DNA from: Moesziomyces globuligerus
Lineage: Eukaryota; Basidiomycota; Ustilaginomycetes; Ustilaginales; Ustilaginaceae
NCBI GenBank assembly: GCA_030849465.1
Contig: JARVLF010000024.1
Location: 1-64,000 of the forward strand
Direction: 5' to 3'
Length of the DNA: 64,000 nt
The notes under the pieces were generated by a model. The model made no database searches and was not told where the DNA came from. It saw nothing but the letters and a program-made list of their open reading frames with translations. The position numbers were made by a program, and so were the translations under genes. Shown piece after piece: positions 1 to 64,000 of the stretch. The first letter of the stretch is position 1. The number at the start of each line of letters is the position of its first letter.

Positions 1-98
1 CGATCAGGGTCCAATCCAGGCCTGTAACCCTAGTCTGCCTCCCAAGGTAACCTGGCTTATCTGAGGCCAGGACATGTGGAACTAATTACATAAGAGAT
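1..98. other. Window edge, subtelomeric sequence without gene
   Basis: No coding support. The motif TGTAACCCTAG near base 22-32 resembles a degenerate telomere unit and foreshadows the telomere-like tracts at 1.2-1.4 kb. Confidence 0.4.
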
Positions 99-455
99 TT
101 AGAGATCATCAGCAGCATCAACACACTGCTGAGCAAGCATGGTGAGGATGGACTTGTGAGTGGGATCAGTGATGATGTCCATGGCCTTGATGAGAGATTG
201 GAGATGAGCCTTGAGGACCTTGGTGTCTTTCTGAGGAGGAGCAGAGTCAGGAGTCTTGGACACACCAATGGGCTTTTCCACCACCCTGCATGGGTTGCTG
301 GTACCTTGACAGTTGTTGCACTTGGTGGACTTGGTGGATGGATGAGGAAGGCATTCTTTGCCAGACCTGATGCAGTGGATGCAAGGCATGTCCACAGGAA
401 GGTTGGGAGCTTTGCCAGTGGGCTTGGAGATGGAAGCAGAAGACTGAGAAGACAT
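99..455 (-). CDS. Small protein with Zn2Cys6-like cysteine pattern
   Basis: Hypothetical protein of 118 residues. The open frame continues upstream to a TTG near 521, but the first in-frame ATG is at 455 (MSSQSSAS). The visible feature is six cysteines spaced C-x2-C-x6-C-x10-C-x2-C-x6-C, which fits the spacing of a fungal Zn(II)2Cys6 binuclear cluster. The basic residues normally found between the second and third Cys are weak (one Arg and one Lys), and Pro, Ser and Lys surround the motif. A short helical-looking tail follows (KAHLQSLIKAMDII). It could be a small DNA-binding factor, a remnant of a larger regulator, or a transposon-associated protein; its position distal to telomere-like tracts favours accessory DNA. 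I do not recognise a family. Codon use is more AT-rich than in the core genes to the right. Confidence 0.45.
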   Translation of the reverse strand: MSSQSSASISKPTGKAPNLPVDMPCIHCIRSGKECLPHPSTKSTKCNNCQGTSNPCRVVEKPIGVSKTPDSAPPQKDTKVLKAHLQSLIKAMDIITDPTHKSILTMLAQQCVDAADDL

Positions 456-857
456 GATGAGGCTGGATGGAAAATGGATGGTGGTGGTAGGGAAGGAAGA
501 TACAAATTGGATGGAATCCAATAATTATGTTTTTTGGGCACCAAAATTTTCCAAATTTTCTGTCCAGCGCCGTGGGAATTTTCAAAATTACAGTTTATAG
601 TTAGTCATGTGACCTGGTTACAGTTTATATGTCATGTAACCTGGGAATTCAGTCAGCACAGTCACCCTAGCCATTGCAGCTGGCCACATCCATTCCCGTT
701 GTCAACACACATCACTCACAAACAACCCAACACATCAACCACCATCCTCACAATCCATATACGTTCCTCACTGACCAATATACAACACTATCAGCACCTG
801 GCTGCTACCGTGCTGGTACCGGCAGAAGTTGCCACAGACTGGCCATACCCAAGACCC
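456..857. other. Subtelomeric non-coding sequence
   Basis: No convincing gene. The short motif ACAGTTTATA followed by GTCATGT and AACCTGG occurs twice within about 50 bases near 590-650, a local imperfect duplication. The sequence is more AT-rich than the core region. Confidence 0.35.
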
Positions 858-1071
858 ATCTTCAACCTATGTTGAACATACGTTGAGCCCACGTTGAACT
901 TGGTTCAAGTACTATGATCCTAGGTTGGAGTATGTCAACCTAGGTTGGTCCACCTTCATCGACATTCAACCTAGTTGTACCTAGGTTGCACCAGGTTACC
1001 AGGCTCCAACCTACCTTGACCGGGTTGAACCTAGGTTCAACCTAGGTTGGGCTGGGTTCAACCCGGGTTGG
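858..1071. repeat. Palindromic CAACCTAGGTTG-type degenerate repeat
   Basis: Five exact CCTAGG hexamers lie within about 130 bases (919-924, 939-944, 980-985, 1030-1035, 1041-1046). Most are embedded in the longer palindrome AACCTAGGTT, with degenerate versions between them (CAACCTATGTTG, CAACCTAGTTG, CAACCTACCTTG, CAACCCGGGTTG). This is a short array of imperfect inverted units, not a tandem array with a strict period. The unit resembles two telomere half-repeats placed head to head (AACCC-TA-GGGTT with one C and one G lost). Confidence 0.75.
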
Positions 1072-1096
1072 AACTTGGACTGAAAACTTTGCCGGC

Positions 1097-1280
1097 CCGT
1101 AGCTCCGCAACCAGGTTACGTGGTAACGTCAGACTTTGCATGTGGCTTCCTTGGGGGTATCCCTACACATTCCATTAGTACAGATTTGAGATTGTTGAGC
1201 AGATCAGATCAGACAACCTTGTAACCCTAACCCTAACCCTAACCGGGTGAAACTTCAAAGTGCCGTAGCTCCGCAACCAG
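1097..1280. repeat. Direct repeat of CCGTAGCTCCGCAACCAG
   Basis: An exact 18-base repeat occurs at 1097-1114 and 1263-1280. A second exact 21-base repeat that includes telomere units lies at 1216-1236 and 1387-1407. The interleaved arrangement suggests that a roughly 170-base telomere-junction segment was duplicated. Confidence 0.7.
1222..1244 (+). repeat. Interstitial telomeric tract 1 (CCCTAA)n
   Basis: Contains TAACCCTAACCCTAACCCTAACC, three and a half units of the TTAGGG-class telomere repeat. The C-rich strand runs 5' to 3' on the plus strand, the orientation expected at a left chromosome end. It is now flanked by 1.2 kb of more distal sequence. Confidence 0.85.
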
Positions 1281-1392
1281 CTGATCAACTTGAGTGGGGG
1301 TAAGCAAGCTTATTGCTCTAAAAGACCCATAGAACAAGTTTACTTAAGACCCCAAGACATGTTTGTACCCCACCCCCAAGGGGCGCACCTTG

Positions 1393-1407
1393 TAACCCTA
1401 ACCCTAA
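1393..1407 (+). repeat. Interstitial telomeric tract 2 (CCCTAA)n
   Basis: TAACCCTAACCCTAA in the same orientation as tract 1, preceded by the same ACCTTG sequence. It abuts the 3' side of the broken secreted-protein gene on the minus strand. Confidence 0.8.
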
Positions 1408-1632
1408 GTCGGCCGCGTCTGCGGTGCAGATGATGGGAAGTAGGCGACCCCTGAGTCATTGGTGAGGTGCTTGAAGTGGACGCCTTCAATGACCTCCTGG
1501 CCAAGACCATCTTGCCGTTGTAGTGAACGAGCGCTCACCAAGCGCGTGCAGACCCGACTCGTTGGTGTCGACTGTCGCCGAAACGGCAACGGCGGCCAAG
1601 AGCAGGGTGAGGAGAGCTGTTGTGAGCTTCAT
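1404..1632 (-). pseudogene. Broken secreted-protein gene ending in telomere repeat
   Basis: An ATG at 1632 on the minus strand opens MKLTTALLTLLLAAVAVSA, a textbook eukaryotic signal peptide with a basic residue, a hydrophobic core and an A-x-S-A cleavage-like end. That frame stops after 48 codons at 1486. An overlapping frame, shifted by one base, continues with protein-like sequence (QEVIEGVHFKHLTNDSGVAY) until a TAG at 1404-1406. This stop codon lies inside the interstitial TTAGGG tract, so the end of the frame is telomere-derived. The simplest reading is a secreted protein, possibly an effector-like gene of a smut fungus, that was cut by chromosome breakage and telomere addition and also carries a one-base frameshift. 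An unrecognised intron could instead join the frames. Function is unknown. Confidence 0.45.
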
Positions 1633-1807
1633 TGTTGCAAGTGGTCAATCGAGAAGCAGCGGTCTATGTTGGCTGGTAGGCAGTGGTGGATGTGTCGAAA
1701 AGAATGTGGATACGGTACTAGCCAGAGCACGTATCTGTCGACAATGGTGATGGGGGAAAGGTGGTAGGGGAGATAGGAAAGCGCAGCAAGCTTGTGGCCC
1801 AGACGAG
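1633..1807. promoter_or_regulatory. Short divergent intergenic region
   Basis: 175 bases between the signal-peptide ATG on the minus strand and the GCR1_C frame on the plus strand. It would serve as promoter for one or both if they are expressed. No specific element recognised. Confidence 0.25.
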
Positions 1808-2269
1808 TTGCAGCCGACGCCGCTCGCACAAGCTCGCACACCACCACCGCCCGGATCTGCATCAGCATTGTCGTCGGATCAGCTTGTTGCACCGGACCGC
1901 TTGATCTCAACTGTGGCCGAGCTCTGGATGGAGTACAACCAAGGAATTGGCGACGTGCCGCCACTCAAGGAGGTCAACGCACGGCCAGGGCTCAAGTGGG
2001 CCAACAATTGCGATCGCAGGTTCTTCCAGCGTTGCAAACCCATCATCTCAGAGGTGGAACGGCGCGCCAAGCAATGCAGCATGGATTGCGCTGCCATCGC
2101 AGCTCAAATGGACTACTACATGCTTGCCACAAGGATCAAGTTGCTGCACAAACTTCAAGATGCAATCAAGGAAGGCTCTCTGCCAGCGGTGCTGCCGCTG
2201 GCCAACAATGTTGATACTGCGGCTCTGCTCATGCCGATGGAGGTCTTTGAGCAGAATCTCATGCTCTGA
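1808..2269 (+). CDS. GCR1_C-type DNA-binding domain protein, 5' end uncertain
   Basis: Open frame of about 150 codons beginning at a TTG; the first ATG is internal (ELWMEYN), so the true 5' end is missing, upstream in another exon, or lost. The segment around VAELWMEYNQGIGDVPPL, followed by GLKWANNCDRRFFQRCKPII, matches the GCR1_C DNA-binding fold: L-W-x-E-[YW]-x-x-G, then a K-W, then an aromatic and basic stretch before a helix. GCR1_C occurs in the yeast glycolytic activator Gcr1 and also in tyrosine-recombinase Crypton elements, which are common in fungi. No recombinase is visible nearby, so this is either a Crypton remnant or a small domesticated DNA-binding protein. The C-terminal tail (LHKLQDAIKEGSLPAVLPL) is not recognised. 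A TGA closes the frame at 2267-2269. Confidence 0.6.
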   Translation: MQPTPLAQARTPPPPGSASALSSDQLVAPDRLISTVAELWMEYNQGIGDVPPLKEVNARPGLKWANNCDRRFFQRCKPIISEVERRAKQCSMDCAAIAAQMDYYMLATRIKLLHKLQDAIKEGSLPAVLPLANNVDTAALLMPMEVFEQNLML

Positions 2270-2417
2270 CCAGTCTCAAAATTGATCTATTGTCCTACAT
2301 TGCATTGCGATGTTACGGTGTGTCTGTGAAGTGAGCGAGCAAGTTGAGTGAGCAAGCAAGTGAGGAAGAACAAGGCATTGCAAGTGTTGCAATGTGAACT
2401 CGGTGCCTGTCTTTGTG

Positions 2418-2705
2418 ATGCCGCGCGATCCTCTGCTGTCCAATCTGATCCCTGCCGAGGACGTTGGAGCCACCAGGTTTGTGGCGGAGGACGAGCAAGT
2501 GATGCTCTGCTCTGCTGATGAGGTGGCGGACATTGTGGATGGCAACAAGCTCAATTTGTCGTCATTTGGCGTCCGTGCTCCCACCATCGCGCACGTTGCG
2601 GGAGCCTCATACTTGCGCGACTCTCACGCAATCCAATCTGCACAGACATCCCGCACAATGTACGTTCTGCACCCTTTTGAATTGAGCATGATTGATACCG
2701 TCTGA
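2418..2705 (+). CDS. Orphan open frame, hypothetical
   Basis: About 95 residues from the ATG at 2418 (MPRDPLLSNLIPAEDV); the frame is open from a stop at 2361-2363 with a GTG at 2394. Composition is protein-like (ADEVADIVDGNKLNLSSFGV) with no low-complexity bias. It lies 150 bases downstream of the GCR1_C frame on the same strand, so it may be a 3' exon or a fragment of the same element. No family recognised. Confidence 0.3.
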   Translation: MPRDPLLSNLIPAEDVGATRFVAEDEQVMLCSADEVADIVDGNKLNLSSFGVRAPTIAHVAGASYLRDSHAIQSAQTSRTMYVLHPFELSMIDTV

Positions 2706-4111
2706 GCTAGTGCAAGGACTGCGTAAAAGGGCTGTGAATGAGCGGCACCTCACGCCACATCCAACAGCCGCACATTGCTGCTGCAAGGTGAAGCGCAACC
2801 GCCACAAAGCGCGGCATCCACCTGCTCCCGCTCGATCTTTCGGCAATGACGCTCGTAGGACGGAGCTGGCTGACGCTCACTCCCTTAGAATTGCAGGCGA
2901 TAGCATGCACACACATCACATCGCTCTTCTCGCAATCATGATCACTTGTATGACCCACATTGGCAATCACAGACTGTTGGATGGCACTTCTCTGCGTGCA
3001 AGCATCTGTGCAAACTGACTACATTGCATGCTGAGCTTCTCAATGGTCCAACGCTGAGCTTAGCAATGGATGTCTGTGTGTCTGCAATTGTTCCTTGGCA
3101 AGCAGGAGCCCCACGAGCGGGAGGACTTTGCTTCCATTGCCTCATGCTGCAACCTTGCGCCTTTGCAATCGCCACGCTGCGGAAGCTCGTCCTTCTCTTG
3201 CAATGCACAGGCCAGGAACGTCAGCATAGCAACAGAAACGGCTGAGATTGCTCCGCAAAGGTGAGACTATGATACAGATGATACAGAACAGCAGCGGCGC
3301 GCCGCTCTGGCTCTCGCGTTGTTGTCGTTGGCGTTGTTGTTGCACGTCGCATCCGTTGCAAGGCAGGCTCTCAAAGCCGCTCCACCGCACAATGTGGTTG
3401 CAGGCCCTTGTTCCCGTGTGAAAGGGGCAATCCCAAGCCCGGCCCTCATGATCCCGCTCCCGTCCAACCCCTCCACGCCGTCTTTCCATATCACTCTCCG
3501 CGCCGCACAAGCAGAAAAGACCATGTTGCGCCATTCAAAGCACAGCCGCACCCTTCTCCTTTGTTCTCAAACGATCATACATTGTAACGAGGGAATGCTA
3601 TGTGCTATGGGCTAGGCGGTGCATTGTTTGACAGCGGCAAGCAAGCAACTATATACATGGGATGTGTGATGCTGAGGTAAGCAAATTTGGGGTTGCACGG
3701 GTTTACAAGCAGTATTCCCGTCCAAAGCTGGAGGTCTCCGTCCAGACCCTCATTCCGCGGTTTTGGATAACAATTAGTTTCCAATACTGTGTGCTTGACC
3801 CCCAACGGTGCGCTGTTGTTCCACAACCTCTTTGCTCCCACGCCTTCCCACAACCGTAGCGGCTGTCGTAGTATTTAGACCCTACGGTCCTAACACCTTT
3901 CCCCTTTCCTCAGAAGCGCACTTCAGAAGCGCAACAAAGTCGAAGGGGCCGAGGCTGAGCGCGTGTTGCGGATCGTTGGGTGGCACAGACGACATCGGGC
4001 GGCGTCAAGCGGGCTGCCCCGGGGGCATTGTAAAGGCACATTGACGATCTGACTCACTTTGATGTGCGTGTTGTGTAAGGACGACGGAGCTCCAGCCCAA
4101 TCCTCTCTATT
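2706..4111. other. Subtelomeric stretch without supportable gene
   Basis: Many short frames on both strands overlap and none has a recognisable domain or clear coding texture. It may be decayed element DNA. Telomere motifs and CCTAGG palindromes do not recur here. Confidence 0.4.
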
Positions 4112-4765
4112 TTATATCCGCTTGATCATGACAATGCCGCCTCGTTGGGTGTAGGAAGGGTCCAGATGTGCCTGCGGAGGCAGCTTGTCGACACCATCGC
4201 GACTGGCGTGAATCGCTTCGATCAGAGCGGCTTTGTCTTTGTGAATCTCGAAGCCCATGCGCTCGTACATCTGCAGTACCATCGCGTTGTCAGGCTTGAT
4301 GATGATGCGAAGCTGGCCCAACCCGATGAAGTGGAAGCATTCGTTGCAGAGCAAGCGAGCCAGTCCTCGTCCGCGAATGCGGTCATCGACATAGAGTGCT
4401 GTCATGTGCCAGAAGGTATCCGCTGGTGTCTCGTCGCTCAAAGCTGGTGATATGGCCGTCTGCGTGCCGTGAAGAACGCGAAAGGGCTGATCGTACTCTG
4501 CACGGGTTTGAGGTCCGATGAGGGTGACCTGTCCGACCCAGTCGCCGTTATCTTGGTCGACACAGACAAAGATGGTCTTGCCTGGCTCTTGAAGCCGTGC
4601 CAACCTCTCGTCGGAGCTCAATTGAGATTCGATGGCGATTGTCGAAGAAAAGGCGTGGGGGGAGCGTTCGAGCCCACTGATGCGGAGCGCAGTGTACCTT
4701 TGCGCATAGTCGCGTCGCTGAGCAGCACTGAGGCTCGGATCAGAGATCCTCAAGACACGGAACAT
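4112..4765 (-). CDS. GNAT-family N-acetyltransferase
   Basis: A 217-residue single-domain acetyl-CoA-dependent acetyltransferase; the in-frame GTG three codons upstream was not used because an ATG exists at 4765. Motif A is visible as ALYVDDRIRGRGLARLL (about residues 124-139), with the R-G-R-G-x-A acetyl-CoA pyrophosphate loop. Motif B follows as N160-AMVLQMYERMGFE, the usual Asn and Tyr-x3-GF arrangement. Length is normal for a GNAT. The substrate cannot be told from sequence. It is divergent from the siderophore-type MFS transporter with about 670 bases between the ATGs, so they may share a promoter. It is much shorter than the siderophore acyltransferases of the SidF/SidL type and lacks their extra domain, so a siderophore role is only a guess. 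Confidence 0.85.
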   Translation of the reverse strand: MFRVLRISDPSLSAAQRRDYAQRYTALRISGLERSPHAFSSTIAIESQLSSDERLARLQEPGKTIFVCVDQDNGDWVGQVTLIGPQTRAEYDQPFRVLHGTQTAISPALSDETPADTFWHMTALYVDDRIRGRGLARLLCNECFHFIGLGQLRIIIKPDNAMVLQMYERMGFEIHKDKAALIEAIHASRDGVDKLPPQAHLDPSYTQRGGIVMIKRI

Positions 4766-5432
4766 GGTCCACACAGCTCATGCGGGGGCGATGAGTTAGA
4801 GAGAGAGAGAGGGAGAGAGAGAGAGCGGATGCGAAAGGGTCCAGTGCGAGCAAGGCTATGCAGCCGATGTGGCCATGCGATTCGTGAGCGGCTGAGCCGG
4901 CTGCGTCGAGCGACCGAATTTGACTTTGTCGGATCGGCATCGGCTGGAGTGACGTTCGGACCACGCTGACCATCGCCCGACCCGTCGCACGCCCCTCCCT
5001 CTTTCCTCACCTCCATCCTCCACTCTTACGAACAGCTTCATCCTGCCTCCTCGCGCGCACCTTGTCGTCCGGTAAGATCACGCACACGCGTCTTTTGCCT
5101 CGACATCGACCGGGCCCGCGCACCTTGCACGGCCACAGGCGCACAGACTACTCGAGCCTGCAGGTGCTACGCTCGCTGGTGCCCCCTTCTAGCGCTTGAC
5201 GCCATTCGACCAACGTTGCATGCGCGCATAGGACATCGCACGCGCGCCTCGTACAGGATCCGAGCTCGCGGCCAGGAGCGCATCGAGACACAGGCTTGGC
5301 ACGGCACTCTCGCGGCAGCAAGCACTCCGTGTCGGCCTCGAACACTGCTGTCCCTTGACGCAAGCCCACGCACGGCCATGCTCCGGGACACGGCAAGCCG
5401 GCGTTCCTAAAAGCAGGTCGCATTCAGCATTG
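4766..5432. promoter_or_regulatory. Divergent promoter of GNAT and MFS genes
   Basis: Contains a purine (GA)n microsatellite at 4798-4825 just upstream of the GNAT ATG and a pyrimidine-rich stretch near 4985-5050. I read the whole interval for GATA/TATC cores, expected if the iron-responsive Urbs1-type GATA factor acted here, and found none. GGTAAGATCACG near 5071 could be the 5' splice site of a leader intron, unproven. Confidence 0.4.
4798..4825. repeat. (GA)n microsatellite
   Basis: Twenty-eight bases of AG/GA dinucleotides with one G interruption, located in the presumed 5' leader of the GNAT gene. Confidence 0.9.
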
Positions 5433-7862
5433 ATGGCGCCCACGACAGTATCACGAAACACCGCTGATCCTGCCGCCATGAGCCGGGCATCCCTCGACTC
5501 TTCACACACGCCCGAGCAATCGATACAGCATTCAAGCGCACTCAGGACAGAGCCAGGTTTTCCACCGTCACGAGATGCAGTGGGCCTCACCGAGAACGAG
5601 CGCAAACCAGGGCACATAGACCCCGAGCCTCGGACGGATGAAACGCCGCGGGATGATACACCTCGTCCAAGTGCTGGGAATGGGCTTGCAATGGCAGCAG
5701 CAGACTCCGCTCTTGGCATTCAACCTCACGCTGTGCTTGCCGATGCTCTGCGACCCCGCGTGTCGTGGGACGATCCAGCGTGGACGACGCCATCGCGCGC
5801 GGCAAAGCCGAATGATAAGCGACGGGATCACGACGCCTACTACGAGGACTTCGAAGAGGCAAACGGCGAGCAGGAAGCGCATCGGCTGCTGAAGAACGCG
5901 CGACCGGACCGCGAGCAAGATCCGGAGGATGCGCGTGCGCTGTGGCGGAAGCGAAGAGGGCTGTATCTGCTCGTGTATTCGGCCATCTTTTGCGTCGCCT
6001 ACGTGTCGTCGCTCGACTCGAACACGGGCTACCTCTACCTCAACTTTGCGTGCAGCGAGTACGGAGCGCTAGCTTCGTTCAGCACGGTGGCGATCGTGCA
6101 GCAGATGGTGTTTGCGATCGCCAAGCCGCCGATCGCCAAGCTGTCGGATGTGGTGGGACGTCCGCAGGCGTACGTGCTTTCACTCGTCTTCTACGTGTGC
6201 GGCTACCTGATTGTGGCGTCGACGAGCTCGCTGCGTTCGCTCATCGGAGGCATCTGTCTGCAATCGGCGGGTACGACGGGGATCCAGGTGCTGCAGTCGA
6301 TCATCATCGCCGACACTACGACGGCCAAGTGGCGTGGACTCGTGATTGGCATTGTCAATCTGCCCTTTCTGATCAACTTTGCCGTGGCAGGGCCGATGGT
6401 GGACCTGGTGATGCGTCACGGGGGCTGGCGATTTGGCTTTGCGATCTGGACGGTGGTGATGCCGTTGGCGGCGACGCCGCTGCTGCTGACGCTGCTCGTG
6501 GGGCAGCGACGGGCGCGTCGTGCGGGCTTGGCTACGCGAAGCAGGTTGACGGACAAGCCGTGGCGGCAAGGGCTGAGGCAGCTGGCGACCGAGCTCGACG
6601 TGGTGGGGCTGCTCCTCTTCACGGGCGGCTGGCTGCTGATCCTGCTGCCGCTGACGCTGGCCGGGCACGGCGAACGGCAGGCGCAGGTGCCGATGGCGAC
6701 GTTTGTGGCGGGCGGAGTGGGCCTGCTGCTGGTGTTTGGATGGTGGGAGACGCGGGCGCCGGTGCCGATCCTGCCGTACCAATTTTTGGCCAACAGCGCG
6801 GTGGTGTGCACGTGCGTGGTGGGTGTGCTGGACTTTGCGTCGTTCTACATTTCGTGGACGTTCCTTTCGAGCTTTGTGCAGATCCTCAAGGGGTGGGATC
6901 AGACCAAGACGGGCTACTTTGCGACGACGCAGAATGTGACGTCGACGATCACGGGCATCGTGGTGGGCTCGCTGATGGCCATGACGCGGCGGTACAAGGT
7001 GCTGCTGATGGTGGGGCTGGTGGTGCGTCTGCTGGGTGCGACGCTGATGGTGCGGTATCGGACGGCGGAGGATGCGACGTACATGCTGGTGCTGTGCCAG
7101 CTGCTGCAAGGGATCGGCGGAGGGTCGATCGCGATCACGATGCAGGTGGCGGTGCAGGTGACGGTGCGTCACGCGGATGTGGCGATTGTGACGGCGCTGG
7201 AGCTGCTGACGACCGAGATTGGGGCTGCGATCGGATCTGCGACGGCGGGATGGCTGTTTCAGACGTACTTGCCGGCGAAGCTGGAGGCGAATTTGCCGGG
7301 GATGGAGGCGGAGGAGCTCAAGCTGGTGTATGGCAGCCTGCAAAAGGCGCTGAGCTATCCGATCGGCACGGCGGAGCGAGATGGGATCATCAAGTCGTGG
7401 GTCGAGGTGATGCGGATGCTGAGCATTGTAGCGACGCTGACGCTGGTGCCTGCGGTGGTGTTCGGGATGGCGATCCCGGATGCGGCGCTGCCGGACGTGC
7501 ATGGAGCGCAGAGCGGCCACCACCACCACCACCACCACCACCACCACCACCATCATCATCACCATCACCATCACGGATCGCACGGATCGCGGCGCGGAGA
7601 TCGACGGGGCGTTCGGCGAAGGGCGTCGTTCTTGTCCGCCAGCCGACCGTCGTCGCCGGTGGAAGTGCGAGGAGGGTATGCGGACGCGACGCTTAGGGCT
7701 GGGTTGGGCGACTCTGCGGAGGGAGATGCGGGCGCCGGTCTGCTGAGCGCTGCGGGGTCGGGATCGAAGCGAAGCCGGTCGGTGTCGCGGACGCGAGCGG
7801 GGAGAGAGGATGCGGAGCTGCAGCGCAAGAAGCCGCGATCTCGGCGGGGCGTACTCGCGTAG
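5433..7862 (+). CDS. Siderophore-type MFS transporter with poly-His tail
   Basis: An 809-residue major facilitator protein, started at the ATG at 5433 (MAPTTVSR); the longer frame begins at a TTG. A charged N-terminal cytosolic region of about 170 residues precedes the membrane part (about 175-685), which looks like the 14-TM Sit/Arn/Mir subfamily. Diagnostic are the first helix (YLLVYSAIFCVAYVSSLDS), KPPIAKLSDVVGRPQAYVLS (the loop 2-3 MFS signature), QSIIIADTTTAKWRGL and the GGGSIAITMQ-like segment late in the fold. Members import ferric siderophores such as ferrichrome across the plasma membrane. The C-terminus is unusual: 19 consecutive His (7518-7574, residues 696-714) followed by an Arg/Ser/Gly-rich basic tail of about 95 residues ending in RRGVLA. 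The tract is CAC-biased with some CAT codons, so it is partly degenerate. Transport substrate is inferred from subfamily only. Confidence 0.85.
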   Translation: MAPTTVSRNTADPAAMSRASLDSSHTPEQSIQHSSALRTEPGFPPSRDAVGLTENERKPGHIDPEPRTDETPRDDTPRPSAGNGLAMAAADSALGIQPHAVLADALRPRVSWDDPAWTTPSRAAKPNDKRRDHDAYYEDFEEANGEQEAHRLLKNARPDREQDPEDARALWRKRRGLYLLVYSAIFCVAYVSSLDSNTGYLYLNFACSEYGALASFSTVAIVQQMVFAIAKPPIAKLSDVVGRPQAYVLSLVFYVCGYLIVASTSSLRSLIGGICLQSAGTTGIQVLQSIIIADTTTAKWRGLVIGIVNLPFLINFAVAGPMVDLVMRHGGWRFGFAIWTVVMPLAATPLLLTLLVGQRRARRAGLATRSRLTDKPWRQGLRQLATELDVVGLLLFTGGWLLILLPLTLAGHGERQAQVPMATFVAGGVGLLLVFGWWETRAPVPILPYQFLANSAVVCTCVVGVLDFASFYISWTFLSSFVQILKGWDQTKTGYFATTQNVTSTITGIVVGSLMAMTRRYKVLLMVGLVVRLLGATLMVRYRTAEDATYMLVLCQLLQGIGGGSIAITMQVAVQVTVRHADVAIVTALELLTTEIGAAIGSATAGWLFQTYLPAKLEANLPGMEAEELKLVYGSLQKALSYPIGTAERDGIIKSWVEVMRMLSIVATLTLVPAVVFGMAIPDAALPDVHGAQSGHHHHHHHHHHHHHHHHHHHGSHGSRRGDRRGVRRRASFLSASRPSSPVEVRGGYADATLRAGLGDSAEGDAGAGLLSAAGSGSKRSRSVSRTRAGREDAELQRKKPRSRRGVLA

Positions 7863-8824
7863 CAGTGCTTGGGCAAGGCACAGATTGCGTTTCCAGACGA
7901 AGGACAACAGTAGCATAGACGCTGGCATCAAGCTCAGCATTGGCATTGGCATTCGCATTGGCATTCGCATTGGCATTCGCATTGGCATTCGCATGGCAAT
8001 CTCATTTCTTCAGTGTAGCCGTTGCGCCAGGGTCCAGTTGAGAAGGCAGAGACATGGCTGTTGGCGCGTGGTGGCAATGGCCGAACAGCGAACTGCAAGA
8101 GAGGAGGGCGCCTTAACATTATCCAACATAAAAAAGGGTGTTGAGGATGAGCTGGAAGAAAAGGGAGGGGGCTCGGCCAATCCGATGCATGCTTGTGCGG
8201 CCGAGTCGAGCCAGGCACCAGGCCGTGCCCCGACTGGAGCCAGAGCCAAGCCCACTTGGACGGCCGCACGCACGCGCGCCCATCCACGGCCACGCACGGC
8301 TCAGCAAGAGCAAGAGAAAGAGCTGGGGCCGAAGCTCGTCGGAAAGCGCGGGCCGTTGGCAGACGGACCAACAGCCGTTCAAGCACGGCTCAAGCACGGC
8401 GAGGGCTGTCAGCCTTGCCAACTTGGTCCAGCTGGCTCAGCTGGCTCAGCTGGCTAGCTTCCTTCCCTCAACCTCATCAACCAAGACCGTTCGAGTCGGT
8501 AAGTCGCTCCTCCGCCTTGCTTGCGCCTAGCTCCTGCTCGCTTTGCTCACTCCCGCCTTCTCGCCCTTTGCCTCGGCTTGCTCTTGCTACACCGCCCGCT
8601 ACAAGAGCTCTGATCTCTACCAAGGCCCACCTAGCTCTCGTGCGTAGGATCGCCTTTGCTCTTCCGCCTTCTTCTTTGCCCCTCCCCCTCGCCACTCGCC
8701 ACCGCGTGTTGCTCGTAAACAGCGCCGGTCCTCCTCGATCGCTTCCAACTAGCCTTCGTCCCGGTCCGCCGTCTTTGGTCTCTTTCGTTGCTGTCGCCGT
8801 CCTCTGCCCTCCACCGCTGCCAAC
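7863..8824. promoter_or_regulatory. Intergenic region and 5' leader of the KH-domain gene
   Basis: Holds the 12-base tandem repeat at 7948-7994, three copies of CAGCTGGCT at 8429-8455, and a strongly pyrimidine-rich stretch from about 8460 to 8820 that is probably the transcribed leader and core promoter of the Scp160-like gene. No gene supported. Confidence 0.5.
7948..7994. repeat. 12-base tandem repeat GGCATTCGCATT
   Basis: Four near-perfect units just downstream of the MFS stop codon, preceded by one half unit (GGCATT at 7942). It lies in the presumed 3' untranslated region. Confidence 0.9.
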
Positions 8825-11800
8825 ATGGTCTCCGCCGCCGATCTCATGAGGCAGCACCAGGCTCAGCTCGCCCAGGCCAACGCCGCCGCAGAGCTGCCTC
8901 CCATGGCCGACCCTTTCCCCTCCCTCGTCCACGATCCCTTCCCCGCCGAGCCCGCCGAGCCCGCCGTCCCTGCCGCTGCTCCCGCTCCCGCCTCGGCCAC
9001 CAACGGGGCTTCCGCTGCCGACGCCCTCGCTGCCAACTCCAACGGCCGCGCCCCCACCCGCTCCAAGCAGCCAGACCTCTCCTCCGAAGCCGCCTTCCCC
9101 TCCCTCGGCGCCGCCGCCAACCCCGCCAAGGGCCAGTGGGGCGCAAAGGGCGCCGCGCCCGTCTCCACCTGGGCCGGCTCCGCTCCCGTCATCCAGCGCT
9201 CCATCGCCCAGCAGTCCTTCTCGCTCTCCCTCTCGCACGAATCGGTCGCAAAGCTCTCCACCGTCATGTCCAAGGTCCAGAACAAGTACCGCGGCCTCAA
9301 CATCGAAGCCTCCACCACTCGCAAGACCGGCACCACCACCTTCGTCCTCAAGGCCGCAGACGAAGCCCTCGTCAAAAACGCAAAGCGCGAGATCACCGTC
9401 CTCCTCGCAAAGCACGTATCCACCCACCTCATGATCCCCGCCTCGCTTCGCGCTTTCGTCATCGGAACAAAGGGCAAGAACCTCAAGGCCATCACCGACC
9501 AGACCGGCGTCAAGGTCACCATCCCGCCCCGTGACCCCGCCGCCGCAGATCAGCCTGCCGACGCCGACAACGCCAATCATCGCTCCAACGTCGACTACGA
9601 AAACGACGAGCAGATCGCCGTCACCCTCGAAGGCGACGAGATCAATGTCAAGCAGGCGCAGGCCATGATCCAGGCCATCGTCGCAGAGCGCACCTCCAAG
9701 ATCACCCAGCGTCTCACCCACATCGACCCCGTCTTCTACCCCTTCATCGCCGGTCCCAAGGGCGCCAACCTGGCCAAGCTCGAAAGCCACGCCGGCGACG
9801 CCGAAATCTCGATCCGCGTCCCGCCTCGCGCCGCTTTCCTCCACGCAAAGGACGCCGCCGCCGACGACGAGGCTGCCGAGCCCAAGCGCGAGCGCGATCT
9901 GGCCATCATCGTCTCGGGCGACCGCGAAAAGGTCTCCGCCGCCGTCGCTGCCATCGACGCACAGGTCGACGCCATGAAGAGCTCCTTCCGCACCCTCGCC
10001 ATCAGCATCCCCAAGCGTCAACATCGCTTCCTCGTCGGCGAAGCCGCCAATGACATCCTCGCTGCCACCTCCTGCAGCGTAGAACTCGCCGCCATCGACG
10101 ACCCCTCGGACAGCGTCACAATCCGCGGCCCTCAGAACCAGCTCCCCATGGCCCTCACCGCTGCCATGGAGAAGGCCAACGCCGTCCGCGTAGAGGTCGT
10201 CGACATCGTCGCCGCTCACCGCCAGCTCGCCCAAGATCCCGTCGGCCACGCAAAGCATGTCCTCCGCTGGCTCAACGTCAGCAACAAGATCCCCCGCAGC
10301 CCCACCGCCCAGATCTACCTGCCCCGACCTGCCATCGTCGACTCCACCGGCAACGTCCAGATCGAAATCGTCGGCTCCGACCCCGCAGAGGTCTCCAAGC
10401 TCCGCGAGTCCGTCGCCGAGCTCGTCAAGGCCGTCCAACCCGCCTTTGTCGAGCAGATCGACGTCGACCCCCTCCTCCACCGCTTCATCATCGGCAAGAA
10501 GGGCCAGGGCCTCAAGCCTTACGAGTCTCGAGGCGTCGACGTCCTCTTTCCCCCTGCCTCGGCGAGTGCCGATGGCGATTCGCGCTCCGACGTTCTCCTG
10601 GTCCTTGGGGGTGCCTCGGCCGTTGCTGCATTGCCCGCAGACCGAAAAGCGCGCGAGCAGAAGGCAAAGGAGATCCTCGCCTCGGTCAAGGACGACATTC
10701 AGAAGGCCCAAGTCGCCGCCGCTGACCTCCGCAGCGAGACTCTGACCGTCCCGGCCAAGCTCCATCGAGCCATCCTTGGCCCCAATGGCACCACCCTCAA
10801 CGCCGTCATCGGCGAAGAGAGGCTCGTCGCCGTCAGGCTCGGCTCCAGCAAGGCTGCTTCCGGCGACAAAGCCGGCTCGAGCCTCTCCGAGGACTCCATC
10901 CTGGTTCGCGGCCCCAGTTCCGAGGTCGAGCGCGTCGTCAAGGAGCTCAACCGCATCGCCGCCGAAGCCGAACAGGACAGCATTGTCAATGGTCACGTCG
11001 CACATTTCTCGGTCGACGCCAACCATGTGCCTCACCTCGTCGGTCGCGGCGGCTCCGCCATCACCAAGCTTCGCGAGGAACTTGGCGTCCGCATCGACTT
11101 TGACGAGCCTGCTGGCGCCGAGGCTCAGGACGCCTCCAAGAAGGGCAGGAAGCCCACTGCTACCAAGAAAGTCGTGCTCACCGGTCGCAAAGAGAACGTC
11201 GAAGAGGCCAAGAGGCGTCTGCAGACCCAGGTGGAGAGGCTCGCCGACGAAACCAGCGTCACCCTCAAGATCCCCCAGGAGATGCACGGCAGCTTCATCG
11301 GCCAGGGCGGCAAGTACGTCACCCGTCTCCAGGACACCTATGCCGTCCGAATCAACTTCCCCAACGCCAATGCACAGCACAGCGGGCAATCCACGCCCAC
11401 CGAAAATGCTGACGACAAGGCTGCTGGCGGTCGTGCTAGCCAGAAGCCCGACGAGGTCATCATCAAGGGTGGCAAGAAGGGTGTCGAGGGCGCAAAGACC
11501 GAGCTCCTCGAGCTCCTCGAGTACGAAAAGGAGCACAACAACGTCTCTGTCCTCACCGTCTCGACCAAGTCCATCGCACGCATCATGGGCAAGGGCGGCG
11601 CCACCATCAAGCAAATCCGAGACGAGAGCGAAGCTCAGGTCGACGTGGATCGCCAGGACAACGAGAAGGATGGAACTACCTCGATCAAGATTCGTGGCAC
11701 CAAAAAGGCGCTTGCCGCCGCTCGCAAGGCCATCGAGGCCATCGCCACCGAGGTCGATGCCGAAGAGGTATACACGCTGACCATCGCGCCTGAGCACCAC

Positions 11801-12832
11801 GGCATCCTGATCGGTCCGCAGGGATCCAACATCCGGGACCTCATCATCAAGGCCGGTGGTCCCGAAGATGCGAAGGCTTCGTCTCAGTACGTTCAGTTCC
11901 CGCGCAAGAACGACAAGGATTCGTCCACCGTCACCATTCGAGGCCCTGCTACCTTGGCCAAAGCCATCCGCGACGAGCTCAAGAGCGCCGCCGACGAGCT
12001 GGCCTCGCGCGTCGTCTACGGCGTGGTCGTCGCTCCGCAGGCCCAGCGCATGCTCATCGGCCGTGGAGGCTCGAGGCAGTCCGAGCTGCAGACTCAATAT
12101 TCTGTCCGCCTCGTCTTCCCCGGCTGGAAGGAGTACGCCTCCGCAGGCGAGCCCATCAACAAGGGCGGGCTCACTGGCGGTGATGATTCGACGATCGTCA
12201 AGATTGTCGGCGCCGAAGACAGGTGTCAGGCTCTGGCCGAGGAGATCAAGTCTAGCTTCGCCTCCGCCTCCAAGTCTGTTGAGGTTCCTCGCAGCGTGCA
12301 CGCTCGCATCGCCACACCGCAGTTCTTCCGTCAGCTGCGCTCCGATTTCGGTGTCTCCGTGGACACGCCTCGAGGCTCGACGTCGGCTGCTACCTCGGCA
12401 GCTTCTGTCAAGAACGGCACCAAGACCGCTGCCAGCGCTCGCATCGACGACGACGTCGACGAGGACGGCACCGAGAACGAGTTTGAGCTCGAAGAGCTCA
12501 CCTCGGCAGCCGCGGGAGGCGACTTGGTCTCGTGGACTCTGACCGGTAAGGACGAAGCTGCGCTGCAGAAGGCAGAGAAGCGCATCCAGACTTCCATCAA
12601 AGAGGCGGGCAATGCATCGCATCAGGGTAAGCTCTGGATCACGCCCTCGGCAGTGCCTCGTATCATCGGCCGCGGCGGCAGCGGCTTGATGAACATCCAA
12701 AAGGAGTCGGGCGCTGCCATCGAGATTCCCCGCGACTCGGGCGGCCTCTGCATCATCCGTGGCTCCAAAGATGCCGTCCTGCACGCTAAGGAGCTCATCG
12801 AGAACGTTGCCTCGTCGAGTGGACGTGCTTGA
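8825..12832 (+). CDS. SCP160: Scp160/vigilin multi-KH RNA-binding protein
   Basis: A 1335-residue protein from an ATG in a clean context after a pyrimidine-rich leader. After a Pro/Ala-rich N-terminal 100 residues, most of the length is KH domains. At least ten GxxG loops are visible: IGTKGKNL (~212), AGPKGANL (~308), IGKKGQGL (~555), LGPNGTTL (~651), VGRGGSAI (~738), IGQGGKYV (~825), MGKGGATI (~920), IGPQGSNI (~995), IGRGGSRQ (~1078) and IGRGGSGL (~1280). Another KH near 400 has a degenerate loop (VGEAAND). This order of canonical and degenerate KH domains is typical of Scp160/vigilin, which binds mRNAs on ER-bound and cytosolic polysomes and affects translation efficiency. Length is close to the yeast protein (about 1220). 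No intron is needed. Codon use is strongly C-ending, as in highly expressed genes. Confidence 0.93.
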   Translation: MVSAADLMRQHQAQLAQANAAAELPPMADPFPSLVHDPFPAEPAEPAVPAAAPAPASATNGASAADALAANSNGRAPTRSKQPDLSSEAAFPSLGAAANPAKGQWGAKGAAPVSTWAGSAPVIQRSIAQQSFSLSLSHESVAKLSTVMSKVQNKYRGLNIEASTTRKTGTTTFVLKAADEALVKNAKREITVLLAKHVSTHLMIPASLRAFVIGTKGKNLKAITDQTGVKVTIPPRDPAAADQPADADNANHRSNVDYENDEQIAVTLEGDEINVKQAQAMIQAIVAERTSKITQRLTHIDPVFYPFIAGPKGANLAKLESHAGDAEISIRVPPRAAFLHAKDAAADDEAAEPKRERDLAIIVSGDREKVSAAVAAIDAQVDAMKSSFRTLAISIPKRQHRFLVGEAANDILAATSCSVELAAIDDPSDSVTIRGPQNQLPMALTAAMEKANAVRVEVVDIVAAHRQLAQDPVGHAKHVLRWLNVSNKIPRSPTAQIYLPRPAIVDSTGNVQIEIVGSDPAEVSKLRESVAELVKAVQPAFVEQIDVDPLLHRFIIGKKGQGLKPYESRGVDVLFPPASASADGDSRSDVLLVLGGASAVAALPADRKAREQKAKEILASVKDDIQKAQVAAADLRSETLTVPAKLHRAILGPNGTTLNAVIGEERLVAVRLGSSKAASGDKAGSSLSEDSILVRGPSSEVERVVKELNRIAAEAEQDSIVNGHVAHFSVDANHVPHLVGRGGSAITKLREELGVRIDFDEPAGAEAQDASKKGRKPTATKKVVLTGRKENVEEAKRRLQTQVERLADETSVTLKIPQEMHGSFIGQGGKYVTRLQDTYAVRINFPNANAQHSGQSTPTENADDKAAGGRASQKPDEVIIKGGKKGVEGAKTELLELLEYEKEHNNVSVLTVSTKSIARIMGKGGATIKQIRDESEAQVDVDRQDNEKDGTTSIKIRGTKKALAAARKAIEAIATEVDAEEVYTLTIAPEHHGILIGPQGSNIRDLIIKAGGPEDAKASSQYVQFPRKNDKDSSTVTIRGPATLAKAIRDELKSAADELASRVVYGVVVAPQAQRMLIGRGGSRQSELQTQYSVRLVFPGWKEYASAGEPINKGGLTGGDDSTIVKIVGAEDRCQALAEEIKSSFASASKSVEVPRSVHARIATPQFFRQLRSDFGVSVDTPRGSTSAATSAASVKNGTKTAASARIDDDVDEDGTENEFELEELTSAAAGGDLVSWTLTGKDEAALQKAEKRIQTSIKEAGNASHQGKLWITPSAVPRIIGRGGSGLMNIQKESGAAIEIPRDSGGLCIIRGSKDAVLHAKELIENVASSSGRA

Positions 12833-13080
12833 TGTGGTGTCAGCCCTCGCACTCGGGGTCCGCAACGACATCGAAGCCAGTTCAGAAAAGCATTTCTTCA
12901 GTCGCCAGACAGACCCACATTCCCTCATGACGAGTCGATTGAATCGACACAACCAGATCGTTGTCAGTGCATTTGTGTGGCCCATTCTGAAGCATGCACC
13001 ATGATTTTGCATCCGTGCAAAGCGTACATCACGTGAATAGGATTCGTGCATAGTGAGTTGCCTCGGATCCCACTGGGAAC

Positions 13081-15309
13081 TTAACGACGCTCTCTGCGAG
13101 TTTTCGGGCTTTGGAAAGCGTCGGGATCGAGATCGAATTCGCGCAGAAGGGCGTGACTGGGTCGGTAGCCCTGCTCGGACATATCGGCCAGCACGCTCTC
13201 CCAGCGATGGTCGCTGTTATCGCGACATTTGCGTGCCAAGGCTTCGTAGCTCTTGCGGCTTGGAGGGATGCGTCGTTCCTTGGCCTCTTCGATGAATCCG
13301 AAAGCATTCTCGTAGTTCTGCTGCGTCAAGCACAGCACAATCATGCGCTCAAAGGTGACCTCGTTCGGGCTGATTCGCAGCGCGTTGAGCTCCTTGAGCA
13401 GATCTACGCCAGTCTGATAGTCGGCGGTGTCGATGCATCCGCTGAGCAGCGCGTTGAAGGTCTCGAGGTTCGGTCGGACCTGACGAGAGCTTCCACGCTC
13501 TTCAGCCTTCCCAGACATCAGGCGTTGGTAGGATGGGATGGCGCGGTAGATGTCGAGCGCTCGGGAGATGTCACCTAGCCACACGGCTGCGCTGATGACA
13601 GCATTGACAACGGCAATATGGGTGCCAGCACTTTCGTCAGCCCCGGAACGGGCCAACGCTTCTGCGGCCGCCTGCAACGCTGCTTTGTCAGGATAAATCG
13701 AGGTGCTGATCCTTGAAGCAGCGCGGTTCGTTAGAGGGATGCCGCGACGGAGGATATCGCCAAGTGTGCGCATGGCACCGGCATAGTCTCGCGAACTGCA
13801 CTGAGCTTCAAAGAGAGGCATAAGGTGCCACTCCTGGAGCTCCGTGGTCTGAGAGGGGAGGGAGGTCCTTCGAGTCCATGCGGCTGAACTGACGGCCTCG
13901 GGCGCGACCGCATCCGAGGTGGACTCTTGGCTTTCAAAGGAAGGGTCAAGATGGATGAGGCATCTGCGGGCCATTTGAATGCTTCCTTCTTTGGCCGAGA
14001 GGGCAAGGATGAGCTGGATGAGCCCGTCGTCCGGTGACAATAGACCTTGAACGACCGCTCTCGCCCATGCAAGCTCGACACCGGGGAGGTATCCCGCCTC
14101 AGCGCAAGCGCGAAGTACTGACATCCAGATGCTGGGAGCAAGGCGACGTGCGACTTGGCCAGCGCCACCACTCGCGCGACGGGCAGCAGCGCCTCTGGAG
14201 ATGGACGCCTCTTCTGAGGTGGCAAGGTCGTGGCGGTATACCATACCACCTTGTTCGATGAGGTCGGCGAGCTCGACGGCGATTCGGAATTCGTTGGAAT
14301 GAAGGCAGAGGGTGATTGCACGTGACAAGGTTTCGTGTGGCAGGACCAAGCCCAGACGGTAGCAGCTCGAGATGAGGAGGAAGGCCACCTCGAGATTGTG
14401 GCTCTGGCAGGCGCTTTGGACCAAGTGTGCAAACGTTGCCGCGTTCCAGTTTCGCGTGTATTCGCGAGGCAGTTGGGCTACAGCAGGCCGGGCTGGTCTG
14501 GATTTCTGCGTGTCAGGGTTGAGGAGGAGATCGGCGAGCTCTGATGACTTCTCAGCCTGTGGGGTAGAGGATCGAGGCACTAGCCCGTTGATCCGACCGA
14601 TGATCTGATCGACCTGTTCGCTGTTTCCGGACACGACGGCGGCGCACAGCAGGTGATTGAGCGAGTCGATGCACTCGGGAAAGCCAAAGGATTGCATGTC
14701 ATCGCTGACCGCTTGAGCTTCTTGCAAGAAGCCGTGAAGGGACAGCGCGCGCATGATGGCAAGAAAGACGACCTTCTCTTCGGGGTCAAATTTGATCTCT
14801 TCGACCGAGCCAAACAGGACCTGCTTCCTCTGCTTGATAAGACGAGCAATGTTGACGGCATGCACTGCATCGCTGCTGTTGGCCGCTTGCGCCAGCTGAG
14901 TGTAGAGATGTTTGAGCTCGGGATCCGAAGAGACATTGCGAAGGATGTACGAGTCGTTGTTCGGAGGACCAGGCGCCTGTCTAGTTCTGAACTCCTTTTT
15001 GCCCAGGTTGCGCCTGTCGATGTGCTGGAAAAGCTGTGGCGCATGTGGATGCCGACGTTGCGCTGCCTTGGAGGCGGGGTAGATGGACGTCCCAGGTGTG
15101 ACACCTTGCAAATCCTCATCGCCTTGTCTTTCGCTGAACTCGCTTCCCTGAGTCGGTGTTCGGTGACCTGTGGGAGTTCGTGTCGCGAGGGGGCGCGCCG
15201 AGGAGCCACTTGCGACGTGCGGCAAAGACAGGGCTTGCGCCTTTTGCACGGAGGACTTGCGAATTGCGAGCGAGCGCAAGAGCTGGTTACGGCTTGGCCC
15301 TTGCAGCAT
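13081..15309 (-). CDS. Mitochondrial PPR-like protein
   Basis: A 742-residue protein from an ATG at 15309. The N-terminus (MLQGPSRNQLLRSLAIRKSS) is basic, Ser-rich and almost free of acidic residues, as in a mitochondrial presequence. The C-terminal half shows pentatricopeptide-type helical pairs: LETFNALLSGCIDTADYQTG, then LKELNALRISPNEVTFERMI, then a further unit with IPPSRKSYEALA and GYRPSHALL. An earlier unit (PSIWMSVLRACAEAGYLPGV) lies mid-protein. PPR proteins bind organellar RNA and act in processing, stability or translation of mitochondrial transcripts. The target is unknown, and I cannot place it with a named yeast factor. It is convergent with the Scp160-like gene across about 250 bases. 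Confidence 0.75.
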   Translation of the reverse strand: MLQGPSRNQLLRSLAIRKSSVQKAQALSLPHVASGSSARPLATRTPTGHRTPTQGSEFSERQGDEDLQGVTPGTSIYPASKAAQRRHPHAPQLFQHIDRRNLGKKEFRTRQAPGPPNNDSYILRNVSSDPELKHLYTQLAQAANSSDAVHAVNIARLIKQRKQVLFGSVEEIKFDPEEKVVFLAIMRALSLHGFLQEAQAVSDDMQSFGFPECIDSLNHLLCAAVVSGNSEQVDQIIGRINGLVPRSSTPQAEKSSELADLLLNPDTQKSRPARPAVAQLPREYTRNWNAATFAHLVQSACQSHNLEVAFLLISSCYRLGLVLPHETLSRAITLCLHSNEFRIAVELADLIEQGGMVYRHDLATSEEASISRGAAARRASGGAGQVARRLAPSIWMSVLRACAEAGYLPGVELAWARAVVQGLLSPDDGLIQLILALSAKEGSIQMARRCLIHLDPSFESQESTSDAVAPEAVSSAAWTRRTSLPSQTTELQEWHLMPLFEAQCSSRDYAGAMRTLGDILRRGIPLTNRAASRISTSIYPDKAALQAAAEALARSGADESAGTHIAVVNAVISAAVWLGDISRALDIYRAIPSYQRLMSGKAEERGSSRQVRPNLETFNALLSGCIDTADYQTGVDLLKELNALRISPNEVTFERMIVLCLTQQNYENAFGFIEEAKERRIPPSRKSYEALARKCRDNSDHRWESVLADMSEQGYRPSHALLREFDLDPDAFQSPKTRRERR

Positions 15310-16103
15310 CGTGCGTGTTTGTGTTTGCCTTTGACAGATCTATGGTGCGTGGTGCGTCTAGGCACCACTGAGGAAGACGAAAGTGGACACGGGGTTGGCG
15401 GGCAAGAAGGGTTGATTTCGGCTGCTGCCTTCCACGAAAAGTTGGAACCCTGCCCGTCATCCGAGACCCGGCTGCCGGACACTTCTTCGAGTCGATGTAA
15501 CACGCTCGTCGAAAAATCCGCCGAATCGCCATACAGCGACTCCCCGCTCTGCTATCCCTCACAAGACAGCACTGAGGCATACGGATGCGTCCGAGCTCCC
15601 GCTCGACACCTCCTACCCACACTGGTGATGCTGCTATCCAATCGCGGCCCGACGGCAGAGAGAAAATTCATCCGGGCTAGACCGACGGACCGTGATGAGG
15701 GGCCCTTTGTGATCCGTATCCATGCAAGAGGCGCATCAAGCGTGCCTCCGGCGTCGCTCGTTCACCGAATCGAACGCCGAGAGGTAGTCTTCCTGCAAAC
15801 ATCGTGGGTAACGTGGCGGCTGCCGAGGACCGGGACAAAAAAGGCCACGAGGATTTCAACGAGATGCACGACTGCTCGCCAAAGTCGATGCGCTCTGTCG
15901 ACAGTCTCTGGTCCTGGCGCCGATGTGCCATGCTCACTGACGTTGGCAACGTAATGCAGCCCAACGAATTCAAGTCGACTCGCCACGTGGTATGAACACC
16001 GGGGTGACCATGGAACAGCGCAAAAAATATGCTGCAGTCCACGGGCGGCCAAGTTTGTCCCGCCCTGAAAATGTCATACCTATAGATCTGAGCGCGTTCT
16101 CCC
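15310..16103. promoter_or_regulatory. Upstream region of the PPR-like gene
   Basis: Upstream of the PPR ATG. A plus-strand frame runs from inside the PPR gene (14653) to 15954, and its last 215 codons lie outside the gene, but it starts as an antisense shadow and shows no domain. No gene called. Confidence 0.3.
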
Positions 16104-17636
16104 ATGGGCCGGCCGTCTTCGCCAGCGCCGAAACGTCTATTAGGCTCGAAGGAGGATGTGGCACCTCATGTGCTCGACCCCAGCGCATTTCCCAGTGTCG
16201 GGACAGAAAAGACGGGCAAGCTCCACCTGACGAGCGCAGACACAGCCACGAGACCTCGAACAACGTGCTTGGGGGCCCTCGACGAGCCTGAAAACGTGGA
16301 GGGGTGTGCATCTGCGCCACGAGCCGCAAACGTTAGCGAAGCGTGCATCCCGGGCGCAAGTGAGTGGGGCCAAGTAGATGATGCTTTGCCAAGTTTGAAG
16401 GTCAAGGACTTCCAGTGTTCCTGGCAGCCTTCTCTTGGCTTAGCCGACTTCGGCAAAGCACTCCAGACGGACAGCTTGGTTCGGCACGCGATGTCCGGAA
16501 GAAGCTACTTTGTCTTGGCTCGGTGGGTCAAGCCAGGATCACCAACGCTCCACAGCCGAAGCCCCGACCTGGCGTCGTCGGGTTTTGCCCTTGGCGTCCA
16601 GGAAGGCGATGCTTGTCCCTCCCGTCGTGTCGAGATGCGGAGCTTGAATAACACCATTGCGCCTACGCATTACAACAACTGCGCTCCGGCTACCTCACCG
16701 GGAAGCGTGTCTGTGGCCTCCGGAAGAGATCGACGCCGGCTTCTGTGCTGCAAACAAATCTGTTGGGGCTTCCCCTTCAACCGGGAACGCGGGCGGTCTT
16801 CGAACAAAAACACCGCGATCCGCTCTTTGGCGGTTGCCAACCTGCCCGGGCAGGCATGAGCCTTGGAACAAAAGCTCGCAAACAAGCCTACATTCGGGGC
16901 AAAGCGAACGCGGTTGGGAACGGAGCGGAGTGCCAAAACGCAGAATCCCCGACCGGAGCTTGAACTGGGGTTCCAGCGAATTTCGAACGTCAACGTCATA
17001 ATCTCACCTGTTTCTCAAGCCACGATGGAAGCACGTAATAGACGGCGGTGCATTCCTCTGATCGTGGCTCTCCACGCCAGGAACCACGGCGAAGCAGAGG
17101 CGTTCCAGTTGGCCGCCAGGTCACCGCGGCGCCTAAGAAGGAAAGACTCCGAGCTGCGGCTGCATGAGTGGTTCGAATCGCCAGCTGGATGTGTCAAGCA
17201 TGCAGAGAGGACTCGAAGCAGAATGCGCTCAACCCTGCCGGCACATTCCTCTGAGCTCATGGGAGTCGAGCGTCTGAGAGATGGACGCATTCGACGCGGT
17301 GCCGACTCGAAAAGACTGCTGCATCAGTATCGAGGCTCGATCCGACGACAAGTGTCGGAGGGAGAGAAGCGGTTTCTGGTCACGGTACATCATGTGTACC
17401 AAGCCGAAGAGCATCTGCGGATCTGCGCGACAGCGCAGGTGGAACCCCGGGTAAAGGAGCGTCGGAGATACGGGAGTCTTGCTCCGAGCAGAAATGAGCC
17501 ATTCGCTACGAACACAGTTCGGGGTCCCGTCGGCACCCAGCAACACCACGCGCGGCACTGTACAATGATTGCATCGATCCATGCACGGCAGCCAGCCTCG
17601 CGGCCTTTGCCGTGGCCAGCACGCGAGTCCCACTAG
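16104..17636 (+). other. Two same-frame open segments split by one stop; unknown
   Basis: From an ATG at 16104 the frame is open for 251 codons to a TGA at 16857-16859, then open in the same frame for another 257 codons to 17636. The first part has no recognised motif (SLKVKDFQCSWQPSLGLADF). The second is Arg-rich (RRQVSEGEKRFLVTVHHVYQ). The frame is otherwise uninterrupted for 1.5 kb in what would be a 3.5 kb divergent promoter region. It could be a pseudogene, a gene with a small intron or sequencing error at the stop, or chance. No signal peptide or membrane segment seen. Confidence 0.2.
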
Positions 17637-18882
17637 ATTCGAGCTTACTGTAGCTCGTCAAGTCTCCTAGGTTCGCCTTGTCTCCCAAGGCAGTACAAGA
17701 GAGAGGTGCTTTGTCAAAAGCAGCCCTGCTTGCTGTACCGCCGAGGCGCCTCTGTCTCACTTTCACTTCCTCTGAACCGCAGAAGCATAGAATCGATACG
17801 TACCGAAACGTACAACCTCTTCAGCCGCTGCAGCGCCTTGTCTCTAGTCCAGCATACGGCATTCGCGGTCAGGCTGCTCCGCAAATGTTTTGTGGCTGCC
17901 CTCCACTTTTGCACATGCGGCAGCCGCTGTTGGCGTGTCTGTCTCTGTCTCGCTTGGATGACCCTGTACCCGCAAGCGGGCTTCCGGGCAGCACAACCCT
18001 CTCGCTCGCCCTAGCGAGGAGATGCCGTTCCGGGCATTCCCACCTCCCCCCTCCCCCCCATCGCTGCACAACTGCACTCGGCCATCATGCCACGCTGCCG
18101 CGATGGCCGGCGTGCTAGCCCATCTTCCTCGCCATCGGCATCCGCCTCGTCGTGCTCCTGCCGCCCGACGATGCGCATGGAATCCTTCTCAAATGTAAAG
18201 CTTTCTCGATTGCAGAGCCGCTCTGATATCTCCCTTCTGACCAACAATCGACCTCATCATGCATGCCTCCGGCATCCACGTTGCCGCTGCACTCCGGACT
18301 CTTTTGGCTCGGTTGGTCCTACTGAACCCTCCTTCCCTTTCAGCCGTGCTGCCCCTTCCCCATTCGATTGTCTCGAGGGACGTCTCGGGACCTTGGTTCC
18401 ACCCCTTCCCTGCTCGCCTCGGCGACTTTGCCCTTCCATCGGGTAATGAACAATTGCCTTCGCTCAGCTCGTCTGCCTCGTCGGCAACTTACTTGCTCTC
18501 CTTCCCTGCCTTTCCGTCTTTCTTTTCCGACTTTCCTGCGCCAGTTCGACGACGGAAACTCCTTCCCGCTGCATCTGAGTTGCTCCAATTGGTCATACAA
18601 GGAACATATAATAGACGGGACAAGCGTCTGGGACCGTCCGCCTCCGCCCCCTCTAGTCCGCCCAGAGCTACCTCATCTACACCTTGTCCCCGTTCCCGCG
18701 CCCATACCCCTACATCGACTCCATCCCGAATACTCCCTTTCGGTCTCGAAGCCGGACCTACACATTACTTTGTGTCTTCATGCGAGTGCTCCACACTGGA
18801 GCTTTGCATGGTGTGATCCTCTAGCCGCCGACGTAGACTACCCCCTTTCCCCTCTTTCACTCACCTGTAAAGCCCCTCCACG
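17637..18882. promoter_or_regulatory. Long leader/promoter of the bZIP-like gene
   Basis: Strongly pyrimidine-rich from about 18040 to 18880 with short upstream ATGs (for example 18259), resembling a long transcribed leader with possible upstream frames, as is common for regulated fungal transcription factors. No gene supported. Confidence 0.4.
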
Positions 18883-20391
18883 ATGCGATCGAGCGCCACA
18901 TCAGGACTCACCTCGCAGCAGCTGCTCGACCGACGCCGCGCGCAAAACAAGTTGGCGCAGCGAAGGTTCCGCGAGAAGGCTCGGTTGGCGCGCGCAACGG
19001 GGTCTGACTCGCCGCGCCCTCTCGGCTTTCCTGCGCATCTCGACCTCACACATACCTCTGCACTTCACCATGGCCAAGGCAGAGGACGCTCGGCGTCATC
19101 CGACTCGGTATGCTCCTCATCATCGGTTTCGTTGTCCTCGCAGGTTTCCAGTCCGACTTCAAGCTGCACCGAGCTCAACACGCCCGTCATGCCTACCTTC
19201 AGCGACTTGGCTCAGCCCCGCATGGCGAAAGCAAACATGTTCGCAGAGCCACCTAGACTGGTGATTCATGAGTCCCAGGCTGAGCAGGACTGGTCCAACA
19301 TGCCGCCTCCCATGTTTCCTCATAGCTATGCGTCGTACGATCCGAGCCTGGTTCCTTCGGTTCCCTTCGGACTTGCGCCCTCGTCCGTTACCTACTCCAA
19401 CCTGGCTCGTTCCTCTGTTTCGAGCTGTGACATCGGCCTCAAAATCGTAGGGATGCACTCCGATCCATTCCTCATGAGTCAACCGCTGCCCAGTCCCGCG
19501 CTGCTGGTGCCTCCGCCGCCGACTAGCCAGTCTTTGACAGCGAGCTCGATATCGCTGCCTCAATCGATGGTCCAGCAAGACTCAGCGGCCTGCTTCGACT
19601 ATCTTCTCCGCATCCCCTCGAGCCCTTTGACAAGCTCGCATGGAGATGTGGCGTCCGCGACGGTCGTGGATCTCTCGAGCTCAATGCGCTTCGACAGAAC
19701 CATTTCAGAACACGTCGCGCGGGCGCACGCTGATCCGGACAAAAATTCAAGGCCGACGCGATCCATGGCGATCAGCTCGCTTCCGTTTGCCCGTGTCGTC
19801 GAGACCATCGCATCAAGGTTTGGCATGGCGGAGGGCTCGGAGGGCTTGCCTCAACTTCTTTCACGTCTCGAGCTCTACACCAAGACTGGAACCGACAATT
19901 CGGACGGGAGTAAGGGACTTGTCTTCGACGCCTCCGTCAACTGGGAATCCCTCAGTATCAACATGCTTCCGACGACCGAGCAGCTGCTGTATCCTCATCG
20001 TGCCTTTCTGGACGTGTGCCTGCCGTGGCCTGCAGTGCGCTCGCGCTTGGTCAAGCAAGCGCTCGTGCATCCAGTGTGCGAAGAGGAGCTTGCGTTGGAC
20101 CTGCTCCTGTCGATTCTGGCCACCGACGAGAGCGTCGCTGCATTCCACGTCTATGGCGACGATGTGCTCGATCCCGAGGCTTACGAGCTCAGCGAGCGCA
20201 TGCTGCACAAGTGGTGGGGCCTCTTCGATGACTCGATCGTGCACAGGACGAATTGGTGGCGGCGCCAGCGTGGCCTTGCCGAACTTTCTCTGCCTCAGCG
20301 ACTGGATTCATCCAACGAATTTGAGAGGCAGGGCCTCGGGACCGGCTCGCTTGACCAGGCCCACCGACTTGCTTCCACATTGCTCCAATAG
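18883..20391 (+). CDS. bZIP-like transcription factor with DUF3425-type C-terminus
   Basis: A 502-residue protein from the ATG at 18883. Residues 16-36 form a basic region (DRRRAQNKLAQRRFREKARL) with the N-x2-A-Q-x2-F-R pattern of the fungal AP-1-like/idi-4 class. The usual leucine zipper should follow, but residues 37-60 are Gly/Ser/Pro-rich with no heptad leucines. The middle is Ser/Pro-rich. The C-terminal 130 residues (LLYPHRAFLDVCLPWPAVR, then WWGLFDDSIVHRTNWWRRQR) look like the DUF3425 domain found at the end of many fungal bZIP proteins: H-x2-F-L-D-x2-L-P-W-P and a later W-x2-F-D. Probably a nuclear sequence-specific regulator, for example of stress or secondary metabolism, but its targets are unknown. 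It is convergent with the cysteine synthase gene. Confidence 0.8.
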   Translation: MRSSATSGLTSQQLLDRRRAQNKLAQRRFREKARLARATGSDSPRPLGFPAHLDLTHTSALHHGQGRGRSASSDSVCSSSSVSLSSQVSSPTSSCTELNTPVMPTFSDLAQPRMAKANMFAEPPRLVIHESQAEQDWSNMPPPMFPHSYASYDPSLVPSVPFGLAPSSVTYSNLARSSVSSCDIGLKIVGMHSDPFLMSQPLPSPALLVPPPPTSQSLTASSISLPQSMVQQDSAACFDYLLRIPSSPLTSSHGDVASATVVDLSSSMRFDRTISEHVARAHADPDKNSRPTRSMAISSLPFARVVETIASRFGMAEGSEGLPQLLSRLELYTKTGTDNSDGSKGLVFDASVNWESLSINMLPTTEQLLYPHRAFLDVCLPWPAVRSRLVKQALVHPVCEEELALDLLLSILATDESVAAFHVYGDDVLDPEAYELSERMLHKWWGLFDDSIVHRTNWWRRQRGLAELSLPQRLDSSNEFERQGLGTGSLDQAHRLASTLLQ

Positions 20392-20608
20392 ACAATACCT
20401 TCCGCATCCCCGTCTCCTCTTGTCACCCGCGAACGTCGTTTCTGCTAATCGCGCTCAATGCCGTCAGTCATCAGTGCACTGTATTTTAACTGTATCATAG
20501 GACACGCCTATCCATTCAACTGCAATGCGACCTGCATCGTGACTGGCGTTATCGGTGTGTGGCGAACGTGACGTGCACTTTGTTGCGCGGGTCGATACAA
20601 CGTGCTCT

Positions 20609-21766
20609 TTATGGAAGCACGATGTACTTCTTGAGGTCCTCGGGGATGGCATCGACGAGCGCCTTGGACTCGAGCCATTTTCGCGAAAAGAGCCTGGCTT
20701 GGTAGCGGTAGGCACCATCGCACAGGATGGTGACGATGGTCTTGTTGGGTCCGAGCTGCTGCGCCATCTTCTTGGCGGCGACCACGTTGAGCGCCGAGGA
20801 GGCACCAACGTAGATTCCCTCCTCGTGCAGAAGATCATAGACCATGGCGATGCTCTCCTCGTCCGGAATGTGAACCGAGTTGTCGAGCTTCTCGATGTCC
20901 GGCTTGAGATTCTCCGTGACACGGCCCTGGCCAATGCCTTCGGTGATAGAGCCGCCCTGACGGTCCATCAGCTTGCCCTTAGTCTGGATGTAGGAGTGCA
21001 GCACCGAACCGGGGGGATCCGCGAGCCAGCACTGCACCTTGCCACTACTCTTCTCCTTGAGGTAGCTGGTGATCCCCGCCAGAGTGCCACCAGTGCCGGT
21101 GGCGCAGATGAAGCCGTCGAGCTTGCCATCTGTCTGGTCCCAGATCTCGGGGCCAGTGGTCTCAATGTGGGCACGTCGGTTGGCAGTGTTGTCGAATTGG
21201 TTGGTCCAGACAGCGTTGTCGAGACGGTCGGCGTGTCGCTTGGCTTGGTGGTTGTAATTGTCTGGGTTGTCGAATGCGACGGCAGGGACGGGGTGGACTT
21301 CGGCGCCGAGCATGCGGAGAAGATCGATCTTCTCCTGCGACTGGGTGTTGGGCATGTAGATGACGCACTTGTAACCCTTGGCACGGCAGACGTGGGCGAG
21401 GCCGATGCCAGTGTTTCCGGCAGTGCCCTCAACGACGGTGCCTCCGGGCTTGATCAGGCCACGCTCTTCGGCATCTTTGACGACGTAGAGAGCCGCACGG
21501 TCCTTGACACTTCCCCCTGGCTCCATGAACTCGGCCTTGCCGAGCACCTCGCAGCCAGTCTCTTCGCTGATCTTGTTGAGACGAATGAGCGGCGTGTTTC
21601 CGACGGCGCCCACAAAGCCGTTGACGGGGCGCATGTGGGCGGCAGCGACGGGCGACAGCGTCGAGGTGGAAGCAGAAACGCCAGCAGCCGAGCGGCTCGA
21701 GCTGTGAAGCGCACGGACGGAGGAGCGGACAATGCCCGCGAATGACCTCGAAATGACTGCTGCCAT
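20609..21766 (-). CDS. Mitochondrial cysteine synthase-type PLP enzyme
   Basis: A 385-residue fold-type II PLP enzyme. The first ATG (21766) gives [20 protein letters not shown], a mitochondrial-type leader; the longer frame starts at TTG. The PLP lysine is K88 in [12 protein letters not shown]. The phosphate loops are [12 protein letters not shown] and [12 protein letters not shown], and [12 protein letters not shown] is the usual substrate-side N-terminal motif. The family makes cysteine from O-acetylserine and sulfide, or cleaves/uses related substrates. The segment [19 protein letters not shown] and the [12 protein letters not shown] region point to the Mcy1/cysteine synthase 2 branch, an outer-mitochondrial or mitochondrial form distinct from the main fungal cysteine synthase and from cystathionine beta-synthase. 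No CBS regulatory domain is present. Confidence 0.85.
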
Positions 21767-22519
21767 AATGGATAGCACCTCGACTTGCGCAGCGAAGGGA
21801 TGATGGAGCCGGTCGGCACTCGTGAGGTAGGAGTGGTGGTTGAGGCTCTGCAAGGCATCGGATCAGGCCCGAGTAAGAGAGCACGGCCCTGATTGTGCAC
21901 GACGCTCTCTCCGCCCGTTTCTTCCAATTCACGGCTGGGCAGCCTTGGCTCGGCTGGCCCGGAGACACGGAGAAATTTCCCGGTCACGATTGCGATTGCG
22001 TGCTTCCGCGATCCGACTCCGTCGACTCATGGCCTGCAGTGCGGATCGACCAACGCTCCTCTCCGGAGCCTCGCAGCTCACAACGCCCCCAGCAGATGGA
22101 GCCTTCTGCCACTTAATATTTCCCTGTGCTTTGCTTTCTCAGATCACTCCGAGCGTTGCAATGTGCATACGGTCCGGCGAAGCGGAACTAAGTTGAAGCT
22201 TGGGCGGTAATGCAAAGTCTGAATCTGCGCGCATCGGCGCAGCCGAAGCATGCGCGACGCTGATTCGTCCGGTCCACGTCCGCAGATCCTCGGGAACGCC
22301 GACAACTCCCCTCGCCCTGACATCACGGCTCCGCCTGTCTATCTTTGCACGCTTGCTGACCATTCACACAATACAAGAGACGCGCAGAACGCGTGCAAGC
22401 AGGCAAGCAAAGCAGTCTTTCTTCGTTCTAACGACTGACAGGTGTCGTTGGAGGCGTCGGATCACAACGCGGCGCGGCGCGCCAGAGCGACGGATCGACG
22501 TGCGTCGATGCGCTATCGT
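21767..22519. promoter_or_regulatory. Upstream region of the cysteine synthase gene
   Basis: Lies between the cysteine synthase ATG and the 3' end of the PrpD gene on the same strand. No motif or gene recognised. Confidence 0.4.
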
Positions 22520-24175
22520 TTACTGGTCGCGAACCCAGAGGTCGACAAACTCGTTGGCGGGCAGCTTGGTCAGCTTGGCGTGGTCCTCGAGCAGAGCGAC
22601 GATCTCGGACTGGCGCGCCTCGGGGAAGAAGCCCTTGAGGTGCTTCTGCAGCTTGGCCTTGATCAGAGGCTTGGCCTCGTCACGGCGACGCGCGTGGCCG
22701 ACGGGGTAGTCGAGCGCGATCGAGTCGGTGGTGCCGTCGTTGAAGGTGACCTCGACCGAGTTGCCGATCGAGCGGAGCTCGGGGTCGAGGTACTCGGTGG
22801 TGTAGCGAGGCTCCTCCTCGACCGACATCTTGGCGCGGAGCTCGTCGATCTTGGGGTTCTTGGCCACCTCGTCCGAGTAGTCCTCGGGGTCGAGCTTGCC
22901 GTTGATCAGACCCATGGCGGTGATGTACTGGAGCGAGTGGTCGCGGTCAGCGTAGTTGTTGAGCTTGCCGGACTTGGAGATGATGCGGACGGCAGCCTCC
23001 TGGGTCTTGATGGCGACGCTCTTGATGTCGTCCGAGGTCTTGCCGTTCTTCTGCATCCTGCCGTGGAGGACGATGGCGCCCTCGATGGCGGTCTGCGAGT
23101 GGAACTCGGCGGGGACCAGCTTGAAGAGGACGTTCTCCATGACGTACGAGCCGTAAGGGCGCTGGAACTTGAACTCCTTGCCCTTGAAGAGCACGTCGTA
23201 GAAGCCCCAGGTCTTGGCGGTGAGGACCGAGTTGTAGCCCTGCTCGCCCTTCTGCACAAGCAGAGCGAGGTTGACGGCACGCGAGCACGCGTCACCGGCA
23301 GCCCACGACTTGCGCGAGCCGGCGTTGGGAGCGTGACGGTAGGTACGCAGCGACTGGCCGTCGACGAAAGCCTGCGAGACGACGTCAACGGTCTGGTCGC
23401 GGGTGTTGCCGATCATCTTGGAGACGACGGCGGCCGAGGCGACCTTGACGAGCACGACGTGGTCGAGGCCGACGCGGTTGAACGAGTTTTCGAGAGCGAG
23501 GCAACCCTGGATCTCGTGGGCCTGGATGGCGGCGGTCAGCACGTCCTCAACGGTGAGGGGCTTCTTGCCGTTGGCAATGTTGGTGCGGCTGATCCAGTCG
23601 GCGACCGAGAGGATCGAGCCGATGTTGTCCGAAGGGTGACCCCACTCGGCAGCGAGCCAGGTGTCGTTGAAGTCGAGCCATCGAATGAGGGCACCGTTGT
23701 TGAAGGCAGCGCGGATGGGGTCGAGCTCGTAGTTGGTGCCGATCACACGAGCACCGTTGGGAACCACGGTGCCGGGAACAACGGGGCCGCAAACGTTGGC
23801 AGCAGCAGGGAATCGGAGTGCCTCCATGGCGCATCCCAACGAGTCGAGAAGGCAGAGACGAGCAGTGTCGTAAGCGACCTGGGAGTCGATCTTGTAGTTG
23901 TGCACATAGTCGGCGATGTCCTGGAGGACCTGGTCGGGGGGAGGGCGGACGTTGTCCTCACCCTTACCGACACCGGCGTGACCACCCATGGTGCGAGCCG
24001 AGGTGGAGAAAGCTGCGCTTCGGGGAAGCTGAGCGAGAACGGTCTTGTTGGTGAGCTGGCCGACGGAGCGGGCAGCGACAGCGGAGGCTCGGGGAAGAGC
24101 AGAGGTGGAGATCGATCGAGTAGAGGTAGATCGAAGCGACGCAGCCAGAGTGGATTGGGAGACGAGGCGAGGCAT
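22520..24175 (-). CDS. prpD: 2-methylcitrate dehydratase (PrpD family), mitochondrial
   Basis: A 551-residue MmgE/PrpD protein from the ATG at 24175. The first 65 residues (MPRLVSQSTLAASLRSTSTR) are Arg/Ser/Ala-rich and lack acids, a strong mitochondrial presequence. The PrpD core follows: ARLCLLDSLGCAMEALRFP, FNNGALIRWLDFNDTWLAAE, ALEIQG-like helix AHEIQGCLALENSFNRVGLD, then SYVMENVLFKLVPAEFHSQT and the C-terminal VTFNDGTTDSIALDYPVGH. PrpD dehydrates 2-methylcitrate to 2-methyl-cis-aconitate in the methylcitrate cycle, which removes propionyl-CoA from odd-chain fatty acid, Val, Ile and Met breakdown. Length and motif order are normal. The methylcitrate synthase and methylisocitrate lyase genes are not in this window. 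Confidence 0.93.
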   Translation of the reverse strand: MPRLVSQSTLAASLRSTSTRSISTSALPRASAVAARSVGQLTNKTVLAQLPRSAAFSTSARTMGGHAGVGKGEDNVRPPPDQVLQDIADYVHNYKIDSQVAYDTARLCLLDSLGCAMEALRFPAAANVCGPVVPGTVVPNGARVIGTNYELDPIRAAFNNGALIRWLDFNDTWLAAEWGHPSDNIGSILSVADWISRTNIANGKKPLTVEDVLTAAIQAHEIQGCLALENSFNRVGLDHVVLVKVASAAVVSKMIGNTRDQTVDVVSQAFVDGQSLRTYRHAPNAGSRKSWAAGDACSRAVNLALLVQKGEQGYNSVLTAKTWGFYDVLFKGKEFKFQRPYGSYVMENVLFKLVPAEFHSQTAIEGAIVLHGRMQKNGKTSDDIKSVAIKTQEAAVRIISKSGKLNNYADRDHSLQYITAMGLINGKLDPEDYSDEVAKNPKIDELRAKMSVEEEPRYTTEYLDPELRSIGNSVEVTFNDGTTDSIALDYPVGHARRRDEAKPLIKAKLQKHLKGFFPEARQSEIVALLEDHAKLTKLPANEFVDLWVRDQ

Positions 24176-26640
24176 CTGTGCGTTCCAAAGCGGAAGGGCG
24201 AGAAGTCAGTACTCCGTTATCATAGCAGCCATTCCCGGCAGCGCATCTCGGCTCGAAAACCAGTCCATCGATCCGACTAGGTTTCTGACCACATGTTGGC
24301 AGGTTCGGCATGCCGGCCGCGAGGAATTCCCGATGCTGGAGAGCCAGCGACCAAGAAGCAAGGCCGGCGCGCGAAGGCGACTTCGCAGCGGGGGGGAGCG
24401 AGAAGCATACTCACGATCCGTCAGTCGGTGAGATCACTCGACGAAGAGATAAGCTAGCGAAGAAGTGAGGTGGTTGAAGAGAGATGGTGGGGAAGGAGGA
24501 AAGGACCAAACGAAGGTGTGTTGGACTTTGAAGGAGGCGGCGGAGCTGGCGGACAAGGCGGGGCAAGAGCGTGGACTCTGGACGAAGAAGAAGCGTCGCC
24601 AATATTCACGCGCGTGCGCTCTGGCGCCCGAGCGTTAGGAAGCGAGCAGAGGCGCCGAGGCCGGGGCCAGGGCTCTGGATAGGCCAAAAAGGCAAAAGGC
24701 AGGCGGTAAGCTGGGGCCACCCTTTGTTGCGGCCGAGCCAGCCGCCTAGATCCAACTTGGAAAAGCGCTGAAAAGGAAGAATTCGGGTCGGCTTTTGGGG
24801 ACTTACCGGTAATGCTCGAGGCGACGAGCGCAATGCAAGTCCACAGCAGCCCCACTTGGCAAAGGTTGGGGCACGAAGCCGCACGCGCCTGAGCCGGAGC
24901 GCGGGGCGCGCGGGGTAGCACCGGGCAGCCAGTGTTGGATGCTCTTCTCAGCCGGGCGATCAGCTGCGTCGGCTTCCCACCCCGGATCCTCACCGATCAG
25001 TCCTGCAACGGCATAGCTGGGTCAAAACCCGAGACTTGACCATGTCCATGTCGTTCTTGTGCTTGCAAGAGTCGCACATCTTGGACAGAGTGGCAGCGTC
25101 GTCAAGGCCCGTCCTGTAAGGCACAAAGCATCAAGTTGCCAAGTAGCAGCGAGTGCAAGGGCAGCGAGAGACCAGCAGCGGTGGCACTTCCACGCTCACC
25201 CGCAAAGTTTTTGCGGCTGCCGGCCCTGAGCGGGTCCGAGCATTCACGCCAGACGAGAGTGAGACCCGCCCAGGTCGGCTCAAAAACTAAGATTAGCTCT
25301 CCTCTTTGACCTCTTCACAGAGCCTGCATGAGTGAGCCTGTATCAGTAACCAGAGTCGAGCTGTGGCCGCAGGCGGCGGCGATGCCGACCGGTGAATGGC
25401 AGGGCAGCCTGCTTCTCCTGCGGCGCGGAGAAGGAACTCCCTTCCGGATCGCAAAGTCAACCCTTAGATGAGATCGGGAGCGAATCGGGTCTGGTTCTCT
25501 CGATGAGCACCGATCAAATTCTGGATGACGGCAGGATCTTGATCGATCGAGGCGAACGGGCTCGCCGGGTGTCGATGTGCATGTCCGCAAGCTGTCGATC
25601 TCGGCTCACCGCACCCTCGAATCTCAGACGATGAGAAAGGCCTGTCAACTCACGCGGCTCATTTGCCAGAGCTGACTCACGGCATGCATCTTTCAGCAAG
25701 CCTGCTCGGTATCGCTCGCCTCCAGCGGCTTACCTGGCGTTTCGGTCTTTGGCGGACATTGCCGACTGGTTCAAGTTGCTGCAATAGTAGATCTGCTGCA
25801 GCGACGGCCTGTTCTGGATCAAGCCAGACTGCCATGGTTTCGAAATGCCGCACTTTGACTGGGAAGGCCTCGATTGCCTGAAGCTGCAACAGGTGATGCC
25901 AGAAGCAGCAAGGATAGCAAACAAGAAATGTGTGCATATAGAGCTGGGTGAGATGGGGTGGGCGACTGATTCACCTTCGCGTTGAAAACGCGCCATCGCC
26001 GGGCAACGCAGGCAGCGAAGCGTGGCCAGCCCAAGACTGGCAGAGTGCGCGAGAAGCGAGCTGCGAGCTGCGGGTGCTGCGAATTTACACGCCCGGCAGC
26101 TGCGTCTGCTCGGGTGAGTGACTGAGGCGACGAGCTGGCAGTGTGCTCTGCATCGGTGGACGTGCGGCTGGATCGGAGCGTCATGTCTGAATCTCGACGT
26201 TGACCAACGGCATCTGGAGCCATTTGCACCCTTGACTCGATCTCGCCTTGCAAGCTTGCTCATCCTGGTCGCCTGCAATCACATCTTCTCAGCATCCTCG
26301 AGCGACTCTCGCAATTACCAGCATCTTCAACCTTCGCACAGTCTCGCCAAGCCTACCTGCATTCCAAGTGTCTCAGCAATCTTACCTTTTCCCAGCAAAC
26401 CGCGCAGCGTCGTCACAGCATATCAGTCCAACTGCCTGTCCAGTCGTCGTCGTCTCGCCTCAGTCCATTCGCCATTCGCAAAGAGCACACAAATCACCGT
26501 ACTTCGGCCCTTCTTCGAGACTGCAAGCTGCCCACTTGCGTGACATCGAGTCGCTTTCCGTCCGGCGTCCAGTGTCCCGGCAAACCGCCCTTAGCCGCCT
26601 AGACTTTGCGGCACGACCTTGCAGCATCGGCTCGCCCGAC
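24176..26640. promoter_or_regulatory. Divergent region between PrpD and Pbs2 genes
   Basis: About 2.5 kb with no supportable gene. The stretch from 26190 to 26640 stays open in frame with the Pbs2 ATG but lacks an ATG (it begins at TTG 26248) and is probably leader sequence. GGTGAGTGACTGAGG near 26113 could be a leader 5' splice site. Confidence 0.4.
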
Positions 26641-28401
26641 ATGTCCAATTCGTCTTCGACGGGAGAGGTGGAGCGTCTCACTGCTCAGATGAGCCTCTCC
26701 GACTCTCAGCTCCCGTCAACTCAGCCGCAGGCAGCCACAGGAGGGCCGCCCTCGCGCGCTTCGCTCTCTTCCGCCCCCTCGCCTTCCTTCCGCCCCAACC
26801 AAGCAACAGGCGGTCCATCCGCAGCTCGACCCGTCAACACCGCAGTCGGCGCCGCCGAACGCGCCCGTCAGATGGCAGGTGCACGCCTCCCGCCAAGCTT
26901 GCAGGCCAAGCTAGCCGCCAACGCCAACCGCTCCGCACTCTCTCCTTCTCCCAACCCAGGCGTTCTGGGTCATGATCAGCGCATCGATAGCAGCGCCAGC
27001 GCTTCGCTCTTCGTCTCGGCAGCTTCACGCCCTGGCACGTTACCAGGCACCGGCATGGGTGGCCTTGCTGCCCGAAGAGGCGTTCCTGGCACCTTTGGTG
27101 CTCAGTCTCCAGCCAGCTCGCCGTCGGCAACTCCTGGCGCCGGCATGGGCGCTAGACGCAACCGACCAGGCCTCAAACTCAGCGATATGGGCATCGGCGC
27201 TGGTGATGGACTCGATGCGAGCAACGGACCCCGTACCGGCATGGGCGCAGGCGCCGGGCGCAGAGCACCACCGCCAGGGCGCTTGCCCGATAGCACGGGC
27301 GCTCCCAAGACCGGCGACGGTGCCGATCAGCAGAACGGAGCCATGTCGACGCCATTCAGCAACTTCTCCAAGATTGTCGATCCGTCCGGCCGACTCAACT
27401 TCAGCGGTAAGGCTGTGCTCCATGCCTCGGGCGTCGAATTCGGCAACGGCACTTCGTTCAAGATCAACATGGCAGAGCTCGAGCTGCTCGACGAGCTTGG
27501 CAAGGGCAACTACGGCACCGTACGCAAGGTGCGCCATACCCAGACGCACGTCGAGATGGCCATGAAGGAGATCCGCCTCGAGCTCGACGAGTCCAAGCTC
27601 AATGCCATCATCATGGAGCTCGACATTCTCCACCGCGCCACCGCCCCTCAGATCGTCGAGTTCTACGGCGCCTTCTTCATCGAATCGTGCGTCTACTACT
27701 GCATGGAGTACATGAATGCGGGCAGCCTCGACAAGCTCTACGGCGAGCGCGGCAGCGTGCCCGAGGATGTGCTGGCCAGGATCACGGGCAGCATGGTGCG
27801 TGGGCTTAGCTTCCTCAAGGACCAGCTGCAAATCATGCATCGCGATGTCAAGCCCACCAATGTCCTCATCAACCAGAAGGGGCAGGTCAAGCTTTGCGAC
27901 TTTGGCGTCTCGGGCCAGCTGGAAAAGTCGCTGGCCAAGACCAACATCGGCTGCCAGTCGTACATGGCGCCCGAACGCATCAAGGGCGAGTCGCAAAACA
28001 TGCTGGGCACGTATACTGTGGCTTCGGACGTCTGGTCGCTCGGACTCTCGATGGTGGAGACCACGCTGGGAGTCTACCCGTATCCGCCCGAGACCTATTC
28101 AAACGTGTTTGCGCAGCTGCAGGCGATCGTGCATGGCGATCCTCCCGAGCTGCCGGTGGAGCTCTATTCGGAGACGGCGCGCGACTTTGTGGCCAAGTGC
28201 CTGGAAAAGATCCCATCGCGCCGGCCGACGTACGCGCAGCTGCTCAAGCATGACTTCTTGGTGCAGGACGAGGCCAAGGGCGAGGCTGGCGTCGACATGG
28301 TGGGCTGGGTCGCGCGCGCCTTGGAAGCAAGGGCGCGCAAGAAGGCGCAGTCCAATGGCGTCTCCTCGCCTACGCAAGCCCCAGCAGCGCTGCCCGCATA
28401 G
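26641..28401 (+). CDS. PBS2: MAP kinase kinase Pbs2 (HOG pathway)
   Basis: A 586-residue protein from the ATG at 26641 (MSNSSSTGEVERL). A Gly/Pro/Ala/Ser-rich N-terminus of about 265 residues is followed by a full kinase domain (about 276-540): GKGNYGTV loop (~286), catalytic Lys in MAMKEIR (~308), HRDVKPTN (~400), DFG (~420), activation loop S-L-A-K-T (~430), and CQSYMAPERI. The S-x3-T dual phosphorylation site and YTVASDVWSLGLSMVETTLG with PYPPET are typical of Pbs2/Wis1. It should relay osmotic and oxidative stress signals from MAPKKKs to the Hog1 MAPK in the cytosol. The proline-rich N-terminus is where yeast Pbs2 docks Sho1. I did not identify an exact docking motif. Confidence 0.93.
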   Translation: MSNSSSTGEVERLTAQMSLSDSQLPSTQPQAATGGPPSRASLSSAPSPSFRPNQATGGPSAARPVNTAVGAAERARQMAGARLPPSLQAKLAANANRSALSPSPNPGVLGHDQRIDSSASASLFVSAASRPGTLPGTGMGGLAARRGVPGTFGAQSPASSPSATPGAGMGARRNRPGLKLSDMGIGAGDGLDASNGPRTGMGAGAGRRAPPPGRLPDSTGAPKTGDGADQQNGAMSTPFSNFSKIVDPSGRLNFSGKAVLHASGVEFGNGTSFKINMAELELLDELGKGNYGTVRKVRHTQTHVEMAMKEIRLELDESKLNAIIMELDILHRATAPQIVEFYGAFFIESCVYYCMEYMNAGSLDKLYGERGSVPEDVLARITGSMVRGLSFLKDQLQIMHRDVKPTNVLINQKGQVKLCDFGVSGQLEKSLAKTNIGCQSYMAPERIKGESQNMLGTYTVASDVWSLGLSMVETTLGVYPYPPETYSNVFAQLQAIVHGDPPELPVELYSETARDFVAKCLEKIPSRRPTYAQLLKHDFLVQDEAKGEAGVDMVGWVARALEARARKKAQSNGVSSPTQAPAALPA

Positions 28402-28595
28402 AGGCGTCGTCGTGCTTGCTCCTCCTCTCACTCGTGAAATCCCACTGCAGATCCCGGAACATCGACCCTTCATCCGAATTGCATCGATCGAATCGAGCAG
28501 CAATCGAGCATAGATTGAGCATCATTGGAGCACCTGGTCTTTCGTGCGTGACGCATGGCATTGCGCATGTGAGTGAGAAGAGATTCGAACCCGAA

Positions 28596-30167
28596 TCAGG
28601 TGGCTGAGTAGAAGTGGTAGTCGTCGATGAGGGGCAGGTAGTCTCCGAGCATGCCGCCGACGATGCCCAGGAGGAATTTGCCCTGGGTCCGTTCGGCGAG
28701 GCTGGCGAGTTTTGGGCGGGTGAAATTGTACCACATTGGGCCGCGGAGCAGGTAGTACCAGAAGGCATTGCCTCGCTTGGACCATTCGGCCTCCTCTACG
28801 GCCGAGATGGGGCGCTTGGCCTTGTCCGCCGGATTGCCGCCCATAAAGATGTTGGCGATGATCGAAGTCAACGGGTTCTGGCCCATCATGGCCGCCATGA
28901 GCGGATTGGCTGCAAACGGATTCTTGTTGGCAGCGCCGGGAGGGCTGAAGGAGCGCGCTCTGAGCTGTTTGGCGAAGTATTCGAGCGCAAAGGAGAGGAC
29001 AAAGGGAAGCGTCGCCCTTCGCCCCCACCTTCGAAGCGCCAAAACGTAGAGGAAAGGACGGAGGATCCAGACGAGTTCGGCAAGCCAGGCGGTGCGATTG
29101 CGAAGGGGACGGACGAGATCCTCGGGCTTGCGCACGTCGTTGACGTTGAGCACGCGCGAGAGTAGGTAGTCGTTGATTTGCGACTCGGACCACGGCTTCA
29201 TTTGAACGGGTGGCGAAGGAGGATCCTTTCGCAAAGCCAGTGGCGAGTGGGCGTCGACGTTTGGTTGCGTGGTGAGGGCCATGGTGGAGGCGGAGAGGCG
29301 AGTTGAATCGACGAGGGTGTCATCCGTATCTGAGCCTGATTGGGCAGCGTTGATGCGCATAGCTCGAAGGTGAGGCGGGCGACGATCGGGCTCGGCGACT
29401 CGTGGCAGCGGTTCAGACTCTGGCTCGTCGTATCCAGGTCGGAGAGAAGCGAGCGTTGGACGCAAGAGGCCGGTACGCGAGCCTTTCCAGAAGCCTTTGG
29501 GCGGCGGCAGCTCGGAGTCGGAGCCGGGCTGGTGTGAGGACGCGGCGGCGCGATCGAGCCTTTGTGACAAGTCGCCCATGGTCTTTGCTCGACCTTGCTC
29601 GAGGGCGGCGGGGTCGACCTCGCGCTCGGGGATGGGCGGCTGGATGGGCATGCGGTTGGAGGAGAGATGAACGAGACTGAGACGGAGGGCTACCTTGATG
29701 GCTTCGATAGCAGCGACCACGTCCCAAGCCTTCCTGCGGCCTAGCTTTCTCCTCGCGACCATCTCTGCGAGCAATTCGAAGTAGCCGATGATGACGAGGG
29801 ATCTGGCGACACGGTCGTAGCCTTTGGAGTTGCGAGAGAAGTGTTGAGTATATCTGGCATGTTCGGAGGGAGCGACACCAGTGATCGCGCTGGTATACTG
29901 GGATACAGTGCGCTTTTCGGACGGGGACGGCGACGAAGACGAAGACGAGTTTGCGTCGGGATTTTGACGGTCGAGGGCGCGGGCTAAGATGGAGTCGTGG
30001 TAGAGGCCGAGCAGGTTCAATGAGGCATAGAGGGCCTCTCCGGCAAGCTCTGCATCCTTGAAACGGCCTGGGAGGAAGTAAGTGATGGAACGAAGCGAGC
30101 TCTCGACTGCGGTGATTTGTGAGGCGTTTTCGAGGAGGAACTCGTCGTACTGCTTGAAGAGCGCCAT
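28596..30167 (-). CDS. PEX16: Peroxisomal membrane biogenesis protein Pex16
   Basis: A 523-residue protein. I start at the ATG at 30167 because MALFKQYDEFLLENASQITA is the conserved Pex16 N-terminus; the frame stays open to 30653 upstream but that part has no family match. Next come VESSLRSITYFLPGRFKDAEL, ARSLVIIGYFELLAEMVARR (a membrane-proximal helix) and, after a disordered insert of about 160 residues, ELVWILRPFLYVLALRRWGR, ALEYFAKQLR and FWYYLLRGPMWYNFTRPKL. Pex16 inserts into the ER or peroxisomal membrane and helps recruit Pex3 and membrane proteins. The acidic/Ser-rich central insert makes it longer than the human protein (336) but similar to other fungal forms. Convergent with PBS2 across about 190 bases. 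Confidence 0.93.
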   Translation of the reverse strand: MALFKQYDEFLLENASQITAVESSLRSITYFLPGRFKDAELAGEALYASLNLLGLYHDSILARALDRQNPDANSSSSSSPSPSEKRTVSQYTSAITGVAPSEHARYTQHFSRNSKGYDRVARSLVIIGYFELLAEMVARRKLGRRKAWDVVAAIEAIKVALRLSLVHLSSNRMPIQPPIPEREVDPAALEQGRAKTMGDLSQRLDRAAASSHQPGSDSELPPPKGFWKGSRTGLLRPTLASLRPGYDEPESEPLPRVAEPDRRPPHLRAMRINAAQSGSDTDDTLVDSTRLSASTMALTTQPNVDAHSPLALRKDPPSPPVQMKPWSESQINDYLLSRVLNVNDVRKPEDLVRPLRNRTAWLAELVWILRPFLYVLALRRWGRRATLPFVLSFALEYFAKQLRARSFSPPGAANKNPFAANPLMAAMMGQNPLTSIIANIFMGGNPADKAKRPISAVEEAEWSKRGNAFWYYLLRGPMWYNFTRPKLASLAERTQGKFLLGIVGGMLGDYLPLIDDYHFYSAT

Positions 30168-30753
30168 GTCGTTCGGCAGCAAAGAGGGAGGCCGAAGTGA
30201 AGTCACACCGTCGGCTGTCCGCTCGATTGGTAGTAGTAGACGATGGCCAGTGGCTGGTGGATGGTGATTGGTGAAAGGATGTGATGCGTTTTGTGGAGCG
30301 AGCAGAGTGGGGCTGAGCTGCCTTTTTTGGGGCCGGTTCGGATCGCGTGCGCTTACCGGACGCAATGCCTTTGAGCACGGCTTTGAAGCCGACGCGCGCA
30401 GTGCACAGCGCACAGAGGACGCGCCCAAGAGCATGTTGAAAGCGGTCGAAGCGCATCGGCTGGATTCCAAACGTACAAACGTATCGGGAGATCGAGATCC
30501 AGTCGGAAATGCGTCTCGGCCCGGCCTCGGGGATGAGGTGGAGCTCAGGGTTCGGCGACAGTCATGGCGCGCGCACGCAAGAGGGCTCCACTGTACGCGA
30601 CTGACAGCCGCATCCCGCATCCCGTCACCAATGATGGCACATTCCTGCCGCATTTTTTTTTCAGCTACTGTAAGCGAGTGGCCAGAATGACGACTTGGAG
30701 CGTCGACCCTGGCTGCAATGACCTTGACCCTTCGGACGCCTTTCTTTCACAGC

Positions 30754-30796
30754 AGCCAGCGCAGCCAGCGCAGCCAGCGCAGCCAGCGCAGCCAGA
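30754..30796. repeat. 9-base minisatellite AGCCAGCGC
   Basis: Four perfect units plus flanking partial units (AGCCAGAG at the right end) in the PEX16-kinase intergenic region. Confidence 0.9.
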
Positions 30797-31156
30797 GAGT
30801 GCAGAGCATCATCACAATGTTGCAGTGGGTCGATCTGCTGGTGGGCTCGGAGCCACGGCAAATGCGGCGAGCGGTGAGTGGGCGCTCAAGTGGGGGCGTG
30901 CAGACAAACAAGACGACGCGGCCACGAAGCCTATCTCACTTTCCGACCCTGGCTCAGTAAGCTTTTTTCTTTCTTTTTTGTCTCTGGCACATCCGCTCCC
31001 GTTCCCCGCTGACGCCTCCACTGAGCGATGACCTCCTCCACGCTCGGCCCACCCGAGCATTCGGTCTGGCAGTCGAACGAGACAATGTGACAAGCTGTGT
31101 GCGACCGATTGAGTTGGCGTCATGCTTATCTGTGGCGCCATCGCTTCTAGGCAGGC

Positions 31157-31212
31157 AGGAACGCATGGACGCAGGAACGCAGGAACGCAGGCACGCAGGC
31201 ACGCAGGCAGAC
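31157..31212. repeat. 8-base minisatellite AGGMACGC
   Basis: Units alternate AGGAACGC and AGGCACGC, with one variant (ATGGACGC), over about 55 bases. Confidence 0.85.
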
Positions 31213-31693
31213 GGCCAGGCAAGCGTGAGAAATGCGCAATCGGTCCGACGCGGCGGGGTCACGCTGCGCGAGAGGCCGCGATAGATACGGGAGGAAAGCA
31301 CTTGTCGGAGTCTCCGCGATTCTGGGCGCGGTGGGCTTCTATCGTCTTGAGACATGCTCCGCAGCTGCTGGGCTTCCATCAGCAGCCTGGCCGCGCCCAC
31401 GAGCTTGCTTCGGTACATCCGCCAAAACCCAGCCAGCCGGCCTGCCAGCCAGCCAGTGAGCCACTATTCCCACTCACCTCGCATCGGCTGAGCCGTCCAG
31501 GGCCATGCCATCCTCCATCGCCCTTTCCGCTTGCTTGCATCCTCTCTCCCACCATCCCACCATCCCACGCCTCCAGGCTGCGACGCCACCATGACCCGCA
31601 TTGGTGCTCGCTAGTCTCCACGATCAGGCCATCCGCATCGCTCTCGACCAAGTCGACTCCCCCTCTCGCATTCCCCCCGTCCCCGCAGCCATT

Positions 31694-34600
31694 ATGGCAC
31701 CCTCCTCGCGTCGTCCGTCGCCCGGGGCGGCTGAACAACAGCCGTCGGAGCCCTCGACCATCGCAGGATCTAGGAACTCCAACCATACCTCCTCTTCCTC
31801 TTCCTCGTCCTCGTCCTCAAAATTCAGGACCCCTTGGCCCTTGGAAACATTCTGGTCCAGCTCCATCCGCAAGCAATCGCCTGCAAAATCTCGCTCTCCC
31901 GTCTCGCCCGAACCGCCCCCGCTCGGTCCACCGCTTGCGAGCTCCTACGAAAGCTGCCCGGACCAGGCTTACGACCTGAGCGATCTGCCCCTCACTCCCC
32001 CGGACTCAGGCGGCTCTGCCTTCGACCTCGACCCTTCGTCCACGGCTCGACCACGCCCTCATGTCCAGCAAACCCCTTCGCTGCTTCCGGCCCCTCCGCT
32101 CCCAGATCACACCAAGCCCACCGAGACGGCGCGTAGCAAGAACGACATCTTCAACTCGCCCATCTCCTGGCTCACCCCTCCCTCACGCATCACATCCGTC
32201 CCGCCCAGCCAGCTCGACATGCACGCGCCTCCACCATCCAAAAACTCGTCCTTCTTCTCCTCATTCGGCTCCGGCTCTTCTCCGCAGCCACCCCTCCACC
32301 CTCCGCCGCCACCCTCTCGCCCGTCCGCCGCTGTCGCACTTTCATCGTTCGCACAGACCCCGACCAACATCACCAGCCAGCCCACACTCAAGCATGCGCC
32401 AGTCCTATCCGCATCGACGCCAGCCAGCCCCTCAGCTCCAAAGCAGCAAGCAACCGGCCGCAGCAAGGGCCACTCGCGCAACTCCTCACTAGGCCGTGCT
32501 AGCTCCGAGGAGTGCCTCCAGGAGGAAGCCAGGATACGTGCAACCAAGCACGTCGACTTTCGGCTCTGCCCAACAAGCGAATTCCTCCTTGGCGAAGGCC
32601 GCCATTGCTCCGTCTACTTGGGCAGTTTCCTACCGCAACCTGACTCGTGTCCGAGTGCGGACAACATGTGGCATCTCTGCGCAATCAAGCGTCTCCACGC
32701 CGATCGTCAAAGCCAACTGCTCGGTCTAGACGAGGCCTTTGCACTTCGTCGCCTCGGCATGCATCCCAACATCATCCAGCTTATCGACATTCGCGATGAA
32801 GTCGAGTTTCCAACAGCGTCTGAAGCCTCGGGCCCCGATTCGAACGTCGCACGCTCAGATGCTGCCTCCGCAGGGCTCGGCCTCGGCCTCGGACTGCCAC
32901 GCACAGACGGCCGCGGCAAGTCATCCACGTCCCACGCGCATGCAAACCACTCCAGGTCGACGAGTGATATGACCGGCAGGGATGAAATCCTGTTCGAGAC
33001 ACGCTCCCACAAGCGCGCGCTCGCACACGAAACCGACGTCCAAGCTGCACGCGGCCTCTTCCCCGTCGCTCCCCAAAGAATTGGCCCAAAAGTCCGCAGC
33101 AGAGTCGTCACAGCCGAGCACCATCCAACAGACCTTCATCCTAATCCAACCTTCCTAGTGCATGCGCCCGACGGCGAAGCGTCCGACGCCAGCAGAGAAT
33201 CCCATCATGGCGACGTTCAGATCCAAGGCAGTTCTGTGCGGAAATCGGCCAACCAAGTCCTCGGCCCTCCGCGTCTGCTCATCTTGCTCGAGCTTCTACC
33301 GCACAATCTTGCGCTCTACGCCAGGAAGCACGCCGACCGCATTGATCTGCAGCAGTGGCTCGAGTGGGCTCACCAGATGGCCGACGCCGTCGTCTTCTTG
33401 CACGGAAAGGGATGCGTGCACGCCGACATCAAGAAGGAGAACATGCTCCTCACCGACAGCCTCGAAATCAAGCTCTGCGACTTCAACTCGGCTGTCTTTC
33501 CCAACCCGAACGACCCTCCTCGCGATGGGCTTGGCCTAGGCACGCCCGCTTACTGCGCCCCCGAACTCAGCCGCGCCACGGGAGGCCCGACCGCCACAAG
33601 TTTCTCGTATCCGATCGACATCTTCTCGCTCGGTGCCGTGCTCTACTCGCTTGCCGTCGGCTTGGAGCCCTTCAGCAAGGCGCGCAGCGTAGTCGAGATG
33701 CTGCATCGCAAGCGACTCTTTTTCGAGAGCGAAGAGAACGATCGCGCCTCGCGCCTTGCGGTCGAGGCGGGCAGCAACCCCAACAGTCAGCCAGCCAGTC
33801 GCAGCGGCAGTCTGCGTGGCCGCCACCAGAAGTCCTCGTCCGCTTCTACCAACGAGGTCCCGGGCGGTGTCGCTTCGCCCGCACAGCTTACATCTTCGCT
33901 TAACCGTCTCCTGCAATTCGGCTCTCCGGCCTCATGTGCGCCCAGGCGCGATGCGAGCAATGACAGCCTCGAGAGCGTGGCTTCGAGCATCACCACCATC
34001 GCTGGGCGCCATCCGAGCCCACTGGCAGTCTCGCGGCTGCTGGAGCCGACCAACGAGCCACGCGGGCTGTTGGTCGACCCTAACACGCCTATGCGCAAGA
34101 GCTCGCTGCTGCGCGAACTAGGAAAGGCGGATGTGCGACGATCCACATCCACGGGTGGGCATAATGCCACGGTGGCCGGCAGTGCGGCGTTGCAAAGGCT
34201 GAGGATCTCGCGTGATGAGGGCACCAGCGCCCTCGCTTCCCCGGTCACCGCAGCCGGATCGGACCAGACGGAACACAGCGACGCGGGAGCGGCGACCAAG
34301 AAGGGTGCAGCTGTTCAGCGCATGGCGAAGCTCGAGGTGACGTCCCGTCCCGACTGGCTGCGACGCACGTCGTCGTATGGCGACGAGGTGCGAGCCCAGA
34401 GCGCTCAATTGGGCACATTGGGCGCCGTCGCAATCGCCCGAGTCCCCACATCGGAGCCGGGTACAGAGCGTACGGACGAGCTGGCTAGCACGCCCACCAA
34501 GCCCAGCCGACTACGCGCCATGTTTCCGCCCTCATCCGCGTCCTTGCATGCCGATGGCGAGCATCAAGAGTCGACGGATCCGAAGCACCTGGCTCCGATC

Positions 34601-34810
34601 GAGGACGTCGCATCCGAATGGGAGGCTTACTCGCCCGATCTGCGTCCGTATGCCGACGGTCACCCCGCCATCATCCTCACCGCCGGTGGCCGGCTTCCGG
34701 ACTGGGCACGAGACCTCCTCCGTGACATGCTCCAGGCTGACCCTGCTGCTAGACCCACGGCTCATCAGGTGCGCGACCGCCTGCGCACCGCAGGCACCTC
34801 CTCCACTTGA
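31694..34810 (+). CDS. Atypical Ser/Thr protein kinase with HAD and DFN motifs
   Basis: A 1038-residue protein from the ATG at 31694 (MAPSSRRPSPG); the frame is open from a TTG upstream. A Ser/Pro-rich N-terminus of about 290 residues precedes the kinase domain. Visible subdomains: LLGEGRHCSVYLG (~299), AIKRLH with the VAIK-type Lys (~331), HADIKKENMLL (~575), LCDFNSAVF (~595), GTPAYCAPELS (~618) and YPIDIFSLGAVLYSLAVG. Two large insertions interrupt it: about 150 residues after the C-helix, and about 330 between subdomains X and XI, so the last helix (DLLRDMLQADPAARPTAHQV) is at the extreme C-terminus. HRD is HAD and DFG is DFN; the catalytic Asp residues and Lys remain, so activity is plausible. 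I cannot assign it to a named family. Confidence 0.8.
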   Translation: MAPSSRRPSPGAAEQQPSEPSTIAGSRNSNHTSSSSSSSSSSKFRTPWPLETFWSSSIRKQSPAKSRSPVSPEPPPLGPPLASSYESCPDQAYDLSDLPLTPPDSGGSAFDLDPSSTARPRPHVQQTPSLLPAPPLPDHTKPTETARSKNDIFNSPISWLTPPSRITSVPPSQLDMHAPPPSKNSSFFSSFGSGSSPQPPLHPPPPPSRPSAAVALSSFAQTPTNITSQPTLKHAPVLSASTPASPSAPKQQATGRSKGHSRNSSLGRASSEECLQEEARIRATKHVDFRLCPTSEFLLGEGRHCSVYLGSFLPQPDSCPSADNMWHLCAIKRLHADRQSQLLGLDEAFALRRLGMHPNIIQLIDIRDEVEFPTASEASGPDSNVARSDAASAGLGLGLGLPRTDGRGKSSTSHAHANHSRSTSDMTGRDEILFETRSHKRALAHETDVQAARGLFPVAPQRIGPKVRSRVVTAEHHPTDLHPNPTFLVHAPDGEASDASRESHHGDVQIQGSSVRKSANQVLGPPRLLILLELLPHNLALYARKHADRIDLQQWLEWAHQMADAVVFLHGKGCVHADIKKENMLLTDSLEIKLCDFNSAVFPNPNDPPRDGLGLGTPAYCAPELSRATGGPTATSFSYPIDIFSLGAVLYSLAVGLEPFSKARSVVEMLHRKRLFFESEENDRASRLAVEAGSNPNSQPASRSGSLRGRHQKSSSASTNEVPGGVASPAQLTSSLNRLLQFGSPASCAPRRDASNDSLESVASSITTIAGRHPSPLAVSRLLEPTNEPRGLLVDPNTPMRKSSLLRELGKADVRRSTSTGGHNATVAGSAALQRLRISRDEGTSALASPVTAAGSDQTEHSDAGAATKKGAAVQRMAKLEVTSRPDWLRRTSSYGDEVRAQSAQLGTLGAVAIARVPTSEPGTERTDELASTPTKPSRLRAMFPPSSASLHADGEHQESTDPKHLAPIEDVASEWEAYSPDLRPYADGHPAIILTAGGRLPDWARDLLRDMLQADPAARPTAHQVRDRLRTAGTSST

Positions 34811-34965
34811 GCTCACCACGTCTCAGCTTCCACATCGATACCCGGCTCATTGCTTTAGCTTTGCAGCCATCTTTCAACCCCATGTTTCTAGCGAGTGCGC
34901 GCGTGTGCAAACTCTGTGGTTGTGTGAGACGCAAAATCTTCGCGTTTGAGTCTGATGTAGTCGGC

Positions 34966-37746
34966 TCAGATCCACTTGAGCCATGCCTGTTTGGTGTCGG
35001 ACGAGATCTTCTCCACCACTACCTTGATCAAGGGTTTCGAAGCGCCTCTTGAGCCGTCATCGGCGTCGGAGCCTGTTCGCCCTATTGACTGCGGATGGGG
35101 GATGTGCGGGACGAATGCGCCTCCCTCTTGACCCTCATCTGCGTCTTGATCCGGTATCGACGCCGATCCGCCCTTGCTGTTTCCGCTATGCGTGTGTAGG
35201 ACCAAGTCGATAGTCGGTACGTGTCTGCGGTACGTCGGACTGCTAGGACCGGACGCGACGCTACGCATATCACCCCTGCTGCACTCGGCTTCCTCTTCCT
35301 CGTCTTCTTCCTCCTCTGACAGCACCTCGCCCTGACTATGCAGGTCGTACAAAGACCCGACCATGCCCTCGGTCGGTTTGTACGCTGACTGAGATCGCGG
35401 CCAGCGCCTCCCGCCGTCGAAACGCGCGCCCGGATCCGACACAATCGAACTCGCAAGGTCCCAGGCCCCATCGCCTGCATTCCGCCCAGCATCCTCGGAG
35501 CTCTGGCGCGTCCTGCGCGCCGGCTTGGCTCTGTCTTGTGACTGGGGGGCTGCGTCGCTCGATGAGATCGTGCTGGAACGTCGGCGCGGCCGGAGGAATC
35601 CACGGCGATGATTGCGTTTGCGCTCACGGTCGAGCCCTTCGAGGATCTCAATACCAGTCCGCCCAAGAATCCCGTCGCCTTCATCGGACACTTGTGCGGC
35701 AGCCCCTCGCCGACGATTAAGAGTGCCTACGTCGTTCGCCGACGCCATGCGCTGGTGTCGCGTGTAGACCCGGCTGTCAATTCGGTTCGTGGCGACACCA
35801 AATGGAGAGGCTGGCATCTTGCCGTCCAGCGTGGAGGCCTGGGGCAGAGAGGACGAGATCGTGACACTCGCGTTGGACTGGGCAGTTTGCGGAAGCTCGT
35901 TCTCGAAGTCGTCGTCTGCGACGACATCCGTTTCAGCAGCTTGAAGGAGGGCCTTGCGGTATGATTCAGACGCCCTGATGCCGATGGGCCTCCTGTCCTG
36001 CTCGAGCGCTCCAGAAGAGATTGTGCGAGAGATGGGTGGCTTGCTGGCGCCAAGATGGTTCGGAGACGGATCAGATGCCTGGACGGTGCCCACCACATGT
36101 CCGTCTGAATCTAGAGACGCCTTGAAGCCGTCCAGTGTTTCCAGCCTGTCGACAGAGACTTCTTGCACCTCTTGCCTGATGAGCTTCTTCTCGCGAGCAC
36201 ACACGTCGAGAGGACCTTCGTCGGGAGAACGGAGACTCTGAACCAGAGTCCAGCCTTGGCCGCGCATGACGCTCATCTGCTTTTCGAATTTGGTTTCGTC
36301 AAAGTACGGATCCTGCTCGAAGATCTTTCTGAGCCCTCGGGTGGTTTGCTGCCACCACGCCGGATCGTTGAGGATGGGAAGCAGATGCTGGCGTGTAGCG
36401 TCGGAGAAGGGTAGACCGATGAGATCGCTTGGAAGGAAAAGCCATCCGAAGGGGTATTGGCGAATCTCGTTGGGATGCTTGATGGGGAAGGAGAGCGAGT
36501 TGTCGATCGCACCGATTTTCATCTCGTCCGTGTCGGCGTCATGCCGGATCATGAAGTTGTCGAGCCCGCGGTCAGTGTTGCGCATGAGGAAGTCCAGGAC
36601 GACGAGGCGCTCGAGCTGCAGGCGGAATTGCTCCATGCGTTTAGGCGTCCAGCAGAATCCATCGGAGTGGGCGCCATCAGGAACAGGCGAGCTGGTGGCG
36701 TCAGCCTCCACTCCAGGCGACGGCGATAAGGAAGATGCATGCGATGTAGAGCCGTCGTTCAGGTCTTGCCACGAAGGACGGCAGAGAAGGATGCGCTTAA
36801 AGGCGACGCCGCAATTGCGCAAGCGCGCGCGTTCCTTTTTGCGGGAGACCTTGTGCGCTCGGCTTTCTTCGTCCATGTCGCGGATGAGCATCGTCTTGCT
36901 TCGGGTGCGAGAGGGCCAAGGATGCTTGCGCAAGAAGTCGGAAGCGTTCACGTAGCCCTTGAGAAAGGTCTGGTAGCTTCCAATCTTGTTGGGAAGGGGA
37001 ACATTGTCCTTCTCGTATGCCATGCGGTCGTTGAATGCGTAGTGGAAGGTGGGAGAGGAGAGTTCCACTAGTTCGGTCCTGGGCACCATTTCGAGCGCGA
37101 GGCGCGAGTCGAGGTATGAAGCGCCAACCTCGGAGAGGTACGAAAAGTTGGGAATGAGACATGGTCGACCCATGGCCCACCACAAGTACTTGCGTAAGAA
37201 TTGTCGTTTGGGGTTCAGATTGCCGTAAGGCTCTTCGTCCTTTGGCTTGAAGACGGCCACGACGGTAGTGGGTGCGCTCGAGTGGGAGGCGTCGCCAGTC
37301 TTGGTCGCACCATTGGGAGCATCGACGGAGGAGGATTCGGACAGGACACGAATGAAGTAAGAGCCACTGGAACCGGTTGCGATCATCTTGGGATAGATGC
37401 GCTTGCTGATAGCATGCTTGACTCGGTCCACCTGATGCTGGAATTCTGCGGATGACATTGCGGTGACCTCGTGGCGAGAGTCGCGCCGAGCAGCCTGACG
37501 TTTGAGGTCGAGAACGCGCTGAGCGTTGCCGACACCATCGAAGTGGGAGACGAGCACGGTGGGCTTGGCCTGCCGTTGGGCTTTGCCGCGGAACTTGCGG
37601 GTCACGGCGGCCTTCCACTTCCTAAACCTCGCATCAAAGTCGAGCTCGTTCTGGGCGAGGCTGTGTGATTGGCGAGGTTGTGCGTTGCCAGCGCTGGATG
37701 CGCGCGCCAGCAGAGGCGAGCGTTCGTCAGATTCGTGGGAGTCCAT
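34966..37746 (-). CDS. LSB6: Type II phosphatidylinositol 4-kinase (Lsb6-like)
   Basis: A 926-residue protein from the ATG at 37746. The catalytic half is N-terminal: KMIATGSSGSYFIRV (nucleotide loop, ~125), VVAVFKPKDEEPYGNLNPK (ATP-contacting Lys), CLIPNFSYLSEVGASYLDSR, RNTDRGLDNFMIRHD (catalytic loop, ~389) and KIGAIDNSLSFPIKHP (DFG-equivalent D-N, ~410). The N-terminal MDSHESDERSPLL recalls an acidic dileucine sorting signal. It phosphorylates phosphatidylinositol to PI4P on endosomal, vacuolar or plasma membranes; yeast Lsb6 also aids endosome motility through Las17. The C-terminal 430 residues are disordered and rich in Ser, Arg and acidic residues, much longer than the yeast protein (607). 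The very end (LIKVVVEKISSDTKQAWLKW) is an amphipathic helix. The palmitoylation CCPCC motif of animal PI4KII is not present. Confidence 0.9.
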   Translation of the reverse strand: MDSHESDERSPLLARASSAGNAQPRQSHSLAQNELDFDARFRKWKAAVTRKFRGKAQRQAKPTVLVSHFDGVGNAQRVLDLKRQAARRDSRHEVTAMSSAEFQHQVDRVKHAISKRIYPKMIATGSSGSYFIRVLSESSSVDAPNGATKTGDASHSSAPTTVVAVFKPKDEEPYGNLNPKRQFLRKYLWWAMGRPCLIPNFSYLSEVGASYLDSRLALEMVPRTELVELSSPTFHYAFNDRMAYEKDNVPLPNKIGSYQTFLKGYVNASDFLRKHPWPSRTRSKTMLIRDMDEESRAHKVSRKKERARLRNCGVAFKRILLCRPSWQDLNDGSTSHASSLSPSPGVEADATSSPVPDGAHSDGFCWTPKRMEQFRLQLERLVVLDFLMRNTDRGLDNFMIRHDADTDEMKIGAIDNSLSFPIKHPNEIRQYPFGWLFLPSDLIGLPFSDATRQHLLPILNDPAWWQQTTRGLRKIFEQDPYFDETKFEKQMSVMRGQGWTLVQSLRSPDEGPLDVCAREKKLIRQEVQEVSVDRLETLDGFKASLDSDGHVVGTVQASDPSPNHLGASKPPISRTISSGALEQDRRPIGIRASESYRKALLQAAETDVVADDDFENELPQTAQSNASVTISSSLPQASTLDGKMPASPFGVATNRIDSRVYTRHQRMASANDVGTLNRRRGAAAQVSDEGDGILGRTGIEILEGLDRERKRNHRRGFLRPRRRSSTISSSDAAPQSQDRAKPARRTRQSSEDAGRNAGDGAWDLASSIVSDPGARFDGGRRWPRSQSAYKPTEGMVGSLYDLHSQGEVLSEEEEDEEEEAECSRGDMRSVASGPSSPTYRRHVPTIDLVLHTHSGNSKGGSASIPDQDADEGQEGGAFVPHIPHPQSIGRTGSDADDGSRGASKPLIKVVVEKISSDTKQAWLKWI

Positions 37747-38569
37747 GGTGATTGAAGGCGGAGTGGACGCTGGACTAGAGTGGTTTGAACTGGCGCTGCG
37801 GGGCGTGGTGGAGCTTGCGCTCAGCCCAAATGCGATCGAGGCGATTCCACCAAAGTCGACATGCTGACGTCTCGTACGTCTCGAAAGCCAGGTCGCAGAT
37901 GGTGCTCGAGACGAGCGTAGAGAGGCTGAGTTGAGGGGAGCATTCAGCCGGGCTCGTGCGCCCAGCTCAGTCAGAGTTCGGCTGGCCAGAAGTGTGATTT
38001 TTGGGATGCAGGGTCAGGGTGCTGCTCGCCTGCTCGCCCTGAGCATGGCCAGCACGCGCAGTGCTTGCAGGCGAGCGACGTGCATCAGCTTGCATCATCT
38101 GGACACGCTCGGATCGCCCGCTCGGTATGGCCTCGATTCTCCACCTGGCCGTCATTCGCATGCACAGCTGCTCTAACATTTCTCGCAAATTCGCAGACGT
38201 GAGTGCCGCACCGTCGGCGTCTCCACTTCAGGGTGCAGGTCAAGCCACACTCGAAGCTCTGATTTCACAGATGGTGCAAACAGGGCGCTGGGCGAGTTGG
38301 GACGGCCCAACACGGCGCATGCGTGAGGTTGCTGCGCGGGCGCGGCGCAAGCAACACACTTCGGCTTGATTCTGAAAATCAACACCCACCGACAGCCAAG
38401 GTACGACTCTTGCGCTCGGAACCATCAACATCCTCATCACCGCCACGCTGCATCGCTTCAGGAGATCGGATCAGCCGACAGCCGCCATATTTGATCTATC
38501 TTGACACCACTCGACACCACCCGACACTACCTACAGGGCCGGGCTGGGCTCCTGGACGTCTCCTTGGCC
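37747..38569. promoter_or_regulatory. Divergent promoter of LSB6 and CLIP-170-like genes
   Basis: About 820 bases with no gene supported. The right end (38490-38570) has repeated CGACACCAC/TGACACCAC units shortly before the CLIP-170-like ATG. Confidence 0.45.
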
Positions 38570-41500
38570 ATGTCGTCGGGGATTCCGACCACACCCAACA
38601 TGCGCTCGGGCCTACCGACGCCATCGGCCGCTGCGAGGAGGATCTCACCGTCGCAAGCTGGGCTCAGTCCTGCCGCAGATAGCCCCAATACGAGGTTCAA
38701 AAAACAGACGCTCGCCGAAGCCATCTCGAACAATGACCCGGCCAAGTATCGTCTCTCTGGCTCCTCGCCCTCGGTCGCATCTCCGAGCGGCCGTGAAGAG
38801 GTGGACTCCGATGGCAATTCGCCTCTGCTCGTCGCAGGTCGTCTGCCTCGCGGCTCTCTCATCTCACGCCGCTCACATTCATCGCTGCGATCCGAGACGC
38901 CTCCCACCAGGCTTGCCCCGCTGCCCAGAGGCTCTCCCTCAGCATCCGAGTCGTCGCCAAGTTCCATCCATCCTATGGCCCGCAGTAGGAGCCCGTTCGC
39001 GCCACCAGCCGTAACGCCTCGGTCCGTGGCCACGCCCAAAAGGTATTCGGACATGCATGCGCGGGGCAGCCACACGCCTTCCCTCGTCAGCAGAACTCCC
39101 TCCCATACCTCTTCCACTGCGGCTTCTCGCGCAAGAGATTCCACGCGTCGCGGAAGGGAGCTCGAGATCGGCGACCTCGTTCGCATGGAGGGCTCCGAGC
39201 TCGTCGGCGTCCTTCGCCATCTCGGCTCAGTTCAGTTCAAGGCCGGCTTCTACGCTGGCCTCGAGCTCACCGGCGACAGCGTCGGCAAGGGAAAGAACGA
39301 TGGCAGCGTCCAAGGCACCCAATACTTTGCTTGCGCTCCGGGCAACGGTGTCTTCTGCCCTGCGTCCAAGGTCGTCGCCATCAACGATTCACCGCCCACA
39401 GCTGCCGTCGCCCGCCCAGCTTCCTCCTTGTCCAACAGGCCTTCTTCTCGTGCCTCGGACCTCCCCGATCGCCAAGGCGCTATCACACCCTCTCGACGCC
39501 GCGCCAGCACCATCTCCCGCCCAACTTCCGAAACTCCTTCGCGTGCCTCCTCTCGCATCAGCGTGCGGCCTCCCTCCACTACACCCGCAAGCAGACCAGC
39601 CTCGGCTTTGGCTACCTCTCGTCCGGCCAGCCGACTCACTGCACGCAAGAGCCTCGCCGCACCGGTCTCCCGCAACGGCGAAGATCCAGACTCGTCGCGC
39701 CAGCCAACCACCAGTGCTGGCCAGTCCAGCCCCGTACGGGTCCCCTCGACCTCGTCATCTTCCTTGGCGACCCGCACACCAAGGTCGTCCCTTGCAGGCG
39801 TGCGTGCGGCTTCGAGTGTGCTTCAGAGCACGCCGAGCATGGCCAAAAAGCGCCAAAGCTTGGGTGGCATCCCCACGCCGCGAGCTACCAAGGGCCGCGC
39901 CTCCATGTTTGCCCGTCCTGGCGTCATTCCCGCCGCGTCCGATTCCGCCATGCCTCCTCCTCCGAGCCCAACCAAAGATGGTCGCGCTGGTGGCGCATCC
40001 AGCGTGCTCTCCATGCGCTCCAATAGTCGACTCGGCCGCGATGCCTCGGATTTGGAAAGCTCGCCCGGCTCCAGGCAGGAGCCCAGCTCGACAGCGGATT
40101 CCAACCTCGAGAAGAATCGCATGCTGCTTGAACAGATGGACCTCACGCCGCGCAAGTCGGCCCAGCTCGCCGCGCGATCTCAATCCAGAGCAGAGAGTAG
40201 GGCAGGAATGCGTGACGGCGCAGTCGCTCTCGACGACTTCACGCATGACTCCGTCGCCGAAGCTGTCGTCCCCCTCTCTCTCTACGAGGAGCAGGTGGCC
40301 GACTATGACCGCCTCCGTCTGCAGCTGCAGGAGCTCGAAAAGCAGAATGTCGATCTGCGCCGCATGCAAGAGGCGAGGAAGGCGCGAGCCTCCGAAGCGC
40401 GCTCCAACGAGGCCATCCTCGAGGCTGAGCGCGTCAGGATGCGGGCCGAGGCGCGCGACAGGCAGACCGAGATGGAGGAAGAACGCCGTCTAGAAAGAGC
40501 CGACGAGTTCCGTCGCCGCAAGGAGATCGAGGAGCGCGAGAAAGAGCTCCGCGACAAGCTCAGCAAGACGGAGGACGATCATCAGAGCTATCAGCGAGAG
40601 GTCGAAAGCAAGCAGAAGAGCTTGCAGGTCAAGCTCGAGGCAAGCGAGCAGCTTGTCAAGGAGATGAAGGACCATATAGAGCAGGAATCCAAGGACCGAC
40701 AGCGAGGCGAATCGCAGGAAGCGCTCCAGACTCAGCTGCAGCTCAAAGATGCCGAGATCGACAGCCTGAAATCGTCGCTTCGCCGCCTGGAAGAAGAAGC
40801 ACAGTCGTCGCGAGACGCATTGAGCCGCCAGATCGACGAGCTCAAGGACGCTGGTCGCGAGACCATCAGTCTCTACGAGCAGAGAATCGAAGAGATCGAG
40901 AACGAGAGGGTCGAAGTGCTCGAGAATATGCAGCTGCTTCAAGACAAGGCGCAGGAGGCCATCCGGGCCGCCGAAGCTCGTGTCGAAGAGCTGCAAGCTG
41001 CACTCAACGCGCAGCAAAGCCGCGGCAGTGGCGGTTTCGAGGCTGGCAGCGCAGCAGCAATCGACAACGAGGCCCTGCGTGAGCAAGTGGCTCACCTTCA
41101 GGACAAGCTCGGCAAGTACGAGGACCAGATCTCGGAGGCGGCGCTGAACTTGGAGAAGGAGAAGGAGTATGCGCAAAAGCGGCGCGAAAAGTCGCACGAG
41201 GTCGAGACGAGCCTCAAGAATGAGCTCAAGCGGATGCGGGCCGAGGCGGATCGTACGAACAGGACGAGCAAGGAACAGCTGGCGTTGCTCGAGGAGACGC
41301 GCCATGCTCTGCAGGAGAGCCAGCAGGCTCTGGAACGCGAACGAGCAGAGCTCGAGGGGCTCAGGCTAGACGCTGAGAACTTCACTGCGCTCAAGAGCGG
41401 CTCCGAGGGCCTCGGGGCGTCCAATGCGGCAAGTCAGGAGTGGCGGAGCGAGAAAGCCAAGCTCGAAACTGAGCTCGCACGACAGAAGCAGGATAAGACA

Positions 41501-42487
41501 GCGCGAGACGACGAGATCCGCCAGCTCCGCATGCGCCTGGAGGAGACAAACTCAAGCATCAGGGCAAGCCAAGACGGAGAGGTAGAGGGCAGCGCTTCGC
41601 GAAGCGATGCGCATCGGCTGTCGCAAGCGTCGGTCGGGAGCACGAGCAGCTATCTCAAGTCATCTCATCGGATGTCGTCGAACGGAGCATACGCAGGCAG
41701 TGAGGCATCGGTGGCGTCGTCAACGAACCAGATGTCGGGGCTGAGCTACCTCGTACGTCAGCTGAGCGACGAGAACAACGACATGAAGACCAAGCACAGG
41801 CTGCTCGAGACGGAGCTCAAGACGCGCGTGCATGACGCCGAGACCAAATCGCGTGCGCTCGAGCTGACGGTGGAGTCGCTGCGAGGGCAGCTCGAGGCGC
41901 GCGAAGACGGCGAAGGAGGCGTCGCAGAGACGACGGAGCTCGCCGAAAGGCTGGCGGACAGCGAAGCGCGGCTTCAGTCGAGTGAGAGCACGCTGGTGCA
42001 GCTGCGGACGACGCTGGAGGCGACCAAGATGGAGCGCAAGGAGACGGCGGACTCGCTGCAGAAGGAGGTGTCGCAACTCGAGTCGCTGGTCGAGGCGCGC
42101 ATCTTCCGCGAGGAAGAGCTGGTGGCGGAGGTGGAGCGGCTGTCGCGCAAGCTCGAGGAGCGCAGCCCTGCGCGTCGATTTTTGAAGCTCGGGCCGGAAG
42201 AGGCCAAGCCGCCGTCGGAGGTAGACACTGCAAAGACTCGAGCGGTGGGCACAGCAAGCAAGATGGCCGCAGCGGCGGACGAGGAGGAGGAGCTCAACTT
42301 TTGCGGGCTGTGTTCGCAGCGCGGACACTCTGTGGAAAGCTGTTCCAAGCTTGAGGACGCTCCGAACCGCGAAGCTCCTCGAGCCGGCACGGCCGACGGA
42401 GCTCAGGGGGGCGCAGAGCCGTGCGACGATTGCGGCGAAGTGGGTCACCGCTTCGAAGATTGTCCCTATGCCGCCGAGATCTTCTAA
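38570..42487 (+). CDS. CLIP-170-like microtubule plus-end protein
   Basis: A 1305-residue protein from the ATG at 38570 (MSSGIPTTPNM). A Ser/Pro/Arg-rich basic region precedes one CAP-Gly domain (about 197-270): IGDLVRMEGSELVGVLRHLG, FYAGLELTGDSVGKGKNDGS with the GKNDG tubulin/EB-tail pocket, and the closing CAPGNGVFCPASKV. Another basic Ser-rich linker follows, then a long coiled coil (about 570-1200, Glu/Arg/Leu/Gln heptads) for dimerisation. The C-terminus has two CCHC zinc knuckles, C-x2-C-x4-H-x4-C, near 1245 and 1288, and ends in AAEIF, similar to the EEY/F-type acidic-aromatic tail. It should track growing microtubule ends and capture dynein/dynactin; the S. pombe relative is Tip1, the yeast one Bik1. 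The single CAP-Gly matches the fungal form. Confidence 0.92.
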   Translation: MSSGIPTTPNMRSGLPTPSAAARRISPSQAGLSPAADSPNTRFKKQTLAEAISNNDPAKYRLSGSSPSVASPSGREEVDSDGNSPLLVAGRLPRGSLISRRSHSSLRSETPPTRLAPLPRGSPSASESSPSSIHPMARSRSPFAPPAVTPRSVATPKRYSDMHARGSHTPSLVSRTPSHTSSTAASRARDSTRRGRELEIGDLVRMEGSELVGVLRHLGSVQFKAGFYAGLELTGDSVGKGKNDGSVQGTQYFACAPGNGVFCPASKVVAINDSPPTAAVARPASSLSNRPSSRASDLPDRQGAITPSRRRASTISRPTSETPSRASSRISVRPPSTTPASRPASALATSRPASRLTARKSLAAPVSRNGEDPDSSRQPTTSAGQSSPVRVPSTSSSSLATRTPRSSLAGVRAASSVLQSTPSMAKKRQSLGGIPTPRATKGRASMFARPGVIPAASDSAMPPPPSPTKDGRAGGASSVLSMRSNSRLGRDASDLESSPGSRQEPSSTADSNLEKNRMLLEQMDLTPRKSAQLAARSQSRAESRAGMRDGAVALDDFTHDSVAEAVVPLSLYEEQVADYDRLRLQLQELEKQNVDLRRMQEARKARASEARSNEAILEAERVRMRAEARDRQTEMEEERRLERADEFRRRKEIEEREKELRDKLSKTEDDHQSYQREVESKQKSLQVKLEASEQLVKEMKDHIEQESKDRQRGESQEALQTQLQLKDAEIDSLKSSLRRLEEEAQSSRDALSRQIDELKDAGRETISLYEQRIEEIENERVEVLENMQLLQDKAQEAIRAAEARVEELQAALNAQQSRGSGGFEAGSAAAIDNEALREQVAHLQDKLGKYEDQISEAALNLEKEKEYAQKRREKSHEVETSLKNELKRMRAEADRTNRTSKEQLALLEETRHALQESQQALERERAELEGLRLDAENFTALKSGSEGLGASNAASQEWRSEKAKLETELARQKQDKTARDDEIRQLRMRLEETNSSIRASQDGEVEGSASRSDAHRLSQASVGSTSSYLKSSHRMSSNGAYAGSEASVASSTNQMSGLSYLVRQLSDENNDMKTKHRLLETELKTRVHDAETKSRALELTVESLRGQLEAREDGEGGVAETTELAERLADSEARLQSSESTLVQLRTTLEATKMERKETADSLQKEVSQLESLVEARIFREEELVAEVERLSRKLEERSPARRFLKLGPEEAKPPSEVDTAKTRAVGTASKMAAAADEEEELNFCGLCSQRGHSVESCSKLEDAPNREAPRAGTADGAQGGAEPCDDCGEVGHRFEDCPYAAEIF

Positions 42488-43967
42488 GCACGATGGCCTT
42501 CACAGATCCGTCCGAGCCCGCACACGATCAAGCGCAATTCAGTGTCATGGTTCCTTTGTGTGTGATACAAAGAGGGATTTTCCAAGCCATCATTTTCGGG
42601 GTGGGATTTCGTTCATTCTTTCCTTGCGAATATTCAAAAGGCTTGCGAGGGACCGCCTACTACTCCCGGTCTTGCAGGCAGAATTGCGAATCACACGTGT
42701 TGTCGCTGGATCTCGTGTCTTGCATACCTTTGGAGGCTGGCTTGAACGGTGGCGCTGGCATGATACAGAGCGGGACGGTGCGTGCAGCAGCGCCGAGCGG
42801 GTCGGATTGGAGGGTGGCTGGCTAGGGATGCTCGATCCGACGCCACAGCGGGAAAGCGGCGGGAGAAGTCACGTGACTTGACGCGGCGAAGACGCGCTGG
42901 ATGGCAGACGCGTGAGGAAATTAGAGTGTCGCACCTTTTAGGCCTTTTTCCGTTTCTTTTCCATTTTCTGGAGCATTTTCGACTGAAGTTGGGATGGGAA
43001 AAGCGTGTGCCACTAGCGCAAGGGGCAGATTGAGGGGTGCGGGGGGTCGGAGGAATAAAGCAACTTGGGTGGAATGAGATCTGATCTGCAAGACATGCCA
43101 AACGAGGCACGCCGGGTTTAGGCGAAAGTCGAGATGCGAGCGAGAGCGTGCCACAGCCGTGGGCTCGGTGGCGTCTGCGACCATGCGAGCCCGGGGCTCG
43201 CCTCGTCGTGCCTCGAGTCTCCAACTTGACGCCACGCTTCTCGCTGGCCAAGCTCGTTGCGACGCAATGGAGAGATGATGTCTAGCGCCTCCTTTTTGTC
43301 GCCTTCCGACGGCAAACGGAGGATGAGCGTGAAAGCGACGGCTGCATTCTTTGCGTGCTTCCTGCGCCTGCGGTGCATCTGGTTCGAGCATGGCCTGGCT
43401 GCTGCGAAAAGATAGGAAGAGCGAGTGACGAGGGCAAGGAGAAGTCGAGGTGGCGTCTCGAGGTCGGCAGCGGCTATCACGCATGCAGGTGCTGCACGGT
43501 ACGGTACGGAACGGCAGGGCACGGTATGCCGCCCTGAACTGCGCTGCGCTGCACTGCACGAAGCGGTTTCTAGCAAGACCCCAAGCGCACCCCAAGCGGG
43601 CCCCAAGCAGGCGCGACCTGACGTGCGTGCTAAATGTGGGCTTTTGGCCGACCCGACGTGGAGAAGAAAAGCAAGGCAGGGCGGCTCAGGGTCTCGTTTT
43701 CGACAGTCGGTTCTGTAAAAGGCAGTGGATTGGCGGACGAGGACGCGCTCTGCTTACTCGGCGCCTGGAGAAAAGCAAAAAAGGAAATGCAAAAAGAAAC
43801 AAAATCCAAGGAATCCGATTTTTGAGACTCGGGCAAGGGTGTATTTTTTCGAGACGCGCGTTGGACTGGCGAGGTAGCGCGGTGGCGCGTTCCAGCGCTG
43901 AGCCTCGGCGAAGCAGGGCGAAGCGAGGCGCAGTCAGCGGTTCGGCCCATCCGCACGCTGCGGTTGG

Positions 43968-43988
43968 CCCCCCCCCCCCCTCCCCCCC
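43968..43988. repeat. Poly-C tract
   Basis: Thirteen C, one T, then seven C in the intergenic region upstream of WEE1. Potential i-motif/G-quadruplex sequence; also prone to sequencing error. Confidence 0.9.
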
Positions 43989-44114
43989 TCCTTCCCCTGG
44001 ACAGCGGCACGCTTGCTTTCTCCACGGCGCGCTTTCAAGGCGTGTCTTTTGGGCCAAACTCCACCGGAGCAGAGCCGACACGCTCGCATGCTCGACCGCA
44101 CCGCTTGCAACGCC

Positions 44115-44160
44115 TCCATCTCCATCTCTACCTCTGTCTCTATCTCTATCTCTCCTTGTC
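44115..44160. repeat. TCTATC-type pyrimidine microsatellite
   Basis: Imperfect hexamers (CATCTC, TACCTC, TATCTC) in the presumed WEE1 leader. Confidence 0.75.
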
Positions 44161-44665
44161 TCTTTCGCGCATCGCCTGCTCAGCTTCGGCCTTTCCGACA
44201 CCGCACACTGCGCCCACCTGCCGCCATCCATCCGCACTGCGTCTGCATCCGAGCTCTGCCTTCTTATCGCCACCACCATCACTACCTTGGCCGATCGCGT
44301 GTCGCATCCACGCCCGCTCCGCTTCCAACATCATCTTAGCCAGTCGGAGTCCTTGCGCATCCGCAGTACCCGGATCCTCCCTTTCAGTATTCTGAAGCTG
44401 CTCAGCTTCACGTCCGTATCAGCGGCGCCGTTCTTAACCTAGTCCACATCACATACACCCGCAGCGCACATCTCAGCTTCTCTCCACCTTCCCTCGGCCC
44501 CACGCAAACACATACACATCACTCATGCAACACCACGCTGCATCGAGCTAAGCACTCTCTCGTTCTTCCAGTCGGTGCTGGCCTCGGTTCACACGGCTCA
44601 CACGGCTCACACTTGCAACGCATCGCTGTGCTTCGCCGTGCGTCGGTGACCGTCTTTCAAACGTC

Positions 44666-47600
44666 ATGACCCAACCGGACGACTCGTTCATCTCGCCCAA
44701 GAAGCCCTCGCCGCCGCTGCGAGCCATCGACGTGCAACTGCACACACAACCCACCATGACGCCTCCGCCCAGCTTCGGCGCGCAAGCCTACCACAAGTCG
44801 CCCTTCGCCTCCTGGATGGACCACCTTCCCTCCGTCCCATCCACAGAGTCGCGCGCACAATCGGGTTGCATCCCGCGCTCCCACGCATTCGCCGCGCTTG
44901 CTCCCCTCTCCAAGCTCTCTCCAACCGAAGAGTGCCATCCTATCGACCTCGATCCATCCGAACACGACCAGCTCGTCTCGTACGCCAGCATCAAGAGGAC
45001 CATCCCGCTTCAGCATCTTCCCCCTTTCGCCGACCACGACCCCGCATCCGAAGATGCCCACCTCGGCCGCTGGCATCATCGTGGCATCAGCAACGGCTCC
45101 GGATCCGACGTCAGCGCTGCTTCCGCCGCTGCCGGCATCGAGCTCAACGCCATCCCGGGCCCCTCGTCCCAGCCCATGCTACGCGCAGGCTCGCGCTCTC
45201 TCTTTGGCTCCTCCGACTCGCACCGCAGGACCGACGACGTGGACATGGACGTCGATTCGGACCAGGACGACGTACACGCACATGCTCCCGCCTCGCCTTC
45301 GCCCTTTTGCGAGCAGCCCCTCCTCAACGACTCGGCTCACAACTTCAGCATCGACCTCGGCGAACCGATGCTGCAGCCCGGAACCAGACCCTCCCATCGT
45401 CTCAGCCGGAAATCCTCCTCCAACACCACCCACACTCTCGCCACCTCGTCGTCAATGACCAGCAACGGTGCGTCCCAACGTCATCGCCCGCCGCGCTCTC
45501 GCATCCCTTCTACAGCAAGTCCGCCGCTCCCAGCACATCCATCCCCGCGCCTGACCACGCCCGCACGACAGCGCTCGGCCACCGGCGCCGGCATGGATCT
45601 TGACGACCCGATGCATGTCACCGTCTCGGCAACCCAGCCACGAGCTCCCCATCGTGCCCGCGCTTCGTCGTCTGCTGCGCTCCACCGACCTCTCACCGAA
45701 TTCCTCACACCGCGCAGCGCCAGCGCATCCGCTGGCCTCGGGGACAAGCTGCCCGGCGTCGCAAATCTCTTCGAATTCGCTACTCAGCCGCGTCCCGTTA
45801 TTCGCCCCACAGACCGCGATGCAGAGACCACGCCGCTCCGCGACTCGAGGCGAAGGCCGCTCAACCTTTCCATGAGCTCTTTCCCCACAGCCAAGCTCTT
45901 CGAGGACGAGATCGAAGCCGCAAAGTCATCCACTCGTCCGAGCGCAAGCGATGCCATGCCCACTAACCTCGCTCACGAGCCCCTCGATCTCGTATCCACC
46001 CCAGCCCGTCGCTCCGTCGCGCGCTCCCGCGGCTTTGGCAGTGACAGCTCGGCACAGTTCCTCGACACGCCCCAATCCGCCACTCCGCATCGTCTCTTTG
46101 GCGCCATCCACGCCAACACTCCCGCTGACGACAGCGGTGTGGCCTTCATCGAGGCCGACGCAAGCATCAAAAGCAATCGTAAGCGAATGGGCTCGGCACT
46201 TGCACCCACCAAGGATTCACCTGCCCCCTCACCATCTCTTCTCAGCAACATGCTAGAGGGGCTTTCGTCGCCATCCCAGGACGCCCTTCGTCGTCAGGAA
46301 TCAGCATTCCACCGTGACACGGCAGCCGTCCGCGCTTCCAACCGGAGTGGTCTGCATTCCTTCGGTCCCAAGGAGAGGTCATCGCTCATGCATGAGACTC
46401 GCTTCTCCACCCCGAGCGAAGGCGGCTCCGTCAACTCGTCGCCCGACCCCATTCCGCGCGTACGCTCCAGGACCAGCACCAGCACGGTCAGTCCCGCAAG
46501 GCGCCTTCACGAACGCAGGACGACGTCCGAGTCCATGGATCCAGCTTCGACTCAGTACCTCACTCCGCAGAACTTCAAAAGCGTCAAACCGCTGCAGGCT
46601 GCCTTCATGTCGACGGGCCTCGTTTCCAAGCGCAACCGCGCCCGCGAGAACTCCGAGGGCGCAGACGCATCGGCCGACTCCTTTCAGTTTCCACCCAAGC
46701 CACCCAACTTTGGCCACGCGCTCGGATTGCGAGAGGTGGTCGCCGCAGCATCCGCACACGCCTCGGTGGACCGCAACACCCACGCAATGCCTGACACGCC
46801 CGTCAAGAAGGCTACCACAACACCCCTCGTGCCCTTCCCCAAGTTTGCACCCGCTCTGCGCGGCCAAATCGGCGTCAACACTGCAGCGCTCGGACCGTCG
46901 CCCTTGGGCGCGCCCTCTCCCGCAAAAGATCTGGCTTTGGCTTCGAACAGCATCGGCGCAGGCTCGCCCGTCCTGCCAGACTCTTGCGACAGCCCGACGC
47001 TCAACCTCATGCATCTCGGTCTGCCGAACGCCAGCACTCCCGCGTCGCTGACCGGCCGCCACGGCAATGCCTTTGCCAACCTTCCTCGCAGTCGCCGCTC
47101 TACCCGTCCAGACGACTTGCAAGACTCTCACTCGCTGGCTCAGGACGACATTACCGAGGATGAAGGCAACCTCTCGGACGTTTCTCACAGTCCCAGTCTT
47201 CAGTCGGGACGCATCCGAAACGTGCACAGGCTGCAAAAGGGCAAGCGCATGATCACAACGCCCTCATCCAGCGGCACACATGCGCCAACGCGAAAGATGC
47301 TCTCGGTCGACACGGTCAAGGCGGCAGGTGCGCCCAAGACGCTGCGCGTGCGTTCCGCCGGTCTGGGCAAGCGAACCATGAGCCGCCACGCGAGTTTCGC
47401 CCGAGACGCCCAAAACGGCGCCGACGGCATCGCCGATGCAGATGCGGATGGTCTGCCGCCCTCGACGCCGTTGATGTCCCACGCCATGCTGGCGCCCGGT
47501 GAGGAAGACATGGCACCCATGACGCCAACACGCAACGCAACGCAGATCAAGTGGTTCGAGGCGGCCCAGGTGTTGACCACGCCCTCGCCGTCGTCTCGAC

Positions 47601-49153
47601 GCCAGGCGGCTCTCAAGCTGCGCGCGCATCGGCTCGAACTCATGCAGACTCGTCGCAAATCGCGACTCTCAGAGACGTCGACGTGCCAGGAGACACCCCA
47701 GAAGGCGACGCCGGGAGCCTCGGCGCTGCTGCTCGGCGCGAATGACGTGTCGCGAGCGCACGAGCACAGCTTCCTCGAGTCGGCTTTCAACGTTGAGGAG
47801 ACCATCGGGTCAGGTGAGTTCAGCGAGGTGCTCAAGGCGGTATCCAAGTCGACCGGCTACGCCTATGCGGTCAAGCGCATGAAGAAGTCCTACCTGGGAC
47901 CGCGCGACCGACTCCGCCGGCTCGAGGAGGTCGACGTGCTCCGAGCCCTGTCCACGTCCGGCAAACCGCATCCCAACATTGTCTCACTGTTTGGAGCATG
48001 GGAGGAGGAGGGCCATCTGCACCTGCAGCTTGAGCTCTGCCCGCTTGGCTCGCTGGCGTTCTTCCTGGAGGAGTACGGGCAGCAGGTGGGTGCGCTGGAC
48101 GAGCCTCGGCTGTGGAAGATCCTCGCCGAGCTGTCGAGCGGCGTATCCTACATCCACGCGCATAACATCCTTCATTTGGACCTCAAGCCGGCCAACGTGC
48201 TCATCACGGAGCACGGCACGCTCAAGATCGGCGACTTTGGCATGGCGACGCGCTGGCCTCTGGTGGATGCAGAGACGACACTGCGCGGCGCTGGACTGGA
48301 CGCGGATGTGCGGCAGAGCGCGCTCGAGCAGGTGGCGGAGCCGTGGCCCTCGCAGCGCGGACTCGAGCGCGAGGGTGATCGGGTGTATCTGGCACCCGAG
48401 GTGATCTTCCACGGGCAGTACAGCAAGGCAGCAGACGTGTTCAGCCTGGGACTCATCGTGCTCGAGGCGGCGGGCAACGTGGAGCTGCCGGACAACGGAG
48501 AGCCGTGGCAGAAGCTGCGGCGGGACGATTTCTCGGACGTGGACCTATCCGCGCTGAGCGCGCCGCTGCTGCGGGTGCTGACACGGCTGCTGTGCTCAGA
48601 GCCGGAGGAGCGTGCGACGATGGACGAGATCAGCGCGCTGCCGACGGTGGCATGCGTGCGGACGATCATGTCGCGCGGGCTGTCGGCGAGCGAGATGGAC
48701 CAGCTGCCCGAGTTCAGCGAATCATCGACGTCGGGCTCGCTGGTGGGCCTGGCGGAGAGTGCGTCGGCGCAGTCGATGCGCAGCGAGCAGTCGACGCGCA
48801 CGCTCGGGCTGAGCGACTCGGAGACAGGCTCGAGCGCGGCAGATGTGCTGTCGGAGACGGACTCGGCGTTGGGCCTGTGCGGCCTGTCGTCGTCGCTGTC
48901 AGCGCAGACGTCCATCTCGACGTCGACCAGCTCCTTTTCAACGAGCGCAGTGATCCGTGTGCGCGGCGCGCTGATCCAAGAGCCCGAGGAGGAGTTCATG
49001 CGCGAGGTGCTCGCTGCCGACGCCGACGAGCCCCGGCCACATCAGGTCAAGGGTGGCGATCGAAGTCGCTGGACGGAACGGCCTGCGCTGGTGGCCGTTC
49101 AGCCTGTACAGTACACAGGTAGACACGGCACGGGGATGGAGTTGGACGGCTGA
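44666..49153 (+). CDS. WEE1: Wee1-type cell-cycle inhibitory kinase
   Basis: A 1495-residue protein from the ATG at 44666. About 1030 residues of Ser/Pro/Thr-rich disordered sequence, with many S/T-P sites suited to CDK feedback phosphorylation, precede the kinase domain (about 1035-1340): ETIGSGEFSEVLKAV loop, YAVKRMKK catalytic Lys, HLDLKPANVLI (~1170), KIGDFGMATRW (~1190), EGDRVYLAPEVI, and AADVFSLGLIVLEAAGNVEL. The E-G-D-x2-Y-L-A-P-E activation segment, the HLDLKPAN loop and the G-N-V-E-L-P after helix F are typical of Wee1/Swe1/Mik1. It should phosphorylate the inhibitory Tyr of Cdk1 in the nucleus or at the septin ring and hold G2. A Ser-rich tail of about 150 residues follows. Length is large compared with S. 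pombe Wee1 (877). Confidence 0.92.
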   Translation: MTQPDDSFISPKKPSPPLRAIDVQLHTQPTMTPPPSFGAQAYHKSPFASWMDHLPSVPSTESRAQSGCIPRSHAFAALAPLSKLSPTEECHPIDLDPSEHDQLVSYASIKRTIPLQHLPPFADHDPASEDAHLGRWHHRGISNGSGSDVSAASAAAGIELNAIPGPSSQPMLRAGSRSLFGSSDSHRRTDDVDMDVDSDQDDVHAHAPASPSPFCEQPLLNDSAHNFSIDLGEPMLQPGTRPSHRLSRKSSSNTTHTLATSSSMTSNGASQRHRPPRSRIPSTASPPLPAHPSPRLTTPARQRSATGAGMDLDDPMHVTVSATQPRAPHRARASSSAALHRPLTEFLTPRSASASAGLGDKLPGVANLFEFATQPRPVIRPTDRDAETTPLRDSRRRPLNLSMSSFPTAKLFEDEIEAAKSSTRPSASDAMPTNLAHEPLDLVSTPARRSVARSRGFGSDSSAQFLDTPQSATPHRLFGAIHANTPADDSGVAFIEADASIKSNRKRMGSALAPTKDSPAPSPSLLSNMLEGLSSPSQDALRRQESAFHRDTAAVRASNRSGLHSFGPKERSSLMHETRFSTPSEGGSVNSSPDPIPRVRSRTSTSTVSPARRLHERRTTSESMDPASTQYLTPQNFKSVKPLQAAFMSTGLVSKRNRARENSEGADASADSFQFPPKPPNFGHALGLREVVAAASAHASVDRNTHAMPDTPVKKATTTPLVPFPKFAPALRGQIGVNTAALGPSPLGAPSPAKDLALASNSIGAGSPVLPDSCDSPTLNLMHLGLPNASTPASLTGRHGNAFANLPRSRRSTRPDDLQDSHSLAQDDITEDEGNLSDVSHSPSLQSGRIRNVHRLQKGKRMITTPSSSGTHAPTRKMLSVDTVKAAGAPKTLRVRSAGLGKRTMSRHASFARDAQNGADGIADADADGLPPSTPLMSHAMLAPGEEDMAPMTPTRNATQIKWFEAAQVLTTPSPSSRRQAALKLRAHRLELMQTRRKSRLSETSTCQETPQKATPGASALLLGANDVSRAHEHSFLESAFNVEETIGSGEFSEVLKAVSKSTGYAYAVKRMKKSYLGPRDRLRRLEEVDVLRALSTSGKPHPNIVSLFGAWEEEGHLHLQLELCPLGSLAFFLEEYGQQVGALDEPRLWKILAELSSGVSYIHAHNILHLDLKPANVLITEHGTLKIGDFGMATRWPLVDAETTLRGAGLDADVRQSALEQVAEPWPSQRGLEREGDRVYLAPEVIFHGQYSKAADVFSLGLIVLEAAGNVELPDNGEPWQKLRRDDFSDVDLSALSAPLLRVLTRLLCSEPEERATMDEISALPTVACVRTIMSRGLSASEMDQLPEFSESSTSGSLVGLAESASAQSMRSEQSTRTLGLSDSETGSSAADVLSETDSALGLCGLSSSLSAQTSISTSTSSFSTSAVIRVRGALIQEPEEEFMREVLAADADEPRPHQVKGGDRSRWTERPALVAVQPVQYTGRHGTGMELDG

Positions 49154-50001
49154 ACACCGCAATGCGCTGCAATGCATTCTGCTCATTGACGCTTGACAAT
49201 CACAGGTGTGGTTCAATGAGGTTGTGAGGCGAGAGGGCGAGAATCATGATCGACGATCGGTTCCGGGGGCCTCGATCCTCCCGATGAGAGCAGGTGTGGA
49301 GGTTCCAAGCTGCATGCGCGGATGGGACGATTCAAGACCCGACCATCAGGCGGGCGTAGGGGACACGCTAGGCAGCGAGTGGAGTTGGAATTTTATCTTT
49401 GAGATTCGAATCTCGAGAGGCACAGTGACAGAGTGAGGCAGGAGCGGAGGACATGTGAACGCAAGACCGGCGGGAAATGCGTGGAAGAGCCCGCTGTGCA
49501 GTGGTTCCTTGCAGACGGCGTGCCTTTGCTGTGCCGACCTAAAGTTACCTCGCAGTCACCACCATCGTCTTCAAAAGCTAGTTGAGCTTGGAGGGGTTGC
49601 ACAGCCCGTCCAGATGAACCTACAGGTTTGCTGATGCGGCATGCTGTCAATGCCGAGAGTCCACCCGACGATCAACTTACGGATGGAGAATCGGGGGATG
49701 GATCCGTCATTGTTATCGGAAGCCCGTCGCCGTTTCGCCTGCGGGCTGGCCATCGCAGGAATCCAAACCAAGCAGCCTTTGGGAAGTGGAAATGGTCCCC
49801 CTGAAAATTGAGCGTCGTCTTACCGTAGAGCTGCCAGTGAGCCATCGAGGAGAGGCATTTTTCCCGCGAGTTTTGGCATTTTCGATGCGTCGATTGGCGT
49901 CAGCTACGGGCCGTAGCAAAATGGAAAAGGGACACGCCAAGCTCGCTTAACCCACGAACGCGGACGCGGCAAGGCGCTGCCACAGCCAGGAAGCGGGCCA
50001 T

Positions 50002-50037
<36 letters not shown>

Positions 50038-50647
50038 CCTTTTTTCACTTTTTCTCTTTCTCGCAGATCGACTGGCACGACCGAGGTCTCGCCAAACACA
50101 CACTCGTGCACACCCCAAAGACCCTGGGCTGTCGCGCACTTTTTGAAACCCCTCCCCTCGCGGCCTCAGCCGAGCAGAGACGCGGCTTTCAGCATCGCCT
50201 TGGCCGTGCTGGTAGTACAGCAAGCCAAGCTCCTGGTCCCGGGAGGTGTGTTCGAGTTTCAGAGCATGCCAATCGAGCAGGCCCACGGAGCGTGCCGAGG
50301 GTTATGGCCCCGCCCTCTCGCAGGTCTCGCTCGGCAGACAGCCAGTTGGGGCGTGCATGAGCGATTCCCACACCACCTCGTCGACGAACCCTGAGCCAGC
50401 CACTGGCGAGCTAGTCCTCCTCCTCGTACAGTCCAATTCCGAGCTCCGTACAGTCTGCTGCATGCGCTGATCTGCATCCGACTGCCTCGCACGACTTGAA
50501 CCTTGTCGCTTCTTCTCTCCTTCCATCATCACCACCTTCTGGTCCCGGCTCTCCCTTCATCCCTGACCCCATCCATACACAAGTCGCTCCCTCGAGCCTT
50601 ACATTTTTCCATACCGCTCGTGCCTCTGGCGTGCGTCACCGTCAATC
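49154..50647. promoter_or_regulatory. Intergenic region upstream of the GH26-like gene
   Basis: No gene supported. It holds a 35-base poly-T run (50003-50037) and a CT-rich leader from about 50480 to 50640. No separate exon encoding a signal peptide could be identified for the downstream gene. Confidence 0.45.
50003..50037. repeat. Poly-T(35) homopolymer
   Basis: Thirty-five consecutive T on the plus strand, followed by further T-rich sequence to about 50062. Equivalent to a poly-A tail on the minus strand. No flanking target-site duplication was recognised by eye. Confidence 0.95.
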
Positions 50648-51781
50648 ATGCCTGTCACGTCAAACCTCCAGCCTAGGGCCGTCGCCCAGCCCCTCCGCCT
50701 CAACGGCGTTCCCATTGGTTTCATCCCAGATGTCGGCTCCGACGGTGGTAACGTCCAGACCATGGTCGGCATCAATGGTCTGCTCGCCGGCCGCGGTCAG
50801 TCGTACTCCTACGGCTTTTACGACCAGACCACCTATGGCACCATCTACAACGGCCAAAAGATCCTCAACAACGCTCCAGACATTTACGCCTCCGGTGCTA
50901 TCCTCGAGGCCAGTATCATGCCCGTCGGCAACTGGGGTGGCTACACCGCCACTGACAACTCCCAGGCAAAGGCTGTCTGCAACGTCATGAAGAAGTTCAC
51001 CGACGCCGGCATCGAGGTGCGTCTGCGCTTCGCCCACGAGGTCAACTACTACGTCACCACGGGCGAGTATGCCCCCATGAACGACATGGGCGTTTCGGCC
51101 TTCAAGACCGCCTGGGCCCAGGTCTCGGCCGCCTGCAAGACCATCGCTCCCGCCGTCAAGATGTGGTACTGCCCCAATGCTGCCAACCTGCAGGTCTACG
51201 AGAGGTACATGCCGGACAACTTCAACTCCACTGTCCAAATGATCGGTGTCGACTTCTACCCGGCCTCCAACGACCTCGCTACCGCGGCCAACTACATCCA
51301 GACCGTCAAACCCTTCCATGACAAGTACTCGTCTTCATCCGTGCCCTTTGTCATTGCCGAGGCGGGTACCCACGCGCTTGATTCCACGCTTCAGGACCGT
51401 ATCGCTTGGCTCCAGACCCTCTCGTCCGCCGAAGTCAAGGCGGCCCTGCCCAACCTCGAGTCGATCACATGGTACAATGCCCTCCGCAAGACGGACATTC
51501 TTTCAAACGGCGTCGGAGGCGACTTCCGCATTCTCGACCCCGGCAATGCCACGTTCCCCAACGACATTGCTCAGCAGCTCTTCCCTGTGGTGCAATCCGC
51601 CGAGGCTTCCGCCTCGGTCGTGTCGGTCGCTACAGCGGCAACCGCAACAGCGACGGCGACGGCGCCTGCTAGCTTGCCCCCTTCGCTCAAAGGCAGCTCT
51701 GGTGCGAGCAAGAAGGGCCTGTCGGTCGCAGGCTTGGCGGTGACTGCCCTCGCTGCGATCTCGGCCCTCTCCTATCTGTGA
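50648..51781 (+). CDS. GH26-like glycoside hydrolase, predicted GPI-anchored
   Basis: A 377-residue protein from the ATG at 50648. It reads as a (beta/alpha)8 clan A hydrolase: VPIGFIPDVGSDGGNV near the N-terminus, RLRFAHEVNYYV with H130-E131-x-N133 (the GH26 acid/base pattern H-E-M-N), MIGVDFYPAS (D202, Y204), and FVIAEAGTHA with E238 as candidate nucleophile. GH26 members cleave beta-mannan or related glucans. After a Ser/Ala/Thr-rich linker the last 25 residues (SKKGLSVAGLAVTALAAISA) form a hydrophobic tail after small residues, a typical GPI-attachment signal, so a cell-wall or plasma-membrane location is expected. The N-terminus has no signal peptide, so a first exon may be missed. Family call is from catalytic motifs only; another clan A family is possible. 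Confidence 0.65.
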   Translation: MPVTSNLQPRAVAQPLRLNGVPIGFIPDVGSDGGNVQTMVGINGLLAGRGQSYSYGFYDQTTYGTIYNGQKILNNAPDIYASGAILEASIMPVGNWGGYTATDNSQAKAVCNVMKKFTDAGIEVRLRFAHEVNYYVTTGEYAPMNDMGVSAFKTAWAQVSAACKTIAPAVKMWYCPNAANLQVYERYMPDNFNSTVQMIGVDFYPASNDLATAANYIQTVKPFHDKYSSSSVPFVIAEAGTHALDSTLQDRIAWLQTLSSAEVKAALPNLESITWYNALRKTDILSNGVGGDFRILDPGNATFPNDIAQQLFPVVQSAEASASVVSVATAATATATATAPASLPPSLKGSSGASKKGLSVAGLAVTALAAISALSYL

Positions 51782-52709
51782 ACAGAGGCGCTCATGCCGG
51801 TTCAGTAGACTTTACCCACCAGTTCGTATGTTTTGACGTTATGGGATCCCCCCGCCTTCTCTGGTTTTTTTTTTTCCGTTCCAGCGCGCCTGTCTTGATG
51901 CGACGCAGCCGGTCATGTTAATGGACACTCTTTCTGCACGAAGCCCCCGCTGGACGCGGTGTACATGTCTCTGGCGTGTGTGTGCGAGGTAGGCTGTAGG
52001 GAAAAACCTCGAATGCGCATCTGTGTGCGCATGCTCTGCAGATGTCTCTGCTGCGCGTGCACGGTGTCGAGGTCGCACCTCTGCGTACGCGATGTACGGT
52101 GATCCTGCTTGGAGCGCGTGTCCAACTCGTCCCTGTGTGAACCTTTGCGCACTTGATGAAGTGGAAGCCTCGCTCCGTCGGACGAGCCATGCTTTCTCTC
52201 ACTGTGCATGGCATTGTCAGCTCAGCCAATGCAGTGACGAGGGCGGATGGGCATTAATACCGCCAACCGCGCATTGCCCTGGAACGGGTCGGTACTCGTG
52301 CCCTCGAGAAGCTGCGTGCGTGCGACAGCGCGTGCATCGCGCACAGAAATGCTAGAGGCGAAGCTGCGCATCAGCGACACTGACTCGGGCTGGCTGGACT
52401 GGCTTGCTCACACAACATATTTCATGGGATAGAAACACACCGTGAAACATCACGCAAAAAATGCAGGTCAAGAGCACAGACACAAAAAAAGATGGCCAGG
52501 CCGAGAGCGGAAGATGCGGCCGATCAAACGAGAGTGCTCCACTCACATCCACTTCCACTCTTCGATTTCAGACCACAGAGAAAGCAGGAAAGTGTCCGTG
52601 AATTCATTGACAGAGGTACAAGCCATTGCGGCAACTATCAAAACAAAAAGGGGCCGAGAAAAAAAGACTAAAAAGACATAGAAATATCGAAAAAATTGTC
52701 CGAGTAAGC
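51782..52709. other. Convergent intergenic region
   Basis: About 930 bases between the 3' ends of the GH26-like and acyltransferase genes. It holds a T11 run at 51865-51875 and an A-rich patch near 52640-52700. No gene supported. Confidence 0.5.
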
Positions 52710-54569
52710 TCACCACGGCACCTTGGTCAGACCAAGCTTGGCCATCGGGTTGCCCAGGCTCGGTAGAGGCAGCAGGTAGCCCGAGTTGCGTGCCTTCTCG
52801 ACGTGCTGCGGCGACACAGTCGATAGCTGCTGCATGTCTTCCTGCCCGTAGAAGAAGATGAGCGTTGCGCGGCCCAGCAGCTCCGAGGGAATCTCGATCA
52901 GAACGCGGAAGAGCACGGCGAGCGCAAGCGTGATCACGAGCGTGAGCGCCCAGATCCCGGCCAGGTTTGTTGCAGCTCCCGAAGTCACGGACGACTCGGC
53001 GGTCATCGGGAAGACCTTGGGCATGATCGACCACAGCACGATCGCATGCATGGCCACAATCGCTGCACCGATCTGCTGCCCCATCATCGAAAGCGGCGCC
53101 AGCGAAAGCACTCGCTGAGAGACCTGCGACAGCTCCAGGAATACCAGCAGCAACGCAGAGCAAATCATGTCCGTGAACTTGATCACCGAGTAGATGTTTG
53201 CACCCTGGCGGCCACGGCTTGTGGGTCGAATGACCTGAAGGTGGGCCAGACCCTCATTGACAGGGTCGCGCACCTGCGGAACGAGCAGGAAGACCAGGAA
53301 GAGCGCCGCGCAGAGAGCCTGCACCGCCCAGCTGGCAGCCTTGTGCTTGCGCAGTCGCGTAAAGTGACCAGAGATGTCGAGCTCTGCCACCAGTAGTCCC
53401 AAAAGCGCCGGGGCCAGGTACGAAAGGGTGCACCAGTTGAGAAGGGCCATCACTAGTAGGAAGGCCACACGCGTGTCGCGCTGGAGGATGCCAACGATCA
53501 ACGTGATGCCATACATGTAGTAGCTGTTCTGGAAGAACCAAGGCAAGTAGAAGATCGGCCCAGCGGCGCTTCGCAGCTCCTGGGGGCGGTCCTCCGCCGT
53601 GAAAAGGTTGGTAGCCGTGACGATCCACTGCGAACCGTTGCGGAAGCACCAGCCGGGGCGAGTGCCGATAAGCGTCTCGAAGTTCGGGTTTTCCGGGTAG
53701 AGGTTGGTAGCTTTGCAGATGGCGTACTGCACGCCTGTGACGAAAAGGATGGGCAGCAGGAAGCGGAAGGGTCGCGAGATCATGGCCATGCCGATGAGCT
53801 TGTAGTCGGCCGAGTTGATCTCGCTCTGAGTGCTGCTCGAAGCCTTGGCGGTGAGCGCTGGTGCTGGGGTGACCTTCTCGTCGAGAGCCTTAGGAGCAGG
53901 GACCTTTGCCGCCTTTGCCGCCTTGGCCTTGGCAGCGGCATCCTTGAAGCTCTTCGCAGCATCCCGGCGGTTGATGAGCCAGGGAAGCGTGAGTGCGCGT
54001 CCTTGGATGGCAAGGAAGAGGGTGAGGGCAAAGTACGAGTTGAACGGATAGAGAATGCTCTTGCCAACAGACCACTGCTGACTAGTGGTTGCGATGACCG
54101 TCGAAGTGAGTGCAATGATGGCTGCGATGAAGCGCAGGCCGTCGATGTATCTCAGACGTCCGTACTTCATCTTCTTGATCGACTCTGGGCTCATTTGCGC
54201 GCCAGCTTGACCCATCTCAGCCTGTCCGTCCCAGGAGCTGCTGTCCCTGAGCGGGCTCTTCTTGGTCGTAGGGTCGACCTTGCCCAGCTTGCCTGAGCTG
54301 AACTCCGAGGATGCGTAGTCCGTAGGTGTGCCCGCGTTGACCAGGGTGTTGTGGGCAGAACCCCGTCGCGAATCGTCCGCAAGCGAATACGAGCTGAAGC
54401 GACCCGAAGTGTGAACGTAGCTCATCGAGCGCAGGTAGGCCATGCCGTCTTCATTGTCGGTGGTGCCGAGCGGGGTTTCGACACCGCTGGCTGCATCGTT
54501 GGGGCCGGAGGAGGGAGTTTCGGAAAGGCCCGAGCCTCTCCTCCACGTCTCTGGAAAAGGCTTAGACAT
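52710..54569 (-). CDS. Membrane acyltransferase-3 family protein
   Basis: A 619-residue integral membrane protein. I use the ATG at 54569 (MSKPFPETWRRGSG); the longer frame starts at a GTG and adds sequence with no family match. After about 135 cytosolic residues comes the acyltransferase-3 N-terminal signature RLRYIDGLRFIAAIIALTS, then YFALTLFLAIQGRALTLPWL. About ten membrane segments follow (for example PFRFLLPILFVTGVQYAICK, VAFLLVMALLNWCTLSYLAP, ALCAALFLVFLLVPQVR). An Ala/Lys-rich loop lies at about 210-240. The catalytic His expected after the first helix is not obvious (TSTVIATTS), so activity is uncertain. Family members transfer acyl groups to sugars, lipids or other small acceptors across membranes. 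The last gene of the window carries a second acyltransferase-3 domain about 6.2 kb away. Confidence 0.75.
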   Translation of the reverse strand: MSKPFPETWRRGSGLSETPSSGPNDAASGVETPLGTTDNEDGMAYLRSMSYVHTSGRFSSYSLADDSRRGSAHNTLVNAGTPTDYASSEFSSGKLGKVDPTTKKSPLRDSSSWDGQAEMGQAGAQMSPESIKKMKYGRLRYIDGLRFIAAIIALTSTVIATTSQQWSVGKSILYPFNSYFALTLFLAIQGRALTLPWLINRRDAAKSFKDAAAKAKAAKAAKVPAPKALDEKVTPAPALTAKASSSTQSEINSADYKLIGMAMISRPFRFLLPILFVTGVQYAICKATNLYPENPNFETLIGTRPGWCFRNGSQWIVTATNLFTAEDRPQELRSAAGPIFYLPWFFQNSYYMYGITLIVGILQRDTRVAFLLVMALLNWCTLSYLAPALLGLLVAELDISGHFTRLRKHKAASWAVQALCAALFLVFLLVPQVRDPVNEGLAHLQVIRPTSRGRQGANIYSVIKFTDMICSALLLVFLELSQVSQRVLSLAPLSMMGQQIGAAIVAMHAIVLWSIMPKVFPMTAESSVTSGAATNLAGIWALTLVITLALAVLFRVLIEIPSELLGRATLIFFYGQEDMQQLSTVSPQHVEKARNSGYLLPLPSLGNPMAKLGLTKVPW

Positions 54570-57500
54570 CGCAGCAATTGCGTGAGCTCTTTTGGGGATG
54601 GCGGTCTGGAGGGTAAGGATTGAAGAATGGACGTAGTGGTGAGAACGGTGGAAGAGGAGGCTAAAAGAGAAGGTGAAATGATTGGCGGGCAGAAGGAGGA
54701 ACGGATCGTTGATGGCAGGGGATGCACAAGGAAAACGAGGTCCGATGCTCGGAGGCTCAAGGGAAAGATTCGCAGACAGAGGGCTAAACCGTTCTGGAGA
54801 CCGAAAGCGACGAACGGAAGGCACCAAGATCGACGAAAATGATAGCACGACCTTGCGAGGATAGGCGACTAAGCGGCAGGGTGCGTCGCTACGGATTCAG
54901 ACGACACAAACAAGGGATGCCATGGCTGAGCTGCTTGGCTTGAAAGGGTCGAAGGGCTGCTGCCGAGTTCAAAAGGCAGCGGAACCCCGCTTTGTCACGC
55001 TAAGCCAGGAGAACAGGCGAAGCCTCGAGAGCTTCTCCCTCGATGGGCATTGCCGAGAGCGCAAGGCACAATCAGGCGGAGCACACCCATCGTCGCTCAG
55101 CCACACGCTATACAGGATCGCAGCGGTGCAGGCTGGTTGTCGAGGGTCCGAAATGGGGTCTGGTAGGGTTAGTTGCCAGGCCGAAACGAAGCGAGATGTA
55201 CGGCGTCATGACACGCTTCGGGTCATGACCACACGGCTAGGCAGGAGGTGACTGTTTCCAGGAGCGACTGTCAAAAAGTGCGTGAGAAGGAAATCGGCTT
55301 GGGCGCCGTCATCGTGTGGGTGATTTTTCTCGGCTCTCAGCGGTTCATTTTTTATTATTTTTAAAAAACTCGTTTTTGGCGGTTGTGCGGTGGCCTGCAG
55401 GAGGTGACCTCAACCGCCAATCAATTTAGTGCTTGCGGACCAAACCCTGTTTCACAACTGCTGCCATCGCCCTCTCATCCACCTAGAATGAAGAATCGCA
55501 TCCGGCTAGGATGGCCAAACCTGAAAAGGGGCACGCACAGTGCTGTTGTAGCCGTCGATCAGTCTTCTAAAGTGCTGTATTAGGCCTGTTCGGATGTTTT
55601 GCTAGACACGGTCGAGCTCGTCTCGGCACCGTGCCGTGTGAAGCACCTTATCATCTTTAGCCTCCCGGTGTTGTGGGCATCGTATCGAGGCGCTTGAAAG
55701 ACCTCAGTAGCTCACAGCCGCCGGAATGAGGTGTTGGTAAGGCCTGGGTAGGAACAGACGCCGTGCCTGCGACGAAGACAACATTCAGCCGCTGCACACG
55801 CACGAGGAAGGCAGAAGCCGACTGATTTGCGATGAAGCACATGGCGACTGGCATCACATGGACTGGCGGCGATTTTGCAGCATACACTTTCGGACTTCTC
55901 GATTCCCAGCCATGATGGAAAGGTGGGAGGACGCAGCCGGGCGCAAAGGAGGCCTTTTGGATGGGACATCTAATTTGGTGTGGTGGCGTACCGTGGCCAT
56001 GTCGGACATTCTTGACTCACGTAGGCATGTGCGTTTGCGTAACGTCAACTCATGCATCGCGCGTAGCTCGACGCAAACGCGATGTGTGCCGTGGGAGGAT
56101 GTGACGTGCAGATGGCGGGCGCGACCGCGCATTTCCGGCGCTGCCGGTCGAAGATGACGCTGTCTCTGGTAAATGTCCGTCTGAAAATGCAACGCTGACA
56201 GGCGGCACTAGACGAGTGTACTGAACCGTAGGGAAAAGGGGGGGGGGGATTTTAGAGACGAGACAGTTGCAGATCAGCTTGCTCGCTTACACTTGACTCC
56301 GCGAGGGCCGATCCTTCTGGGCAGCATCGACGATCGCATTGGCCTAGGAGCGCGAGCACTGCCAAGCCAAAGGTGAGTATGTCCACCCTCGTTTGACCAC
56401 AGCTTCAGATCCCAACGCGATTGCAGCCTTGAGGTGCCACCATTTAGTGTCGCTCAGAGCAGCCTATCAGAACGGCTCCTTCTCAGCACGACTGAGTTTG
56501 CGGTTCGAGCATGTCATCTGCTCAAATCTCGTGCTGTCGACAGAAGTTTGGTCCAAGATGCGCCAGATTTCGATCGAGGAACGGCTAATTAGGAAAGGCA
56601 TGGTTTAGGCTCCTTCACTGCGATGGCTTGATCACTGAGTGTTTGTGTGGATTAGCAATTGGTGGCGCTCCAGCTCACGATATCTCTCAGTCTCACACCA
56701 GTGCTCAAGCAACGCTGCTGCTGCCGCGGACCTCCGATCTCGAGAGGCCGGCGAGCGAAAAAGCTTCCAACCGCAGGACTGTGCGGTTGTCTGGCGCCTG
56801 GCTAAGCCCTGCATCATCGATCTCAGCGACCCCTCGCTTGGCGAACAGTGGCTATGGCTCGAGACTCGGCCGCGAAGCCGCTACTTAGCCGTGCGGGCCG
56901 ACGAGAGAGGCAAGGTCTTGTGAGGCCTGCGTGAATGAAGCCCTGATTGTCACACCCGAGCCCAGAGGCGTCTTTTCCCCGCACTGGTGGCTCGATCAAG
57001 GGGCCATGGGAAAGTTCGAAACGCCAGGGTAAGCTTGGCTAGGAACCTCGATACTATTGGCTCGCTCGTAGCCGATCTCGCTCGACGCTTCCTCTGTCCC
57101 ACGAGGCGGTTCGAACAGACAGGATTTGGTAGCCACTTTTGCGCCCGCTGGTTGACCCTTTTCGCCAGACCTTTTTCCTTTTTCTTTTTTTTGCTTGGCC
57201 CGCCGTCAGGTACGGTAAATTACAATCTTCCCTTTTTTCGCATTTGTTCATGAAAATGAAAAAGTGCCGAACAGGACTCCGATGATTTACCTCTGAAGAT
57301 TTTCGGTTTCAGTAGAGCGTCGCACTAGCTGTGCAAGCTGGCGCATGTTCCGATCAGCTGGTGCGCATTTTACGGTGCTGCACCGGCAGCGTGGTGACGA
57401 TTTGCAGCAGCGTCTGAGTTTGGAGCTGCGTGGTAGCGTGGCTTCCGCTGCGCGCCTTTCGACGCACGACGCACTCTTGCAAACAACGGAGTTTCGATCC

Positions 57501-60500
57501 ACACACAACGTCTACCCGCCCAGCCCGAATAGCTCGCATCCTGTTGCGAATGTGGGACATATGAGACTGCGAAGCGGAACGAAGACACTCACGCGCGCCT
57601 ATCCGCGGCTGGAGGTCACTCTCGGGGCTTGTCCCTCGCTGCAAGACGTGGTTCGCTCCAGTCGCCGCCAAGTTCAAGCAAGTCGCAAGGCCTCGCGCTG
57701 TGTGCTGAAGCGTTGTGATGGATGGCACCCCAAATTTCTCAAACGAACCAAACCGCCTTGGTAGTGAGCATGCATCCGATCGTCGATCGCAGTTCGAAGC
57801 GGGTCTTCGTACACAAGTTGATCATGCTGCTCGTATCACCCTGTGACGCGACCAGTAAGGCGAGGTCGCCTCTTTGGCTTCGCTGGGATCATGATGAAGC
57901 GATTTGAGCGGATACACGATAGTGCCGGAAGAACCGAGTTGGGGAACCAGAGCGGAGTGACAGGCGGCACCATGCGCCCAGCATGGGCTGTAAGGTGGCA
58001 CGAAGCCGGCTGAGCGTGGCCAGCCTGGGCGCACGCCTGCGCACGCGACCAAGATTGCGGCGAACAAGGGTTCAAGCCCCGATCGATTTTCAACGGCGAC
58101 CTGACCGGAGTCGGAGGCGTTTTTAACGCTTTGTGAAAATGCCCGTTGTATCCGAGCCGATCTGCTGCTGCGTGTGCATGACCTCATCGTTCCTTGCAGC
58201 CGCAGGCGCTCGACGAGATGCACCTCACCCCCCACATACAGTATTGTACTGCGGTACAGCACTTTTCGCGTTGCCGCCCGTTCCGCGTTCCCACACTTTG
58301 CAATTTGCGGGCGTTGTTCAGACGACCGGATCACCCGACGTCCTGTCACCACCGCTGATCCGATCGGCCACGACGGCGCATCATTTTGGCCCGCCCTGCC
58401 TGCGATCGTCTGGAAGCGCGGCCATAGTGATCGCCAGCTCGCTTCGTCGCCGCCCGCTGACCATGCCATCATGACAATGTCGGACTTTCCTCCCATCGGA
58501 ACTCACGCGAACAGCCACCGCGAATCTCACAGCACCATCATGCATGTTCCTTTACCCCACTTCGGATCTGAGGCACCTTGCGCGGTAGCACGAGCTCGCC
58601 AGCATCGTGTTTAGAAGCGCTGGCATGGCCTTGCATCTCCGTGAGGGGGCTTACCAGGTGGTCTTGCACTTGTCACGCAGCGCGATTATTGGTGGGTCAA
58701 TGAATCCATTGTATAGTTCATGGCGGTCGCCCTCGCGATCCTGCAGCGGTTTCCAACGGCATGATCGAAGCCTAGTGGCGCCCAACTTGCTGCGCGTCTC
58801 GGCATGCAGGAATCTCGAACGACCAAACACTCCTGTACCGGTAGAAGAAAATAAATTGTTTTGAAAGGTGATTTTGGAGAATTAAGCCGACGCCAAAACA
58901 ATGGAGGCTCCATGGAAATGGCAAAGAATGACATGCGGCTTGCTCTCCTATCCAGCCTCGCTACTCCGCGTCCATCAAGCACGCATGCTCTCGGCAGCGT
59001 TCCTGCGCAACGCCCTGCGTCGAGCTCAAGCGGTGCAGCCGGCACGGAAGCCTGCCGAGGGTGCACCGAATGTTCAGAGCTCCTCACAAATCTCACAGCC
59101 TGGATGGGGACGAGGGAGGAACGCAAGAGATAGAAAGACGAGATAGCATGTACGTTGCGCTTTTTGCCCTCCATTGTCTCAATGCCGTGTCTGAAAGGAG
59201 GCTCGCAACGTTCCTCGTATCTTCGCAATCAGTCAGACCGTGTGGCTTGTTTTTGTTCCTTCCAGACCAGGAGCTCCGAGATCAATGTTTAACAGGCAGC
59301 AGCGGGCTATGTCTGCAAAGTTGCGCTTCCATTGCTTCATACAACGAGCGCAGCATTGTTTGCGATGCAGGGGCTTGAGCACCTCACGATCGCTCAATCC
59401 CTCGGCAGTCACTGATCTTTGTCCACTCTCGCTAAATGTAGGGCTGTTCGTTTGCTATTTTCGTCGTCTCTGTGACAAAAGCTCCCACAGACCGACCAGG
59501 CCGTACTACATTGTACAGCGAGAGAAGATGGCGTTCTTATTGTTCGGTCGATCCAGACCCGCCAAGTGTGGTCAGCGACGTCTCCTGGAGAGCGAGAGCC
59601 AAAGTGTACGCGAAACATAGCGCGACGGAAAACTAAACTTGTTTTTTCACCTTTTTTCACCGCTAAGCGAATTAGCGGAGCACCGTGGCTGCGCCCATGA
59701 AACCGCTTGTTTGAAGCTGCGGAATTCATCCTGCCTCGGCCATCGGCGGCTGCTTGTGGGTCATGCAAAGCCTAGATGCGGCACCACGCCCTGCCCTTCC
59801 GCAACCCCCATAGCCAACGGACTTGCGCGTCTACATCCACCGAACCTCTCGCTTGCGGTCGTTGCGAGCCTTGAACCCTCGATTCCTGAGCGTCTGACCC
59901 TGATTTACGGCAAACCAACTTGGACACCTGCTGCTACGAAGCGAATGCCCTTTCACATCCAGCTCCGATGGTGCACTCCATCACTCGTTCGTATTGGTGT
60001 TGTTGACCCTCAGGGTCCGCTAGCCGCTGTCGGTCCGTGGGACCTGCCTTGTGGGCACTGGCTCTTCCGGCCACACTCTCTAGCCATCAGGGCCGATCCC
60101 GCGGCACTTGAATCCTTCCTCGCTTGACCAGAGAGCTCTGATGTACGAGACCTGACCAGACATCGCCGCTTCCCATCGTTGCCCGCAACACAGCCGTTGG
60201 CTTGTTATCCCTGACAAGCCAAGCTTCCGCCAGCCTTGTTTGCACGCTGCCCGTGTAGATCGGATCACCTGTCCGTGCTCCTCAAGCCAAAACTTTTCCC
60301 GTCCCTGCCTACGATTCCTTGCCGCTCCGTCCTTCGGCTTGATGTGCCATGCGTGCACCAAACAAGCGCTGAGCACCCGAGCAGACATCTGAGAAGCTAA
60401 GCCGCCGTGCACATGCCAAAGAAACTTTCCCATACCCTCTCTGTCTCGCAACTCTCTTCGGACGACCCCATCGTTTGAGTGACCAAGTACCATCTCTGAA

Positions 60501-60782
60501 TCCTGAATCGGACCCTCCCCTCTCGCTCCTCCGCGACAGATTCCCTCGAGCCTCTGCCATTCCTTTCGCTAGCCTCTCCTTGCACTCCTTCTTTCCACAT
60601 CCCCTCCAATTCCACCTCAACGACAAAGCCTTCGCAAGAACGGAAGCGCACCACCCTTAGCCTTCCCGCATCCATCGTATCACTCGCGCTCAAGCCGGCT
60701 TCTCTCGTCCAGTCCGAGGCCGACAACGCAACTTGATCTGGAGCGTGCAGCTCGACGACAGAGCTCAAAGGCTTTCGCAATC
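54570..60782. other. 6.2 kb region without supportable gene
   Basis: Longest gap in the window. Many short overlapping frames on both strands, none longer than about 225 codons and none with a recognised domain. It includes an AT-rich patch (about 55345-55380, TTTTTATTATTTTTAAAAAA), a G11 run (56238-56248), a T-rich patch near 57170-57190 and a CT-rich leader from about 60470 to 60780. It may hold long promoters, non-coding RNA, small spliced genes or decayed element DNA. I see no tRNA or 5S gene in it. Confidence 0.4.
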
Positions 60783-63700
60783 ATGTCGTCGCCCGTCAGA
60801 AACGAGAGGCGCAAGAGCGACAACTCGAGCGACCGCCCTCACTCGTCTTCAAGCGAAAACGACGATCAGATTCACCCAGCAGGTCCTCTGCCATATCACA
60901 ACTATGGCGGTTACGAATCCCGTAAGTGTCCCAGATCCGATCATGCAGGAGTCTCGCCTGCTGGGCTGCAGGCAGTGCGAGAGTTGCAATGCCTGGCTCG
61001 TATGGCATGAATGTGCGTATACTGACACGCTTCGATCCTGGCGTTCTGATGCTCTTTTCTTCGCTGGACAGGCTCGAGTACACTCACGCCGAGTACACTC
61101 GGACCCAACGAGCGCGCTTCCCTGGTGTACACTCCCGGCAACGAGACTCCCATCGGTTGGGATCGCAGCGCAACCGCAACTCCGAGTCACGATGAGAAGG
61201 GGGCGAGTATCTCGGAGTTCAAGGCGGCAAAGGACTCGGCCGGCGCCGTAGGTAGCGGCATGGTCAAGGAAGAGAAGAAGCCTCGCGCCGATCAACCCGC
61301 CAAGACCGCCGCAAACGGATACCTTGACTACGCCGATGGTCTCCGTGGTATTGCCATGATCATGGTGTTCAACGGCCACTTTATCGACAACACCTTCGTG
61401 CAAACACACCCGGGCACCATTCAGAACGGTACGCCCGTCGGTATTCTCAGGAGCCCGATCGGTCTGGTTCTCTTCTACATGCTTTCCGGTCGCCTCAACG
61501 CCACATCGTATTTCCGCAACAAGTCGCTCGGTCGTCCGATCAGGTGGAGCGTTCTTCCCGAAGCCATGGTGCGCCGTGCCATCCGTCTTTTGATTGTCGG
61601 TGCCGTCTGGATCGTCATTCAGAAGGTCGAGTGCGGCTCGCATGCCTTTGACCAGACAGTTATCGCCGAAGGTTGGCTCCAGAGTGGCAACTTAGGCTAC
61701 CCGCTGTGGTGCAACGTCGACTTCAACAACCCATCGCCTTACGCATCGGACTGGAAGATCTCCACGAGCGTCGGTGACATCGTTGTGGGTCTGCTGCGCA
61801 TGGCAACCAACCGCGACTACCTGCAGCAGCTGCTCAACACGTCGATGCTCTGGTCGATCGTGCCCCAGCTCTGGGGCATGCTCTCGGTGCTCATGCTCCT
61901 GCCCATCGTCATGTTCCTGCGACCCTCGCGACGTTTCGTGCTGTACGCTCTGCTGCTCACCTTCCAGGGCTACACGTACAACCAGAACATCCCCTTCACT
62001 GTCGGTGCCGTCGCTGCCGATCTCAAAGCCTCGGGATACATCAAGAAATTCAACCAAAAGTCACGCATCGCTTTCCTCTGCACAGAGGTGGCCATGGCTG
62101 CTTTCTTCATCGGAGCTTTCTGCTACAACCCGATCGCCGTCGGCATCGACCGCGGTCTCGAGAAGATCACGGACCGCGATGGCGTTCTCGGTTACGACAT
62201 CACTCTCTTCACTGCAGGTCGCATGCCAAGCTACCTCATCCTGGCTGGCGTGCTCTACTTCTGGCTCGAGATGAGCGTGGTTCTCCAATGGCTGATCGGC
62301 AACTGGGCATTCAAGGCGCTCGGCCGTGTTGCGCTCGGCTTCTACGTGTGCCAGATGTCGCTCATCTATGGTATCATGCCGCATCTGGTCATCTACTTCC
62401 GTGACCGTGGCTACAGCTTCTGGAGCAACATGTGGGCAACCTGGGCTATCACCTTCTTCTCTGCCTATCTGGTTGCCTGGGCTATCACGCACACGCTCGA
62501 TCAGTGGGCCATGCTCTTCGCCGACTGGTTTGCAAGCACTATTGTGCGCAACGATACGGTCACGACGCTGCGCATGGGAGCCGTCAACACCCTCCGCGCC
62601 GTCGTGTACGGTCCCCCTGCGATTGCGCGTGCCACCCCCGCGTGGTGCCGCGAAAGGTGGGCGAAGACCAAGCACTTCACCTGGGTCCTATTCCACTGGC
62701 GCACCATGGTCGAGGCGCCAGCGCCGCCTTCGCATCCGATGGAGGTTGGGCTGCAGATGAACCAGCTTCACTCGACCCTCTTTGACGCAGACATCTCGGA
62801 CGACGAGCAGGCAGTGCGTACGCGATGGATGCTCCGGGCTCTCTCTTTCCTCGGACCTGTCCAGGTACTCATCATCCTCGGCCTCGGCTTCATCTGGATG
62901 TGGTTCAACCCATGGGCCGACTACATTCTGGATGGCTTCGCGAACTTCTCCACGGTGTGGCGTCTGCTCTGGGCGCTCGCCTTGCCCTACTGCATCATCA
63001 CGACGCTCGGATTCGCCACGCCGGATATCACACGAACCACCGAGGAGCTCAAGAAGAAGCCCGTGGTTCGCGAGCACATTCACCGTCTGTTCATCGTCTC
63101 GGTGACCCGAGGTTCGAACCCCGAGACCACGCGACGTGCGCATCTGCACCTCAAGAAGCTCGAGAAGTACCACCCCGCTGTTCGTGCGATCGTGCTGACG
63201 GACGAGCCTTACTACTATCCGGACCTGGACAACGTCATGACGCCCAAGTCGTACCAGTCACCTCTGGGCAAGGCCAAGCACAAGGCCAAGGCGCTCGACT
63301 ACTTCCGCTCGTCGATGGGTCTGACGCCGTACGACTGGATTCTGCACATGGACGAAGAGTCGACCATGGATGCAGAGTCGCTGCGCGGCTGCTTCGACTT
63401 CATCAGGTACAACACGGCACACATCGGACAGGGCATCATCATCTACAACGGCAAGCGCGAGACCTACTGGAAGAACTGGTTCTTCGCCGTGGCCGATTGC
63501 ATTCGTGTCGGTGACGAGCTGGCGCGCTTCTCGCTGCAGGGCAACATCATCAAGCGTCCCGTGTTCGGTGTGCACGGCTCGTTCCTCATGATCAACGGCG
63601 ATGTAGAAAACAAGGTCACCTGGGACTTTGGCTCCCTCGCGGAGGACTTCGAATTCTCGCAGGCGGCGTGGTCCAAGGGCTTCACGCTGGGCCGCATCCA

Positions 63701-64000
63701 CGGTGTGGTTCGCGAACAATCGCCAGAGGGCTGGATGGACTTTATCAAGCAGCGTCGTCGATGGTACATGGGCATTCGCGGCATTGACGGTCTCTTCTTC
63801 CTGCCACAGATCGCGATCAAGCTCTGGACCGCGGGCATCTTCTGTCTGGTGGCCACGCTCATCAACATTCCGTTTTCGCTGCTGCTCGAGTGGTCGGGTC
63901 AGACGCCGAGGTGGCTTTACGTTATCTCGTGCTTCTGTTTCGGCAACTTCTACTGGCTTTACTACTCTGGACTCTTCTTCTCCGAGCTCGATTACGGCTA
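60783..64000 (+). CDS. Acyltransferase-3 / family-2 glycosyltransferase fusion, partial
   Basis: Spliced gene, open at the window edge (about 1022 codons seen). Exon 1 (60783-60921, MSSPVRNERRKSDN) ends in phase 1; exon 2 starts at 61072 and stays open to 64000. The N-terminal membrane half (about residues 130-545) opens with YLDYADGLRGIAMIMVFNGH, the acyltransferase-3 start with its catalytic-type His, then LFYMLSGRLNATSYFRNKS and about ten helices. After two more helices, the half from about residue 700 is a processive-type family-2 glycosyltransferase resembling egghead/BRE-3 beta-1,4-mannosyltransferase: FIVSVTRGSNPETTRRAHLH, HMDEEST (D-E-E at 63351-63359), GQGIIIYN, GVHGSFLMINGDVENKVTWD, LAEDFEF (acidic E-D), and IKQRRRWYMGI (Q-R-R-R-W at 63750-63764), then more helices. 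Probably Golgi or plasma-membrane. Substrate unknown; a glycolipid or cell-wall glycan is plausible. The 3' end is missing. Confidence 0.85.
60922..61071 (+). other. Spliceosomal intron in the fusion gene
   Basis: 150 bases, GTAAGT at the 5' end, TACTGAC branch-point-like sequence near 61018-61024, and CTGGACAG at the 3' end. Removal joins exon 1 (phase 1) to an exon that stays open for 2.9 kb; reading through gives an early stop near 61008-61010. One of few introns needed in this window. Confidence 0.85.

Follow-up and report, generated by a model that had tools for sequence, protein, structure and literature searches.

The window analyzed here comprises the initial 64,000 bases of contig C24 (330 kb), one of 24 contigs in an 18.5-Mb genome, and carries a gene that joins a membrane acyltransferase of the acyltransferase-3 (AT3) type to a family 2 glycosyltransferase (GT2) in one polypeptide. 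Next to this fusion gene lies a divergent gene, AT3-psi, for an AT3-like protein with threonine in place of the catalytic histidine, and it is this neighbor that is new here. Sequence, domain matches, homologs and predicted folds all support the one-polypeptide architecture; the arrangement is real and widespread, apparently old, and undescribed in the open-licence literature that we searched.

We delimited the fusion gene on the forward strand. Exon 1 (60783..60921) begins with an ATG at 60783 and contributes 46 codons plus one base, which encode a low-complexity N terminus. The intron (60922..61071) opens with the donor GTAAGT at 60922 and closes with the acceptor CAG, whose last base is 61071; joining 60921 to 61072 keeps the two exons in frame. 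Exon 2 holds both domains, occupies 61072..64000 in the window and is completed by the sequence past position 64000, as the sequence-only reading had proposed to verify: it runs on to 64148, where a TAA (64146-64148 on the contig) lies 148 bases beyond the window end. The full protein has 1,071 amino acids (47 + 1,024), and the frame without stops extends from 61050 to 64148 (1,032 amino acids). A Pfam run on the window part of this frame (983 amino acids, numbered from 61050) placed both expected domains in the translated exon far above their cut-offs: Acyl_transf_3 (PF01757) at residues 93 to 480 (61326..62489; E = 5e-28, 98.5 bits versus a cut-off of 31) and Glyco_trans_2_3 (PF13632) at residues 763 to 969 (63336..63956; E = 7e-34, 117.8 bits versus a cut-off of 27). 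The proposal that the two halves form one polypeptide thus held, with both domains in a single uninterrupted frame; near 62.7 to 63.0 kb, where an intron or stop might have separated them, there was neither a stop nor a frame break.

The motifs named from the sequence were likewise all present. The AT3 half has DYADGLRGIA with its His at 61377-61379 and an Arg at 61344-61346, 11 residues apart, and the GT2 core contains DEE (63351-63359), ED (63642-63647) and QRRRW (63750-63764). The same Arg-His spacing is described for OafB (R14 and H25; PMC9833829) and is identical in the relative P0002 (R137/H148). The AT3 half is predicted to adopt the transmembrane acyltransferase fold, and the predicted model of P0002 has an HGSNAT-like fold in this domain. 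In the GT2 half, the QxxRW motif was accompanied by a predicted synthase fold, which PcManGT matches equally well. Searching solved structures by sequence returned only haemoglobin and one methyltransferase (E = 0.33 to 0.87), which we judged to be chance matches, and searching them with the GT2 alignment gave no match.

Next, we looked into how widely the fusion is distributed. A protein search yielded 56 relatives at E ≤ 0.001, among which 44 had both Pfam domains, 11 had GT2 without AT3 and 1 had AT3 only; several of the rows without AT3 are gene models that begin within the AT3 half or the linker. The closest named relative, P0002 of Ustilago bromivora, matched 99% of the query, including the linker, at 88% identity, in keeping with the sequence-only reading of the host as a smut fungus. 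On the smut side, two-domain matches came from Ustilago, Violaceomyces, Pseudozyma and Thecaphora; others came from Puccinia, Melampsora, Phakopsora, Microbotryum, Rhodotorula, Mixia, Cystobasidium, Atractiella and Calocera, from the chytrids Fimicolochytrium, Geranomyces, Powellomyces, Thoreauomyces and Blyttiomyces, and from Paraphysoderma. Taxonomic lineages were looked up for five species, the remaining two-domain genera being grouped by their customary placement. The fusion therefore spans Basidiomycota, Chytridiomycota and Blastocladiomycota, and the view of it as a peculiarity of smut fungi must be given up, since both domains occur in 44 of the 56 relatives across three fungal phyla. 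No ascomycete names appeared among the 56 relatives, which is weak evidence of absence because the search requires shared 5-residue words. Of the 11 relatives with GT2 but not AT3, two (P0056 and P0057) are only distantly similar and have other second domains (PF22612 and PF00501, respectively). Databases label some of the fused relatives "related to beta 1,4-mannosyltransferase (egghead protein)." We found no publication describing an AT3-GT2 fusion in the open-licence literature, whose coverage leaves out most subscription journals, and to that extent the remark in the sequence-only reading that no system of this kind is known to have been described stands.

Searching with the GT2 half alone gave 18 matches. 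When 5.8 billion proteins were searched with just the AT3 half, 7,999 candidates were scored and none reached E ≤ 0.001. We constructed an alignment (A2) of 57 rows, made up of 50 of the 56 relatives (P0050 and P0053-P0057 being omitted) and 7 of the 18 GT2-half matches, two of which (P0047 and P0052) were used in A2 only. The AT3 histidine was retained in 38 of the 40 rows covering its column, and Arg and His occurred together in 38/40. The histidine was replaced in two fused relatives with intact GT2 motifs (Asn in P0004, Ala in P0048), and some lineages may therefore do without AT3 catalysis. DEE was present in 57/57 rows, ED in all 56 rows covering that motif, and QRRRW in 55 of the 56 rows covering it, with QRKRW in P0046; P0047 stops before the motif. 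These three motifs and the GT2 profile are common to GT2 enzymes at large.

We then compared the histories of the two halves, using trees built from the 46 of the 57 A2 rows that had >150 residues of each half. Pairwise distances in the two half-trees were strongly correlated (Spearman 0.95, 46 proteins), and 27 of 43 bipartitions were held in common. The half-trees were not identical, in that P0015 of Paraphysoderma sided with the smuts by its AT3 half and with the chytrid part by its GT2 half, and the AT3 half has evolved about twice as fast as the GT2 half (median ratio, 2.0). Because the half-trees largely agree, the fusion looks old and passed on as a unit. A GT2 tree of 28 rows, which included nine of the 18 GT2-half matches and two bacterial outgroups, placed the fused proteins and fragments (22 rows) in a single clade (support, 100/99), with the single-domain GT2 proteins P0067-P0070 in a clade outside it; P0061-P0066 and P0071 were in neither this tree nor A2. 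Among the fused proteins sat P0058 and P0059 (GT2 only) together with P0049, P0051 and P0060. P0059, from Rhizoclosmatium, consists of GT2 alone, yet its sequence opens with the linker motif that fused proteins have, and it is therefore a case of domain loss or a truncated gene model.

The AT3-psi gene (52710..54569, reverse strand) encodes 619 amino acids. Pfam gave no match to the protein up to E = 10, and Foldseek alone gave none for its model at E ≤ 0.001, with HGSNAT at E = 1.6; it nevertheless shows AT3 homology and a predicted AT3 fold. The catalytic histidine is replaced by Thr in the window protein and by Ser in its counterpart in Paraphysoderma, where, in P0015, an AT3-psi-type domain is joined to the N terminus of an AT3-GT2 enzyme. 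In the reverse search, AT3-psi ranked fifth among the non-self matches (108 bits versus 121 for the best). AT3-psi is a diverged, catalytically dead-looking AT3 paralogue. AT3-psi and the N-terminal domain of P0015 are both on long branches. Two candidate origins were rejected in approximately unbiased (AU) tests that long branches affect: recent local duplication for the N-terminal domain of P0015 (P = 0.012) and, for AT3-psi, duplication from the AT3 half of the fusion within the smut lineage (P = 0.008). The start codons of AT3-psi and the fusion gene diverge across a 6.2-kb intergenic stretch (54570..60782), in which none of the 15 ATG frames of ≥80 amino acids appeared by eye to be a convincing gene; no Rfam family or tRNA was found in the window. 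Genes that are fused in one lineage and divergent and adjacent in another usually encode partners. Given the fused counterpart in Paraphysoderma and the divergent adjacent gene here, AT3-psi is probably a partner subunit of the fusion enzyme, a suggestion drawn from the one fused protein, P0015. We know of no studied example of an AT3 pseudoenzyme.

We consider the chances about even that the fusion is a bifunctional membrane enzyme of glycolipid or surface-glycan assembly, in which GT2 glycosylates, AT3 acylates and AT3-psi acts as partner. The topology, donor, acyl group, acceptor and AT3-psi association in this proposal are those that we infer. The C-terminal GT2, with its active site facing the cytosol, would add a sugar to an acceptor in the membrane; mannose supplied by a nucleotide donor is the likeliest. 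At the N terminus, AT3 would accept an acyl group from cytosolic acyl-CoA, with acetyl as the best candidate, move it across the membrane and there, on the lumenal or outer face, esterify the GT2 product, so that the fusion would couple synthesis with acylation, and the His-less AT3-psi would assist as a subunit. The sequence-only reading had the product made and acylated in one step, which is unlikely: the GT2 site is expected on the cytosolic face and AT3 carries the acyl group to the opposite one, so that two coupled steps would be expected instead.

Other explanations differ in what they take from the same evidence. That two adjoining genes were mistaken for one is very improbable. The frame of the fusion gene is stop-free over 1,032 amino acids, the relatives with both domains come from several sources, and P0039 is a 1,233-amino-acid two-domain protein on a 3,978-base contig, which suggests a transcript; we dismissed such an artifact on the unbroken frame and on the 44 two-domain relatives. 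A polymer product is conceivable because the GT2 fold is common to processive polysaccharide synthases, and the GT2 half might then extrude a surface polysaccharide (e.g., β-mannan or a mixed glucan) that the AT3 half O-acetylates outside; we regard this as rather unlikely. It is less likely still that the AT3 half has lost acyl transfer and serves GT2 as a membrane scaffold, channel or regulator, as the missing histidine in P0004 and P0048, the roughly twofold faster evolution of the AT3 half and a His-less paralogue in both lineages seen might suggest, for Arg and His are jointly retained in 38/40 rows from chytrids to basidiomycetes, and in this protein too.

Returning to the bifunctional enzyme, we tentatively suggest, at somewhat less than an even chance, a heteromer of the catalytic AT3-GT2 fusion and a dedicated His-less AT3 pseudoenzyme, itself fused in one lineage, that makes an acylated mannosyl glycolipid or glycan; it is undescribed in the literature found and, if vertically inherited, would be at least as old as the Blastocladiomycota-Dikarya split. 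If so, sugar addition would be coupled to acylation across the membrane, and an acylated glycoconjugate that chytrids, rusts and smuts have all retained, and that the literature found does not describe, would gain a named enzyme. The fusion and AT3-psi would offer a deletable gene pair for finding that glycoconjugate, and a natural example of a single chain that ties glycan synthesis to transmembrane acylation, along with an AT3 pseudoenzyme.

We also surveyed the genome as a whole, in which PF01757 occurred at 4 places and PF13632 at 14, 12 of them above the cut-off. At two loci (C2, 158038-165191, L016 and L017; C6, 292075-300776, L018 and L019), a GT2 gene and an AT3 gene are transcribed divergently. 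The GT2 genes are PgaC/CelA-like, below the cut-offs of those models, and the AT3 proteins have ~1,270 amino acids with an extracellular-looking N-terminal part; the AT3 gene on C2 matches GH16 above the cut-off, and no GH16 match was reported in the stretch tested on C6. The two loci are paralogous (hhalign, E = 6e-127) and so count as one independent GT2-AT3 case. Contig C22 has a glucosylceramide-synthase-like GT21 frame, an assignment made from two Pfam fragments of one open frame and our reading of them. Near the fusion gene, 50567-51781 (forward strand) encodes a GH-A-clan-like protein (weak PF00150 match, E = 1.4e-4, below the cut-off) with a hydrophobic, GPI-signal-like C terminus and an HEVN stretch that we take to resemble GH26 mannanases. 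Just past the window on C24, a single 1,752-amino-acid open frame on the reverse strand (65645-70903; L003 2146-7404) has ~1,200 residues without a Pfam match followed by kynurenine 3-monooxygenase (E = 1.9e-84) and is possibly another fusion; farther downstream, ~72307-73398 (reverse strand; L003 8808-9899) encodes a glycoside hydrolase of family 45 (E = 1.6e-98).

Searches of bacteria and archaea gave three matching loci, two full-length and one partial (a Lentisphaeria MAG), and no relative was found in viral contigs. The full-length GT2 relatives are single-domain proteins with 34 to 37% identity, in a Myxococcales MAG (L022 4884-6206) and a Xenococcaceae MAG (L023 4809-6119), and no AT3 neighbor was seen by eye around either frame. 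The Myxococcales frame lies amid methyltransferase-, ABC-transporter- and glycosyltransferase-like frames, as judged by eye. In the phylum of the Xenococcaceae MAG, 8 of 292 genomes had a match; the sole full-length one was the 437-amino-acid frame of that MAG itself, the others covering 61 to 118 positions.

Several known systems come close to the fusion in one half. BRE-3 is, like egghead, a GT2 β-1,4-mannosyltransferase of mannosyl-glucosylceramide synthesis. The part played by egghead in that synthesis in animals is described in PMC6202054. The fusion may be called egghead-like from the source names of some fused relatives and its GT2 family match; in contrast to egghead and BRE-3, its GT2 is joined to AT3. 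With the AT3-SGNH enzymes OafA, OafB and OatA it shares PF01757, the Arg-His spacing of 11 and a TmAT-type fold, but its second domain is a GT2, predicted to be cytosolic, where theirs is an extracytoplasmic SGNH domain. AT3 is also joined to other domains in the AT3-racemase VanT and the animal NRF-AT3 proteins (PMC9558356, PMC12423673), and fusions to further domains in Eukarya are mentioned without detail (PMC9833829); here the partner domain differs from that of VanT and NRF-AT3, and the fusion is widespread in fungi. The GT2 half is predicted to share its fold with PcManGT of Pyrobaculum and with cellulose and hyaluronan synthases (~9 to 14% identity), although among these entries only the present protein has the AT3 fusion. 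Finally, ZtGT2 and Cps1 resemble it as fungal membrane GT2 enzymes. A ZtGT2-like protein is reported to be absent from U. maydis and P. graminis (PMC5653360), whereas fused AT3-GT2 relatives are present in Ustilago bromivora and Puccinia graminis.
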